A stretch of 64,000 bases of DNA from Caldovatus aquaticus (GTDB taxonomy: Bacteria; Pseudomonadota; Alphaproteobacteria; Acetobacterales; Acetobacteraceae): NCBI RefSeq assembly GCF_019458025.1, contig NZ_JAHZUY010000002.1, positions 124,001-188,000 of the forward strand, given 5' to 3'. A program made the translations under genes and the position numbers. The notes under the pieces are model-generated. The model was not told the origin of the DNA. It made no database searches and worked only from the letters and a program-made list of their open reading frames with translations. Within the stretch, counting starts at the first letter, position 1, and every line of letters begins with the position of its first letter. Shown piece after piece: positions 1 through 64,000 of this stretch.

Positions 1-5909
<5,909 letters not shown>

Positions 5910-6025
5910 GCCTGTCCCGCTTCCCTCGTCTCCGGCCTTGGATGCCCCGGGCCGGCCGGGTTCCGCTGCGCGCCACCTCCGCCCCGGGGGCGCTCGCCGC
6001 CCCGCCGGCCGGAAGAAACGCAAGC

Positions 6026-6056
6026 GCGGGCAGGATTCCCGCGGAATCCCGCCCGC
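6026..6056 (-). promoter_or_regulatory. Hairpin in the rplL-rpoB spacer (possible attenuator or RNase III site)
   Basis: Two arms of 14 bases (6026-6039 and 6043-6056) flank a 3-base loop. On the plus strand one position would be an A/C mismatch. In the leftward transcript the same position is a G-U pair, so the stem is continuous only in the RNA that is actually made. A short T-rich stretch follows it in the transcript (GTTTCTT, 6010-6020). In E. coli the rplL-rpoB spacer carries an attenuator and an RNase III site that lower rpoBC output relative to ribosomal protein genes; a similar role here is inferred. Confidence 0.55.
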
Positions 6057-6173
6057 TCTCGTGCCATCACATCGGCGAGGCTCCCGCGGCGGCGTCCGCC
6101 CGCCTCGCCCGACCGGCCCCGGCAGCGGATGCCCGGAACCGGCTCGCGATATCCGCCGTGCGCGCCCTTCGCG

Positions 6174-6563
6174 CTACTTGATCTCGACGGTGGCGCCGTT
6201 CTCCTCCAGCACCTTGCGGATCTTCTCCGCCTCCTCCTTGCTCACGCCCTCCTTGACCACCTTGGGCGCGCCCTCGACGAGATCCTTCGCCTCCTTCAGG
6301 CCGAGGCCCGTGATGGCGCGGATCTCCTTGATCACGTTGATCTTCTTGTCACCGGCCTTGGCGAGGATGACGGTGAACTCCGTCTTCTCCTCTGCCGGCG
6401 CCGCGGCCGCCGCACCGGCGCCGCCAGCCGCCGGGGCCGCCGCCACCGCGACCGGCGCCGCGGCGGAGACCCCCCACTTCTCCTCCAGCATCTTGGAAAG
6501 CTCGGCGGCTTCCAGGACGGTCAGGCTGGAGAGCTCGTCCACCAGCTTCGCGAGATCGGCCAT
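6174..6563 (-). CDS. rplL: 50S ribosomal protein L7/L12
   Basis: 129 residues, normal for L7/L12, the multi-copy stalk protein that recruits elongation factors. The N-terminal dimerisation domain ([21 protein letters not shown]) leads into an Ala/Pro-rich hinge at about residues 35-57. The compact C-terminal domain then shows [18 protein letters not shown] and [12 protein letters not shown]. It lies 109 bases after rplJ, and its stop is TAG. Confidence 0.98.
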
Positions 6564-6672
6564 GTCTGGGTGCTCCTTGATCTAATGGCTTGACTTGGTC
6601 TTTGCAACACCCGGTTCCGGCACCGCCCGGAACCGTTCGCGTTCCATGCCGTTCCGGCCCTTCCGCTGCGGC

Positions 6673-7206
6673 TCAGGCCGCCTGGGCCTCGCCCCCTTCG
6701 CCCTTCCGCGCGTAGGCCGAGAGCACCCGGGCGAGCTGCGCCCCCGGGGCCTGCAGCACCGCGGCAAGACGCGTCGCCGGGGTCTGGATCAGGCCAAGGA
6801 GCTGCGCCCGCAGCGTCTCGAGGCTCGGCAGCTCGGCCAGCGCCTTCACGCCGTCGGCATCCAGCACCCGCTCGCCGAGGGCCCCGCCCAGGACGACGAA
6901 GCGGTCGTTCGCCCGGGCGAAATCCACGCAGATCTTCGCCACCGCCACCGGGTCCCGCGACCAGGCGAGGGCGGTCGGCCCCTTCAGCAGCGGCGCGATC
7001 CCGGCGAAGCGGGTGCCGTCGAGGGCACGGACGGCCAGCCGGTTCTTGGCGACCTTGAAGGTCGCCCCGGCCGCCCGCATGCGGCGCCGCAGCTCCGTCG
7101 AATCGGCGACCGTCAGCCCGGCGTTGCGGGTGACGACCACCATGGACGCATCGGCGAGCACCGCCTGGAGCCTGGCGACGAATTCGCGCTTCTCCGTACG
7201 GTCCAC
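6673..7206 (-). CDS. rplJ: 50S ribosomal protein L10
   Basis: L10 is the stalk base protein that carries L7/L12 dimers and in many bacteria represses its own operon. A GTG start at 7206 (VDRTEKREFV) gives 177 residues, the family length, and is preceded by GGAGACGGGAC. A longer in-frame reading begins at 7425 but would add 73 unconserved residues. The L10 core is clear: MVVVTRNAGLTV, TFKVAKNRLAVRAL, GPTALAWS, and a C-terminal helix for L12 binding. A long spacer (7207-7565) precedes it and could be the L10 leader. Confidence 0.95.
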   Translation of the reverse strand: MDRTEKREFVARLQAVLADASMVVVTRNAGLTVADSTELRRRMRAAGATFKVAKNRLAVRALDGTRFAGIAPLLKGPTALAWSRDPVAVAKICVDFARANDRFVVLGGALGERVLDADGVKALAELPSLETLRAQLLGLIQTPATRLAAVLQAPGAQLARVLSAYARKGEGGEAQAA

Positions 7207-7565
7207 GTCCCGTCTCCAACATGGGCCCGGGCCTGGTGGAGGGGCCCCGGCCGGTTCACACGGGGGCAGCCGGCAGCCCTGCGCCGCCGCCTGCCCGGCT
7301 GGCCTGTCTGAGCGGGAAGACCAAGCCAAGCCGTCCCCGGGCCCGTGACCCAAGGGGACGGATCGCCTCGACGCCCCGTCTATCCCCTGCGCGCCGGCCG
7401 GCGCATCAAGGCCCCGCAGGGCCACAGGGGGTCTCGGACAGGTTCGGAGCCGACTCCCTCCGGCAGCGGCGCCTGCCGCTTCCGGTCACCGGCCCCTGCC
7501 CGCCCGCCGCGGCGGCCGCCGACTCGTCGTCGGCCGGCACCGGCGCGGCGGGCGTATCTCGTTCG
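7207..7565 (-). promoter_or_regulatory. Long untranslated leader before rplJ, with hairpin
   Basis: 359 bases separate rplA from rplJ although both lie in one transcription unit, and no convincing gene occupies them. The clearest structure is an inverted repeat with 8-base arms CCGTCCCC/GGGGACGG at 7331-7338 and 7354-7361. Many bacteria carry an L10-binding leader (rplJ leader) at this place that controls rplJL translation. Position, length and structure fit that role, but I cannot verify a kink-turn or consensus match by eye. Confidence 0.5.
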
Positions 7566-8288
7566 TCAGTCGCCTCCGCCGGCCGGCGCGGCCGCCTGGG
7601 CCAGCGAGGCCACATCCACCCGCACCCCGGGGCCCATGGTCGAGGTGACCGCCACCTTCTTGACGTAGGCGCCCTTCGCGCCGGGAGGCCGGGCGCGCTG
7701 GATCGCCTCGATGAAGGCGCGCGCGTTCTCGACCAGCTTGCGCTCGTCGAAGCTCGCCTTGCCGATGCCGGCGTGGACGATGCCCGCCTTCTCGGCGCGG
7801 AATTCGACCTGGCCGGCCTTGGCCGCCTGCACCGCCCCCTTCACGTCCATGGTCACGGTGCCGAGGCGCGGGTTCGGCATCAGCCCGCGCGGCCCGAGGA
7901 TCTTCCCGAGCCGCCCGACGATGCCCATCATGTCGGGCGTGGCGATGCAGCGGTCGAAGTCGATCTTGCCCTCCTGCACCTGCGCGGCGAGGTCCTCGGC
8001 CCCCACCACGTCGGCGCCGGCGGCGCGCGCCTCCTCCGCCTTCGGGCCGCGGGCGAAGACCGCCACGCGCACGGTCTTGCCGGTGCCGTGCGGCAGCCCG
8101 ACCACGCCGCGCACCATCTGGTCGGCATGGCGCGGATCGATGCCGAGATTCATCGCGATCTCGATGGTCTCGTCGAACTTCGCCTTGGCGTTGGCCTTGG
8201 CGATCCGCAGCGCCTCCTCGAGCGGGTAGCTCCGCGTGCGGTCGAAGCTCGCGTAGCAGGCGCGCAGCCGCTTGCCCAGCTTCGCCAT
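7566..8288 (-). CDS. rplA: 50S ribosomal protein L1
   Basis: 240 residues, close to the usual 230-235. L1 binds 23S rRNA at the exit-site stalk and often represses its own operon by binding its mRNA. Recognisable segments are [10 protein letters not shown] at the start, then [16 protein letters not shown], and [21 protein letters not shown], the L1 signature. The C-terminus runs into a Pro/Ala-rich tail. Only 4 bases separate it from rplK, so the two are surely co-transcribed and probably translationally coupled. Confidence 0.97.
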
Positions 8289-8292
8289 GGGC

Positions 8293-8727
8293 TCAGCCCT
8301 CCACCACGGCGAGGCCCATGGAGCGGGCCGAGCCGGCGAGCATGCGCATCGCCGCCTCCTCGTCGTAGCAGTTCATGTCGCGCATCTTGATCTTCGCGAT
8401 CTCGCGCAGCTGCGACTTCGTCACGCGCCCGATCGGCCCGCCCCGCCCCGGGGTCGAGCTGCCCTTCTCGAGCTTCGCCGCCTTGAGCAGGAAGTAGGTG
8501 TTGGGCGGGGTCTTGGTGACGAAGGTGAAGGTGCGGTCGGAATAGGCCGTGATGACGACGGGCGTCGGAGTCCCCGGCTCCATGTTCTGGGTCGCCGCGT
8601 TGAACTCCTTGACGAACTGCATGATGTTGAGGCCGCGCTGGCCGAGCGCGGGGCCTACCGGCGGGGACGGGTTCGCCTTCCCGGCCGGAATCTGCAGCTT
8701 GATGTAGCCGACGATCTTCTTCGCCAT
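8293..8727 (-). CDS. rplK: 50S ribosomal protein L11
   Basis: 144 residues, the normal length. L11 binds the GTPase-associated region of 23S rRNA. The N-terminal domain shows [20 protein letters not shown], with the proline-rich loop contacted by thiopeptide antibiotics. The C-terminal RNA-binding domain ends in MGLAVVEG. It is the first gene of the ribosomal/RNA polymerase cluster here. In most relatives nusG is immediately upstream; here a promoter and an unrelated methyltransferase gene are found instead. Confidence 0.97.
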
Positions 8728-8812
8728 TGTCCGTCCCTGGTGGGGTCAGGGATGCGCGGTGCCGGCGGCCCTGGCGAGGACCTCCCGCGTCCCGAATCGT
8801 TGAGAGCGGCGG

Positions 8813-8841
8813 CGTATAGGGGCGAAGCGGGCGGGAGTAAA
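8813..8841 (-). promoter_or_regulatory. Probable sigma-70 promoter of the rplK-rpoC cluster
   Basis: On the minus strand the -35 element TTTACT (8836-8841) and the -10 element TATACG (8813-8818) are separated by exactly 17 bases. Each matches consensus at 4 of 6 positions, in a region where A/T-rich words are otherwise rare. Transcription would start near 8806, giving a leader of about 80 bases before rplK. The preceding gene ends at 8866, just upstream of the -35 box. Confidence 0.6.
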
Positions 8842-8865
8842 GGGGGGATCGTGCGGAGGGGCGCC

Positions 8866-9657
8866 CTACGCCGCCGCCGGCGCCTCGGTCACGGCCCGCG
8901 CCGGCCGGCGCGCCGCCACCACGGCAAGGGCGGGCGCCGCCGCCCCGGCGGGCTGGCCGGCGAACAGGTCCTTCGTCGCCTCGACGATGGCAAGCCCGGC
9001 GAAGCGCGGCGGGCAGAGCGCGCGCCCGGCCCGCTCCCACAGGTCCGCGCCGCGCAGCAGCAGGCGGTGCCGGACCGGGGGCAGGAACAGGGCCGCGTCG
9101 CGCCGCTCGACGCGGAACAGGTGCCGCGCCAGGAGCCGCCCGAGCTGGCCCGCCGAGTAGGGCTGGCCGTGGCCGAACGGCGTGCTCTCGACATGGGCCC
9201 AGAGGCCGCGCCGGTTCGGCACCACCACCAGCAGCCGGCCGTCGTCCTTGAGCACCCGCCAGGCCTCGCGCAGCAGGCGGCGGGCGTTCTCGGCCACCTC
9301 CAGGCCGTGGATCAGCAGCACCCGGTCGAAGCTGAGGTCGGGAAAGGGCAGCGCCTCCTCCTCGACCAGGGCAAGGCCCCCGCCGTCGCCCCCCTCCCCC
9401 GGCAGCGGGGCCAGGGCGCGGCAGGGGCCGCCCGGGTGGCGCGGCAGGCCGAGCTGGCGCGGCCGCACCGCCACCAGCCGCGTCGCCTGCCCGCGCCAGA
9501 GATCGAGATAGGGACCGGCATGGCCGAGGCCGAGCACGGACTGCCCGTGCAGCGCCGGCCAGAGCGCGCCCAGGCGCGCCCGCACCAGCCGGGCGGCGAC
9601 CTGCCCGGCCGGGGTGGCGTAGAACGCGCCGAGGCCGGCATGGACCTCCCCCGTCAT
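8866..9657 (-). CDS. Class I SAM-dependent methyltransferase
   Basis: 263 residues from the ATG at 9657 (MTGEVHAGLG). The S-adenosylmethionine-binding motif I appears as VLGLGHAGPY. The later strand and helix FDRVLLIHGLEV...LLREAWRVLKDDGRLLVVVPN are typical of the Methyltransf_11 fold. The substrate cannot be read from the sequence. The gene is divergent from gloB with 66 bases between them, an arrangement I recall from other alphaproteobacteria. Its TAG stop lies 24 bases upstream of the rplK promoter. A different, longer upstream reading through the gloB region is a shadow. Confidence 0.85.
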   Translation of the reverse strand: MTGEVHAGLGAFYATPAGQVAARLVRARLGALWPALHGQSVLGLGHAGPYLDLWRGQATRLVAVRPRQLGLPRHPGGPCRALAPLPGEGGDGGGLALVEEEALPFPDLSFDRVLLIHGLEVAENARRLLREAWRVLKDDGRLLVVVPNRRGLWAHVESTPFGHGQPYSAGQLGRLLARHLFRVERRDAALFLPPVRHRLLLRGADLWERAGRALCPPRFAGLAIVEATKDLFAGQPAGAAAPALAVVAARRPARAVTEAPAAA

Positions 9658-9723
9658 GGCGGGGGATATAGGACGGGCGGGGCCGCGCCGGGATGGGGCG
9701 CCCCCGCAGGAGGAGCGAGAGCC

Positions 9724-10452
9724 ATGACGATCACCGTCGCGCCGGTGCCGTGCCTTCAGGACAATTACATCTGGCTCCTCCGCGGCGCGCGCGGCGAGGT
9801 GGCGCTCTGCGACCCCGGCGAGGCCGGGCCGGCGATCGCCGCGGTGGAGGAGGCTGGGGGGCGGCTCGACCTGATCCTCCTCACCCATCATCACGGCGAC
9901 CACGTCGCCGGGGTGGCGGCGGTGAAGCAGCGCTTCCCGGACGCGCGGGTGGTCGGGAACGGGGCGGACGCCCATCGCCTGCCGCCGCTCGACCTCGCCG
10001 TCTCGCCGGGGGACACGGTGGGCTTCGGCGGGTCGGCGGCCGCGGTCATCGCCTGTCCCGGCCACACGCGGGGCGGGATCTCCTACCACTTCGCCGCCGG
10101 GGCGCTGGTGCTGTGCGGCGACACGCTGTTCTCGCTCGGCTGCGGCCGGCTGATCGAGGGCACGGCGGAGGAGATGTTCCGCAGCCTGCGCGCGCTCGCC
10201 GCCCTGCCGCCGGAGACACTGGTCTGCTGCGGCCACGAATACACCGAGAGCAACGCCCGCTTCGCCCTGACCGTCGAGCCCGACAACCCGGCGCTGCGCG
10301 CCCGCGCCGAGGAGGCGCGCGCGCAGCGCGCCGCCGGCCGGCCCACCGTGCCGACGACGATCGCCCAGGAGCTCGCCACCAACCCCTTCCTGCGCGCCCC
10401 GGACGTGGCAAGCTTCGCGCGCCTCCGCGCGGCGAAGGACAATTTCCGCTAG
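9724..10452 (+). CDS. gloB: Hydroxyacylglutathione hydrolase (glyoxalase II)
   Basis: 242 residues. The enzyme hydrolyses S-lactoylglutathione to lactate and glutathione in methylglyoxal detoxification. The metallo-beta-lactamase fold is clear: the metal motif THHHGDH at about residues 57-63, a further metal-site His in CPGHTRGG, the Asp in CGDTLFSLGCGR, and GHEYTESNARF. The start ATG is preceded by AGGAGG. The C-terminal HAGH domain ends with AAKDNFR. Its stop codon TAG is the first triplet of repeat copy 1. A GST gene follows, which fits glutathione-linked detoxification. Confidence 0.95.
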   Translation: MTITVAPVPCLQDNYIWLLRGARGEVALCDPGEAGPAIAAVEEAGGRLDLILLTHHHGDHVAGVAAVKQRFPDARVVGNGADAHRLPPLDLAVSPGDTVGFGGSAAAVIACPGHTRGGISYHFAAGALVLCGDTLFSLGCGRLIEGTAEEMFRSLRALAALPPETLVCCGHEYTESNARFALTVEPDNPALRARAEEARAQRAAGRPTVPTTIAQELATNPFLRAPDVASFARLRAAKDNFR

Positions 10453-10548
10453 ATCGCGGACCGTCGGGAACGGCCGGGGGCGCGAATCCGCCCGGCCGGC
10501 ACCGGGCCGGAGCCGCTGCCGCGAGCCCGGCCGAGCGCAAGCGGCGCC
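10450..10548 (+). repeat. Dispersed intergenic repeat, copy 1
   Basis: One of four related ~100-base elements. It begins with the TAG stop of gloB, then reads ATCGCGGAC, a GGGAACGGCCGGGGGCGCGA block, and GCCGGAGCCGCTGCCGCG, and ends near AGCGGCGCC. The GGGAACGGCC block through GCGCGAA is identical over 21 bases with copy 4 (33045-33152), which lies 23 kb away behind a different gene. Internal inverted symmetry (ATCGCGG...GCGCGAATCCGC) suggests a folded RNA or DNA structure. Confidence 0.7.
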
Positions 10549-10600
10549 CCGCATCCCGCGGAGCCGCGCCGCCACGAACCGAGGAGGAGTGACCCGCCCG

Positions 10601-11203
10601 ATGAAGCTCTACTGGTCCCCCACCAGCCCCTATGTGCGCAAGGTGATGGCCTGCGCCATCGCCCGCCGCATCGACCACGAGATCGAGGCGGTGCCGTGCG
10701 ACCCGCACGCCTCGCCGCCCGACCTCCTGCGCGACAACCCGCTCTCCAAGGTGCCGTGCCTGATCGCGCTCGACGGCACGCCGCTGTTCGACAGCCCGGT
10801 GATCTGCGAATACCTCGACACCCTGGGCGCCGCGCCGCCGCTCTTCCCGCCGCCCGGCACGCCGGAGCGGTTCCGCGCCCTGGTGCGCCAGGCGATGGCG
10901 GACGGCATCCTCGACGCCGCGGTCGGCCGGCGCATGCAGATGGTCTGGCCGCAGGACGACGGGCGGCGGGCCTACGATGCGCGCCAGAAGGCGGCGATCG
11001 AGCGCACCCTCGACCGGCTGGAGGCGCATCCGCCGGCCGGCCTCGACGACATCGGCGCCATCGCGATCGGCTGCGCGCTCGGCTATCTCGACTTCCGCTT
11101 CGCGCACGAACCGTGGCGGCCCGAGCGGCCGCGGCTTGCGGCCTGGTTCGCGGCGGTCTCGCAACTGCCGCCGCTCGCGCGCACGGTCCCCGTCGCGCTG
11201 TGA
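10601..11203 (+). CDS. Glutathione S-transferase family protein
   Basis: 200 residues. The thioredoxin-like N-terminal half starts MKLYWSPTSPYVRKV, with the usual cis-proline region KVPCL and the glutathione-contacting DSPVICEYLD. The rest is the all-helical C-terminal domain with the conserved AIAIGCALGYLDFR. The ATG at 10601 was preferred over a GTG at 10589 because GAGGAGGAG (10581-10589) is then correctly spaced. The substrate is unknown. It lies downstream of gloB, separated by repeat copy 1. Confidence 0.88.
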   Translation: MKLYWSPTSPYVRKVMACAIARRIDHEIEAVPCDPHASPPDLLRDNPLSKVPCLIALDGTPLFDSPVICEYLDTLGAAPPLFPPPGTPERFRALVRQAMADGILDAAVGRRMQMVWPQDDGRRAYDARQKAAIERTLDRLEAHPPAGLDDIGAIAIGCALGYLDFRFAHEPWRPERPRLAAWFAAVSQLPPLARTVPVAL

Positions 11204-11324
11204 GCGCGCACGGGCCGGCGCCGGCGGGCGCGCGCCGCGGCGCGGCCGCCACGGACGGCCGCGGACGGCCGGAAGCGCCGGAACGGGGGCGGGGGGGCGG
11301 CAACGCCTCCCGCCCGACCGCGCC

Positions 11325-11939
11325 ATGAGCGACGCCGCCGCCTGGGACGCCCGCTACGCGGGCGAGGGGTTCCAGTTCGGCGAGGCGCCGAACCGCTACC
11401 TGGAGAGCCTCGCCCCCCGGCTGCGGCCGGGGATGCGCGCGCTCGCGGTGGGCGACGGCGAGGGGCGCAACGGCGTCTGGCTCGCCGCGCAGGGTCTGCG
11501 GGTGACCAGCCTCGACTGGTCCGCAGTCGGCCTTGCCAAGGCGCAGGCGCTCGCCGCGCGGCGCGGGGTGACGCTGGAGACGGTGGTGGCGGACGCGGCG
11601 CGCTGGGACTGGCCCGTCGCGGCCTACGACCTCATCGCCTGGATCTTCGTCCACCTTCCGCCCGCCGATCGCCATGCCGCGGCGCAGGGCGTGCTGCGTG
11701 CCCTCGCCCCCGGCGGGATGCTGGCGCTGGAATGCTTCACCCCGGCGCAGGAGGGCCGGCGGAGCGGGGGGCCGAAGGACGTCTCCCTGCTCTGGAGCCG
11801 GGCCATCGTGGAGGCGGAGTTCTGCGGCGCGCTGGAGATCGTCGAGCTGCTCGAGGGCACCGTGCTGCTCGACGAGGGGCCGCGCCACCAGGGGCATGCG
11901 GAGGTGGTGCGCACGCTGCTGCGCAGGCCCGCGCGGTAG
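11325..11939 (+). CDS. Class I SAM-dependent methyltransferase (TehB-like group)
   Basis: 204 residues beginning MSDAAAWDARYAGEGFQFG, the WDxRY...FGxxPN opening of a common small methyltransferase group related to TehB. Motif I is ALAVGDGEGRNGVWLA and motif II includes VTSLDWS. Relatives are annotated loosely as tellurite-resistance or thiol methyltransferases; the substrate is not determinable here. Its TAG stop is the first triplet of repeat copy 2. It follows the GST gene by 121 bases on the same strand. Confidence 0.85.
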   Translation: MSDAAAWDARYAGEGFQFGEAPNRYLESLAPRLRPGMRALAVGDGEGRNGVWLAAQGLRVTSLDWSAVGLAKAQALAARRGVTLETVVADAARWDWPVAAYDLIAWIFVHLPPADRHAAAQGVLRALAPGGMLALECFTPAQEGRRSGGPKDVSLLWSRAIVEAEFCGALEIVELLEGTVLLDEGPRHQGHAEVVRTLLRRPAR

Positions 11940-12045
11940 GGCGGATCGCGGACAGCCGGAAACGACCGGGAGAGCGAGCCCGCTCGACCGGGGACGAGCC
12001 GGAGCCGTGGCCGCGCGCACGGCCGAGCGGCAGGGCTCCGGCGCC
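11937..12045 (+). repeat. Dispersed intergenic repeat, copy 2
   Basis: It starts at the TAG stop of the methyltransferase gene and reads TAGGGCGGATCGCGGAC, then a GGAAACGACCGG block, GAGCCGGAGCCG, GCCGCGCGCACGGCCGAGCGG, and CTCCGGCGCC. It fills most of the space between this gene and the convergent EamA gene (stop at 12075). It is alignable with copies 1, 3 and 4 over its whole length but is the most diverged in the middle. Confidence 0.7.
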
Positions 12046-12074
12046 GCCCGCGGGCGGCGCGGCCGGGCCCCGGG

Positions 12075-12959
12075 CTATCCCCGCGCCGAAGCCGCCCGCC
12101 CGCCCCCCCCCGCCACCCGCGCCACCGCCGCCGCCACCCGCCAAGTGAAGGCCCCCTCCCCCGCCGCGACCAGCAGCAGGGTCGAGGCCACCGGCGTCGC
12201 GTAGGCGAGGGTGCCGAGCAGCCGCGGGTCGCCGCGCTTCATCCCGACATCCCAGAGGAAGAACGCCGCGCCGAGCGGCCCCGCGCCGAGCAGCAGCACC
12301 GCCAGCCACTGCCCGGCGCCGAGCGGCGGCAGCGGCGGCTCGACGGCGAGATGCGCAAGCCCGGCGAGCGCCGCTGTGGCGAGGCAGAACCCGGCCACCG
12401 CCTCGGTCGGCACCGCCGCCAGGCGCCGGGCGGTCACGGAGTAGAGCGCCCAGACCAGCGCCGCCCCGGCCGCGCAGAGGAAGCCGAGCGCCGGCGCCGC
12501 GCCCCCCTCCCCCGCCACCCCCGGCCCGATCAGCACCCCGCAGCCGAGCGCGCCGAGCGCCGCCCCCGCGAGCCGCCGCGGCCCGAGCGGCATGCCGAGC
12601 ACGGGGGCGGAGAACAGCACCACCAGCAGCGGCCAGGCGTAATTGACCAGGTTCGCCTCGACCGGCGGCGCCAGCGCCAGGGCGGCGAAGTAGAGCGCGT
12701 GATAGCCGAACAGCCCGCCCACCCCGTGCGCCCAGGCGAGCGGCGGCTGACGCAGCCGCGCCAGCCCGCCGCGGCGCCCCGCCACCACCGCGAGCCCGAG
12801 CAGCCCGCCGACGGCGAAGCCGAGCGCGGTGAGCGCGAGCGGCGGCACCCCGGCGGCGCGGCGCGAGAGCAGGGCGAGGAAGGCCCAGAGGGCGAGCGCC
12901 CCGCACCCGGCGAGGGTGGCGCGGAAGGAGGCGCGGATCGGACGGCCGCTCCGTCGCAC
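12075..12959 (-). CDS. EamA/DMT-family inner-membrane transporter
   Basis: 294 residues, strongly hydrophobic, with about ten predicted membrane helices in two EamA repeats. Examples are ATLAGCGALALWAFLALLS near the start, NLVNYAWPLLVVLFSAPVLG in the middle of repeat 1, and LLGTLAYATPVASTLLLVAAGEG near the end. Members such as YddG and RhaT-like proteins export amino acids or other metabolites; the overall look is closest to aromatic amino acid exporters, but the substrate is inferred. The last 20 codons pass through a long C run (12100-12110) that could be a slippage site. The gene ends 29 bases from repeat copy 2. Confidence 0.85.
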   Translation of the reverse strand: MRRSGRPIRASFRATLAGCGALALWAFLALLSRRAAGVPPLALTALGFAVGGLLGLAVVAGRRGGLARLRQPPLAWAHGVGGLFGYHALYFAALALAPPVEANLVNYAWPLLVVLFSAPVLGMPLGPRRLAGAALGALGCGVLIGPGVAGEGGAAPALGFLCAAGAALVWALYSVTARRLAAVPTEAVAGFCLATAALAGLAHLAVEPPLPPLGAGQWLAVLLLGAGPLGAAFFLWDVGMKRGDPRLLGTLAYATPVASTLLLVAAGEGAFTWRVAAAVARVAGGGGRAASARG

Positions 12960-12986
12960 GGACCGGATGCGGAAGGCGGCGCCGCC

Positions 12987-14114
12987 TCAGCGCTCGCAGC
13001 GGATGAACACGGTGGAGGGATGGGCGATCTCGCCCACCTCCGCCGCGCTGCGCTCGCCGTGCCCGCCCGGAGGGCCGAGATGCGGGCGGAGGCCGGATTC
13101 GCGGAGGAAATCCAGCACCTCCTCGTGGCGGACCGCGAAGTTCACGTTCTGCGGGATGTCGCCGAGCCGCGCCGCGACCCGCGCCGCGTTCAGCTTGGCC
13201 ACCACCATCCCGACCACCTGGCCCTGGCGGTCGAGCAGCGGTCCGCCGGAACTGCCGGGCTGCACCGGGGCGCTGATCTGGATCTGCGACGGGTTGTCGC
13301 CGATGCCGGAGAGCGCCGAGACCTCGCCCGTGGTCAGGGTCGGCCCGGAGGAGAGCAGCCCGGCGAGCGGAAAGCCGTAGGTCACCACGCCCTCGCCGCG
13401 GCGCACCGGCCCGGGGCGGAAGCTGAGCGGCGGCCCGAAGTCGGCGGGCACGGCGAGCAGGGCGAGGTCGCGCCGCTCGTCGCTGCGTGCCGGTTCCGGC
13501 ACCGCCACCTCGCGCCCGTCGGCGGCGCGAACCAGGATGCGGCCGCAGTCCTCGACCACGTGGAGGTTGGTGACGACCGCCCCGCGGGCGACGACGAAGC
13601 CCGTCCCGGTGGACACCCGGCCGAGGGGAACGCCGCGCGGAGAGGCTCCGGCGTAGGTCCCGCCCGGGCCCCGCGGCGCGCGGACCGTGGCTCCGCCGAT
13701 GTGGCTGGCCTGCAGCCCGGTGTCGGTGACGGTGATCTCGACCACGGTGCAGATGTTCACCCGCCGCAGCTCGGCGCTGCGGCGGTCGGCCATGACCACG
13801 CGGAAGTCGTACTCGCCGGGATGGGCGGCGCGGAAGATCACCGCGGCGCCGGGCGGCAGGCCCTGCGCGCCGAACTGGTCCGGCCCCCAGTCGCGCTGGC
13901 TCGCGGGGCTGAAGAAGAACTGGATCACCGGGACGGAGGCGGCGTTGGCGATCCGGAAGCGCGTGTCGCAGGCCGCCGGCCCGACCGGCAGGCGGGGGTC
14001 CGCGGGCGCGGCGAGATAGGGCGGAGGCGGGGCAGACGGCGCGCAGGCGGCACCGAGCGCAACACCGGCGGCCGCAAGGAGCGCGGTGAGAAGGCGGAGC
14101 GGGCCGCGGACCAT
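12987..14114 (-). CDS. Secreted trypsin-like serine protease
   Basis: 375 residues from the ATG at 14114 (MVRGPLRLLTALLAAAGVAL), which begins a clean signal peptide. An upstream in-frame start would add 41 residues ahead of it and was rejected. The signal ends near GAAC, so a lipoprotein is possible although the lipobox is not canonical. A non-catalytic beta-rich domain of about 140 residues precedes the protease fold. The triad is complete: His in VVTNLHVVEDC, Asp in RRDLALL, Ser in PGSSGGPL. There is no PDZ domain, unlike DegP. The envelope substrate is unknown. Confidence 0.85.
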   Translation of the reverse strand: MVRGPLRLLTALLAAAGVALGAACAPSAPPPPYLAAPADPRLPVGPAACDTRFRIANAASVPVIQFFFSPASQRDWGPDQFGAQGLPPGAAVIFRAAHPGEYDFRVVMADRRSAELRRVNICTVVEITVTDTGLQASHIGGATVRAPRGPGGTYAGASPRGVPLGRVSTGTGFVVARGAVVTNLHVVEDCGRILVRAADGREVAVPEPARSDERRDLALLAVPADFGPPLSFRPGPVRRGEGVVTYGFPLAGLLSSGPTLTTGEVSALSGIGDNPSQIQISAPVQPGSSGGPLLDRQGQVVGMVVAKLNAARVAARLGDIPQNVNFAVRHEEVLDFLRESGLRPHLGPPGGHGERSAAEVGEIAHPSTVFIRCER

Positions 14115-14325
14115 GGTCGGCAATGGCAGTTCTCGGTTTGGACCATGCAGGCTAGGGCAGTTCGGGCGGCTCAACAACGTCGCGCCCCTCACATCGCGCT
14201 GCGCCGGCCCCGCGCCGGGCGCCTTGCGCCTGCGCACGGGCGGCGGCGCGCGCAGCCTGCCGGGCGGCCGGCCCCCGGCACAGGCGGCAGCCGCGCGGCC
14301 CCCTCAGGCCGAGGCGCGCCGCCGC

Positions 14326-17200
<2,875 letters not shown>

Positions 17201-17223
<23 letters not shown>

Positions 17224-17434
17224 CCGCGCCGTCCTTGAGGACGTAGGTGATGGAGCAGTAGGGGCAGGTGACCTCCCGCTCCGCGATGCGCAGCCAGACG
17301 CGCGGGTGGCCGAGGGCATCCTCGCCGATCCGGCCGTCGCAGGGCACGCTCCGGCTCGTCACCTCGATGCGCTGCAGCGGGGTGATGCCCTCGACGGGCT
17401 TCGGTGCGTATCCGGTCTGTCTCTCGTCGCGCAC
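17201..17434 (-). CDS. NDUFS6-like zinc-finger (zf-CHCC) protein
   Basis: A small protein of 77 residues from the GTG at 17434, which has AGGAG seven bases upstream; a TTG at 17464 is a weaker alternative. The zinc ligands are visible as Cys32 (VPCDG), His43 (LGHPRVWL) and Cys57/Cys60 (VTCPYCSITYVL). This is the layout of the family of mitochondrial complex I subunit NDUFS6, which in alphaproteobacteria is found as a small accessory protein. Its 3' end overlaps the probable polA start, so the two are likely co-transcribed. A complex I link is family knowledge, not shown here. Confidence 0.85.
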
Positions 17435-17508
17435 GTCCGCGCTCCTGCCTGTCTCGTCGCGCAAGGGGAAGCCTGGCGAGCGGCCTCACAATACCAGCGG
17501 CGCGGGCG

Positions 17509-17537
17509 TGGACCAGCCCGGCGCTTTCCCTTATCGT
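17509..17537 (+). promoter_or_regulatory. Possible promoter of the lipase-like hydrolase gene
   Basis: TGGACC (17509-17514) and TATCGT (17532-17537) are separated by 17 bases and each match sigma-70 consensus at 4 of 6 positions. The site lies in the 227-base space between two divergent genes. The start codon is about 125 bases downstream. It is a weak call based on spacing and on the scarcity of A/T words nearby. Confidence 0.3.
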
Positions 17538-17661
17538 GTTCCGTGCACGTTCCCGCGAGCGGAATGAACCAGCGCCCGTCCCCCGCCATCGTGATCGCCG
17601 GCCGACGCGGGACCTGCCCGGCCCGGAGGGCCGCGCCGGCGGTCCGGCGCGCCGAGGCCGC

Positions 17662-18678
17662 ATGACGATGCGGCGCCGGCCGCTCCTCGCGGCCCTGGCC
17701 GCGGCGGCAGCGGGCGCCTGCACGCCGCGCCTGATCCCGATGGGCCCCGCGATCGGCGAGCCGAGCCTCGCCGAGGACGCGCTGGTGATGGCGGACGGCG
17801 CCCGCCTGCCGCTGCGCAAGTGGCTGCCGGAGGGCGGCCGCCCGCCGCGCGCGGTGATCCTCGGCCTGCACGGCTTCAACGAATACGCCCGCAGCTTCCT
17901 CGAGGACCCGGCGCCGCTGTTCACCGCCGCCGACGTCGCGGTCTACGCCTACGACCAGCGCGGCTTCGGCCAGGCGCCGCACCGCGGCATCTGGGCCGGC
18001 GCCGCGACCCTCGCGCACGACGCCGCCACCGCCGCGCGGCTGATCCGCGCGCGCCATCCCGGGGCGCCGCTGATCCTGCTCGGCGAGAGCATGGGCGCCT
18101 CGGTCATCATGGTCGCCGCCGCCGCCGCCGAGCCGCCGCCGGTGGACGGCTACGTGCTGCTCGCCCCGGCGGTCTGGGGGCGCGGCGCCATGCCGGCGCT
18201 GCTGCGCTGGCTCCTCGACGCGGCGGCGCGGACCGTGCCGCTCGTCGCCTTCCCGAACAGCGCGGGCGGCATCACGCCGACCGACAACCTGGGGGCGCTG
18301 CGCCGCTGGTCGCGCGATCCGCTGATCATCCGCGAGACGCGCGTGGACGCCGCCAAGGGCCTCGTGGACCTGATGGACGAGGCGGTGGCGGCGGCGCCGC
18401 GCTTCGGCACCGCCTCGCTGCGCCCCCCGCCGGCGCTGCTGCTCTACGGCGCCCGCGACCGGCTCGTGCCCGCCGATCCCACCCGGCGGGTGCTGCGCAC
18501 GCTGCCGGCCAGCGCGCGGGCGCGCGTCGGCTACTACGCCGAGGGGCACCACCAGCTCCTGCGCGACCGCAACGGCCCGCTCGTGGCGCGCGACATCCTC
18601 GCCTGGATCGAGGATCCCGCGGCCCCGCTCCCCTCCGGCGCCGATGCGGCCGCGGCGGCGTGGCTCGGCGAGGCCTGA
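17662..18678 (+). CDS. Alpha/beta hydrolase, monoacylglycerol-lipase type (likely lipoprotein)
   Basis: 338 residues. The start MTMRRRPLLAALAAAAAGAC reads as a signal sequence ending in a possible lipidation cysteine, so an envelope location is likely. The fold is the serine hydrolase 'Hydrolase_4' group: ILGLHGFNEYARSF (oxyanion region), nucleophile Ser in GESMGAS, Asp in YGARDRLVPA, His in EGHHQLL. These proteins cleave monoglycerides or similar esters; the true substrate is unknown. It is followed after 35 bases by an SDR gene on the same strand. Confidence 0.85.
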   Translation: MTMRRRPLLAALAAAAAGACTPRLIPMGPAIGEPSLAEDALVMADGARLPLRKWLPEGGRPPRAVILGLHGFNEYARSFLEDPAPLFTAADVAVYAYDQRGFGQAPHRGIWAGAATLAHDAATAARLIRARHPGAPLILLGESMGASVIMVAAAAAEPPPVDGYVLLAPAVWGRGAMPALLRWLLDAAARTVPLVAFPNSAGGITPTDNLGALRRWSRDPLIIRETRVDAAKGLVDLMDEAVAAAPRFGTASLRPPPALLLYGARDRLVPADPTRRVLRTLPASARARVGYYAEGHHQLLRDRNGPLVARDILAWIEDPAAPLPSGADAAAAAWLGEA

Positions 18679-18713
18679 GCCCGGCGGCGACCGGCAGGCA
18701 AGGGAGGGCGGGA

Positions 18714-19385
18714 ATGGCGGAGGCGCTGATCGTCGGGGCGGGGGAGGGGTTCTCGGCCGCGTTGGCGCGGCGGCTCGCGCGCGAGGGCTACACGGTGCGG
18801 CTGGCCGCGCGCGATGCGGCGAAGCTCGCCGCGCTCTGCGCCGAGACCGGCGCCACCGCCCATGCCTGCGACGCCGCCGACCCGGCGCAGGTCGCCGCGC
18901 TGTTCGCCACCGCGGGCGAGGCCGCGGAGGTGGTGGCGTACAATCCCTCCTACCGGGTGCGCGGGCCCGTCACCGATCTCGACCCGGCCGAGGTGCGGCG
19001 CGCGCTCGAGGTCTGCGCCTTCGGCGGCTTCCTCGTCGCGCAGCAGGCGGCGCGGCGGATGCTCGCGCGCGGGCGCGGCACGATCCTGCTGACCGGCGCG
19101 AGCGCGAGCGTGAAGGGCTACCCGCGCTCGGCGCCCTTCGCGATGGGGAAGTTCGCGCTGCGCGGCCTCGCCCAGTCGCTCGCGCGCGAGCTGCATCCGC
19201 AGGGCGTGCACGTCGTCCACATCGTCATAGACGGCGGCATCCGCAGCGCGCGCCGGCCCGATGCGGGCGGGGACTCCCTGCTCGACCCGGACGCGATCGC
19301 GGCCACGGCGCTGCACCTGATCCGCCAGCCGCGCAGCGCCTGGAGCTGGGAAATCGAGCTAAGGCCCTGGGTCGAGCCGTTCTAG
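18714..19385 (+). CDS. Short-chain dehydrogenase-like protein with Phe at the catalytic Tyr
   Basis: 223 residues with a Rossmann opening ALIVGAGEGFSAALARRLA and the serine region LLTGASASV. The usual Tyr-x3-Lys pair is FAMGK, so Phe142 replaces the catalytic Tyr while Lys146 remains. I recall an SDR subgroup with the same substitution in a similar context (FAxxKFALRGLAQS), so this may be a natural non-canonical subgroup rather than damage. The reaction is unknown. The start follows AGGGAGGGCGGGA. The gene ends in a large hairpin shared with the convergent rrf2-type gene. Confidence 0.85.
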   Translation: MAEALIVGAGEGFSAALARRLAREGYTVRLAARDAAKLAALCAETGATAHACDAADPAQVAALFATAGEAAEVVAYNPSYRVRGPVTDLDPAEVRRALEVCAFGGFLVAQQAARRMLARGRGTILLTGASASVKGYPRSAPFAMGKFALRGLAQSLARELHPQGVHVVHIVIDGGIRSARRPDAGGDSLLDPDAIAATALHLIRQPRSAWSWEIELRPWVEPF

Positions 19386-19435
19386 CGGCCGGCGCCCGGC
19401 CGTGCCGTCGCGCGGCAGGGGGCGCCGTCGGCCGC
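19385..19435. terminator. Compound inverted repeat between convergent genes (possible bidirectional terminator)
   Basis: Arms GCGGCC-GGCGCCC (19385-19397) and GGGCGCC-GTC-GGCCGC (19420-19435) pair over 13 bases with a 3-base bulge. They enclose a second small hairpin, TGCCG/CGGCA (19403-19417). The structure fills the gap between the SDR stop and the Rrf2-type gene stop. There is no T tract, so it would not be a textbook intrinsic terminator. Confidence 0.5.
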
Positions 19436-19442
19436 CTCACTC

Positions 19443-19856
19443 CTACGGCAGCCGCGTCCCCTCGAGCAGCGAGGCGAGCGTCGTGCCCGAGAGGCGATCC
19501 AGCATGGCCTGCTCGGCGGCGCGGAAGGCCGGCCCGAGCAGCTCGGGGACTCGCCCGCCGACCGGGTCCTCCCGGTTCGGCCTGTGCATCGAGAGCAGGG
19601 GCGTCCCGGGCGGGTGGATGGCGCGCCAGACCTCGGCCAGGGTGATGCTTTCCGGCGGCCTGGCCAGCTCGGCCCCGCCCGGGCCGCGCCGCACCCGGAT
19701 CAGCCCGGCCCGGGCGAGCCGGCCGGCGATGCGGCGGATGACGACGGGGTTGGTGTTCACGCTCGCCGCGATCCGCGCGCTGGTGGCTTGGCCCGTCCGC
19801 TCGATGGCGAGCAGCAGCAGGATGTGCACCGCGACCGCGAAGCGCGTGGCAACCAT
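19443..19856 (-). CDS. Rrf2-family transcriptional regulator without cysteines
   Basis: 137 residues with a winged helix-turn-helix typical of Rrf2: MVATRFAVAVHILLLLAIE, SARIAASVNTNPVVIRRI, and GLIRVRRGPGGAELARPPESITL. IscR and NsrR bind iron-sulfur clusters through three cysteines. This protein has none, so it belongs with the cluster-free members (YwnA/CymR-like). It is divergent from the mmcB-like gene with 87 bases between, so it may regulate that spacer or itself. The target is unknown. Confidence 0.85.
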   Translation of the reverse strand: MVATRFAVAVHILLLLAIERTGQATSARIAASVNTNPVVIRRIAGRLARAGLIRVRRGPGGAELARPPESITLAEVWRAIHPPGTPLLSMHRPNREDPVGGRVPELLGPAFRAAEQAMLDRLSGTTLASLLEGTRLP

Positions 19857-19943
19857 GGTGCTTTCACGCCCGATCGGGGCAACGGTTCCCGCCCGTCCTG
19901 GCCGGTCTTGACCGGAGCGCGAACGAAGAGAGAACAATGCACC

Positions 19944-20420
19944 ATGACCGCGCCCCCCACCCCGAGCGCCGCGCGCACCGCCCTGATCCGCCGCGCCGCC
20001 GTCCGCTTCTGCCTGCGCCGCGGCTGGGCGCCGGTGACCGAGATGCCCCTGCCCAACGGCCGCCGCGCCGACATCCTCGCCCTCGGGCCCGACGGCGGCT
20101 TCGCCGTCATCGAGGTGAAGTCGGGACCCCGCGACTTCCTGGGCGACGCCAAGTGGCCGGACTACCGGGCGTACTGCGACCGCCTGTTCTTCGCGGTGGA
20201 CCTCGACTTCCCGCAGGAGCTGCTGCCCGAGGAGGTCGGCCTCGTGGTCGCGGAAGCGGCGGAGGCGGCGCTGGTCCGCGAGGCGCCCGCGCACCCGCTC
20301 GCCCCGGCGCGGCGCCGCGCGCTGCTCCACCGCTTCGCCGCGCTGGCGGCGGCGCGGCTCGCGGCCTTCGAGGACCCGACCGGGGTCGCCGAGCTGCGCG
20401 CCGCGCTGCGCGTGGAGTGA
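19944..20420 (+). CDS. mmcB: MmcB-family DNA repair protein
   Basis: 158 residues. The sequence follows the PD-(D/E)xK nuclease pattern: GRRADILAL (Asp), then GFAVIEVKSG (Glu-x-Lys), then DFLGDAKWPDYRAYCDRLFFAV. This matches MmcB, first described in Caulobacter as part of an SOS-linked response to DNA damage and largely confined to alphaproteobacteria. An ATG 7 bases upstream is out of frame. The gene is convergent with the following acyl-CoA dehydrogenase gene, 14 bases apart. The symbol is assigned by family resemblance. Confidence 0.85.
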   Translation: MTAPPTPSAARTALIRRAAVRFCLRRGWAPVTEMPLPNGRRADILALGPDGGFAVIEVKSGPRDFLGDAKWPDYRAYCDRLFFAVDLDFPQELLPEEVGLVVAEAAEAALVREAPAHPLAPARRRALLHRFAALAAARLAAFEDPTGVAELRAALRVE

Positions 20421-20434
20421 GGCGCGGCGCCGGC

Positions 20435-21601
20435 TCAGTAGGACTTGGGCAGCCCCAGCACCTTCTCGGCGATGAAGCAGAGGATGAGCTGCGGGCTGAC
20501 CGGGGCGATGCGCGGGATCATCGCCTCGCGCAGGTAGCGCTCGACGTGGTACTCCTTGGCGTAGCCGAAGCCGCCGTGGGTCATCACCGCCTGCTGGCAG
20601 GCCTTGAATCCCGCCTCGGCGGCCAGGTACTTGGCGGCGTTGGCCTCCGCCCCGCACTCCAGCCCGCGGTCGTAGCGCCAGGCGGCCTGCATCGCCATCA
20701 GCCACGCCGCCTCCAGCTCCATCCAGCATTCGGCGAGCGGGTGCTGGATCGCCTGGTTCTGGCCGATCGGGCGGCCGAACACTTGGCGCTCCCTCGCGTA
20801 GCGGCTCGCCCGCTCGAGCGCGACGCGCCCGAGCCCCACCGCCTCCGCGGCGACCAGGATGCGCTCGGGGTTGAGGCCGTGCAGGATGTACGCGAAGCCG
20901 CGGCCCTCCTCGCCGATGCGGTCCTCGACGGGGATCTCGAGCCCGTCGAAGAAGAGCTGGTTCGAGTCCACGGCCTTGCGGCCCATCTTCTCGATCTCGC
21001 GCACCTCGACCCGGCTGCGGTCGAGCGTGGTATAGAACAGCGAGAGCCCCTCGGTGCGCCTGCGCACCTGCTCGAGCGGCGTGGTGCGGGCGAGCAGCAG
21101 CACCTTCTCCGCCACCTGCGCGGTGCTGATCCACACCTTCTGCCCGTGCACCACGTAGCGGTCGCCGCGCCGCTCGGCCCGCGTCCTCAGCCGCGTGGTG
21201 TCGAGGCCGGTGTTGGGCTCGGTCACCGCGAAGCAGGCGCGCTCGCGGCCGGCGATCAGCGGCGGCAGCATGCGGGCCTTCTGCTCCTCGGTGCCGAACA
21301 CGACCACCGGCATCAGGCCGAAGATGTTCATGTGCACGGCCGAGGCGCCGCTCATGCCCGCCCCCGAACGGGCGATCGTCTCCATCATGATCGCCGCCTC
21401 GACGACGCCGAGGCCGGCGCCGCCGTACTTCTCCGGCATGCAGATGCCGAGCCAGCCGTCGCGTGCCAGCGCCTGGTGGAACTCGGCCGGGAAGCCGCCC
21501 TCGCGGTCGCGCGCGAGCCAGTAGTCGTCGCCGAAGCGGGCGCAGATGCGCGCGACCGCGTCGCGCACGGCTTCCTGCTCGGGGGTGAGGGCGAAGTCCA
21601 T
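20435..21601 (-). CDS. Acyl-CoA dehydrogenase
   Basis: 388 residues from the ATG at 21601 (MDFALTPEQEAVRDAVARI), typical length and opening. Flavin- and substrate-binding segments are present: CFAVTEPNTGLDTTRL, YVVHGQKVWIS, RQVFGRPIGQNQAIQHPLAE and THGGFGYAKEYHVERYLRE. It probably oxidises an unusual acyl-CoA ester. It is the last gene of a four-gene leftward set (acyl-CoA dehydrogenase, SDR, phosphotransferase, acyl-CoA dehydrogenase), a common alphaproteobacterial combination for side-chain or branched acid degradation. 79 bases separate it from the gene before. Confidence 0.92.
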   Translation of the reverse strand: MDFALTPEQEAVRDAVARICARFGDDYWLARDREGGFPAEFHQALARDGWLGICMPEKYGGAGLGVVEAAIMMETIARSGAGMSGASAVHMNIFGLMPVVVFGTEEQKARMLPPLIAGRERACFAVTEPNTGLDTTRLRTRAERRGDRYVVHGQKVWISTAQVAEKVLLLARTTPLEQVRRRTEGLSLFYTTLDRSRVEVREIEKMGRKAVDSNQLFFDGLEIPVEDRIGEEGRGFAYILHGLNPERILVAAEAVGLGRVALERASRYARERQVFGRPIGQNQAIQHPLAECWMELEAAWLMAMQAAWRYDRGLECGAEANAAKYLAAEAGFKACQQAVMTHGGFGYAKEYHVERYLREAMIPRIAPVSPQLILCFIAEKVLGLPKSY

Positions 21602-21680
21602 GCGGGCGCGTCCTAGGCGGGTCCGGGACCGGCGAACGGCGCGGCGCGGCGCGCGGGGGCCATGCCCATCCTCTGCCTCC

Positions 21681-22754
21681 TCATCCCATCGCCTGCGCGA
21701 TCTCCAGGGCGCGCTCGGCGAGCGCCCGGTAGCGGTCGCGGTAGTTGATCGCGCTCGGATCGGCGGCATTGCCGTCGAGCGCCCGCCGCCACACCCCGGC
21801 GACGATCGCGGCGAGGCGGAACATCGAGAAGACGACGAAGGCGTCCATCCGCTCCGGCACCGGCCGCCCGGCGTGGGCGCAGTAGCGGGCGACGAATTCG
21901 CGCTCCGTCGGGATGCCGGTGCCGGCGAGGTCGGTGCCCCAGGTGCCGGCGATCCCCTCCGGCCCCGGCGGGATGTGGTAGGTGAGGCAGCAATAGCCGA
22001 GATCGGCCAGCGGATGGCCGATGGTGCTGAGCTCCCAGTCGAGCACCGCGACGATGCGCGGCTCGGTGGGGTGCAGGATCAGGTTGCCGAGGCGGAAGTC
22101 GCCGTGCGCGATCGCCGCCTCGTCCTCCTGCGGCAGGTGCGCCGGCAGCCAGGCGATGAGGCGCTCCATCGCCGGCATCTCCTCGGCCTTCGAGGCCTGC
22201 CACTGCTTCGCCCAGCGCTCCACCTGGCGCGCCATGTAGCGCTCCGGCCGGCCGAAGCCCTCGAGACCCGCCGCGCGCCAGTCCACGCGGTGCAGCGCGG
22301 CGAGCACGCGCGCCATGTCCTCGTACACCGCCGCGCGCTCCGCGGGCGTGGCGGGCTGCATCACGCGGTCGGCGAAGACGCGCCCGGGCACGTGGTCCAT
22401 GACGAAGAACGGCGTGCCGATCACCGCGGCGTCCTCGCACAGCAGCCGCGTGCGCGGCACCGGCACGCCGCTCCCCTGCAGCGCGCTGAGGATGCGGTAC
22501 TCGCGCTCGATCGCGTGCGCGCTCGGCAGCAGCTTTCCGGGCGGCTTCTTGCGCAGGACGTAGGCGCCGGCCTCGGTCTGCACGTGGAAGGTCGGGTTGG
22601 ACTGCCCGCCCCGGAACTGCCGCACCGTCACCGGCCCGCCGTCGAAGCCCGGCAGCCGCCCGGCGAGGTAGCGCACCAGCGCCGCCTCGTCGAAGCGGTG
22701 GTTCGGCAGCACCGGGACCAGCGCCGGGACGCCCCCCGTGGGCGGCGCGCCCAT
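21681..22754 (-). CDS. APH-type phosphotransferase, acyl-CoA dehydrogenase-associated
   Basis: 357 residues of the aminoglycoside-phosphotransferase-like kinase fold. Key parts are FRGGQSNPTF (nucleotide loop), YVLRKKPPG (Lys), the catalytic loop IAHGDFRLGNLILHP, and the metal motif VLDWELSTIGHPLADLGY. Members next to acyl-CoA dehydrogenases (ACAD10-like) are thought to phosphorylate hydroxyacyl-CoA intermediates rather than antibiotics. It starts 4 bases after the SDR stop, so the operon is tight. Confidence 0.88.
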   Translation of the reverse strand: MGAPPTGGVPALVPVLPNHRFDEAALVRYLAGRLPGFDGGPVTVRQFRGGQSNPTFHVQTEAGAYVLRKKPPGKLLPSAHAIEREYRILSALQGSGVPVPRTRLLCEDAAVIGTPFFVMDHVPGRVFADRVMQPATPAERAAVYEDMARVLAALHRVDWRAAGLEGFGRPERYMARQVERWAKQWQASKAEEMPAMERLIAWLPAHLPQEDEAAIAHGDFRLGNLILHPTEPRIVAVLDWELSTIGHPLADLGYCCLTYHIPPGPEGIAGTWGTDLAGTGIPTEREFVARYCAHAGRPVPERMDAFVVFSMFRLAAIVAGVWRRALDGNAADPSAINYRDRYRALAERALEIAQAMG

Positions 22755-22758
22755 GGCG

Positions 22759-23555
22759 TCAGGCGTCGGCGGCCGCCGGCTGCCCGGCGAGCACGCCGCC
22801 GTCCACCACGATGGTCTGCCCGGTCATGAAGGCGCCCGCCGGCGCGGCGAGGAACACCGCGGCGCCGGCGATGTCGTCCGGCTCGCCGAGGCGGAGCAGC
22901 GGCGTCTCGCGGATGCGCTTGCGCGCGTTCTCCGGGTTCTCCCACAGCGCGCGCGCGAAGTCCGTGCGCACCAGCCCCGGCGCGATGCAGTTCACGCGGA
23001 TCCCCTTCGGCCCCCACTCGCAGGCGAGGTTGCGCGCGAGCTGCATGTCGGCGGCCTTGGAGATCGCGTAGGCGCCGAGCATGACCGATCCGCGGAAGCC
23101 GCCGATCGAGGAGACGATGATCGCCGAGCCCCCGCCCCGCTCCGCCATCCCCGGGAACACCATGTTGCAGAGCCAGAGGTTGCTCTTGACGTTGGAGGCC
23201 ATGATGCGGTCGAAGGCCTCGTCGGGAATGCCGAGGGAGGGGCCGTAGTAGGGGTTCACCGCGGCGTTGCACACCAGGACGTCGATCCGCCCCCAGCGCT
23301 CGATCGTCCGGTCCACCAGCGCCTGCAGGTCCTCCTTGCGGCCGATGTGGCAGGCCTGCGCCACCGCCTCGCCGCCGCGCGCGCGGATCGCCTCCGCCAC
23401 CTGCTCGCACGCCTCGAGCTTGCGCGAGGAGACGACGACCCTCGCCCCGTGCTGCGCGAGGCGCTCGCAGATGGCGCGGCCGATGCCGCGGGAGCCGCCG
23501 GTGACGACGGCGACCTTGCCGGCGAGGTCGAACAGGGTGCCTTCCAGGCTTCTGG

Positions 23556-23559
<4 letters not shown>
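22759..23559 (-). CDS. SDR family oxidoreductase (FabG-like)
   Basis: 266 residues with every classical SDR element: cofactor loop [15 protein letters not shown] motif [10 protein letters not shown], catalytic Ser region [10 protein letters not shown], Tyr-x3-Lys as YAISK, and [15 protein letters not shown]. It probably oxidises or reduces a 3-hydroxyacyl-type substrate in the same pathway as the flanking acyl-CoA dehydrogenases. Its ATG overlaps the stop of the upstream gene as ATGA, indicating translational coupling. Confidence 0.92.
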
Positions 23560-24785
<1,226 letters not shown>

Positions 24786-24965
24786 GCCGCTTCTCCCTTG
24801 TTCGCCAGGCCTCGCGAGGCAGGCGCCAGCGTCCGGCGCGCACCGTAGGGAGGAGGGGATTTGCGCGTCAAGCGCCGCCCCGGGCGCGGAGCGGCGGGAA
24901 CCCGCCCGCCGGTCGCGCATTGCGGCCAGCGCGGCCTTTGCCGCGCCGCCCGGGAGGCGCCGACG

Positions 24966-25340
24966 ATGGACGTGCTGCTGGTCGAGCCGGATGCGCCGCT
25001 CCGGGATGCGCTGGCGCAGGCGCTGCGCGAAGCGCGGTTGCGCGCGGTGGCGGTGGACAGCGGCGAGGAAGCCCTCGCCGTCGCGCGCGAGCAGGCGCCG
25101 CCCCGGGTGCTGGTCACCGCCATCGCTCTCGGCGCGGGCATGGACGGGTCCGAACTGGTGCGCCGCCTGCGCGGCCGCTGGCCCGGCATGGCGGCGGTGC
25201 TGACCGGCGAGCGCGGCGGGCAGTTGCGCGGCCGCGTGCTCGGCCGCACGGACCGCTTCCTCGCCCGTCCCGTCACCGCCGACGCCCTGCTCGCCGTCCT
25301 CCGCGGCCTGACCGGCGCCGGCCTGCGCCCGCTGTCCTGA
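24966..25340 (+). CDS. Orphan receiver-domain protein lacking the phospho-acceptor Asp
   Basis: 124 residues, a lone CheY-like fold with no output domain: [47 protein letters not shown] and [16 protein letters not shown]. The acidic pair (Glu7/Asp9) and Thr80 remain, but residue 52, normally the phosphorylated Asp, is Ala, and residue 101, normally the essential Lys, is Arg. It probably cannot be phosphorylated. No histidine kinase is nearby. It is divergent from the acyl-CoA dehydrogenase operon. An earlier in-frame start exists, but this ATG opens the domain cleanly. Confidence 0.8.
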
Positions 25341-25355
25341 CGGCGCCGCGTCAGA

Positions 25356-25376
25356 GGCCGGCAACGTTCTCCGGCC
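25356..25376. terminator. Possible hairpin terminator between convergent genes
   Basis: GGCCGG (25356-25361) and CCGGCC (25371-25376) form a 6-base stem with a 9-base loop, in the 83-base gap between the receiver gene and the convergent decarboxylase gene. No T tract follows. This is a weak call. Confidence 0.35.
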
Positions 25377-25423
25377 GCGGCGGGATCGCGCCCCGCTCCG
25401 GCCACCGCGGCGGGGGCGCACGC

Positions 25424-26017
25424 TCAGCCCTCGCGCACGCCCATCCCCTGCATGAAGCGCTGGCGGTGCAGCACCGGATCGCGCGGCGTCTGCCTCGCCG
25501 CCGGCTGGCCGTCGATGCGCGCCGCGATCAGCCACGGCCCGTCTCCGGCGAGCGCCTGCTCCACCAGCGCCTCGAACTCCGCCTCGTCGCTCGCCCAGTT
25601 GCTCCGCGCGATGCCGGCGCCGCGGGCGATGGCGACGATGTCGGTTCCCGCCTGCGCCGCCGGCGTCGCCTGCCCGCCGGTGATGGCGTAGGCGCCGTTG
25701 TCCCAGACGACGATGGCGAGGTTCCGCGGCGCCCGCGCCGCCACGGTGGCAAGGCAGCCGAGCTGCATCAGCAGCGAGCCGTCGCCTTCCAGCGCGAACA
25801 CCTTGCGCCGCGGCTGCGCGATGGCGACGCCGAGCGCGATCGGCACGGCGAGCCCCATGCTGCCGAGCATGTAGAAGTTCTGCGGCCGGCCCGCGCTGCT
25901 CGCCCAGAGGTCGAAGTTCGAGTAGCCGATCCCGCCGACCACCGCCTCGTCCTTCAGCTTCGCCACCAGGAGCTGCGTCAGGTCGAAGCGGTTCATCACC
26001 TTGGTGTTGCGCAGCAT
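25424..26017 (-). CDS. Thiamine-diphosphate-dependent decarboxylase, C-terminal (TPP-binding) subunit
   Basis: 197 residues. It has the thiamine-diphosphate motif [18 protein letters not shown] followed by [14 protein letters not shown], and [16 protein letters not shown] before it. The pattern is that of the beta subunit of sulfopyruvate decarboxylase (ComE) or the C-terminal half of phosphonopyruvate decarboxylase. The ATG at 26017 has GGGGAGGCGAGGGGG ahead of it. A GTG at 26038 overlapping the previous stop is an alternative. It pairs with the gene immediately upstream. The 2-oxo acid substrate is unknown. Confidence 0.8.
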
Positions 26018-26034
26018 CCCCCTCGCCTCCCCGC

Positions 26035-26562
26035 TCACGCCAGCACCTTGCCGCCGGTCAGCAGCGGCGAGAGGATCAGGCAGGCCGGCGCCTGCGTCCC
26101 CACCGCCTGGCGGATCGTGCGGTCCACGATGAACTCCGTCTCGTCGAGCCGGGTGATGGTGTGGTGCTCGATGGCGAGGGCATCGAGCACCGGGCGCATG
26201 GTCCGGCACACCAGCGCCTGGCCGAGGTTGAACTCGCCGAGCGTGCCGCGCTCCGAGACCATCATCAGCAGCGGGATCTGGCAGGCGCAGGCGAGCGAGG
26301 CGAGCACGTTCGGCAGGGTCGCGAAGCCGCTGGTCTGCATCAGCACGATGCCGCGCATCCCGGCCATCCAGGCGCCGCAGACGATGCCGACCGCCTCCTC
26401 CTCGCGCGCCGTCGGGAAGGTGGTGAAGAACGGGTCGGCGTGGGCGCCCTCGATCACCGGCCGCAGCACATTGTCGGGGACGTAGGTGACGAGCCGCACC
26501 TCGTTCCGCTTCAGCACATCGAGCACGATCCCGTGCCAGGTCCTCGTCGTCGCGTCCGCCAT
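26035..26562 (-). CDS. Thiamine-diphosphate-dependent decarboxylase, N-terminal (PYR) subunit
   Basis: 175 residues from the ATG at 26562. Segments [37 protein letters not shown] and [18 protein letters not shown] are those of the pyrimidine-binding half (ComD-like), with the Glu of AREEEA that activates the cofactor. Together with the following gene it makes one decarboxylase split into two chains. No coenzyme M or phosphonate genes are nearby, so the substrate is probably another 2-oxo acid. It is divergent from the MoxR-type gene. Confidence 0.8.
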
Positions 26563-26714
26563 CTCCAGCCCCACCTCCGGGAGGGCGCGCAATGTGCCGC
26601 CGCCGCGGCGCGCCGGCAATGCCCCGCCGACGCCCGCCGCCGCGCCGCCCCCTTGCCTGGCCGCGGCGCCCCGCCGAAACTGCCCGGGCCTTCCCCGAAT
26701 CAGGGAGACGCCGG

Positions 26715-27563
26715 GTGGCCGCCTTCAGGAGCACCGAACGCTACGTCGCCTCGCGCGACCTCGAGGTGGCGGTGAACGCCGCCATCGCGCTGCAGAGGCC
26801 GCTGCTCGTCAAGGGCGAGCCCGGCACCGGCAAGACCGTGCTGGCGCACGAGGTCGCGCGCGCGCTCGGCCTCCCCCTGATCGAGTGGCACATCAAGTCC
26901 ACCACCAGGGCGCAGCACGGCCTCTACGAGTACGACGCGGTCGCGCGCCTGCGCGACGGCCAGCTCGGCGACCCGCGGGTGCACGACATCGCCAACTACA
27001 TCGTCCGCGGCAAGCTGTGGGAGGCCTTCGAATCCCCCGTCCCGGTCGTGGTCCTGATCGACGAGATCGACAAGGCGGACATCGAGTTCCCGAACGACCT
27101 GCTGCTCGAGCTCGACCGCATGCAGTTCCACGTGTACGAGACGCGGCAGACGGTCGTCGCGAAGCACCGCCCGGTCGTCATCATCACCTCCAACAACGAG
27201 AAGGAGCTGCCGGACGCCTTCCTGCGCCGCTGCTTCTTCCACTACATCCGGTTCCCGGACCGCGAGACGATGGAGCGCATCGTCGAGGCCCACTACCCCG
27301 GCCTGCGCAAGGACCTGGTGCGGGAGGCGCTGGACGTCTTCTTCCGGATCCGCGAGGTGCCCGGCCTCAGGAAGAAGCCGGCGACCTCGGAGCTGCTCGA
27401 CTGGCTCAAGCTGCTGATGGTCGAGGACCTGCCGCCCGAGGCGCTGCGCGCGAAGGAGGGCAAGCTGATCATCCCGCCGCTCTACGGCGCGCTGCTGAAG
27501 AACGAGCAGGACGTGCACCTGTTCGAGCGGCTCGCCTTCCTCTCGCGCCGCGCCGGCGCCTGA
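26715..27563 (+). CDS. MoxR/CoxD-type AAA+ ATPase
   Basis: 282 residues from a GTG at 26715 with AGGGAG eight bases upstream. Walker A is KGEPGTGKTVLA, Walker B is VVLIDEIDKADIEF, sensor 1 is IITSNNEKELPDAF, followed by the arginine-rich FLRRCFFHYIRFP. MoxR proteins are chaperones that use ATP to mature metal or other enzymes, normally with a von Willebrand A partner, which follows after 13 bases. This type is close to CoxD of CO dehydrogenase clusters, but no cox structural genes adjoin it. Confidence 0.9.
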   Translation: MAAFRSTERYVASRDLEVAVNAAIALQRPLLVKGEPGTGKTVLAHEVARALGLPLIEWHIKSTTRAQHGLYEYDAVARLRDGQLGDPRVHDIANYIVRGKLWEAFESPVPVVVLIDEIDKADIEFPNDLLLELDRMQFHVYETRQTVVAKHRPVVIITSNNEKELPDAFLRRCFFHYIRFPDRETMERIVEAHYPGLRKDLVREALDVFFRIREVPGLRKKPATSELLDWLKLLMVEDLPPEALRAKEGKLIIPPLYGALLKNEQDVHLFERLAFLSRRAGA

Positions 27564-27576
27564 CGGCCCGGCGCCG

Positions 27577-28755
27577 GTGTTCGCGACCTTCATCCTCGCG
27601 CTGCGCCAGGCGGGCCTGCCGGTCTCGCTGACCGAGTACCTGACGCTGCTCGGCGCGATGAAGGCGCGGGTCGCCGCCTACGATCTCGACGACTTCTACT
27701 ACCTGAGCCGCGCGGCGCTGGTGAAGGACGAGCGCCACCTCGACCGCTTCGACCGCATCTTCGGCGAGGTTTTCCGGGGCCTCGAACGCCCGCCGGGCGC
27801 GCCCGAGGGGGAGATCCCGGAGGAGTGGCTGCGCCTCGTCGCCGAGAAGGTGCTCACGCCCGAGGAGATGGCGCGGATCGAGGCCTTGGGCGGCTTCGAG
27901 GCGCTGATGGAGACGCTGCGCCGGCGCCTCGCCGAGCAGAAGGGCCGCCACCAGGGCGGCTCGAAGTGGATCGGCACCGGCGGCACCTCGCCCTTCGGCG
28001 CCTACGGCTACAACCCCGAGGGCGTGCGCATCGGCCAGGACGGGTCGCGCCACCGCCGCGCGGTGAAGGTGTGGGACAGGCGCGAGTTCCGCGACCTCGA
28101 CGACGACGTCGAGATCGGCACCCGGAACATGAAGATCGCGCTGCGCCGCCTGCGCCGCTTCGCCCGCGAGGGAGCGGCGACCGAGCTCGACATGCCGGGC
28201 ACCATCCGCTCCACCGCGCACAACGCCGGCACGCTCGACCTCCGCCTGGTGCCGGAGCGGCGCAACGCGGTGAAGGTGCTGCTGCTGCTCGACATCGGCG
28301 GTTCCATGGACGACCACGTGCGGATCTCGAGCGAGCTGTTCTCCGCCGCGCGGTCGGAGTTCAAGCACCTGGTCCACTTCTACTTCCACAACTGCCCCTA
28401 CGAGCGGCTGTGGCGGAGCAACCGCCGCCGCCGCGACGAGACGGTGCCGACCGCGGAGGTGCTGCGCACCTACGGGCCGGACTACAAGCTCGTCCTCGTC
28501 GGCGACGCTTCCATGAGCCCCTACGAGATCACCCAGGTCGGCGGCAGCGTCGAGCACTGGAACGAGGAGCCCGGGCGCGCCTGGCTGGAGCGGCTGACCG
28601 GCCACTTCCGCCGCTCCGCCTGGCTCAATCCGGTGCCGCAGGACTTCTGGGGGCACACGCCCTCGATCGGCATGGTGGGCGAGATCATGGAGGGGCGCAT
28701 GTTCCCGCTCACCCTGCGCGGCCTGGACGACATGGCGCGCGAACTGGTCCGCTAG
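27577..28755 (+). CDS. VWA domain protein, CoxE-like
   Basis: 392 residues from a GTG start. The N-terminal half is helical (LPVSLTEYLTLLGAMKARV, DDFYYLSRAALVKDERHLDRFD). The C-terminal VWA domain has a MIDAS of the CoxE form, LLLLDIGGSMDDHV, with a later YKLVLVGDASMSPYE. It is the standard partner of the preceding MoxR ATPase. Such pairs insert or activate metal centres, but the client here is not visible in the neighbourhood. The gene ends TAG, 15 bases before the next start. Confidence 0.88.
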   Translation: MFATFILALRQAGLPVSLTEYLTLLGAMKARVAAYDLDDFYYLSRAALVKDERHLDRFDRIFGEVFRGLERPPGAPEGEIPEEWLRLVAEKVLTPEEMARIEALGGFEALMETLRRRLAEQKGRHQGGSKWIGTGGTSPFGAYGYNPEGVRIGQDGSRHRRAVKVWDRREFRDLDDDVEIGTRNMKIALRRLRRFAREGAATELDMPGTIRSTAHNAGTLDLRLVPERRNAVKVLLLLDIGGSMDDHVRISSELFSAARSEFKHLVHFYFHNCPYERLWRSNRRRRDETVPTAEVLRTYGPDYKLVLVGDASMSPYEITQVGGSVEHWNEEPGRAWLERLTGHFRRSAWLNPVPQDFWGHTPSIGMVGEIMEGRMFPLTLRGLDDMARELVR

Positions 28756-28770
28756 AGGAGGAGACGCCAC

Positions 28771-29073
28771 ATGGCCCGCATCGGCATCATCGTCGAGTTC
28801 AGGATCAAGCCCGGCCAGCACGCGGCCTTCGACCGCATCATCCGCGAGCACGCGCGGCTGACCCTGCAGGAGGAGCCGGGCTGCGAGCGCTTCGACGTGC
28901 TGCAGCCGCTGACGAAGGAGGGCGCCAGGGACGAGACCCGCATCATGCTGTGCGAGGTCTACCGCGACCGCGCCGCCTTCGAGGAGCACGGCCGCAATCC
29001 GCGGCTCGCCAGGGTGCGCGAGGCCTACGCGCCGCTGATCGAGGCGCGCACCCTGACCCTCTGCGAGCTGTAG
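28771..29073 (+). CDS. Antibiotic biosynthesis monooxygenase (ABM) domain protein
   Basis: 100 residues, a single ferredoxin-like ABM domain: VEFRIKPGQHAAFDRIIREH, LTLQEEPGCERFDVLQP, MLCEVYRDRAAFEEHG. Relatives include quinol monooxygenases and small heme-degrading or signalling enzymes; the function is unproven. AGAGGAGGAG precedes the start, and it is probably co-transcribed with the MoxR/VWA pair. Its TAG stop is immediately followed, with no gap, by the stop of the convergent DUF1330 gene. Confidence 0.85.
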   Translation: MARIGIIVEFRIKPGQHAAFDRIIREHARLTLQEEPGCERFDVLQPLTKEGARDETRIMLCEVYRDRAAFEEHGRNPRLARVREAYAPLIEARTLTLCEL

Positions 29074-29379
29074 TCAGCCGGCCGGCGCGTCGGCCCCGGC
29101 CAGCAGGTAGAGATGGCCCTCGGAGGATCGCTGGCGGATGGCCAGCGCCTCCTGGTACTGGGCCGAGCGGTAGAACGCCTCCGCCTGCTCCGGACTGTCG
29201 AATTCCAGGACCACGACGCGCTTCGGCGAACGGTCGCCCTCCAGCACCCGGGGCTCGCCGCCCCGCACCAGGTAGCGTCCGCCATGCGCGGCGATCGCCG
29301 CCGCGGCAAGCGGCCGGTATCGCTCGTAGGTCTCCGGGTCCGTGACCTCGATCTCGGCGAAGATGTAGCCCTTCGGCAT
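29074..29379 (-). CDS. DUF1330 family protein
   Basis: 101 residues from the ATG at 29379 (MPKGYIFAEIEVTDPETYERY). The ferredoxin-like alpha/beta DUF1330 pattern is clear: GGRYLVRGGEP, VVVLEFDSPEQAEAFYRSAQYQ. No enzymatic function is established for the family. An upstream in-frame start at 29403 is unlikely. It is convergent with the ABM-domain gene, sharing a zero-base boundary. Confidence 0.85.
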   Translation of the reverse strand: MPKGYIFAEIEVTDPETYERYRPLAAAAIAAHGGRYLVRGGEPRVLEGDRSPKRVVVLEFDSPEQAEAFYRSAQYQEALAIRQRSSEGHLYLLAGADAPAG

Positions 29380-29622
29380 CGTGTCCTCCCCTGCGCGCCG
29401 CATCGCGACACACGGATCCGCCTCGGGCGCCGCTCATTCCCGCCCGGGCATGCCTGCGCTCCTGCGCCGGACCGGCGGCAGGCATCGCGCGCCGCACGGG
29501 GTCCGGCGCGCATGGCCACCCGCCTGCCGCGCCGGAAGCATAGGCCCTGCGGCCGCCGCGCGCGAGGCCTCTTCCCCGCCGCGGCGCCCCGCGGCACAGT
29601 TCCCACGCAAGGGAGGGACGCC

Positions 29623-30018
29623 ATGCCGAAGCAGCCGGTCGCGTCCGCGCGTCTGCCGCCGCCGAGCGGACACTTCGCGCAGGCGACGATCGCGGAGGCG
29701 CGCGGGCGCCTGCTTTTCATCTCCGGGATGCTGGCGAAGGGGCCGGACGGCAGGCTGGTCGGGATCGGCGACGTCGCGGCGCAGACCCGGCAGGTGTGCG
29801 AGAACCTCAAGGCCGCGGTGGAGGCGGCCGGCGGCACGCTGGACGACATCTGCCGCATGGACGTCTACGTGCGCAACATGGAGCATTTCGAGCGCATCCA
29901 CGAGGTGCGCCGCGCCTACTTCACCGGCACCCCGCCGGCCTCGACCATGGTCGAGGTGACGAAGCTGACCTTGCCGGAAGCGCTGATCGAGATCAGCGCA
30001 ATCGCGGTGCTGCCCTGA
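29623..30018 (+). CDS. RidA (YjgF/YER057c) family protein lacking the RidA arginine
   Basis: 131 residues with the Rid fold: LLFISGMLAKGPDG, DVAAQTRQVCENLKAAVEAAGG, MDVYVRNMEHFERI, EISAIAVLP. RidA-type enamine/imine deaminases have a conserved Arg in the motif ARSxVEV. Here the segment reads PPASTMVEV, with no Arg, so canonical deaminase activity is doubtful and it belongs with the Rid3-7 style groups. AGGGAGGG precedes the start. A cupin gene follows after 14 bases, suggesting a shared pathway. Confidence 0.87.
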   Translation: MPKQPVASARLPPPSGHFAQATIAEARGRLLFISGMLAKGPDGRLVGIGDVAAQTRQVCENLKAAVEAAGGTLDDICRMDVYVRNMEHFERIHEVRRAYFTGTPPASTMVEVTKLTLPEALIEISAIAVLP

Positions 30019-30032
30019 GGGGAGAACCGGCC

Positions 30033-30368
30033 ATGCGCGACATCGTCCGCGGCTCCTATCCGCTCGAGAAGCGGGAGGTGGTGATGGAGGGGGCGGACAT
30101 GCGGGCGAGCGTGCTGACGCTCGCCCCCGGCCAGTGCGTGCCCTGGCACTACCACTCGGAAGTCACCGACGTGTTCTTCTGCCTCGAGGGCCCGATGGTG
30201 GTCGAAACCCGCGCGCCGCGCGAGGAGCGGGTGCTGCGGGCCGGCGAGAGCCTTGCCGTGCCGCCGAAGACCGCGCATCTCGTGCACGGCCTCGACGGCG
30301 GCCGCTGCCGCTTCCTGCTCCTGCAGGGCGTGGGCGACTACGACTTCCGCGCGGTGGCGGGCGCCTGA
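30033..30368 (+). CDS. Small cupin-domain protein
   Basis: 111 residues forming one cupin barrel. The metal motif is PWHYHSEVTDVFFCLEG and the second motif VPPKTAHLVHGLDG. The product could be a metal-dependent isomerase, dioxygenase or sensor; nothing distinguishes these by sequence. AGGGGAGAA precedes the ATG. It follows the Rid-family gene closely and converges on the CoA-transferase gene after 28 bases. Confidence 0.85.
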   Translation: MRDIVRGSYPLEKREVVMEGADMRASVLTLAPGQCVPWHYHSEVTDVFFCLEGPMVVETRAPREERVLRAGESLAVPPKTAHLVHGLDGGRCRFLLLQGVGDYDFRAVAGA

Positions 30369-30396
30369 GCCGCGGCGCCGCCCGGCGCGCCTTGCC

Positions 30397-31587
30397 TCAG
30401 ATGGCGCGCTCCGCCCGCAGCGCCGCGATCTCCTCGCGCGAATAGCCGAGTTCGCCGAGGATCGCCTCCGTGTCCGCGCCGAGAGGGGGCGGCGGGCTGT
30501 CCACCCGCGGTCCGCCGTGGGCGAAGCGGAACGCCGCCACCGGCACGCCGAACGGCCCCTCCACGCCCGGCGCGCCCTCCGGGAAGCGGTGCACGAGGTG
30601 GCGGGAGGCGAGCTGCGGATCGGCCATCGCCTCGTCCAGCCTCCGCACCCGCGCCGCCGGCACGCGGCGGGCCTGGAGGTACGCCTCCCACTCGTCGGCG
30701 GTGCGCGTCAGCATGATCTCGCCGAGCAGCGCCGCCTCGCGCTCGCGGTCGGCGACGCGCGCCTCGTTGTTCGTCTTCGCCATCTCCGGATGGCCGAGCG
30801 CGGCCCAGAGCCGCCTCTGCTGGCGCAGGTTGCTTGCCCCCAGCATCACCAGCCCGTCCCTGGCCCGGTAGGCGCTGTTGGTCGCGTACAGGTGATCGTT
30901 GCCGTTCGGCCGCGGCACCTTGCCGGTCCGCAGATAGGCGGTGAGGTGCGAGGCCATCATCATCATCGCCACGTCCAGCATGGCGAGGTCGATCCGCTGG
31001 CCGCGGCCGGTCCGCTCGCGCTGGAACAGCGCCGCGGCGAGCGCGAAGGCGCCCATCGTCCCGGTCGCGTAGTCGATCGCGGGAGAGCCGAACTTGAGCG
31101 GGCTCACCTCCGGCGTCCCGGTCGTCGCCATGATGCCGGAGGTCGCCTGGATCACGTGGTCGTAGGCCGTCTGGCCCCCGCGCGGCCCCTCCTGCCCGAA
31201 GGCGGAGATCGAGCAGTAGATGAGGCGCGGGTTGAGCCTCGACACCTCCTCGTAGCCGAGGCCGAGCGCCGCGAAGGCGCCGGGGCGGTAGTTCTCCACC
31301 AGCACGTCGGCGCGGGCGAGCAGCCGGCGCATCACCGCGCGCCCGCCCTCGGTCTTGAGGTCGAGCGTGAGCGAGCGCTTGTTCGCCCCCTGCGTCAGGA
31401 AATAGGTCCCCATGGCGCGGCGGTTCAGCGCCAGGTCGCCGCCGCTGTCGCGGCTCTGGTCCGGCTCCTCCGGGTGCTCGACCTTGACCACCTCCGCCCC
31501 GAGCAGCGCGAGCTGGTAGGCGGCGAACGGTCCCGCCAGCACATGCGTCGCGTCAACGATGCGGATGCCCTCGAACGGCCGGGTCAT
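30397..31587 (-). CDS. CaiB/BaiF (class III) CoA-transferase
   Basis: 396 residues, normal for the family. Features are IRIVDATHVLAGPFAAYQLALLGAEVVKVE at the start, ENYRPGAFAALGLGYEEV, and the catalytic Asp in TAYDHVIQATSG. C-terminal parts DEWEAYLQARRVPAARV are typical. It moves CoA between carboxylic acids; donor and acceptor are unknown. It is divergent (191 bases) from the thioesterase/enoyl-CoA hydratase pair, which suggests a common CoA-ester pathway. Confidence 0.92.
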   Translation of the reverse strand: MTRPFEGIRIVDATHVLAGPFAAYQLALLGAEVVKVEHPEEPDQSRDSGGDLALNRRAMGTYFLTQGANKRSLTLDLKTEGGRAVMRRLLARADVLVENYRPGAFAALGLGYEEVSRLNPRLIYCSISAFGQEGPRGGQTAYDHVIQATSGIMATTGTPEVSPLKFGSPAIDYATGTMGAFALAAALFQRERTGRGQRIDLAMLDVAMMMMASHLTAYLRTGKVPRPNGNDHLYATNSAYRARDGLVMLGASNLRQQRRLWAALGHPEMAKTNNEARVADREREAALLGEIMLTRTADEWEAYLQARRVPAARVRRLDEAMADPQLASRHLVHRFPEGAPGVEGPFGVPVAAFRFAHGGPRVDSPPPPLGADTEAILGELGYSREEIAALRAERAI

Positions 31588-31778
31588 GGACGGATCCTCA
31601 CGGCGATGGTCGCTGCGCGTCCATCAACCCATGCCGCGGGTGCGGCCGCAAGCGGTCCGGCTTGTCCGCGGCCGGCAGCGCCCCGGTCCTTTGCCCGCGG
31701 AGCCGGTTCCCGCTCCCGGCCGCTTCCGGGCGGGAGCGATCTGCTCTAGAAGGCGCCACGAGAGGAGCTTGCCGCGCC

Positions 31779-32231
31779 GTGCACGACCGCATCGAGGATC
31801 CCGCCGCCGCCGGCTGGGAGAGGGTGGCCGATTCCGGCTTCCCCGAGATCATCGGCGCCTTCTGGATGCGCCGCGAGCGGGACGGCGGCCCGCTCTTCGG
31901 CGTGCTCACCGACCCGCGCCACAACAACGGCCGCGGCGTGGTGCACGGCGGCATCCTCGCCAGCATCATGGACCACGCCCTCGGCAAGACGGTGGGCGAC
32001 GCCGTGCGCCCGCAGCGCTGCGCGACGATCCAGCTCGACCTGCACTACCTCGCCCCCGTCGCCCCGGGCGAGTTCGTCACCGCGCGCTGCGAGGTGACGC
32101 GGCGGACGCGCTCCGTGGTCTTCGTGCGCGGCGAGCTTTTCGCCGGCGGGCGCGCCGTGCTCGCCGCCAGCGGCATCTGGAAGGTGCTGGAGAGCAGCCG
32201 CCGCGAAGGCGGCGAGGGAGGCATGGCATGA
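31779..32231 (+). CDS. PaaI-type hotdog thioesterase
   Basis: 150 residues from the GTG at 31779 (VHDRIEDPAAAGWERV). The hotdog catalytic segment is NNGRGVVHGGILASIMDHALG, followed by ATIQLDLHYLAPVAPGEFVTARCEV. Members hydrolyse acyl- or phenylacetyl-CoA esters. AGAGGAG lies about 12 bases upstream, slightly far, so the start is less certain. The stop overlaps the ATG of the enoyl-CoA hydratase gene (ATGA). Confidence 0.87.
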   Translation: MHDRIEDPAAAGWERVADSGFPEIIGAFWMRRERDGGPLFGVLTDPRHNNGRGVVHGGILASIMDHALGKTVGDAVRPQRCATIQLDLHYLAPVAPGEFVTARCEVTRRTRSVVFVRGELFAGGRAVLAASGIWKVLESSRREGGEGGMA

Positions 32232-32998
32232 AGGCGGAGACCGGCGGCATCCCGACGCTCTCGACCGAGGGCCCCGTCGCCACCATCCGGCTCAACCGCC
32301 CCGCGGTGCACAACCGCATCGAGCCGGCCGACCTGGTTGCGCTGCACGGCCTGCTCGACCGCATCGAGGCCGAGCCGGCGCTGCGCGTCCTCGTCCTCAC
32401 CGCCAGCGGCAAGTCGTTCAGCTCCGGATTCCACATCGGCGCGCTGGGCAGCGGCGAAGCGCAGGACGAGGACGCCTTCGCCCGCTTCGCCGACCGGCTG
32501 GAGCGCGTGCGCCTGCCCACCATCTGCGCGCTCAACGGCGGGGTCTATGGCGGCGCGACCGACCTCGCGCTGGCCTGCGACTTCCGCATCGGCGTCACCG
32601 GGATGGCGATGTTCATGCCCGCCGCGCGCCTTGGCCTGCACTACTACCCGGGCGGCCTGCAGCGCTACGTCAGCCGGCTCGGCCTCAACACCGCCAAGCG
32701 CATGTTCCTGCTCGCCGAGCGGTTCGAGGCCGAGGAGCTGCTCCGCATCGGCTATCTCGACGAGCTGGTGCCGCCGGAGCGGCTGATGCCGCGCGTCGCC
32801 GAGATCGCGGCGCGGCTCGCCGGGAACGCGCCGCTCGCCGTGCAGGGCATGAAGGCGGCGCTGAACGACATCGCGCGCGGCGACGCCGACCTCGCGGCGA
32901 TCGCCGCGCGCGCGGCCGCGGCCAAGCGCTCCAACGACATGGCCGAGGGCCGCGCCGCCTGGCTGGAGAGGCGCGCGCCGCGCTTCACCGGCACCTGA
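32228..32998 (+). CDS. Enoyl-CoA hydratase/isomerase
   Basis: 256 residues with the crotonase fold: TIRLNRPAVHNRI, LVLTASGKSFSSGFHIG (oxyanion hole), ALNGGVYGGATDLALACDFRI and FMPAARLGLHYYPGG. The usual two catalytic glutamates are not both obvious: the first region reads GGATDLAL where hydratases often have GGGxELAL. The reaction may therefore differ from simple hydration. It is translationally coupled to the thioesterase and ends about 45 bases before repeat copy 4. Confidence 0.85.
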   Translation: MKAETGGIPTLSTEGPVATIRLNRPAVHNRIEPADLVALHGLLDRIEAEPALRVLVLTASGKSFSSGFHIGALGSGEAQDEDAFARFADRLERVRLPTICALNGGVYGGATDLALACDFRIGVTGMAMFMPAARLGLHYYPGGLQRYVSRLGLNTAKRMFLLAERFEAEELLRIGYLDELVPPERLMPRVAEIAARLAGNAPLAVQGMKAALNDIARGDADLAAIAARAAAAKRSNDMAEGRAAWLERRAPRFTGT

Positions 32999-33044
32999 AT
33001 GGCCGCGCGCCGCCGGCGCGCCCAGGCGCCGGCGGCCGCACCCG

Positions 33045-33152
33045 GCCTGGAGCCGTCTCCGCCCGGCTGTGCGCGCGGCGACGGCTCCGGCGCGTTGTCC
33101 GCCGAGCGGCTTCGCGCCCCCGGCCGTTCCCAGCCGTCCGCGCTCCGCCCTA
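33045..33152 (-). repeat. Dispersed intergenic repeat, copy 4
   Basis: Read on the minus strand it begins with the TAG stop of the aldehyde dehydrogenase gene: TAGGGCGGAGCGCGGAC, then the same 21-base block as copy 1 (GGGAACGGCC through GCGCGAA), then CGCCGGAGCCGTCGCCGCG, and it ends near GACGGCTCC. It occupies most of the gap between two convergent genes. Being the only copy on the minus strand, it shows that the element follows the orientation of the gene it terminates. Confidence 0.7.
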
Positions 33153-34586
33153 GAGCCCGGCCTGGGTGACGAACTTCGTGTTCAGATAGGCCTCGATCGC
33201 CTCCGACCCGCCCTCGGAGCCGTAGCCGGAATCCTTCACCCCGCCGAACGGCACCTCCGGCAGCGCCAGGCCGAGGTGGTTGATCGTCATCATCCCGGTC
33301 TCGACCTTGGCCGCGATCGCGTTCGCGGTCTTGGCCGAGCGGGTGAAGGCGTAGGCGGCGAGGCCATAGGGCAGGCGGTTCGCCTCCTCCACCACCTCCT
33401 CGAACTCGCGGAAGGGCGCGATCATGGCGATGGGGCCGAAGGGCTCCTCGTTCATCATGCGCGCCTCCTTCGGCACGTCGGTCAGCACCGTGGGCGCGTA
33501 GAAGTAGCCCTTGTTGCCGATGCGCTCGCCGCCGGTCCGCACCGTGGCGCCCTTCTGCCGCGCGTCCGCCACCAGGCCCTCGACCCAGGGGAGGCGCCGC
33601 TCGTGCGCGAGCGGACCCATCTGCGTCCCCGGCTCCAGCCCGTTGCCGACCTTCAGCGCCTTGGCCGCGGCGACGAACTTCTCGACGAAGGGCTCGTAGA
33701 GCCTCTCCTGGACCAGGAAGCGCGTCGGCGAGACGCAGACCTGCCCGGCGTTGCGGAACTTCGCCCCCGCGAGCAGCCTCACCGCGTAGTCGAGGTCGGC
33801 GTCGTCGAACACGATCGCCGGCGCATGCCCGCCGAGCTCCATCGTCACCCGCTTCATGTGCCGCCCGGCGAGCGCCGCGAGCTGCTTGCCCACCGCGGTC
33901 GAGCCGGTGAAGGTCACCTTGCGGATCACCGGATGCGGGATCAGGTACTCGCTGATCTCGGCCGGCACGCCATAGACGTAGTTCGCCACCCCCGGCGGCA
34001 GCCCGGCGTCGAGGAAGGCGCGCAGCAGCTCGGCCGGCGAGGCCGGCGTCTCCTCCGGCGGCTTGACGATGATCGAGCAGCCGGTCGCCACCGCGGCCGA
34101 GAGCTTCCGCACCACCTGGTTGATCGGGAAGTTCCACGGCGTGAACGCCGCCACCGGGCCGACCGGCTCCTTGATCACGAGCTGGTAGATCCCCTCGCCG
34201 CGCGCCGGGATCACGCGGCCGTAGGCGCGCCGCCCCTCCTCGGCGAACCAGTCGATGATGTCGGCGCCCGCCAGCACCTCGATCTTCGCCTCGGCGAGCG
34301 GCTTGCCCTGCTCCATCGTCAGGAGCCGCGCCACCTCGTCGGCGCGCGAGCGGAAGATCTCCGCCGCCTTGCGCATCAGCTTGTAGCGCTCGAAGGCCGG
34401 CACCCTGCTCCAGGCGCGGAAGCCCTTCTCCGCCGCCGCCAGCGCCTCGTCGAGGTCGGCCCGCGTCGCCTTGGCGACGGTGCCGATCTGCTCCTCGGTG
34501 GCGGGGTTCAGCACCGGCAGCGCCTCGCCGGAGCGGCTCTTGCGCCACTCGCCGTTGATGTGGAGCAGGACGTCAGGGTAGCTCAT
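33150..34586 (-). CDS. NAD(P)-dependent aldehyde dehydrogenase (succinate-semialdehyde type)
   Basis: 478 residues, the GabD-like length. It has [30 protein letters not shown] (cofactor), [16 protein letters not shown] (general base Glu), [14 protein letters not shown] (nucleophile Cys), [14 protein letters not shown] and [19 protein letters not shown]. The group oxidises succinate semialdehyde and related aldehydes. It follows an intradiol dioxygenase gene by 54 bases, so an aromatic or muconate-derived aldehyde is a possible substrate. Its TAG stop is part of repeat copy 4. Confidence 0.92.
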
Positions 34587-34640
34587 CGCGGTCTCTCTCC
34601 CGGAAGGCGGGATTGCAGATAGCGCGGCGGGCGGCCGGCG

Positions 34641-35567
34641 TCACCCGGACCGGGCGGCCTCGGCGATCCGCGACGGGTCGGCGCCGACCCGCCCGCCCTC
34701 CGCCCCCGCGGCGAGGGGCGAGAGGCGGAAGTCGTAGCGCACCGCCGGCAGGTCCGGGCGCGGCGCGTCCGGCAGGCCCGTCCGCTCGCTCACCACCAGC
34801 GAGCCGGAAACCCCGAACACCGTGTCGCTCTCCACATGCGGGTCGTCGGCGAAGTAGAGGGCGGTGACCAGCTCCTGATAGCCGGGCGCCGAGACCAGCA
34901 CGTGGATGTGCGCCGGCCGGTGCCCGTGCCGCCCCTGCAGGCGCACGAGCCTTCCCACCGGCCCGTCCATCGGCACCGAGTAGCCGCGCGGCTTCACCGT
35001 GCGGACGTGGTAGCGCCCCTCGGCGTCGCAGCGCAGCCTTCCGCGCATGTCCACCGCCGAGGGATCCTCCCCCTGCAGGTCGTAGAGCCCCTCCGCGTTG
35101 GTCTGCCAGAGATCCATCACCGCGCCGGGGACCGGCTCGCCGCCGGCGTCGGTCACCCGCCCGAACAGCAGGATCTCCTTCCTGTTCCCGTCCGTCGCCG
35201 CCCGCGCGAGCGACCCGCCGAGCGGCACCTCCGGCGGGTCCTCGCGGTAGAACGGCCCGAGAAGGCTCGTCTCCGTCGCGCCCTCGGCGCGGCTGCGCGC
35301 ATCGTGCATCACGTTCACCAGGCGCGACAGGCCGAGCACGTCGGAGAGCAGGATGAACTCCTGCCGGTGCGCCGTGCAGGCCTGGCCGACGGCGGTGAGG
35401 AAGGCGATGCCGGCCAGCCACTCCTCCGGCGTCAGCTCCACCTCGCGCGCGAAGTCGTGCAGGTGGCGCACCGCGCTCTCGATGATGCGCCTCAGGCGCG
35501 GGTCGGGCGTGCCCGCCATCTGCTCCAGCACCGCCTCGGTGATGGCGAACCGGTCGAGGTCCTTCAT
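34641..35567 (-). CDS. Intradiol ring-cleavage dioxygenase (catechol/hydroxyquinol 1,2-dioxygenase type)
   Basis: 308 residues. The helical Dioxygenase_N domain occupies about the first 110 (ITEAVLEQMAGTPDPRLRRI, FARELEL-like FAREVELTPEEW). The catalytic barrel carries the iron(III) ligands expected for the family: Tyr in NAEGLYDLQ, Tyr in PRGYSVPMDGP, and two His in RPAHIHVLV. The enzyme opens catechol-type rings between the hydroxyls. The overall form resembles hydroxyquinol 1,2-dioxygenase, but the substrate is inferred. It lies between a Bug-type binding protein and an aldehyde dehydrogenase on one strand. Confidence 0.9.
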   Translation of the reverse strand: MKDLDRFAITEAVLEQMAGTPDPRLRRIIESAVRHLHDFAREVELTPEEWLAGIAFLTAVGQACTAHRQEFILLSDVLGLSRLVNVMHDARSRAEGATETSLLGPFYREDPPEVPLGGSLARAATDGNRKEILLFGRVTDAGGEPVPGAVMDLWQTNAEGLYDLQGEDPSAVDMRGRLRCDAEGRYHVRTVKPRGYSVPMDGPVGRLVRLQGRHGHRPAHIHVLVSAPGYQELVTALYFADDPHVESDTVFGVSGSLVVSERTGLPDAPRPDLPAVRYDFRLSPLAAGAEGGRVGADPSRIAEAARSG

Positions 35568-35646
35568 GACGTCCTCCTGTGCAGCCGGCGCCAGGTCCCG
35601 GCGCGGCGGGCCGGCGCATGCCGCCGCCGGGGCGGCTGCGCGGCGA

Positions 35647-36627
35647 TCAATCCGGGCGGACGCCGCCCGTGGCGATGACGCGCCGCCAAATTTCCACCTC
35701 CTCGCGCGTCAGGGTTGCGAGCCGCTCCGCCGGGCCGCCGACCGGCTCCACGCCCTGGGCCCGCAGGCTGGCCTGCGCCGCGGGATCGTCGAGCAGCCGG
35801 TTCGCCGCCGCGTTCAGCCGCGCGACAACCGGGGCCGGCGTCCCCGCCGGCGCGTAGAGCCCCCACCAGGCGACCACGACGAAGCCGGGCAAGCCGGCCT
35901 CCTCCATGGTCGGCACCTCCGGCATCCCGTCGAGGCGCCGCGGCGCGGTGACGGCGAGCGCGCGGATCGAGCCCTCGCGGATATGCGGGCCGAGGGCGAG
36001 GAAGTGGTAGAACATCGCGTCCACCTTCCCCGAGATCAGGTCGGTCACCGCCTGGGCCCCGCTGCGGTAGGGCACGTGCACGGTCTCGATGCCCGCGCGC
36101 TGGTTCAGCATCACCTGCGAGAGATGCCCGGTGGTGCCGTTCCCGGCCGAGGCGAAGGTGAGCGTCCCCGGGCGCCGCTTCGCCAGCGCGATCAGCCCGG
36201 CGAGGCTCTCCGCCTCCAGCCCGCGCCGCACCGCGAGCACCGCGGGCGTGGTGCCGAAGGGCGCGACGGGCGTGAAGTCGCGCACCGGATCGAAGCCCGG
36301 ATCGGGATAGAGGCTGACGTTGATCGCGTGCGTGCCGATGGTGCCGAGCACCAGCGTGTAGCCGTCCGGCGCCGCCTTCGCGACCTGGGCCGTGCCGACG
36401 TTGCCGCCCGCGCCGCTGCGGTTGTCCACGACGAAGGACTGGCCGAAGGTCCGGGTCAGGTGCTGGGCGAGCAGCCGGCCGACGCTGTCGGTCGTGGTGC
36501 CGGCGGCAAAGGGGACGACGAGCCGCACCGGCCGCGCCGCGGGCCACTCCTCCGCCCCCGCCGCCGCACGCGGCAGGGCGAGCGCGGCGGCGCCGAGGAG
36601 GACGCTGCGACGATCCACCGGGCCCAT
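35647..36627 (-). CDS. Tripartite tricarboxylate (Bug/TctC-like) substrate-binding protein
   Basis: 326 residues with a twin-arginine-like signal (VDRRSVLLGAAALALPRAAAGA). The Bug fold is marked by RPVRLVVPFAAGTTTDSVGRLLA, VVDNRSGAGGNVGTAQVAKAAPDGYTL, VPYRSGAQAVTDLISGKVDAMF and FVVVAWWGLYAPAGTP. It should bind a carboxylated ligand in the periplasm. No TctA/TctB membrane genes are adjacent. It leads the dioxygenase and aldehyde dehydrogenase genes, which suggests the ligand belongs to aromatic acid metabolism. Confidence 0.9.
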   Translation of the reverse strand: MGPVDRRSVLLGAAALALPRAAAGAEEWPAARPVRLVVPFAAGTTTDSVGRLLAQHLTRTFGQSFVVDNRSGAGGNVGTAQVAKAAPDGYTLVLGTIGTHAINVSLYPDPGFDPVRDFTPVAPFGTTPAVLAVRRGLEAESLAGLIALAKRRPGTLTFASAGNGTTGHLSQVMLNQRAGIETVHVPYRSGAQAVTDLISGKVDAMFYHFLALGPHIREGSIRALAVTAPRRLDGMPEVPTMEEAGLPGFVVVAWWGLYAPAGTPAPVVARLNAAANRLLDDPAAQASLRAQGVEPVGGPAERLATLTREEVEIWRRVIATGGVRPD

Positions 36628-36817
36628 GCCTTTCCCTCCCCTCCCCCGGCCCGGCGCCTCCCGCGCCGGCCCTGGAAGCCTTCTCCCCCGCGCGCCGCCG
36701 CGCGGTCAAGCCGCGCCTCCCCGGGGCCGCCGGCGCGGGCCCGGCACGGCGCGCTTGGCGCCGGGCGCGTCATCCCCGATAGGTTCGGCAACCGGCGCCG
36801 AGAGGGACACCCCGCCC

Positions 36818-37861
36818 ATGACCGCCACGCCCGCGCTGCTGCCCACCACCGTCGTCGGCAGCTACCCCCAGCCCGAATGGCTGGTCCGTCGCGACATCCT
36901 GCTCGGCCGCCTCGTTCCGCGCGTGCGCGCGCGCGAGATCTGGCGCGTGGACCCCGAGGTGCTGGAGCAGGCGCAGGACGACGCCACCCTGCTCGCCATC
37001 CGCGACCAGGAGCGCGCCGGCATCGACATCATCACCGACGGCGAGATCAGGCGCGAGAGCTACTCCAACCGCTTCGCCCTGGCGCTCGAGGGCATAGACG
37101 CCGAGAACCCGGGCGAGATCACGAGCCGCGGCGGCAAGCCGACGCAGGTGCCGCGCGTCGTCGGCCCGATCCGCTGGCGCGGCCCGGTCGAGCGGCGCGA
37201 CGTCGAATTCCTGCGCGCCAACACCGACCGCCGCATCAAGATCACGCTTCCCGGCCCCTTCACCCTGTCGCAGCAGGCGGTGGACGCGCACTACGGCGAC
37301 GAGGAGGCGATGGCGATGGACTACGCCGCCGCCGTCGCCGCGGAGGCGCGCGCGCTCAAGGCCGCCGGCGCCGACGTGATCCAGCTCGACGAGCCCTGGC
37401 TGCAGGCGCGGCCGGAGGCGGCGCGGCGCTACGCGGTGAAGGCGATCAACCGCGCGCTGGAAGGCGTCCCCGGCCCGACGGTGGTGCATCTCTGCTTCGG
37501 CTACGCGCACCAGGTGAAGGACAAGCCGGCCAGCGGCTACTCCTTCCTGCCGCAGCTCGCCGACTGCGTGGCGGGGCAGATCTCGATCGAGGCGGCGCAG
37601 CCGCGGCTCGACCTCGGCATCCTGCGCGAGCTCGCGCCCAAGACGATCCTGCTCGGCGTGCTCGACCTCGGGACGCCGGAGGTGGAGACGGCGGAGGAGG
37701 TCGCGGCGCGCATCCGCGCCGGCCTCCGCCACGTGCCGGCGGAGCGGCTGGTCCCGGCGCCCGACTGCGGCATGAAGTACCTCCCGCGCGACCGGGCCTT
37801 CGGCAAGCTGCGCGCCCTGGCCGAGGGCGCCGCGATCGTGCGGCGCGAGCTCGCCGGCTGA
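36818..37861 (+). CDS. Core-type cobalamin-independent methionine synthase homologue (MetE C-terminal domain)
   Basis: 347 residues covering only the catalytic barrel of MetE; full MetE is about 750. It opens LLPTTVVGSYPQPEWL and shows the zinc ligands of the family: His and Cys in VVHLCFGY, Glu in ISIEAAQ, Cys in PAPDCGMKY. Such short homologues may transfer methyl groups from methylcobalamin proteins or other donors, or act on thiols or selenols. Which applies cannot be read here. It is divergent from the binding-protein gene; no metH or folate genes are adjacent. Confidence 0.88.
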   Translation: MTATPALLPTTVVGSYPQPEWLVRRDILLGRLVPRVRAREIWRVDPEVLEQAQDDATLLAIRDQERAGIDIITDGEIRRESYSNRFALALEGIDAENPGEITSRGGKPTQVPRVVGPIRWRGPVERRDVEFLRANTDRRIKITLPGPFTLSQQAVDAHYGDEEAMAMDYAAAVAAEARALKAAGADVIQLDEPWLQARPEAARRYAVKAINRALEGVPGPTVVHLCFGYAHQVKDKPASGYSFLPQLADCVAGQISIEAAQPRLDLGILRELAPKTILLGVLDLGTPEVETAEEVAARIRAGLRHVPAERLVPAPDCGMKYLPRDRAFGKLRALAEGAAIVRRELAG

Positions 37862-38475
37862 CGCCCGGCCGGGGCTGCCCGCCCCGCGCCGGCTTCGCCG
37901 CCGCACCGCGCGAGATCGGGAAGATCGCGCAACGCCCCGGCCATCCCCCGCGGGCCCGGCAGCCCGGCGCCGGCACCGGCCTCCGGCCGCCCGCCGAGGC
38001 GGGAGCGACGGCAGCGCACCGCCCGGCCCTGTTCGCCTGGCGCGGCATCGCGCGACCGCGGCGCCGCTGCCGAGGCGCCGGGCGGCCACGGATACCGGCA
38101 CCGGCATCCCTCTCCCCCACGGGCCGGACGGGGCGCGGCGCGCCTCCGGCGTCGCGCGCGGGGTGGCGGGGAACCCGCGCGAGACGGTGGCGGCGGCGGG
38201 ACGGCGCGCGGGCCCCGGACCGGGAGGGCACCGGCCGGCTCGTGCCCGGCGGGGCGGCGCCGGCACCGGCGGACGGCGCCCCTCCGCCGCGACCCCTCGC
38301 GCCCCCTCGTCCGTTCGGCCCCGGTCAGGAGGGGCCCGACGGCGGACCGGACCGCGCCGCCCGGTCCTCCTGGCCGGCCCCGCCGGAACGGCCCGCAGCG
38401 GCGGCGCGAGGGCGGCGTGGCGGCGCCGGCCCGGACGGCTAGGATGGCGCGGCACCAGGAACCCGCCGGGGACCA
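37862..38475. other. 614-base stretch without a recognisable gene
   Basis: This is the longest gene-free stretch of the window, between the MetE-like gene and the ABC gene. Both strands are open in several frames, as expected at this GC content, but no frame resembles a protein I know. I see no repeat copy, tRNA shape or convincing promoter. It may hold the control region of the ABC gene, or a decayed gene. Confidence 0.5.
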
Positions 38476-40326
38476 ATGGCTGACAACCACGCACGGCCGC
38501 CCGCGAACGGTGCGCATCCGCCCCCGCACCACGGCTTCTTCCGCGAGCTGGCGCGCCTCGCGGCCCCCTACTGGCGCGGCGCGCGGCGCGCGCGCGCCTG
38601 GGGCCTCACCGTCGCGCTCGCCCTTCTCACCGTGGCGCAGGTGCTGCTCGCGATGTGGGTCAATCTCTGGACCGCCGACCTGTTCGACGCGCTCGAGCGC
38701 CGCTCGACCGAGCGCTTCCTGCAGCAGGTCCTGGTCTTCGCCGCGATCGTGACCCTCGTCATGCTGTGCAACGGCGCGCATCTCGTCGTCAAGCGGCGCG
38801 TCCAGCTCGGCTGGCGCGAGGCGCTCACCGCGGACATGCTCGCCACCTGGATGGACCGGGCGCGCCACTACCAGATCGCCCATGTCCCCGGCGACCACGA
38901 CAACCCCGACGGCCGCATCGCCGAGGACATCCGCGTCACCACCGAGGCGGCGGTGGACCTCGGCCATTCGCTGCTCTATGCGGCGATGCTGCTCGCCACC
39001 TTCGTCGGCATCCTGTGGTCGCTCTCCGATGCCGTCGAGGTCGCGGGCATCCCGATCCCCGGGCACATGGTCTGGCTCGCCCTGCTCTACGCGGCGGCCG
39101 GCTCGATCCTCGCCTTCGTCTTCGGCCGCCCGCTGGTGCGCGCGACCGACCAGCGCCAGGGCACGGAGGCCGACTTCCGCTTCGGCCTGGTGGGGGCGCG
39201 CGAAGGCGCCGAAGGCATCGCGCTCGCCCGTGCCGAGCCGCATGTCCGCCGGCGGCTCGCGACGCTGTTCGCCGCCATCGCCGCGAGCTGGGACCGGCAG
39301 ACGGTCTTCCTCGGCCGGCTGACGCTGTTCTCCTCGGGCTACGCCACCCTCGCGCCGGTGTTCCCGATCCTCGTCGCGACGCCCCGCTTCCTTGCCGGCA
39401 CCATCACCCTCGGCACGCTGATGCAGGTCGCGCAGGCGTTCCAGCAGGTCACGGCGGCGCTGTCCTGGCCGGTGGACAATTTCGCGCGCATCGCGGAGTG
39501 GCGCGCCTCGGTCGAGCGCACCCTCGGCCTGTGCCATGCGCTGGACGATCTCGACGCCGAGCTGGCGGAGATCAGCGTCGGCACCGCCCGCATCGAGCGG
39601 ATCGAGGCGCCGCACCTTGCCGTGCGCGGGCTCGACGTCGCCAACGCGGACGGCACCGCGGTCGCCACCGGCATCACCCTCGAAGTCGCGCCCGGCGAGC
39701 GCGTGCTGATCACCGGCGATCCGGCCGCCCTAGCCGCGGTGTTCCGCGTCCTTGCCGGCATCTGGCCCTGGGGCCGCGGCCGCATCGAGCGCCCCGAGAC
39801 CGACGGTCTCGCCTTCCTCGGCTCCGCCCCCTGGATCCCGGAAGGCACGCTGCGCGAGGCGCTCTGCCCGCCGCGCGACGACGGCAGCGCGCCGCCGCCG
39901 GAGGCGGCGCTGCGCGAGGCGCTCGAACGGACCGGCCTCGGCCACCTCTGCGACCGGCTCGACGAAGCCGCGGCGTGGGGAAAGGTGCTCTCGGCCGGGG
40001 AGCGCGAGCGGCTCGGCTTCGCGCAGATGCTGCTGCGCCGGCCCGCCTGGATCGTGCTGCACCAGGCGACCGATGCGCTCGCCCCCGATGCCGAAGCCGC
40101 GCTGCTGCAGACGCTCGTCGCAACGCTCCCCGCGACGACGATCGTCAGCTTCGGCCGGCCGGCGCAGCCCGCCGAGCTGTTCCACCGCAGCCTGACCCTG
40201 GAGCGCGCCTCGGACGGCACGGTGCTGATCCACGAGACCCGTGCGCGGCGCGCCGTGCTGCGGCGCCCGCCGCCGCGCGTGCCGGTGCTCGACTGGATGC
40301 GCGAGGGCTTCGGACACAGGCGCTGA
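38476..40326 (+). CDS. SbmA/YddA-type ABC protein with a degenerate nucleotide-binding domain
   Basis: 616 residues. The first ~340 are the ABC_membrane_2 transmembrane domain (about six helices, e.g. WGLTVALALLTVAQVLLAMWV), with the family's TDQRQGTEADFRFGLVGAREGAEGIAL. The rest aligns with the ATPase domain but its catalytic motifs are gone. The Walker A region reads GDPAALAA (from residue 414), with no GKS. The Walker B region reads IVLHQATDAL, with His529 and Gln530 in place of Asp and Glu. The H-loop region has no clear His. The signature is LSAGERERL. The frame and downstream residues are intact, so this is a preserved protein, not a frameshifted one. Function, partner and substrate are unknown. 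Confidence 0.88.
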   Translation: MADNHARPPANGAHPPPHHGFFRELARLAAPYWRGARRARAWGLTVALALLTVAQVLLAMWVNLWTADLFDALERRSTERFLQQVLVFAAIVTLVMLCNGAHLVVKRRVQLGWREALTADMLATWMDRARHYQIAHVPGDHDNPDGRIAEDIRVTTEAAVDLGHSLLYAAMLLATFVGILWSLSDAVEVAGIPIPGHMVWLALLYAAAGSILAFVFGRPLVRATDQRQGTEADFRFGLVGAREGAEGIALARAEPHVRRRLATLFAAIAASWDRQTVFLGRLTLFSSGYATLAPVFPILVATPRFLAGTITLGTLMQVAQAFQQVTAALSWPVDNFARIAEWRASVERTLGLCHALDDLDAELAEISVGTARIERIEAPHLAVRGLDVANADGTAVATGITLEVAPGERVLITGDPAALAAVFRVLAGIWPWGRGRIERPETDGLAFLGSAPWIPEGTLREALCPPRDDGSAPPPEAALREALERTGLGHLCDRLDEAAAWGKVLSAGERERLGFAQMLLRRPAWIVLHQATDALAPDAEAALLQTLVATLPATTIVSFGRPAQPAELFHRSLTLERASDGTVLIHETRARRAVLRRPPPRVPVLDWMREGFGHRR

Positions 40327-40327
40327 A

Positions 40328-40345
40328 CCGGGGCGTCCGCCCCGG
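40328..40345. terminator. Inverted repeat between convergent genes (possible terminator)
   Basis: A perfect 8-base inverted repeat CCGGGGCG/CGCCCCGG with a 2-base loop starts one base after the ABC gene stop. It lies in the 48-base gap to the convergent asparaginase gene. No T tract is present, so any terminator function would rest on the strong GC stem. Confidence 0.45.
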
Positions 40346-40374
40346 CGGCCGCGGTCCCGGGCGGCCGGGATGCG

Positions 40375-41382
40375 TCAGCCTTCCTCCGGCAGCGTGACCG
40401 CGATGCGCCCGACGACGCGGCCGTTGCTGTCGAGCACCGGCGGCTCCACCGCCGCGCCCAGCGCCTCGGCCGCATCCTCGCCGAGCAGCCCGATGCGGCG
40501 GAGGATCGCGATCAGCACCCCCATCCGTGCGCGCGACGCGCCGTCCGCGATCTTCACCGCGATGCCGAGCCCGCGCTCCGGCACGAGAGCGATCGCGAAG
40601 CCCTCGGCGCCGCCCTTCACCAGCACCCGTCCCTCCGTGGCGCGGATCAGGCGGCTGGTCGGCTGGTCGCGGCCGGAGAGGTGGTCGGGATGGGCGCGCA
40701 TCGCGGCGTGGATGCGGCGGATCGCGTCGCGGCGCGACTCGGACGCCGCCGCGGCCGCGGCGTGGCGCGCCACGGCGCGCGCCATGTCGCCCACGGGAAG
40801 CGCGAGCGCCGGCAGGCCGCAGCCGTCCACGCCCCGCGGCAGCGCCGCCGCGTCGCGCCCGAGCAGCTCCGAGAAGGCCGCGAGGAAGAGGCGCTGCGCG
40901 GGGTGCGCCGGGTCGTCGTAGCCGGCCGCCGGCGCCCCGATCCGCCGCGCCACGCTGAGGAAGCCGCAATGCTTGCCCGAGCAGTTGTGGAACGCGCGCG
41001 ACCGCCCGCCGCCGGCGCGCAGCCACGCCGCCTGGTCCTCCGCGCCGCGCGGCAGGTCGGGGCCGCAGACCAGCGCCTCCTCCCCCAGGCCGAGGCGGCG
41101 CAGCCAGTCGCGCACCAGCGCCACCTGGAAGTCCTCCGCGCGATGCGACGCGCAGGCGAGCGCGATGTGCTCGTCGCCCAGCCCGAGCGCGTCGGCGGCG
41201 CCGGACTCCACCAGGCCGATCGCCTGGAAGGGCTTGAGGGCGGAGCGGGGAAAGGTGACGACGCCCGGATCGCCCCAGGCGTGCAGCACGCGCCCCGTTG
41301 CGTCGGCAACCGCGGCGACGCCGTGGTGCACGCTCTCGACGCAGGGGCCGCGCCAGACCTCGGCAAGCCTCGCGAAGCTCAT
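40375..41382 (-). CDS. Type III (ReAV-like) L-asparaginase family hydrolase
   Basis: 335 residues of the Asparaginase_II family, unrelated to classical AnsA/AnsB. The residues of the Rhizobium etli enzyme ReAV are in place: Ser47-x2-Lys50 (RSALKPF), Ser79 (ACASHRAED), the zinc-site Cys134 and Lys137 (NCSGKHCGF), Cys188 (DGCGLP) and the later VLVKGGAEG. It should hydrolyse asparagine or another amide. Its start overlaps the stop of the preceding dehydrogenase gene (ATGA), placing it last in the operon that starts with the ABC importer. The amide may therefore come from the imported compound. Confidence 0.9.
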   Translation of the reverse strand: MSFARLAEVWRGPCVESVHHGVAAVADATGRVLHAWGDPGVVTFPRSALKPFQAIGLVESGAADALGLGDEHIALACASHRAEDFQVALVRDWLRRLGLGEEALVCGPDLPRGAEDQAAWLRAGGGRSRAFHNCSGKHCGFLSVARRIGAPAAGYDDPAHPAQRLFLAAFSELLGRDAAALPRGVDGCGLPALALPVGDMARAVARHAAAAAASESRRDAIRRIHAAMRAHPDHLSGRDQPTSRLIRATEGRVLVKGGAEGFAIALVPERGLGIAVKIADGASRARMGVLIAILRRIGLLGEDAAEALGAAVEPPVLDSNGRVVGRIAVTLPEEG

Positions 41383-42278
41383 GCGCCGGCTGAAGCCCCG
41401 CCATAGACGCGAATGATGGCCTGCGTGCCGCGCTCCGCCCCGCCCGGTTCCGCCTGCACCCGCTCGAACAGCCGCTTCGCCAGCGCGAGGCCGGGAAGGT
41501 CGAGGCGCATCCGCTCCGCCTCCGCCAGGGCGATGCCGAGGTCCTTGAGGAAGTGCTTCACCATGAAGCCCGGCGCGTAGTCCCCGGCGAGCATCTTCGG
41601 CCCCTGCACGGCAAGCTGCGCCGATCCCGCCGCCCCCGGGCCGAGCGCGGCCAGCACCCTGGCGCCGTCGAGCCCGGCCGCGCGCGCATAGGCGAGGCCC
41701 TCGGCCACCCCCATCACCGTCGAGGCGATGACGATCTGGTTCGCCATCTTGGTGTGCTGCCCCGCGCCGGGCCCGCCCATGTGGTTGATCGTCCTGCCCA
41801 TCCGTTCGAGCACCGGCCGCGCCCGCTCGAACGCCGCGGCCTCGCCCCCGACCATGATCGAGAGCGTGGCGTTGCGCGCCCCGACATCGCCGCCCGAGAC
41901 CGGCGCATCCAGCGCCTGCACCCCGCGCGCCGCCGCCTCGCGCGCGATGCGCACCGCGAGCGAGGGCGAGGAGGTGGTCATGTCGATCAGCAGCGCGCCC
42001 GGCCGGGCATGGGCGATCAGGCCCTGCGGGCCGAGGTAGATCTCCTCGACATCGGCGGGGAAGCCGACGATGGTGATGACGATGTCGCTCGCCGCGGCGA
42101 CCGCGGCGGGCGAGTCCGCCCAGGCGGCGCCGGCATCCAGAAGCGGCTGCGCGCTCGCCCTGGTGCGGTTGAACACCGTCAGCGGATGGCCCGCGCGCAG
42201 CAGATGGCCGGCCATGGGCCCCCCCATGATGCCGGTGCCGATGAAGCCGATGCGCTCCGGCGCGCCCGTGCCGCTCAT
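41379..42278 (-). CDS. NAD(P)-dependent beta-hydroxyacid dehydrogenase (HIBADH/GarR family)
   Basis: 299 residues. The cofactor loop IGFIGTGIMGGPMAGHLL, the substrate loop LDAPVSGGDVGARNATLSIMVGG and the catalytic Lys in GQHTKMANQIVIA are all present. Relatives reduce tartronate semialdehyde or oxidise 3-hydroxyisobutyrate. It overlaps the Mo-hydroxylase gene by ATGA at its start and the asparaginase gene at its end, so all are one transcript. The substrate is presumed to be an intermediate of the compound imported by the upstream ABC system. Confidence 0.9.
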   Translation of the reverse strand: MSGTGAPERIGFIGTGIMGGPMAGHLLRAGHPLTVFNRTRASAQPLLDAGAAWADSPAAVAAASDIVITIVGFPADVEEIYLGPQGLIAHARPGALLIDMTTSSPSLAVRIAREAAARGVQALDAPVSGGDVGARNATLSIMVGGEAAAFERARPVLERMGRTINHMGGPGAGQHTKMANQIVIASTVMGVAEGLAYARAAGLDGARVLAALGPGAAGSAQLAVQGPKMLAGDYAPGFMVKHFLKDLGIALAEAERMRLDLPGLALAKRLFERVQAEPGGAERGTQAIIRVYGGASAGA

Positions 42279-44646
42279 GCCTCGCTCCTTCCCTGCAGCG
42301 CGGCCCAGATGCGCGCGGGCGTGGCGGGCTGGCGCTCCAGCCGCGCGCCGCGCCGGGCCAGCGCGTCGTTGACCGCGTTCATCAGCGCCCCGATCGCGCC
42401 CATCACCCCGCCCTCGGCCATGCCCTTGAGGCCCGCGGGCGTGCGCGGGTTCGGCGTGTCGTGGTGCAGCAGCTCGAACGTCGGCAGGTCGCCGGCGCGG
42501 GCGAGCGCGTAGTCGAGGAAGGTGGCGGCGAGCATCTGCCCGTCCGCGCCGTAGGCGGCGTGCTCCAGCATCGCGCCGGAGAGGCCCATCGCCGTCGCGC
42601 CGTGGGTCTGCCCGGCGACGACGAGCGGGTTGATCCTCCGCCCCGCGTCCTCGGCGACGACGTAGCGCAGGATGGAGAGCGCGCCCGTCTCCGGGTCGAT
42701 CTCCACCGCGCAGGCGTGGGTGGAGTTGGCGTAGGTCATCGCCGGCGGGTCGTAGGCGAGCACCTGGTGCAGCCCGGGCTCCATCCCCGGCGGCAGGCGC
42801 AGCGGGTCGAGATGGGCGAGCCGCGCGATCTCGGCGAGCGTCGGCCCCGCCGGCGCCCAGCCCTCGGCCGTGCGCTGCACCACCCTGCCCTCGCGCAGGT
42901 CGAGGCCGTCGGCGCTGTTGCGGCCGAGCAGCACGGCGGCGATCTCCAGCACCTTCGCCTTCAGCCTGAGCCCGGCGAGGTAGAGCGCCCCGCCCCCCGC
43001 CGTCGCCCCGCGCGCGCCGCGGCTGCCCATGCCGTAGGGCGCGATGTCGGTGTGGCCGATCTGCACCGCCACCTCCTCCACCGCGCAGCCGAGGCCGGCG
43101 GCGACGGCCTGCGCCAGCGTCGTCTCGTAGCCCTGGCCGGAGCCCATCAGGCCGCAGGAGGCGATCACCGCCCCCGAGGGCTCGACCCGGACCACCGCCG
43201 TCTCGTGCCCCGAACCGGGGATGCCGGCGGCCTTGTAGAAGGCGCTGCCGTAGGTGGTGCTCTCGATCACCGTGCACAGGCCGAGGCCGAGCAGCCGCCG
43301 CGGCTCCGCCGCCTGGCGTGCGCGCCATCCGTCGTAGCCGAGCCCCGCCGCCGCCGCCTCCAGCGTCGCGAGCGGGCTCACCGCGTCGTAGCGTTCGCCG
43401 GTGGCGGTGGTGAAGGGCAGGTCGGCGTCGGTGATCGAATTGCGCCGCCGCACCTCCAGCGGATCGAGGCCGAGCTCGCGCGCGATCGCGTCCATCGTCC
43501 CCTCCATCACCCAGGAGGCGATGGCCATCGGCGCCCGCATCGGCCCGGAGGGGCACTTGTTGGTGAGGAACACCTCGACCTCGTAGCCGTACTCCCTCAC
43601 CCGGTAGGGCCCGGGCAGGATCAGCGCCACCACCCGCGCCATGTAGTTCGCCGGGAAGAAGCACCAGGCGCCGAAGTCGCTGCGGATGCGGCAGGCGAGG
43701 GCGAGCAGGCGCCCGTCCTCGGCGACGGCGGCGCGCGTCGTCACCTCCTCCTCGCGCGCGTGCAGGGCGGCGGTGAGGTTCTCGCTCCGCGTCTCGCGCC
43801 AGCGCACCGGGCGATTCAGCATCCGCGCCGCGGCGGCGCAGGCGAGGTCCTCGCGCAGCGGCACGATCTTCTGGCCGAAGCCGCCGCCCATGTCGGGCGC
43901 GACCACCGTGACCTGCCACTCGCGCAGGCCGAGCCGCGCCGCCAGCGCGCTGCGGTAGGGATGCGGCGCCTGGGTGCCGACATGCATGGTCAGGTGCTCG
44001 CGCCCGGCATCCCAGACCGCGAGGCAGCCGCGCGGCTCCATCGGCGCGTGGGTCTGGCGCTGCTGGCCGAAGCGCGCCTCCACCACCCGCGCCGCGCGGG
44101 CGAAGGCGGCGGCGAGGCCGGGGGTCGCGAATTCCTGGCGCGAGACGCGGTTGGAGGGGAGCGCCGGGTCCACCCGCGGCGCATCCGGCGCCGCCGCCGC
44201 GGCGAGCGACGCCACCGCGGGGAGCGGCTCGTACTCCACCTCGACCCGCTCGGCCGCCTCCTCGGCCGCGGCGCGCGTCTCCGCCAGCACCAGCGCCACC
44301 GGATCGCCGACGAAGCGCGCGACATCGCGCGGCAGCGGCGGCATCTCGACCGGATGCAGCCCCTCGATCGGCGGCGCGAGGCGGAGCGGCGCGACCAGGC
44401 GGGCGATGTCCGCGCCGTCCAGCACCGCGACCACGCCGGGCAGGGCCCGCGCCGCGGCGGCCTCCACCGCGAGGATGCGGGCATGGGCGTGCGGGCTGCG
44501 CACGAACGCCGCGTGCAGCGCGCGCGGCGCCTCGATGTCGTCGAGGAAGCGGCCGGCGCCGGTGAGCAGCCGGCGGTCCTCGCGCCGGCGCAGCGGCCGG
44601 CCGAGCGGCCCGTCCGGCGCGGGCGGCGGCGCGGGGGCGGCGGCGC

Positions 44647-44650
<4 letters not shown>
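42275..44650 (-). CDS. Molybdopterin-binding subunit of a xanthine dehydrogenase/CoxL-type hydroxylase (orphan)
   Basis: 791 residues, full length for the large subunit of this family. Landmarks are GRFLDDIEAPRALHAAFVRSPHAHARI, MGGGFGQKIVPLREDLA, the active-site loop GPMRAPMAIAS, GHTDIAPYGMGSRGARGA, and the catalytic Glu in LKGMAEGGVMGAIG. Family members hydroxylate N-heterocycles, purines, aldehydes or CO with molybdenum cofactor. They normally need FAD and [2Fe-2S] subunits, but neither gene is next to this one. It is embedded in a sugar-type ABC operon by ATGA overlaps on both sides, which is unusual. Confidence 0.92.
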
Positions 44651-45702
<1,052 letters not shown>

Positions 45703-45708
45703 CGCCCG

Positions 45709-46674
45709 CTAGCCCTTCACCGCCCCGGCGGTGAGGCCGGAGACGATGTAGCGCTGGAACAGCACGGCGAGCAGCACCGGCGGCACGATGGCGATCACGC
45801 CGGCGGCGTTGACGAAGGAGAAACTGGTGGTGAAGTCCATCACGAAGCCCGAGATCACGATCGGCAGGGTCTGCGCCTCGACGTTCTGCGTCAGCACCAG
45901 GGCGAAGACGAACTCGTTCCAGCTCGTCAGGAAGGCGAAGGTCAGCGCCGCCACCAGCGCCGGCAGCGACAGCGGCAGGTAGACCTGGCGCAGCGCGCCC
46001 CAGTGCCCGCATCCGTCCACCCGCGCGGCGCGGTAGAGGTCGCGCGGGATGCCCTCGAAGTAGGAGATCAGGATGAAGATGGTGAACGGCACCGTCACCG
46101 CGAGGTAGGTGACGACCAGCGCCGCCAGGCTGTTGATCAGCCCGAGGGCGCGGATCACCAGGAACAGCGGCACCACCAGCGCGATGTCCGGGATCACCCG
46201 CGTCGCCAGCACCGTGTAGAGCGTGGCGCGGCGCCCGCGGAAGTCGATCACCGCGATGGCGTAGGCGGCGGTGAGCGAGAGCAGCAGGTTGAGCGCCGCC
46301 ACCCACAGCCCGACGACCAGGCTGTTGCGGAGCGAGGGCAGCAGGTTCTGCGCCCCGGTGGGCAGGAAGCCGCCGGTCGCCGGGTCGCCCTGGCGGCGCG
46401 TCTCGTAGGTGACGACGCGCTCCGCGGCGCGGAAGATCGCCTCGAAATTTGCGAGCGTCGGCTCGGGCGGCAGCCAGTTGGGCGGCACCGCCGTCGCCTG
46501 CGCCTCGGTCTGCAGCGAGGAGGAGACGAGCCAGGCGACCGGCCCCGCGACGTAGAGCACGAACAGCAGCGAGAAGGCCGCGAGCAGCAGGCCGCGCCCG
46601 AGCCGCGGCGCGACCGGGCGCCGCGCCGCGGCGCGCCCGGGGGGCGGGGCGCGGCGATCCTCCGCCCCGCTCAC
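45709..46674 (-). CDS. ABC importer permease (CUT1, MalG/UgpE-like)
   Basis: 321 residues from a GTG at 46674 that overlaps the previous stop (GTGA). About six membrane helices are seen, starting at GLLLAAFSLLFVLYVAGPVAWLV. The ATPase-contact EAA loop reads YRAARVDGCGHWGALRQVYLPLS. The N-terminal 30 residues are Pro/Arg-rich, and the loop after helix 1 is longer than usual (about residues 70-100, containing ETRRQGDPATGGF). It pairs with the permease before it. Confidence 0.92.
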   Translation of the reverse strand: MSGAEDRRAPPPGRAAARRPVAPRLGRGLLLAAFSLLFVLYVAGPVAWLVSSSLQTEAQATAVPPNWLPPEPTLANFEAIFRAAERVVTYETRRQGDPATGGFLPTGAQNLLPSLRNSLVVGLWVAALNLLLSLTAAYAIAVIDFRGRRATLYTVLATRVIPDIALVVPLFLVIRALGLINSLAALVVTYLAVTVPFTIFILISYFEGIPRDLYRAARVDGCGHWGALRQVYLPLSLPALVAALTFAFLTSWNEFVFALVLTQNVEAQTLPIVISGFVMDFTTSFSFVNAAGVIAIVPPVLLAVLFQRYIVSGLTAGAVKG

Positions 46675-47549
46675 AGCCGCCGCCCCAGGAAGCGGATGAA
46701 CAGGTAGGAGAGGAGGAAGGTCGCCATCGCCAGGATGTAGGAGAGCGCCGCCCCGGTGCCGAAGCGGAGCGAGCGGAAGGTCTCGACGTAGATGAACCAG
46801 GAGAGGGTGAAGCTCGCGTCCCCCGGCCCGCCCTGGGTCATGATCAGGAACAGGTCGAAGTGGCGGATGCTGATCATCGTCTCGTAGACCAGCACCAGCA
46901 TCAGGCCAGGCCGCAGCGCCGGGAGCGTGACGTGCAGGAAGCGCCGGAACGCCCCCGCCCCGTCCACCTTGGCGGCGCGGTAGAGGTCCTCCGGGATCGC
47001 CTTCATGGTCACGATCAGGAGCAGCGCCGCGAGCGGCATCTGCTTCCACACCGCGGCGTTGGCGATCAGCAGCAGCGTCAGGTCCGGGTCGCCGAGCCAG
47101 GCGCGGTAGCGCTCCAGCACCCCGAGCTGCACCAGGAGCCCGTTGAGCAGGCCGTAGCTCGGGTCGTAGATCCACTTCCACATCAGGCCGTTGACGACCG
47201 AGGGCGTCGCCCAGGGCAGCAGCAGCAGGGCGTTCAGCAGGCGCTGCCCGGGGAAGGCCTCGTTCAGCAGCAGCGCCACCAGCACGGCGAGCACGGTGGT
47301 CGCCGCCACCGTCACCACCGTGTACACGGTGGTGCGCGCCACCGCGATCCAGAAGCGCTCGTCGGCGAACACCCGCAGGTAGTTGTCGAGCCCGACGAAG
47401 GGCCGCCGCAGCGGCCGCGTCAGCACCACGTCGTGCAGGCTGACCCAGAAGGAGTAGAGGATCGGAAAGGCGGCGACCACCAGCAGCACCGCCACCACGG
47501 GGAACACCAGGAGCGCGGCGGCGCGCTCGTCGTAGCCGAGGCGAGGCAC
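46671..47549 (-). CDS. ABC importer permease (CUT1, MalF/UgpA-like)
   Basis: 292 residues with six predicted helices, beginning MPRLGYDERAAALLVFPVVA. The EAA loop is YRAAKVDGAGAFRRFLHVTLPALRP. A cytoplasmic-edge motif TQGGPGDASFTLSWFIY is typical of this permease type in alphaproteobacteria. It lies 4 bases after the binding-protein gene and overlaps the second permease gene. Confidence 0.93.
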   Translation of the reverse strand: MPRLGYDERAAALLVFPVVAVLLVVAAFPILYSFWVSLHDVVLTRPLRRPFVGLDNYLRVFADERFWIAVARTTVYTVVTVAATTVLAVLVALLLNEAFPGQRLLNALLLLPWATPSVVNGLMWKWIYDPSYGLLNGLLVQLGVLERYRAWLGDPDLTLLLIANAAVWKQMPLAALLLIVTMKAIPEDLYRAAKVDGAGAFRRFLHVTLPALRPGLMLVLVYETMISIRHFDLFLIMTQGGPGDASFTLSWFIYVETFRSLRFGTGAALSYILAMATFLLSYLFIRFLGRRL

Positions 47550-47553
47550 GGCG

Positions 47554-48891
47554 CTACCGGAAGGCCCGCCGCAGCTCGGTCCATTTCGCCGCCGCCGCGC
47601 GCATCGCCGCCTCCGGCTCGGCGCGGCCGAGGCAGACGCTCTGCCACGCCTGGTTCGCCGTCTCCACCCACTCGCCGAACCAGGGCGAGATCACGTCCTT
47701 CTTGCGCGTCCGCGCCGACTGCGCCGCGATCACCGCGCCGCCGCCCTCGCCCGCCCAGCGCGTCCAGAAGCCCTGCACTTCCGGGTCCTCGTTCAGCGGC
47801 AGGGTGCAGAAGGGCAGGCCGAGGTCCGTCAGCAGCAGCTTCTGCATCGAGTAGTTGCCGGCGGTGTCGCGGCCGCCGAAGAACTCGATGAAGCGCACCG
47901 CCCGCTCGCGCCGGGCGCGGTCGTTCTTCGCCCCCGGCGTCATGCCGTAGAAGCGGATCCAGCCGCAGGTCTCGTTCGTCCCCTCCGGCCCGCCCTTCGG
48001 CATCAGCGCCAGCCGGATCCTGCCCGCCGCCTGCGACTGCGAAGGGTCGTTCAGCGCCCGGATGCGGTAGGTGGGCACGATGGCGAAGGCATGCGCGCCG
48101 GAGCCGAAGGCGCGCAGCCCGTTGATCTCCGCCGTCTCCACCGCCCCCGGCGAGACGATGCGGTGGGTGTGGATCGCCTCGCGCAGGAAGCGCGCCGCGC
48201 GCACCGCGCCGCGGGCAGGATCGGCCATCACCGCCTCGCCGCGCTCGTCCACGAAGCGCCCGCCGTGGCTGAACACCAGGGCGGAGACGAACTCGATCAG
48301 CCAGGTGTCGGCGGCGAGGCTGAGCAGCAGCGGATACTCGGCGATCCCCTGCCGCTTGATGCGCAGGCTGGCCTCGACCACCTCGTCCCAGGTCGCCGGC
48401 GGAGCCGCGATGCCGGCGCGCTGCAGCAGCTCGGCGTTGACCATGAACGACATGTGGTCGCCGTAGTAGGCAAGGCCGTACTGCCGCCCGCGGTAGCGCA
48501 TGGACTGCGTGCAGTACTCCGCGGCTTCCGCGTTGTACTTCATCAGCTCCGGGATGTCGTCGATCGGCGCGAGCCAGCCGGCCTCGGCGAACTCGGGCAG
48601 CCAGGCGTCGGAGATCCAGCTCACGTCGATCGGCGCGTTGCCGACCAGGCGCGTCACCAGCGCGGTGCGGAACTGCGCCCAGGGGAAGTTCTCGTAGTTG
48701 ACGCGGATCCCGGTCGCGCGCTCGAAGGCGCTGATCTGCGCGCGCACCTGGTCCACCGCCGCCGACCAGCCGATGAAGTTCACCGTCCCCCCGGCCTGGG
48801 CGCGGGCCGCGCGGGCGCCGAGCCCGGCGGCGCCGAGCGCCGCCGCCCCGGTCGCGGCCAGCACGGCGCGGCGTGCGAACATCCCCCGCAT
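47554..48891 (-). CDS. Extracellular solute-binding protein of the CUT1-type importer
   Basis: 445 residues with a Tat-like signal (FARRAVLAATGAAALGAAGLGARAARAQA). The mature part shows the SBP_bac_1 layout: VNFIGWSAAVDQVRAQISAFE, GIRVNYENFPWAQFRTAL, PIDVSWISDAWLPEFAEAGWL, IKRQGIAEYPLLLS, and many aromatic residues that could line a binding pocket. The ligand might be a sugar, polyol or other polar compound. The catabolic genes downstream (Mo-hydroxylase, dehydrogenase, asparaginase) do not fit a simple sugar. It is the first gene of the operon. Confidence 0.92.
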   Translation of the reverse strand: MRGMFARRAVLAATGAAALGAAGLGARAARAQAGGTVNFIGWSAAVDQVRAQISAFERATGIRVNYENFPWAQFRTALVTRLVGNAPIDVSWISDAWLPEFAEAGWLAPIDDIPELMKYNAEAAEYCTQSMRYRGRQYGLAYYGDHMSFMVNAELLQRAGIAAPPATWDEVVEASLRIKRQGIAEYPLLLSLAADTWLIEFVSALVFSHGGRFVDERGEAVMADPARGAVRAARFLREAIHTHRIVSPGAVETAEINGLRAFGSGAHAFAIVPTYRIRALNDPSQSQAAGRIRLALMPKGGPEGTNETCGWIRFYGMTPGAKNDRARRERAVRFIEFFGGRDTAGNYSMQKLLLTDLGLPFCTLPLNEDPEVQGFWTRWAGEGGGAVIAAQSARTRKKDVISPWFGEWVETANQAWQSVCLGRAEPEAAMRAAAAKWTELRRAFR

Positions 48892-49048
48892 GGCGCGTCT
48901 CTCCTTCCCTACCCCCGCGAATCTCGCGCCCCGCGGACCGTCCTGTCCAGCCCCGCCACGGCAGGCGCGGCCGAGCCGGCGCGAGGCCGCGGCCCGCCTC
49001 TCCTTCGCCAGGCGGCGCCGCCCGTCAAGCGCCCGCCGGGGCGCGCCC

Positions 49049-50344
49049 TTACCCCTCCGGCGCCGGGATCGCCGCCGTCCCCGGCCTGCCCGCCGCCACC
49101 GCGTCGAACAGCGCGATCTGCCGCGGCAGGCAGACCGTGCGGAGATCGTAGCGCTCCACCGCCGTCCGCCGCGCCGCCGCGCGCAGCGGCGCGTGGCGCG
49201 CGGGCGCCGTCAGCGCGCCGACGACCGTATCCGCGAGTTCCCCCGCGGCGTGGAAGTCCACCAGCAGGCCGTTCTCGCCGTGGCGGATCACCTCCTGCAC
49301 CGGCGGCGTCGCCGATCCGACGACCAGCGCCCCGCAGCCCATCGCCTCGATCATGCTCCAGGACAGCACGAAGGGATAAGTGAGATAGACGTGCACCCGC
49401 GTCACCCGGAACAGCGCGAGCAGCGCCGGGTGCGGGATGCGGCCGACGAAATGGACGCGCGCGAGGTCGAGCCTGCCCGCGAGCTCCTTGAGCATGTGGG
49501 CCTTCCAGCTCCCCCCGTCCGGCGGCAGGCGGCCGTAGCCGCGGTCCTCGCCCCCGACCACGACCACCTGCGCCTCCGGCCGGCGGCCCAGGATCTCGGG
49601 CAGGGCGCGCATGAACACGTCGAAGCCGCGATAGGGCTCGAGGTTGCGCGAGACGAAGCTCACCACCTCGTCGCCGCGGCGCAGCACGCGCCCGTCGGGC
49701 AGGGCGAATTCGGCCGGCCCCTCCGGCGTCGCGACCGCCTCGGTGTCCACGCCCTCGTGCACCACCGAGATGCGGTCGCGAAGCAGCGCCGGATAGCGGC
49801 TGCGCTGCCAGAGCGTCGGGCTGACGCCCCAGTCGCAGGACTCGAGCGACAGCAGCTGGGTGACGTTGAGCGTCCGCACCCGCGCCATCTCGTCGATCGT
49901 CACCTCCTGGGACGGATCGAACCCGATGTCGGCGCCGCGCGCGGAGTAGTAGAACTCGCAGTAGTAGAGCAGGCGCGCGTCCGGGAACACGTCGCGCAGG
50001 TAGAGGCCCTCGCCCCAGCCCGGATGGCAGCAGATGATGTCCGGCCGGAAGCCCTGGCGCTGGAGCGCTATGCAGGCCTGCGCCGCCGCTTGGCCGCGCC
50101 GCACCGCGCCCTCGATCGGGCGCAGGTAGCGATGGGTCTTCTCGCCGGGCCCCTGCGGCGGCGGATAGCGCACGTGCTGCACGCCCGGCAGCGCGATGTT
50201 CGGCCGCTCGCCCAGCCCGATCACCCGCGCGCCCTTGCGCCGCGCGATCGCCGGCGCGAGGTGGCGGTACTGCCCGGGAAAGTTCTGGTGGACGAAGAGC
50301 GCCTGCACCAACGGGCCGATCCCCCCCTCGGTCCATGCCTTCAT
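49049..50344 (-). CDS. GT4-type glycosyltransferase
   Basis: 431 residues. The N-terminal domain begins near ALFVHQNFPGQYRHLAPAIAR and includes DIICCHPGWGEGLYLRDVFP. The C-terminal GT-B half shows VVSFVSRNLEPYRGFDVFMRAL, VVVVGGEDRGYG, VHFVGRIPHPALLALFRVT and the nucleotide-sugar site YPFVLSWSMIEAMGCGALVVGS. It probably adds a sugar to a surface polysaccharide. The ATG at 50344 is used; relatives start nearer the GTG at 50308, so the first 12 residues may be extra. No other polysaccharide gene is adjacent. Confidence 0.88.
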   Translation of the reverse strand: MKAWTEGGIGPLVQALFVHQNFPGQYRHLAPAIARRKGARVIGLGERPNIALPGVQHVRYPPPQGPGEKTHRYLRPIEGAVRRGQAAAQACIALQRQGFRPDIICCHPGWGEGLYLRDVFPDARLLYYCEFYYSARGADIGFDPSQEVTIDEMARVRTLNVTQLLSLESCDWGVSPTLWQRSRYPALLRDRISVVHEGVDTEAVATPEGPAEFALPDGRVLRRGDEVVSFVSRNLEPYRGFDVFMRALPEILGRRPEAQVVVVGGEDRGYGRLPPDGGSWKAHMLKELAGRLDLARVHFVGRIPHPALLALFRVTRVHVYLTYPFVLSWSMIEAMGCGALVVGSATPPVQEVIRHGENGLLVDFHAAGELADTVVGALTAPARHAPLRAAARRTAVERYDLRTVCLPRQIALFDAVAAGRPGTAAIPAPEG

Positions 50345-50553
50345 GCCCCCCGCCGCCGGCCGCGGCAACGGAGCGCCGCGAGGCGGGCCCGCCGGGCAGC
50401 GGCGCGCGGCCCGCCCGTGCGCCCCGGCCTTCCGCCTGGGCACGGGCGCGGCGCGCCGATGACGCGCCGGCGGATGCGTCGGACAGTGCCAGTAAGGCGC
50501 GCCGCATCGGGCCCAGCCGCGCGCAGCTGGCCACTTCGCCAGGGCACGATGCG

Positions 50554-51852
50554 TCAGCGCCCGGGCGCCTCGCCGCCGCCGCCCAGGCGACGCAGCACCG
50601 CCAGCCCGGCGAGCGTCACCAGCGCCAGGTGCCCGAAGCCCGCGCCCCAGCCCGAGACGCTTTGCACCCCGCCGGCGAGGTCGAGCGCCACGCCGACCCC
50701 GAGCGGCCCCAGGAAGCCCCCGGCATAGCCGCACATGCTGTGCAGCCCCATGGTCGCGCCGCGCAGCCCGGGCTCCGCGGCCTGCACCGTCCCCGCGGTC
50801 AGCGCCGAGCTGTCGAGGTAGATCGCCGCGTTCCACAGCAGCACCAGCAGCGCCGCGAGCCCCGCCGATGCCGCCACCGTCCAGCCCGCGGCCAGCGAGA
50901 GCGCCGCCGCCGCGCCCATCGCCAGGCTCACCACGCGCACCCGGCCGAGCCGCTGCGCCGTCTCGTTGCCTGCGACCGACACGGCGATCCCGGCCAGCCC
51001 CGCCAGGGTGAACAGGGCGGTCGGCCCCGGCAGCCAGTCCGGCGCGCCCGCGTCCTGCCGCGCGGCCGCGGCGGCGAGGAAGGTCACCGCCCAGGTGCGC
51101 AGCGCCGCGAGCTCCCAGGTGTGCACGGTGTAGCCGGCGATCCACGCCATGGCGCGGCGATTGCGCAGCACCGGGCGGAAGTCGAGCAGCGCCCGTCGCG
51201 GCAGCGCCGCCTCGTCGCGGTCGGCCCGCGGCGGCAGGGCGCCGGGCACCACCGCGGCGGCGACGGCGAAGGCGAGCGCGGCGGCGAGCCCGCCGACCAG
51301 GAAGGCGGCCTCCGGCCCGGCCAGCGCCTCGCACAGCCCGGCGACGGCGAAGGACGCGGCGCCGGAGATGCCGACCCCCGCCGCGTGCCACGACACCGCG
51401 CGCGACTGCGCCGCGCCCTCGAGCGGATCGGCGATCGCCTTCAGCCCCGGCATGTAGGCGCCGGCCCAGCCGACGCCGGCCAGCGCGCGCAGCGCGAGCG
51501 CCGGCCAGAACCCGTCGGCGACCGTGGCGAAGCCGAGGTGAGCCAACGCCGTGCATCCGGCGCCGACGAGATAGACGCGCCGCGCCGGCACGCGGTCGGT
51601 CAGCGCGACCAGCACCGGCACGGCGGCGACGTAGGCGGCGAAGAAGATGCCGAGCAGCCACCCGGCCTGGGTGCTGGAGAGCGACCAGCGCGCGATGTAG
51701 CCGGGCAGCAGGGCCGGCAGCGCGAAGGCGCCGAGCTGGACGAGCACCTGCGCGGCCACGATGGCGGCGGTGTAGCCGCCGCTGCCGGGCCGCGGCGGCG
51801 CGAATCGGGCACGGGGCGGAGAGAAGCGCATGGCGGGAAGGGAGAAGAGCAC
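50554..51852 (-). CDS. MFS transporter
   Basis: 432 residues with about twelve predicted membrane helices. The MFS loop 2-3 motif is degenerate (ALTDRVPARRVYLVG), and the helix-4/5 region contains RALAGVGWAGAYMPGLKAIADP. The family resembles CynX/NNP-like or metabolite MFS carriers, but no substrate can be named. The start at 51852 (MLFSLPAM) could instead be the ATG at 51831 (MRFSPPRARF). It is followed on the same strand by the glycosyltransferase gene after 209 bases. Confidence 0.87.
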   Translation of the reverse strand: MLFSLPAMRFSPPRARFAPPRPGSGGYTAAIVAAQVLVQLGAFALPALLPGYIARWSLSSTQAGWLLGIFFAAYVAAVPVLVALTDRVPARRVYLVGAGCTALAHLGFATVADGFWPALALRALAGVGWAGAYMPGLKAIADPLEGAAQSRAVSWHAAGVGISGAASFAVAGLCEALAGPEAAFLVGGLAAALAFAVAAAVVPGALPPRADRDEAALPRRALLDFRPVLRNRRAMAWIAGYTVHTWELAALRTWAVTFLAAAAARQDAGAPDWLPGPTALFTLAGLAGIAVSVAGNETAQRLGRVRVVSLAMGAAAALSLAAGWTVAASAGLAALLVLLWNAAIYLDSSALTAGTVQAAEPGLRGATMGLHSMCGYAGGFLGPLGVGVALDLAGGVQSVSGWGAGFGHLALVTLAGLAVLRRLGGGGEAPGR

Positions 51853-51946
51853 GGCCGGGCGCGCCGCGCGCCCCCCGATCGCCGGGCCGCGACCGGCCGC
51901 CCGCCCGCGCGCAAGGGCCGGCGGCCGGCGGCCGCCGCGCGGGGCC

Positions 51947-52363
51947 TCATCCCGCCGGCGCGGGCGGCTTCGCGTAGTCCTCGTCCGGGACGGGCTCGAA
52001 CCACATCGTGCCCCGGCCCTGGTCGTCGTTCTCCGACATGGCGAGGTGGGAGAACAGCCGGTCCGGCGCCGCGCCGTGCCAGTGCCGCACGTTCGGCGGG
52101 ATCAGCACCGTGTCGCCGGGGCGCAGCTCCTGCACCGGCTCGCCCTCGCGCTGGTAGCGCCCGACGCCGGACAGGCAGTAGAGCGTCTGCCCCACCGGAT
52201 GCGCATGCCAGGCGGTGCGCGCGCCCGGCGTGAAGGTGACGACGCTCGCGCGCAGGCGCGAGGGCGGCGTCACCGACAGGATCTCGTCCTGGAAGACGAG
52301 GCCGGTGAAGTTGCCGGCGGGGGCCTTCCTGGTGGCGCGCGCCGAGACGCGGATGACGGTCAT
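51947..52363 (-). CDS. Cupin-domain protein
   Basis: 138 residues, a single cupin similar to those fused or linked to carboxymuconolactone decarboxylases. Motif 1 is TAWHAHPVGQTLYCLSGVGRY and motif 2 is VLIPPNVRHWHGAAPD. The His-x-His and the later His suggest a bound metal. Function is unknown; possible roles are a quercetinase-like oxygenase or a detoxifying enzyme. It precedes the MFS gene on the same strand by 94 bases. Confidence 0.87.
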   Translation of the reverse strand: MTVIRVSARATRKAPAGNFTGLVFQDEILSVTPPSRLRASVVTFTPGARTAWHAHPVGQTLYCLSGVGRYQREGEPVQELRPGDTVLIPPNVRHWHGAAPDRLFSHLAMSENDDQGRGTMWFEPVPDEDYAKPPAPAG

Positions 52364-52769
52364 TCTGTCCTCCCTTGCTCGCAGGTGACGCCGGCAGGCC
52401 GGGACGCCGCACGCCGGGCGACGGTCGCCTCCCGGCCGCCGCCCGCACCGGCCGACCGGGCCGCGCAGCCGTCTCCGCGCCCCGCTCGGGGACCGTAACG
52501 CCCGAGACGAGCGTCAGGCGATAGCCCTCGACGCGCCGCGCCAGCCGCTTGCCGCGGCCGCCCCTGCCGGCCGGGCGCGCCCGTCGCCGGCCGCGGCGCC
52601 GCGGCCCGGCGCGCCCCGCCGCGCGGCGAGCGGCGTCCCGCCCGGGCCCGGCCCCGATCGCGACCGGTCTTGGCCGGTCTTGGAAGGCCCCGCGGGACGC
52701 GCTATCTCCCGGCCGCTCGCGCCCGGTCGCCGGGCAGCCCGGAGACGGACCCGGCCTCCAACCAGACCG
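52364..52769. other. 406-base gene-free stretch upstream of the EEP gene
   Basis: It lies between two divergent genes and should hold their promoters. A tandem CCGGTCTTGG pair is at about 52664-52683. Overlapping it, TTGGAA (52680-52685) and TATCTC (52703-52708) have 17-base spacing and could serve the rightward gene, weakly. Nothing else is recognised. Confidence 0.4.
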
Positions 52770-53672
52770 ATGCTCCCGCAACCGCAGCCGTTCTCGCCGC
52801 GCCCGTCGCGTGCGCCCGACCACCTCCGCGCGCCCGATCGCGCCCACCGCCGGGCGGGGGAGGCGACGGAGGGCCGGCTCCTGGGCCTGCGCCGCCCCCC
52901 CGCGACCCCGGCGCGCGGCCTCGCGGGCGACCTGCGCGTCGCCTCCTACAACCTCCACAAGTGCGTCGGCACGGACCGGCGCTTCGACCCGGCGCGCTCG
53001 GCGGCGGTGATCGCCGAGCTCGGCGCCGATCTGGTCGCCGTGCAGGAGGCGGACCGGCGCTTCGGCCGCCGCGTCGGCCTGCTCGACCTCGAGGCGCTGG
53101 CGCGCGACGCCGGCCTGGTTCCGCTTCCCGCCTCCGACCTGCCCGATGGCCACGGCTGGCACGGCAACGCGCTGCTGGTGCGCCCCGGCACTCCCGCCCG
53201 GCTCCGCCGCCTCCGCCTGCCCGGAGCCGAACCGCGCGGCGCCCTGCTGGCCGAGCTCGAGCTGCCGGCCGGGCGGCTGCGGGTGGTCGCCGCGCATCTC
53301 GGCCTGCTCCGCCGCCACCGCACGCGCCAGGCGGCCGCCATCCTGCGCGCCCTCGCCGAGGGCGAGGCGATGCCGACGCTCCTCCTCGGCGACCTGAACG
53401 AGTGGCGCCCGGGGGCGCGCTCCTCGCTCCGCACCTTCGAGCCGCTGTTCGGGCCGCTCGCCCCCAGCCCGCCCAGCTTCCCGGCCCGGCTGCCGGTGCT
53501 GGCGCTCGACCGCATCCTCGGCTGGCCGCAGGGGCTGGTCAGCGAGGTCGCCGTGCATGACAGCCCGCTCGCGCGCCTCGCTTCCGACCACCTGCCCGTG
53601 ACCGCGCGGGTCCGTCTCGGCGTCGTGGCCGGGGCGGCGCCGGAGTCGCTGCCCCTCGCCGCGGCGGCCTGA
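52770..53672 (+). CDS. Endonuclease/exonuclease/phosphatase family protein
   Basis: 300 residues from the ATG at 52770. An unconserved, Pro/Arg-rich stretch of about 55 residues precedes the EEP fold. Catalytic elements follow in order: ASYNLHKCVG (Asn), LVAVQEAD (Glu), VVAAHLGLLRRHR (His), TLLLGDLNEWRP (Asp/Asn) and LASDHLPVTARV (Asp/His). The family includes nucleases and phosphatases acting on nucleic acids, phospholipids or inositol phosphates; similar genes often sit next to phospholipase D/cardiolipin synthase genes, absent here. The start is uncertain. Confidence 0.85.
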   Translation: MLPQPQPFSPRPSRAPDHLRAPDRAHRRAGEATEGRLLGLRRPPATPARGLAGDLRVASYNLHKCVGTDRRFDPARSAAVIAELGADLVAVQEADRRFGRRVGLLDLEALARDAGLVPLPASDLPDGHGWHGNALLVRPGTPARLRRLRLPGAEPRGALLAELELPAGRLRVVAAHLGLLRRHRTRQAAAILRALAEGEAMPTLLLGDLNEWRPGARSSLRTFEPLFGPLAPSPPSFPARLPVLALDRILGWPQGLVSEVAVHDSPLARLASDHLPVTARVRLGVVAGAAPESLPLAAAA

Positions 53673-54052
53673 ACGGCCGGGTCCATCGGCGGGCAGGGAC
53701 GGGCCGGCCCGTCGGCTCGCCAACGCGCGGGCGGGGCCGGCGCGGCTCCCCCGCCCCGGACCGGCGGCGCGCGACCGCCGCCTGTCTCTGTCCCCGGCGT
53801 CAGCCACGGCGCGCGCCCGATCCCGAGGCCGATGCGCGCCGCCGACGTCGGCGCCCCGCCAAGCGCCGGGACCCGCGCCCTCTGCCGCGGCTCGCCGGGC
53901 TGCCTCGCGTGGGGCCGCGGAGCGCCGCGCTCGGCTCCGTCGCCCGGCGGGCGCGGCGGATTTTCCGTTTGACCGGCCGCGCACGGCTTCGCAGGGTGCC
54001 CCGGAAGCGCGCAGCGAGCACGGGACCGCGCGCGCGCAAGGGGGAGATGTCC
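53673..54052. other. 380-base gene-free stretch
   Basis: A perfect 16-base palindrome GACGGGCCGGCCCGTC lies at 53698-53713, 26 bases after the EEP stop, and may help end that transcript. A TTGACC word (53969-53974) is a good -35 box for the following gene, but no fitting -10 box is seen. The short GAACGGCCGGG near the EEP stop resembles part of the dispersed repeat but is too short to call. Confidence 0.4.
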
Positions 54053-55162
54053 ATGCCGCACCACCGGCTTAGTGCGGTTTCCGCCCGCGGGGGCGCCGGC
54101 GCGCGCCGCGACGCCGATCCCGGTTCGCCCCCGCCGCGAGCGGACGCGACGAGGGCGCCCGGGCACGCCTTCGCCCGCCGCGCGGCGCTGCGCGCCGCCC
54201 TCGGCGGCATCGCGGCGCTGCCCGCCGCGGCGGCAGGGAGCCAGTCGGCGGTGGCGCCGGAGTTCCCGCGCCAGCCGGTGCGCCTCGTCGTGCCCTTCGC
54301 CCCGGGCGGCGCGACGGACGTCGTCGCGCGCATCCTCGCGCCCGGGATGCAGCAGGCCTTCGGCGGCCGGCCGGTCGTGGTCGAGAACCGCGGCGGCGCC
54401 GGCGGGCTGATCGGCGCCGAGGCTGTCGCCACCGCGCCGCCCGACGGCCACACCGTCATCCTCCTCACCATCACCAACGCGGTGCTGATGGTGGGGCTGA
54501 TGCGCAACGCGCGCGTGGACCCGCGACGGGACTTCGAGCCCGTTTCCCTGGTGGCGACGCTGCCGATGGTGCTGACGGTCGGCAGGCACGTGCCGGCGCG
54601 GGACCTGCCGGAGCTGATCGCCCTCCTGCGGTCGCGCCCCGGGCGCCTGACCTACGGCTCCGCCGGTCCCGGCAGCATCAACCACCTCGGCGCGCACCTG
54701 CTGACCCTGCGCACGGGAACGCAGGCGGAGCACGTGCCCTACCGCGGCGCCGGCCCGGTCTTCGCGGACATGATCGCGGGCAACGTGGACATGCTGATCG
54801 AGGGCATCCCGTCGCAGGCGCCCCATGTGCGCAGCGGCCAGATCCGCGCCATCGCCGTGCTGGCACCGGAGCGCAGCCCGCTGCTGCCCGAGGTGCCGAC
54901 CGCCATCGAGCAGGGAATCGCCGGCTTCCAGATCATGAACTTCATGGGCGTCTACGCGCCTGCCGGCACGCCGCCCGCGGTGATCGCACGGCTCGAGCAG
55001 GCGGTGCGGAGCGCGGTGCGCGACGAGACCGTCGCGCAGCGCCTGCGGGATGCGGGAACCGAACCGGCCGGCTCCGCCGCGGCGGAGTTCCGGTCCTTCT
55101 GGCAGGCGCAGCTCGACCTGTGGCTGCCGGTCGTCGAGGCCTCGGGCATCCGGCTGGACTAG
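54053..55162 (+). CDS. Tripartite tricarboxylate (Bug/TctC-like) substrate-binding protein
   Basis: 369 residues from the ATG at 54053, which has GGGGGAG six bases upstream; an ATG two codons earlier is too close to that site. An unusually long polar N-terminal part of about 40 residues comes before the export signal FARRAALRAALGGIAALPAAA. The Bug features follow: QPVRLVVPFAPGGATDVVARIL, VVENRGGAGGLIGAEAVATA, VPYRGAGPVFADMIAGNVDM and FMGVYAPAGTP. The TAG stop is the start of repeat copy 3. A second Bug gene follows; the two are different proteins, not a recent copy. Confidence 0.9.
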   Translation: MPHHRLSAVSARGGAGARRDADPGSPPPRADATRAPGHAFARRAALRAALGGIAALPAAAAGSQSAVAPEFPRQPVRLVVPFAPGGATDVVARILAPGMQQAFGGRPVVVENRGGAGGLIGAEAVATAPPDGHTVILLTITNAVLMVGLMRNARVDPRRDFEPVSLVATLPMVLTVGRHVPARDLPELIALLRSRPGRLTYGSAGPGSINHLGAHLLTLRTGTQAEHVPYRGAGPVFADMIAGNVDMLIEGIPSQAPHVRSGQIRAIAVLAPERSPLLPEVPTAIEQGIAGFQIMNFMGVYAPAGTPPAVIARLEQAVRSAVRDETVAQRLRDAGTEPAGSAAAEFRSFWQAQLDLWLPVVEASGIRLD

Positions 55163-55263
55163 GGGGATCGCGGACGGAAACGGCCGGAAGCGCGGATCCG
55201 CCCGGCAGACGACGAGCCGGAGCCGCTGCAGCGGGCACGGCGAGCGGAAACGGCGCTGGCGCC
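55160..55263 (+). repeat. Dispersed intergenic repeat, copy 3
   Basis: Starting at the TAG stop of the Bug gene, it reads TAGGGGGATCGCGGACG, GAAACGGCCGG, AGCGCGGATCCGCCCGGC, GAGCCGGAGCCGCTGC, and ends near CGGCGCTGGCGCC. Compared with copies 2 and 4 it lacks about four bases after GCGGAC. GGATCGCG and CGCGGATCC are opposed and could pair. Confidence 0.7.
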
Positions 55264-55419
55264 GCCCGGCGTGTCCCGGCCCGGGCGCCGCGAGGCCAGG
55301 GGGGCGCGCAGCGCGTGCGCCGCGCCTCGCGCGGCCGGCGCCCGCCGCGCTTGACGGCGGCGCGCCGGCCGCCCCAGCCTGCCGTCCGCGCTCCGCCGCC
55401 GGACGGAAGGATGCGAGCC

Positions 55420-56400
55420 ATGCCGAATGCCGCCCCGTCGCGCCGCGCCCTGCTCGGCGCCGCCCTCGCCGTGCCGCCGGTCGCCGCCCGAGGGGCGCAG
55501 GCCGCCTGGCCCGAGCGCCCGGTGCGCCTGATCGTCCCCTACTCGGCCGGCGGCGTCGCCGACACCGTGGCGCGCTTCCTGCAGCCCAAGATCGGCGAGT
55601 TCCTCGGCCAGCCGCTGATCGTCGAGAACCGCACCGGCGCCTCCGGCCTGATCGCCGCCACCCAGGTCGCGCAGTCCCCGCCCGACGGCCACACCCTGCT
55701 GCAGGAGGGCGCGACCTTCGTCACCCTGCCGCTGACCCGGCGCGACATGCCCCTCGACTACGCCGCAGCCTTCGCGCCGATCGCCCAGGCGACGATCGTG
55801 CCCTACCTGCTCAACGTGCGCGCCGACTTCCCGGCGCGCACGCTCGAGGAATTCGTCGCGCAGGCGAAGGCGCATCCCGGCGCGATCACCTACGGCACGC
55901 CGGGCATCGCCCATATCGGCCACTTCATGGGCGAGCTGCTGCAGATCATGGCCGGCATCCGGCTCGAGCACGTGCCCTACCGGGGCGGGGCGGACGTCGC
56001 GCGCGACCTCGCCGGCGGGCGCATCGACGCCTGCATCATCAGCCTCAACAGCATCCGCCCGGTGGTGCAGGCCGGCAAGGCCCGCATCCTCGCCTGCACC
56101 ACGGCCGAGCGGCACCCGGGCGCGCCGGAGGTGCCGGCGATCGCCGAGACCTTCCCGGGCTACGACCTGACGAGCTGGATCGGCATGTTCGCCCCCGCCG
56201 GCACGCCGCGCGCGGCGATCGAGCGCTTCGGCGCGGCGCTGCGCTTCGCGCTCGAGGACCCGGGCACGCGCCAGCGGCTGGTGGCCAACGGCGAGGTGCC
56301 GGTGCGCTCCTCGCCCGAGCACTTCATCGCCCACCTCGCCCGCTTCCGCGAGGTGGCGGCACGCGTCGTCGCCGCCAGCCCGGCGCTGCGGCCGGCGTGA
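55420..56400 (+). CDS. Tripartite tricarboxylate (Bug/TctC-like) substrate-binding protein
   Basis: 326 residues from the ATG at 55420, with GGAAGG nine bases upstream; an ATG at 55411 is too close to it. The export signal APSRRALLGAALAVPPVAARGAQA comes first, followed by RPVRLIVPYSAGGVADTVARFL, IVENRTGASGLIAATQVAQSPPDGHTL, VPYRGGADVARDLAGGRIDA and WIGMFAPAGTP. It has no membrane partner nearby. It is convergent with a PEP mutase-like enzyme gene 4 bases away. Confidence 0.9.
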   Translation: MPNAAPSRRALLGAALAVPPVAARGAQAAWPERPVRLIVPYSAGGVADTVARFLQPKIGEFLGQPLIVENRTGASGLIAATQVAQSPPDGHTLLQEGATFVTLPLTRRDMPLDYAAAFAPIAQATIVPYLLNVRADFPARTLEEFVAQAKAHPGAITYGTPGIAHIGHFMGELLQIMAGIRLEHVPYRGGADVARDLAGGRIDACIISLNSIRPVVQAGKARILACTTAERHPGAPEVPAIAETFPGYDLTSWIGMFAPAGTPRAAIERFGAALRFALEDPGTRQRLVANGEVPVRSSPEHFIAHLARFREVAARVVAASPALRPA

Positions 56401-56404
56401 GCGC

Positions 56405-57385
56405 CTACCCCGCGGCCGGCGGCGCCACGGGCGGCTGATAGCCGAGGCTGGCGGCGTATTTCCGGCCCGCCTCGGGCGGCAGGAACTCCGCCTCCAGCGC
56501 GCGGATGCGGGCGAAGCCCGCGAAGCCGTGCAGGTCGCCCATCGGATGCGCCCGGTAGCGCGCGTCGAACTCGGGCTCCGCCGCGGTGCCCTTCTCCTTC
56601 AGCGCCCGTGCGACGTCGTGGAGCGCCATCAGCGTCGCGCGCATCGCGAGGCCCGGAAGGATGCAGACGGCGATGCCGAGCGCGGCCATCTCCCGCTCGG
56701 TGAAGCGCGGCGAGATGCCGGTCATGTTGTAGAACACGCGGCCGCCTCCGACCTCGCGGCAGACGCGCTCGACCTCGGCCACGCTCGCCGGCCCCTCGAC
56801 GAAGGCGAGGTCGGCGCCGGCATCGAGGAAGGCACTGGCGCGCCAGATCGCCTCGTCGAGCGAGCCGCCGTGGGCGCCGCGCGCATCGGTGCGGGCGACG
56901 ATCACGAAGGTCGGGTCGAGCGCGTCGCGCGCGGCGCAGGCGGCGCGGATCCTGCGCACCGCCTCCTCGCGCCCGATCACCTCGCGCCCCGCCACGTGAC
57001 CGCAGCGCTTGGGCGCCACCTGGTCCTCGAGGTGCAGGCCCGCGGCGCCGGCGCGCACGTATTCCTCGACCGTGCGGATGGCGTTGAGCGCGTTGCCGTA
57101 GCCGGTGTCGGCGTCCGCGATCACCGGCACGCGCACGGCGGCGGCGATGTATCGCGCGTTCGTCGCCATCTCGGTCAGCGTGATCAGCCCCGCGCCGGGC
57201 AGGCCGAGGAGGGCGAGCGAGCTGCCGTAGCCGCTCATGTAGATCGCCGGGAAACCGACATGCTCGAGCACGCGCGCGCTCATCGCGTCGTAGCAGACGG
57301 GCACGACGAGCGGACGGTGGTGCGCGAGCAGCGCCCGCAGCCGCGCCCCGGGCCGTTGCGGGGGTGCCTTCTCGCCGAGATGCAT
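56405..57385 (-). CDS. Isocitrate lyase/PEP mutase family enzyme
   Basis: 326 residues from the ATG at 57385 (MHLGEKAPPQRPG), with GGAGG about nine bases upstream. The barrel enzyme has MSGYGSSLALLGLPGAGL, the metal-binding ADADTGYGNALN, the catalytic loop EDQVAPKRCGHVAGR and FVIVARTDARGAHG. Related enzymes cleave 2-methylisocitrate, 2,3-dimethylmalate, carboxyphosphonoenolpyruvate or oxaloacetate. The KRCGH loop supports a C-C lyase rather than a phosphonate mutase, but the substrate is open. It is divergent from fumC. Confidence 0.9.
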   Translation of the reverse strand: MHLGEKAPPQRPGARLRALLAHHRPLVVPVCYDAMSARVLEHVGFPAIYMSGYGSSLALLGLPGAGLITLTEMATNARYIAAAVRVPVIADADTGYGNALNAIRTVEEYVRAGAAGLHLEDQVAPKRCGHVAGREVIGREEAVRRIRAACAARDALDPTFVIVARTDARGAHGGSLDEAIWRASAFLDAGADLAFVEGPASVAEVERVCREVGGGRVFYNMTGISPRFTEREMAALGIAVCILPGLAMRATLMALHDVARALKEKGTAAEPEFDARYRAHPMGDLHGFAGFARIRALEAEFLPPEAGRKYAASLGYQPPVAPPAAG

Positions 57386-57581
57386 CGCCTTGTCCTCCGC
57401 GCGGGGAGGCACGAGCCTCCGCGGCGGCGCGGCGCGCGGTCAAGCCCGCCCGGGCCCGGCCGGGCGCCGCGGCGCCTCTCCCCCGGCGGTCGGCCGCAGG
57501 GCCTTGCCGAGGCACGGCCCGCGTGCCTCTACCGGCGCCCGCGCCGCACGCCATCTTAGGGAACCAGCAGGAGGACCCCCC

Positions 57582-58993
<1,412 letters not shown>

Positions 58994-58997
<4 letters not shown>

Positions 58998-59251
58998 GCG
59001 AGGACAGCCCGGGCGGAGGCCGCCACCTGCGCAAGCGCAGCTTCACCGTCGCGGGGCACCGGACCTCGGTGGCGCTGGAGCCGGAATTCTGGGCGGCGCT
59101 GGAGACGGCGGCGGCCCGCCGCGGCATCAGCCTCGCCGCGCTGATCGCCCTGCTGGACGCGCGCCGCACGGCCTCCCGCATGCCGCTTGCGAGCGCGCTC
59201 CGCGTCTTCGCGCTGGCCGAGGTGGAGGCGACCGCGCCGCGCCGCGGCTGA
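58994..59251 (+). CDS. Ribbon-helix-helix domain protein (RHH_4 type)
   Basis: 85 residues. KRSFTVAGHRTSVALEPEFWAALE is the ribbon strand and first helix, and GISLAALIALLDARR the second, the pattern of short RHH_4 proteins. The domain usually binds DNA as a dimer, so a regulatory role is possible but unproven. Its ATG overlaps the fumC stop (ATGA), so its output is tied to fumC. It is convergent with the AsmA gene, 18 bases apart. Confidence 0.83.
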
Positions 59252-59269
59252 GCGGAGGCGCGCGGCGGC

Positions 59270-62194
59270 TCATCCCCGCTCCGCCCGCCAGCGCGCCCAG
59301 GCGCTGATCTCCGGCAGGCGCCGCGGCGCGGCGAGGTCGCCGGACAGGTGCAGGCCGATGTCCGGCGCCTCGGTCTGGGCGGGCCGCGCCGCGATCTGCA
59401 CGTCGAGCGTCGCCCGCGCCAGGTCGATCGCCCCGCGCGCGCTCGCCGTCACGCCCCCCTCGCCGGTCAGCCGCGCCGCCTGCAGGACCAGGCGGCCGTC
59501 GCCGAGGTGCGCGGCGAGCTCCAGCCGGTCGAAGGCGGTGCCGCCGGCAGGGGCCCCGTCGCCGAGGGCGCGGCGCAGCCCGGCCTCCGCCGCCTCCGGA
59601 TCCTCCTGCGCCGAGGCCGCGACCAGTGCGGCGAGATCGAGGCCCACCAGCACCCCGTTGCGCACGGCGAGACGCAGCTCGCCCTCGCAGGTCGCGAGCA
59701 GCGCCGCCGGGCTGTGGCCGACGCCGCCGAGGCGCAGCTCGCCCTCGACCTGGCCCGCGGCCAGGTCGAGCACAGGCAGGCCGAACAGCGGCCCGGCGAT
59801 GGTCGCGTCCTCGAGCCGCAGCGCCGCGCTCACCGCCGGCGGATCGGCGGCGCCGCCCCGCACCGTCACCGCGCCGGTGAGCGTGCCGCCGCCGAGCCGG
59901 GCGCGCAGCCCTTCCACCTCCAGCCGCCCGCCGGCGAGCCGGACACTGCGTGCCTCCACCGCTTCCAGCGCCGGCGCGTCCGCGATCCGCACCTGCGCCG
60001 CGGTGACGGAGAGCTCGGCATCCATCGCGTCGAGCAGGGCGAAGCCCAGCGGCTCGTCGCCGCGCCAGCGCAGCGGCGGCAGCGCGACGTGCTCGGCGGC
60101 GATGCGCCCCGTCAGCCGCGGGCGCGGCGCCGCGGGATCGAGCGCGAGCGAGAGCTGCTGGCCGCGCGCCCGCAGCCCGGCCAGGACCAGGTCGAGGTGG
60201 TCCGCCGCGATCCCGCCCGGCGCGACGACCAGCCCGGAGGCGACCAGCGACAGCGACCCCTGGCCGAGCCACTCGGCGCCGTCGAGGCCGAATCCCTCGG
60301 CGAGGAGGCGCAGCGCCCCGGGATGGCGCAGGGCCAGCGTGCCGGCGAACCGCGGCGCCCGGCCGTCCAGCGTGCCGTTCGCCTCGACGCGCAGCTCGCC
60401 GAGCTCCGCCTCGGCGCGCAACGCCAGGGCGTCCACGGGGCCGCCGCCCGAGAGCCGCAGCGTCACGGGCCGGCCGGCGAGCAGCGCGCGGCCGGGCCAA
60501 TCCGCCGGCAGCAGGGCGGCGAGCTCGGCGGCGTTCGCCGCCGTCGCCTCGATGCTGAGGTCGGCGAGCCGCGGCGCGGCTGCCGTCTCGGCGCCCCCCC
60601 CGCGCGCGCCGGCACCGCCGCCCACCGCGAGCGCGCCGGAGGCGGTCACGTCGGCGCCGGCGAACCGGCCGGAGAGGCGCCGCACCGCCAGCCGGCCGCC
60701 CTCCAGCGCCGCGTCGAGCGTCGCGCGCTCCGCCGTCAGGCCGCGCCAGACCACCTGCTCGGCGGCGAGGCGGAGATTGGCGTCCACGCCGCCGAGCGCG
60801 GCGCCGAGATCGGCCCGGCTCGGCCCCGGCGGCACCAGCCCGTCCAGCACCAGCCGGTCGAAGCTGAGCCCGGCGCCGACCGCCGGCCGCGCCCCGCCGA
60901 AGCGCAGCACCCCGGCGCCGGAGATGCGCATGCCGTCCACCGTCGCGGCGAGGTCGGCGACCGAGGCCTGGGTCTGCTCCAGCACCAGGCGCAGCCGCCC
61001 CTCCCCGGCGCGCAGGCGCGACGGGTCGGTGCCGGCGAGAGGCACGCCGAACGCCGCCAGCGTCTCCCGCAGGTTGCCGCCGCGGAAGTGCAGGGCGAGC
61101 TCCAGCCGGTCGGCCGCGGACGCGCCCGCCAGCTCGACCGTCGTCTCGCCGGGCAGCAGGGCGGAGACGTCGGTGAGCGTGAGCCGCTCCTCTTCCAGCA
61201 CCACCGCGCCGCGCAGCCGGCGCAGGGCGGCACCGCGGAAGGCCGCGGCCTCGGCCGAGAGGTCCAGGCTGGTCGGCATGGCGGGCCGTCCCGCGGCGCG
61301 CAGCGCGCCGACCCAGGCGTCGAGGTCGAGCCGGCTCGCCGCCAGCGCGATGTCGAGCCGCGGCGCCGGCAACAGGCGCAGCGCCAGCGCCCCGCGCGCC
61401 GGCACGCCGGCGATGTCGAGCGTGACCTCGTCCGCCGCGATCAGCTCGGCCCCGGCGGTCAGCCGCCCGCTGCCGCGGAACGGCCCCGGCGGCGCCGGCA
61501 GCAGGACGGCGAGGTCCTGCCCGGAGGCCTCGAAGCGCCCCTCGAACCCGCCCTCGGGCAGCAGGGCGCCGCGCGCGGTGGCGGCGGCCCCGGTGGCGGC
61601 GAGGGCGAGGTCGAGCGTCGAGACGCCGTCATAGCCGGGCCGGCCGAGCGTGGCGGAGAAGCGGACCGGCAGGGCGCGGAAGGTGAAGCGGCCCTCGACC
61701 TGCACCGCCTCCAGCGCCCCGCCGGCCGAGAGCCGGGCGGCGACATCCTCCAGCACCGCCGCGCCGAGACGCACGCGGCTGTCCTCGATGCGCGCATCGA
61801 GGGCGAGGAGCCAGGCCGGCGGGCGCAGCGCGAGGGTGGTGGCCGGCGGCCAGGGGAGGCGGATCTCGGCGCCGACGAGGGCGATCTCGCGCGGCTCCAG
61901 CCGCCCGGTGAGCAGGGCGCCGAGGTCGAGGCGCAGGCGCATGCGGCGCGCGGCGATGTCGATGTCGTCGCCGGCCGCGCCGACGCGCACGCGCGCGGCC
62001 TCGATCCGCGGCTGCGGCAGGAGGGCGAGGCGGAGGTCGCCCTCGATCGCCACCGGACGGCCGAGGCGGACGGCGGCGAGCGCGGCGAGGCGCGGCCGCT
62101 GCGCCTCCCAGTCCACGAAGCGCGGGCCGAGCCAGAGCGCGCCGCCCAGCGCGGCGAGCAGCAGCGCGAGCGCGAGGACGAGCCGGCGGGTCAT
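59270..62194 (-). CDS. AsmA family protein
   Basis: 974 residues. A single N-terminal membrane anchor (MTRRLVLALALLLAALGGALWLG) is followed by VDWEAQRPRLAALAAVRLGRPVAIEGDLRLALLPQPRI, the AsmA opening. The rest is a long repetitive beta-rich periplasmic region with many short LRL-A-GG units. The C-terminal end contains QVEGELRLGGVGHSPAALLATCEGELRLAVRNGVL, the AsmA_2 segment. AsmA-like proteins form lipid-conducting grooves between the membranes or affect outer membrane assembly. It lies 51 bases after the oxoprolinase gene. Confidence 0.88.
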   Translation of the reverse strand: MTRRLVLALALLLAALGGALWLGPRFVDWEAQRPRLAALAAVRLGRPVAIEGDLRLALLPQPRIEAARVRVGAAGDDIDIAARRMRLRLDLGALLTGRLEPREIALVGAEIRLPWPPATTLALRPPAWLLALDARIEDSRVRLGAAVLEDVAARLSAGGALEAVQVEGRFTFRALPVRFSATLGRPGYDGVSTLDLALAATGAAATARGALLPEGGFEGRFEASGQDLAVLLPAPPGPFRGSGRLTAGAELIAADEVTLDIAGVPARGALALRLLPAPRLDIALAASRLDLDAWVGALRAAGRPAMPTSLDLSAEAAAFRGAALRRLRGAVVLEEERLTLTDVSALLPGETTVELAGASAADRLELALHFRGGNLRETLAAFGVPLAGTDPSRLRAGEGRLRLVLEQTQASVADLAATVDGMRISGAGVLRFGGARPAVGAGLSFDRLVLDGLVPPGPSRADLGAALGGVDANLRLAAEQVVWRGLTAERATLDAALEGGRLAVRRLSGRFAGADVTASGALAVGGGAGARGGGAETAAAPRLADLSIEATAANAAELAALLPADWPGRALLAGRPVTLRLSGGGPVDALALRAEAELGELRVEANGTLDGRAPRFAGTLALRHPGALRLLAEGFGLDGAEWLGQGSLSLVASGLVVAPGGIAADHLDLVLAGLRARGQQLSLALDPAAPRPRLTGRIAAEHVALPPLRWRGDEPLGFALLDAMDAELSVTAAQVRIADAPALEAVEARSVRLAGGRLEVEGLRARLGGGTLTGAVTVRGGAADPPAVSAALRLEDATIAGPLFGLPVLDLAAGQVEGELRLGGVGHSPAALLATCEGELRLAVRNGVLVGLDLAALVAASAQEDPEAAEAGLRRALGDGAPAGGTAFDRLELAAHLGDGRLVLQAARLTGEGGVTASARGAIDLARATLDVQIAARPAQTEAPDIGLHLSGDLAAPRRLPEISAWARWRAERG

Positions 62195-62245
62195 GGGCGA
62201 GGGCTCATGGGCGAAGGCGGCCGGCGCGGCGCGCCCGCTCCGCTG

Positions 62246-64000
62246 TCACGGCGCCGCGCCCCATCCGCCCCCGCCCGGCGTCTCCAGCCCGAACACCTCG
62301 CCGGCGGCGAGGAAGGCGCGGTCGCAGCCCTTCAGCCCTTCCACGCGCCCGTCCGCGCGCTCCACCCACTGCCGCCCCGGCGCGCCGTCCCGCCCGCCGG
62401 CGAGCCCGTGCGGGGCGACGGTGCGGCGCGAGGCGACGATCACCGCCTCCATCGGGCGGAGGAAGCGGATGCGCCGGCGCGCCCCGTCGCCGCCGCGCCA
62501 GCGCCCCGCCCCGCCGGAGCCGCGGCGGACCGAGAACTCCTCGAGCCGGACGGGGTAGCGCAGCTCCAGGATCTCCGGATCGGTCATGCGGGTGTTGGTC
62601 ATGTGGGTCTGCACCGGGCCGGTGCCGTGGAAGCCGGGCCCGGCGCCGGTGCCGCCCGCGACCGTCTCGTAGTACTGGTAGGCGGCGTCGCCGAACAGCA
62701 CGTTGTTCATCGTCGCCTGGGCCGAGGCGCAGGCGCCGAGCGCAGCGAGCAGCGCGTTGCACGTCACCTGGCTGACCTCGGTGTTGCCGGCGACCACCGC
62801 GGCGCCGGGACGGGGCGAGAGGAAGGTCCCCTCCGGCACCACGATCTCGAGCGGCGCAAGGCAGCCGTCGTTGAGCGGGATGTCCTCGCCGACCAGGCAG
62901 CGGAAGCAGTAGAGCACGACGGCGCGGCAGATCGCCGTCGGGGCGTTGAAGTTGCCCGGGCGCTGCGGTCCGGTGCCGGTGAAGTCGATCACCGCGCGGC
63001 GCCGGGCGCGGTCCACCCGCACCGCGACGACGAGCGGCGTGCCGTCGTCGAGCGCGGTGCGGAACGCGCCGTCCGGCAGGCGGTCGAGCACGCGGCGCAC
63101 GCTCTCCTCGGCGTTGTCCATCACGTGGCGCATGTAGGCGCGCACCGTGTCGAGGCCGAACTCGCGCACCGCCCGGCGCAGCTCCTGCACCCCCTTCTCG
63201 TTCGCCGCGACCTGCGCCTTGATGTCGGCGAGGTTCACCTCCGGCGAGCGCGCGGGGTATTTCGCCGAGCGCAGCAGCGCGAGGAACTCCGCCTCGCGGA
63301 TGCGCCCCCGCTCGACGAGCAGGAAGTCGTCTATGACGACGCCCTCCTCCTCGAGCGTCGCGGAATCGGGCGGGGTGGAGCCGGGGGTGAGGCCGCCGAT
63401 GTCGGCGTGGTGGCCGCGCGAGCCGACGAAGAAGAGGATCTCGCGGCCCTCCTCGTCGAACACCGGAGTGATGACCGTCACGTCCGGCAGGTGCGTGCCG
63501 CCGTTGTAGGGATTGTTCAGCGCCACCACGTCGCCGGGCCTGAGGGTGCCGCCGCGCAGGCGGATCACCGTGCGCACGCTCTCGCCCATCGCGCCGAGGT
63601 GCACCGGGATGTGCGGGGCGTTCGCCACCAGCCGCCCCTCGGCGTCGAAGATGGCGCAGGAGAAGTCGAGCCGCTCCTTGATGTTGACGCTGAGCGCGGT
63701 GTTCTGCAGCACGGCGCCGGTCTGCTCGGCGATGCTCATGAACAGGTTGTTGAACAGCTCCAGCATCACCGGGTCGGGGCGGCCGGTCGCGGCGACGACG
63801 GCGTTCGGCCGCGGCTCGGTGCGGCGCAGGATCAGATGGTTGCGCGGCGTCACCTCCGCGCCCCAGCCCGGCTCGATCACGGTGGTGGCGTTGGCCTCGC
63901 GGATCAGGGCGGGGCCGGCGATGCGATCGCCGGCGCGGAGCGCCGCGCGGTCGAACACCGGGGCGGCGTGCTCGGCGCCGCCGGTGAAGAGGGCGACGCG
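62246..64000 (-). CDS. 5-oxoprolinase/N-methylhydantoinase, HyuA-HyuB fusion (5' part cut by right edge)
   Basis: The reading frame runs in from the right edge. The first ~45 residues seen (PVFDRAALRAGDRIAGPALI, ANATTVIEPGWGAEV) are the end of a HyuA-type domain. After a short linker the HyuB domain starts at DPVMLELFNNLFMSIAEQTG and continues through NNPYNGGTHLPDVTVITPVF, VGSRGHHADIGGLTPGS and PVQTHMTNTRMTDPEILELRYPVR to GLETPGGGGWGAA. This fused layout is that of OplAH, an ATP-dependent 5-oxoproline hydrolase. Separate HyuA and HyuB proteins occur as well, so the complete gene length should be checked outside the window. Confidence 0.9.
   Translation of the reverse strand, partial: RVALFTGGAEHAAPVFDRAALRAGDRIAGPALIREANATTVIEPGWGAEVTPRNHLILRRTEPRPNAVVAATGRPDPVMLELFNNLFMSIAEQTGAVLQNTALSVNIKERLDFSCAIFDAEGRLVANAPHIPVHLGAMGESVRTVIRLRGGTLRPGDVVALNNPYNGGTHLPDVTVITPVFDEEGREILFFVGSRGHHADIGGLTPGSTPPDSATLEEEGVVIDDFLLVERGRIREAEFLALLRSAKYPARSPEVNLADIKAQVAANEKGVQELRRAVREFGLDTVRAYMRHVMDNAEESVRRVLDRLPDGAFRTALDDGTPLVVAVRVDRARRRAVIDFTGTGPQRPGNFNAPTAICRAVVLYCFRCLVGEDIPLNDGCLAPLEIVVPEGTFLSPRPGAAVVAGNTEVSQVTCNALLAALGACASAQATMNNVLFGDAAYQYYETVAGGTGAGPGFHGTGPVQTHMTNTRMTDPEILELRYPVRLEEFSVRRGSGGAGRWRGGDGARRRIRFLRPMEAVIVASRRTVAPHGLAGGRDGAPGRQWVERADGRVEGLKGCDRAFLAAGEVFGLETPGGGGWGAAP

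Follow-up and report, generated by a model that had tools for sequence, protein, structure and literature searches.

We studied a short repeat that occurs at the ends of genes in Caldovatus, both in a 64,000-nucleotide stretch of DNA (the window) and in the whole assembly to which it belongs (G000; 3.99 Mb in 142 contigs). The element is very probably an IS630-type MITE that enters TA, mostly in CTAG, and accumulates at stop codons. The repeat family, its termini, the TA duplication, the empty sites, the decay pattern and the IS630 elements of relatives with the same termini were all observed directly.

Four copies in the window had been listed in an earlier note on this DNA, as alignable elements each beginning at the TAG stop of a different gene, and all four were recovered on the same strands and at the same sites. 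Copy 1 (10450..10550, plus strand, E 1e-10) has its left end at the TAG stop of a gloB-like gene and presents a 5-nt internal deletion right after CTAGA. Copy 2 (11937..12041, plus strand, E 4e-15) starts at the GTAG stop of a methyltransferase gene and its right end has decayed to CTCCGG; copy 3 (33047..33152, minus strand, E 3e-17) starts at the CTAG stop of an aldehyde dehydrogenase gene and has CTCCAG at its right end; and copy 4 (55160..55259, plus strand, E 6e-11) starts at the CTAG stop of a Bug/TctC gene. Pfam matches concurred with the names given to the genes (Lactamase_B and HAGH_C for the gloB-like gene, Methyltransf_25, Aldedh and TctC/Bug). The mean column identity of the four copies was 81%, and the 21-base run reported as common to those at 10450 and 33045 corresponded to GGGAACGGCCGGGGGCGCGAA. 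The coincidence with stops in four cases out of four was correct for the listed copies, but a fifth, degenerate copy (31649..31749, minus strand, left end TCTAGAGCAGATCGC, E 1e-5) is located away from any gene stop, so that the proportion was four of five in the window and 53 of 90 genome-wide (see below).

The proposed search of the genome was done with a covariance model whose alignment comprised 22 rows (21 distinct copies). It revealed at least 149 copies in G000 (E <= 0.01, among the 150 candidates scored), five of them in the window. The four listed copies scored E = 3e-17 to 1e-10 and three of them were in the training set of the model; the genome-wide matches are the stronger evidence, because most were absent from model building. 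Families were also found in relatives: Caldovatus sediminis (G001), the nearest relative examined and mostly 85-97% identical to G000 across the syntenic part of the window, and Crenalkalicoccus had dozens of copies. Dense families were present only in G000, G001 and G023 (40 relatives examined), whereas more loosely related elements occurred in 24 of the 249 genomes examined in the bacterial family, and exact-pattern matches in Siccirubricoccus, Roseicella, Roseomonas, Paracraurococcus and Crenalkalicoccus. Some families moved recently, as shown by identical copies at unrelated sites (eight in G075, four of the six read in G063 and four of the five read in G080), all bordered by CTAG on both sides. 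In G080 the 14-base end pattern had 118 exact matches, against one for the control. Other CTAG-bounded hairpin elements (CTAGAGCGGGATCGG..., CTAGAGCGTGATCGG..., TGTCCTGCCCGCGAAG... and others) were seen at three G080 loci (L262, L263 and L272), inserted at each other's CTAG and forming mosaics. Neighbouring copies of the element, in tandem or inverted, were also seen in G000 (L090, L087, L086, L016/L047 and L013/L031), the second copy being usually more diverged.

Each element is organized as TA-GAGC...GCTC-TA, with a length of ~107 bp (97-108 bp), two hairpins and no coding capacity; it is thus short, non-coding, multi-copy and has fixed ends, as is characteristic of MITEs. The two hairpins, each flanked by GAGC/GCTC, were predicted in every subfamily. 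Compensatory changes were found in 22 of 39 pairs (18 sequences from many genomes), a result obtained in none of 500 shuffles and approached by no slid register, and they back the fold that had been suspected from internal inverted symmetry. The RNAalifold consensus on the G000 copies alone showed little covariation because these copies are too similar; the covariation test succeeded only across subfamilies. These substitutions indicate that the pairing of the hairpins matters, whether in DNA or in RNA. Rfam gave no gathering-level match in the window, and on six element loci it matched only tRNAs plus one sub-threshold chance match.

The distance of the copies to gene stops was tabulated, as had been proposed, for the 90 copies located away from contig edges; gene ends were called by a simple codon-usage score trained on the window, not by a full gene finder. 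An element end coincided with a TAG stop in 53 copies (left end in 45, right end in 12, both in 4). A gene stop was located at exactly offset 0 in 41 copies and within -2 to +5 in 48, whereas the remaining ~133 positions contained 12 stops in total, i.e., 0.09 per position (~0.1 expected per exact position). At least one end was a stop in 16 of 18 copies in C. sediminis and in 12 of 14 in Crenalkalicoccus. In G080, whose family is recent, the coincidence was much lower (about 5 of 27), indicating that nesting at stops is not a strict insertion rule; scarcity of the target, purging of insertions at other places, or the two together make it more frequent. The base before TAG was C in 30 of 41 element stops against 16 of 59 other TAG stops (p = 6e-6), and in a set of 85 copies placed relative to gene pairs, 40 were located between convergent genes and 5 between divergent ones. 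In four loci (L046, L086, L110 and L121) the copy lies between convergent genes with each end being the stop of one of them, which looks as if the insertion had split a shared CTAG stop overlap.

Orientation relative to the gene was strongly biased: copies with one end at a stop used the left end in 41 cases and the right end in 8 in G000 (p = 2e-6), and the relatives sampled leaned the same way. Coding does not explain this bias, since either orientation rebuilds TAG, and target choice alone does not predict it. Together with the enrichment of copies at 3' gene ends and the compensatory changes that conserve both hairpins, the bias would suit a functional 3'-UTR module, in which the paired hairpins, placed downstream of the stop, would contribute to termination or mRNA stability and sense copies at stops would be retained for that purpose. 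This reading seems to us rather improbable. The bias was absent in copies away from stops between codirectional genes (7 vs 9); many of the copies are missing from C. sediminis although the genes themselves are conserved; the genes' strand showed no U-tract terminator at copies 1 and 2, the only site given by the intrinsic-terminator search being on the minus strand of copy 1; Rfam had no match; and termini bound by a transposase, or single-stranded intermediates, would also be expected to covary between subfamilies. The bias may be due to asymmetric ends and target flanks, or to a role of hairpin 1 beside the stop. As to the option of termination or mRNA stability raised in the earlier note, the two copies thus gave no terminator on the genes' strand, yet some role may underlie the orientation bias. 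If so, and we give it only a small chance, the element would be more than a passenger: a sense copy at a stop would act as a portable 3'-UTR that protects the mRNA or ends it, and scores of genes in this genus would owe their uniform 3' ends to a transposon. The trace of such a portable 3'-UTR would then be, with no better prospects, the 41:8 bias found only in copies at stops.

Orthologues free of the element, a comparison also proposed earlier, revealed what the insertions had found at their targets. The syntenic genes of C. sediminis lacked copies 1, 2 and 3 of the window. The empty site of copy 3 was precise: CTCTAG|GCCGGG in C. sediminis corresponded to CTCTAG-[element]-CAG|GCCGGG in G000, which implies that the stop codon was the insertion target and was not imported whole; TAG is rebuilt because the duplicated TA is followed by the first base of the element, G. 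The orthologous site of copy 2 in C. sediminis was also free of the element, with a GTAG stop. Copy 1 was absent from the sister genomes G001 and G002 and the equivalent codon was TGA in both, so that the change of stop either preceded the insertion or accompanied it. This last site, together with TGA in the sister gene at 9 of the 22 occupied TAG stops for which sister sequence was available, would agree with an element that imports its own stop codon, rewriting or shortening gene ends. We consider such an import unlikely: the sister had TAG in the other 13 cases, its protein ended at the same position or at most two codons away, and stops also turn over where there is no element (TGA in 3 and TAG in 13 of 16 unoccupied TAG stops; difference from the occupied ones not significant, p = 0.18). 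TAG thus pre-existed at most, though not demonstrably at all, of these sites. The claim that the repeat supplies the stop codon holds only in that the element adds the G after the duplicated TA; as the empty sites indicate, the TAG was usually there before. In the G080 family, empty sites in sister genomes gave few clean cases.

The target is scarce in this genome: trinucleotides lead one to expect about 60 CTAGs in the 64 kb of the window, where there were 11, and in the loci sampled 15 of the 45 CTAGs that lie outside elements were gene stops. Young copies had CTAG at both ends in nearly all cases. TA was intact at both ends in 48 copies and the outer bases were unequal in 14 of them (e.g., ATAG...CTAG or CTAG...CTAA), which means that the duplication comprises TA only and that the element proper spans from G to C or G. 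These 48 copies and the empty sites conform to the TA target duplication of IS630-type MITEs. Three copies (L089, L097 and L037) were located at GA or CA and not at TA (left junction TGA|GAGCGG or TCA|GAGCGG), which suggests occasional insertion at these dinucleotides.

The CTAG borders of young copies would also be expected of a MITE of an IS5/IS870-type element duplicating the four bases CTAG, as MITEPsy1 does, and IS5-type transposases do sit exactly at the CTAG of several G000 copies. A four-base duplication is, however, excluded in the copies that combine a CTAG end with an ATAG, GTAG, TTAG or CTAA end, and the adjoining IS5-type ends (GAGTCCAGGAC and GGTTCAGGAC) are unlike those of the element, whereas IS630 ends are alike; this origin is accordingly very unlikely. 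The IS5-type sequences beside the copies were also rejected as mobilisers, since their ends differ and they merely use the same CTAG. These insertion sequences (ends GAGTCCAGGAC, GGTTCAGGAC and others) were located exactly at CTAG, beside or near the copies, in L001 (1-130), L025 (end), L033 (1-124), L039 (1-124) and L109 (end), at the ends of contigs C4, C59, C96, C81 and C94, where they break the assembly. In L025 and L039 the IS5-type transposase frame appears to use that CTAG as its stop, as described for IS870.

The two ends of the element have had different fates. A right end serving as a stop retained CTAG in 11 of 12 copies, against 3 of 66 when unused as a stop, being then mostly CCGG, CCAG or CTGG; copies with only the right end at a stop showed the mirror-image decay at the left end. 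This pattern fits duplicated target bases that are free of selection in a CTAG-avoiding genome.

The connection with IS630 came from the termini. Two intact IS630-family (Tc1/mariner) elements from related Acetobacteraceae (L308 and L309) were bounded on either side by TA-GAGCGGTTTCA, or by a variant differing in one base, and had a TA duplication, and in two other loci (L302 and L299) the open reading frame of an IS630-family (DDE_3) transposase ran straight into ...TGAAACCGCTCTAG; the repeat shares its terminal inverted repeats with these elements, as a MITE does with its mobiliser family. With the TA-G start, common by construction, counted in all cases, the right end of the MITE matched IS630 ends in up to 20 of 22 bases in G080 and in 17 of 22 in G063. 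The G000 ends matched in only 14-15 of 22, the TA-G start included, so that the link between the G000 element and IS630 rests on the homologous subfamilies. In G075 and in G236 a MITE family coexists with an IS630 that has a CTAGAGCGGTTTCA end. The G000 assembly yielded no intact IS630 whose ends match the element, which accords with the older, diverged copies of that genome; its one DDE_3 fragment (L181, at a contig end) has a terminus unlike that of the element.

A REP/RAYT-type element, GTAG/CTAG-tagged and moved by a Y1 (TnpA_REP) transposase, would likewise appear as small extragenic palindromes in many copies with a 5' tetranucleotide, but this origin is hardly credible and was rejected, since Y1_Tnp (PF01797) was unmatched in the G000 assembly by a search that was positive in the E. 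coli and Caulobacter controls, and since the unit has two hairpins, two termini, a TA duplication and IS630-type ends. Hence the mobile palindrome with a preference for gene ends proposed in the earlier note was borne out in substance, and its likeness to REP elements was not.

For the IS630-type MITE we propose the following course. The element would be mobilised in trans by a putative IS630-family transposase; the one formerly present in G000 would have belonged to an IS630 subgroup with the same termini. Insertion takes place at TA, mostly inside CTAG, and duplicates TA. At a TAG stop the protein is kept intact, because the target TA and the G of the element form TAG again, whereas purging would remove most of the insertions that hit genes at other places; the elements would therefore pile up exactly at stop codons. 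The end that serves as the stop would be kept by selection while the other decays. This is a clean case in which the target preference of a transposon coincides with the spot where an insertion harms a compact genome least, namely a rare tetranucleotide, often preserved as a stop codon, that is rebuilt upon insertion, and it accounts for the puzzling pattern of a repeat at every stop codon. Note, for annotators, that TAG ends and 3' repeats are here insertion scars. Effects on mRNA 3' ends are also directly testable, through close species in which the same genes differ in carrying the element or not.

The known system that comes closest in size, number of copies, insertion at TA and IS630-like termini is RUP (repeat unit of pneumococcus), 107 bp long and mobilised by IS630-Spn1 (PMC2229807, review of Oggioni and Claverys 1999). 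According to the part of that review dealing with it, RUP is, like our element, non-coding, ~107 bp long and present in about a hundred copies or more, with IS630-like termini and TA insertion. Sequence and host differ, and the same part describes RUP as intergenic or in IS genes and mentions neither a stop-codon habit nor a double hairpin. MITEPsy1 of Pseudomonas syringae pv. phaseolicola (100 nt; targets CTAG or YTAA) is also a small MITE with CTAG as a main target and is experimentally mobile, but it is reported to have a 4-nt duplication and IS5-like (ISPsy2) ends, unlike the TA duplication and IS630-like ends found here (PMC3189936). IS630 itself prefers TA within 5'-CTAG-3' and duplicates TA, according to the title of Tenzen and Ohtsubo 1991 (in PMC2170065); target preference and duplication are thus alike, although IS630 is a full insertion sequence and the Caldovatus element a MITE. 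A CTAG target tied to a stop codon is reported for IS870 in the title of Fournier et al. 1993 (in PMC6471742); as worded there, the target gives a stop to the insertion sequence's own gene, whereas in Caldovatus the stop of the host gene is the site and is preserved. REP/BIME, RAYT elements and GTAG-tagged palindromes are likewise palindromic, extragenic, high in copy number and close to gene ends (PMC3733652, PMC2817692), but the Caldovatus element is a two-ended unit with a TA duplication in a genome whose assembly has no Y1 transposase. No report of this family or of stop-codon-nesting MITEs was found in the literature searched, to which most subscription journals did not belong. We regard the element as a new IS630-type MITE family whose distinctive property is that it lands on the stop codons of host genes: its kind is known from RUP and MITEPsy1, and IS870 uses CTAG too, while host stops as a harmless niche are less familiar.
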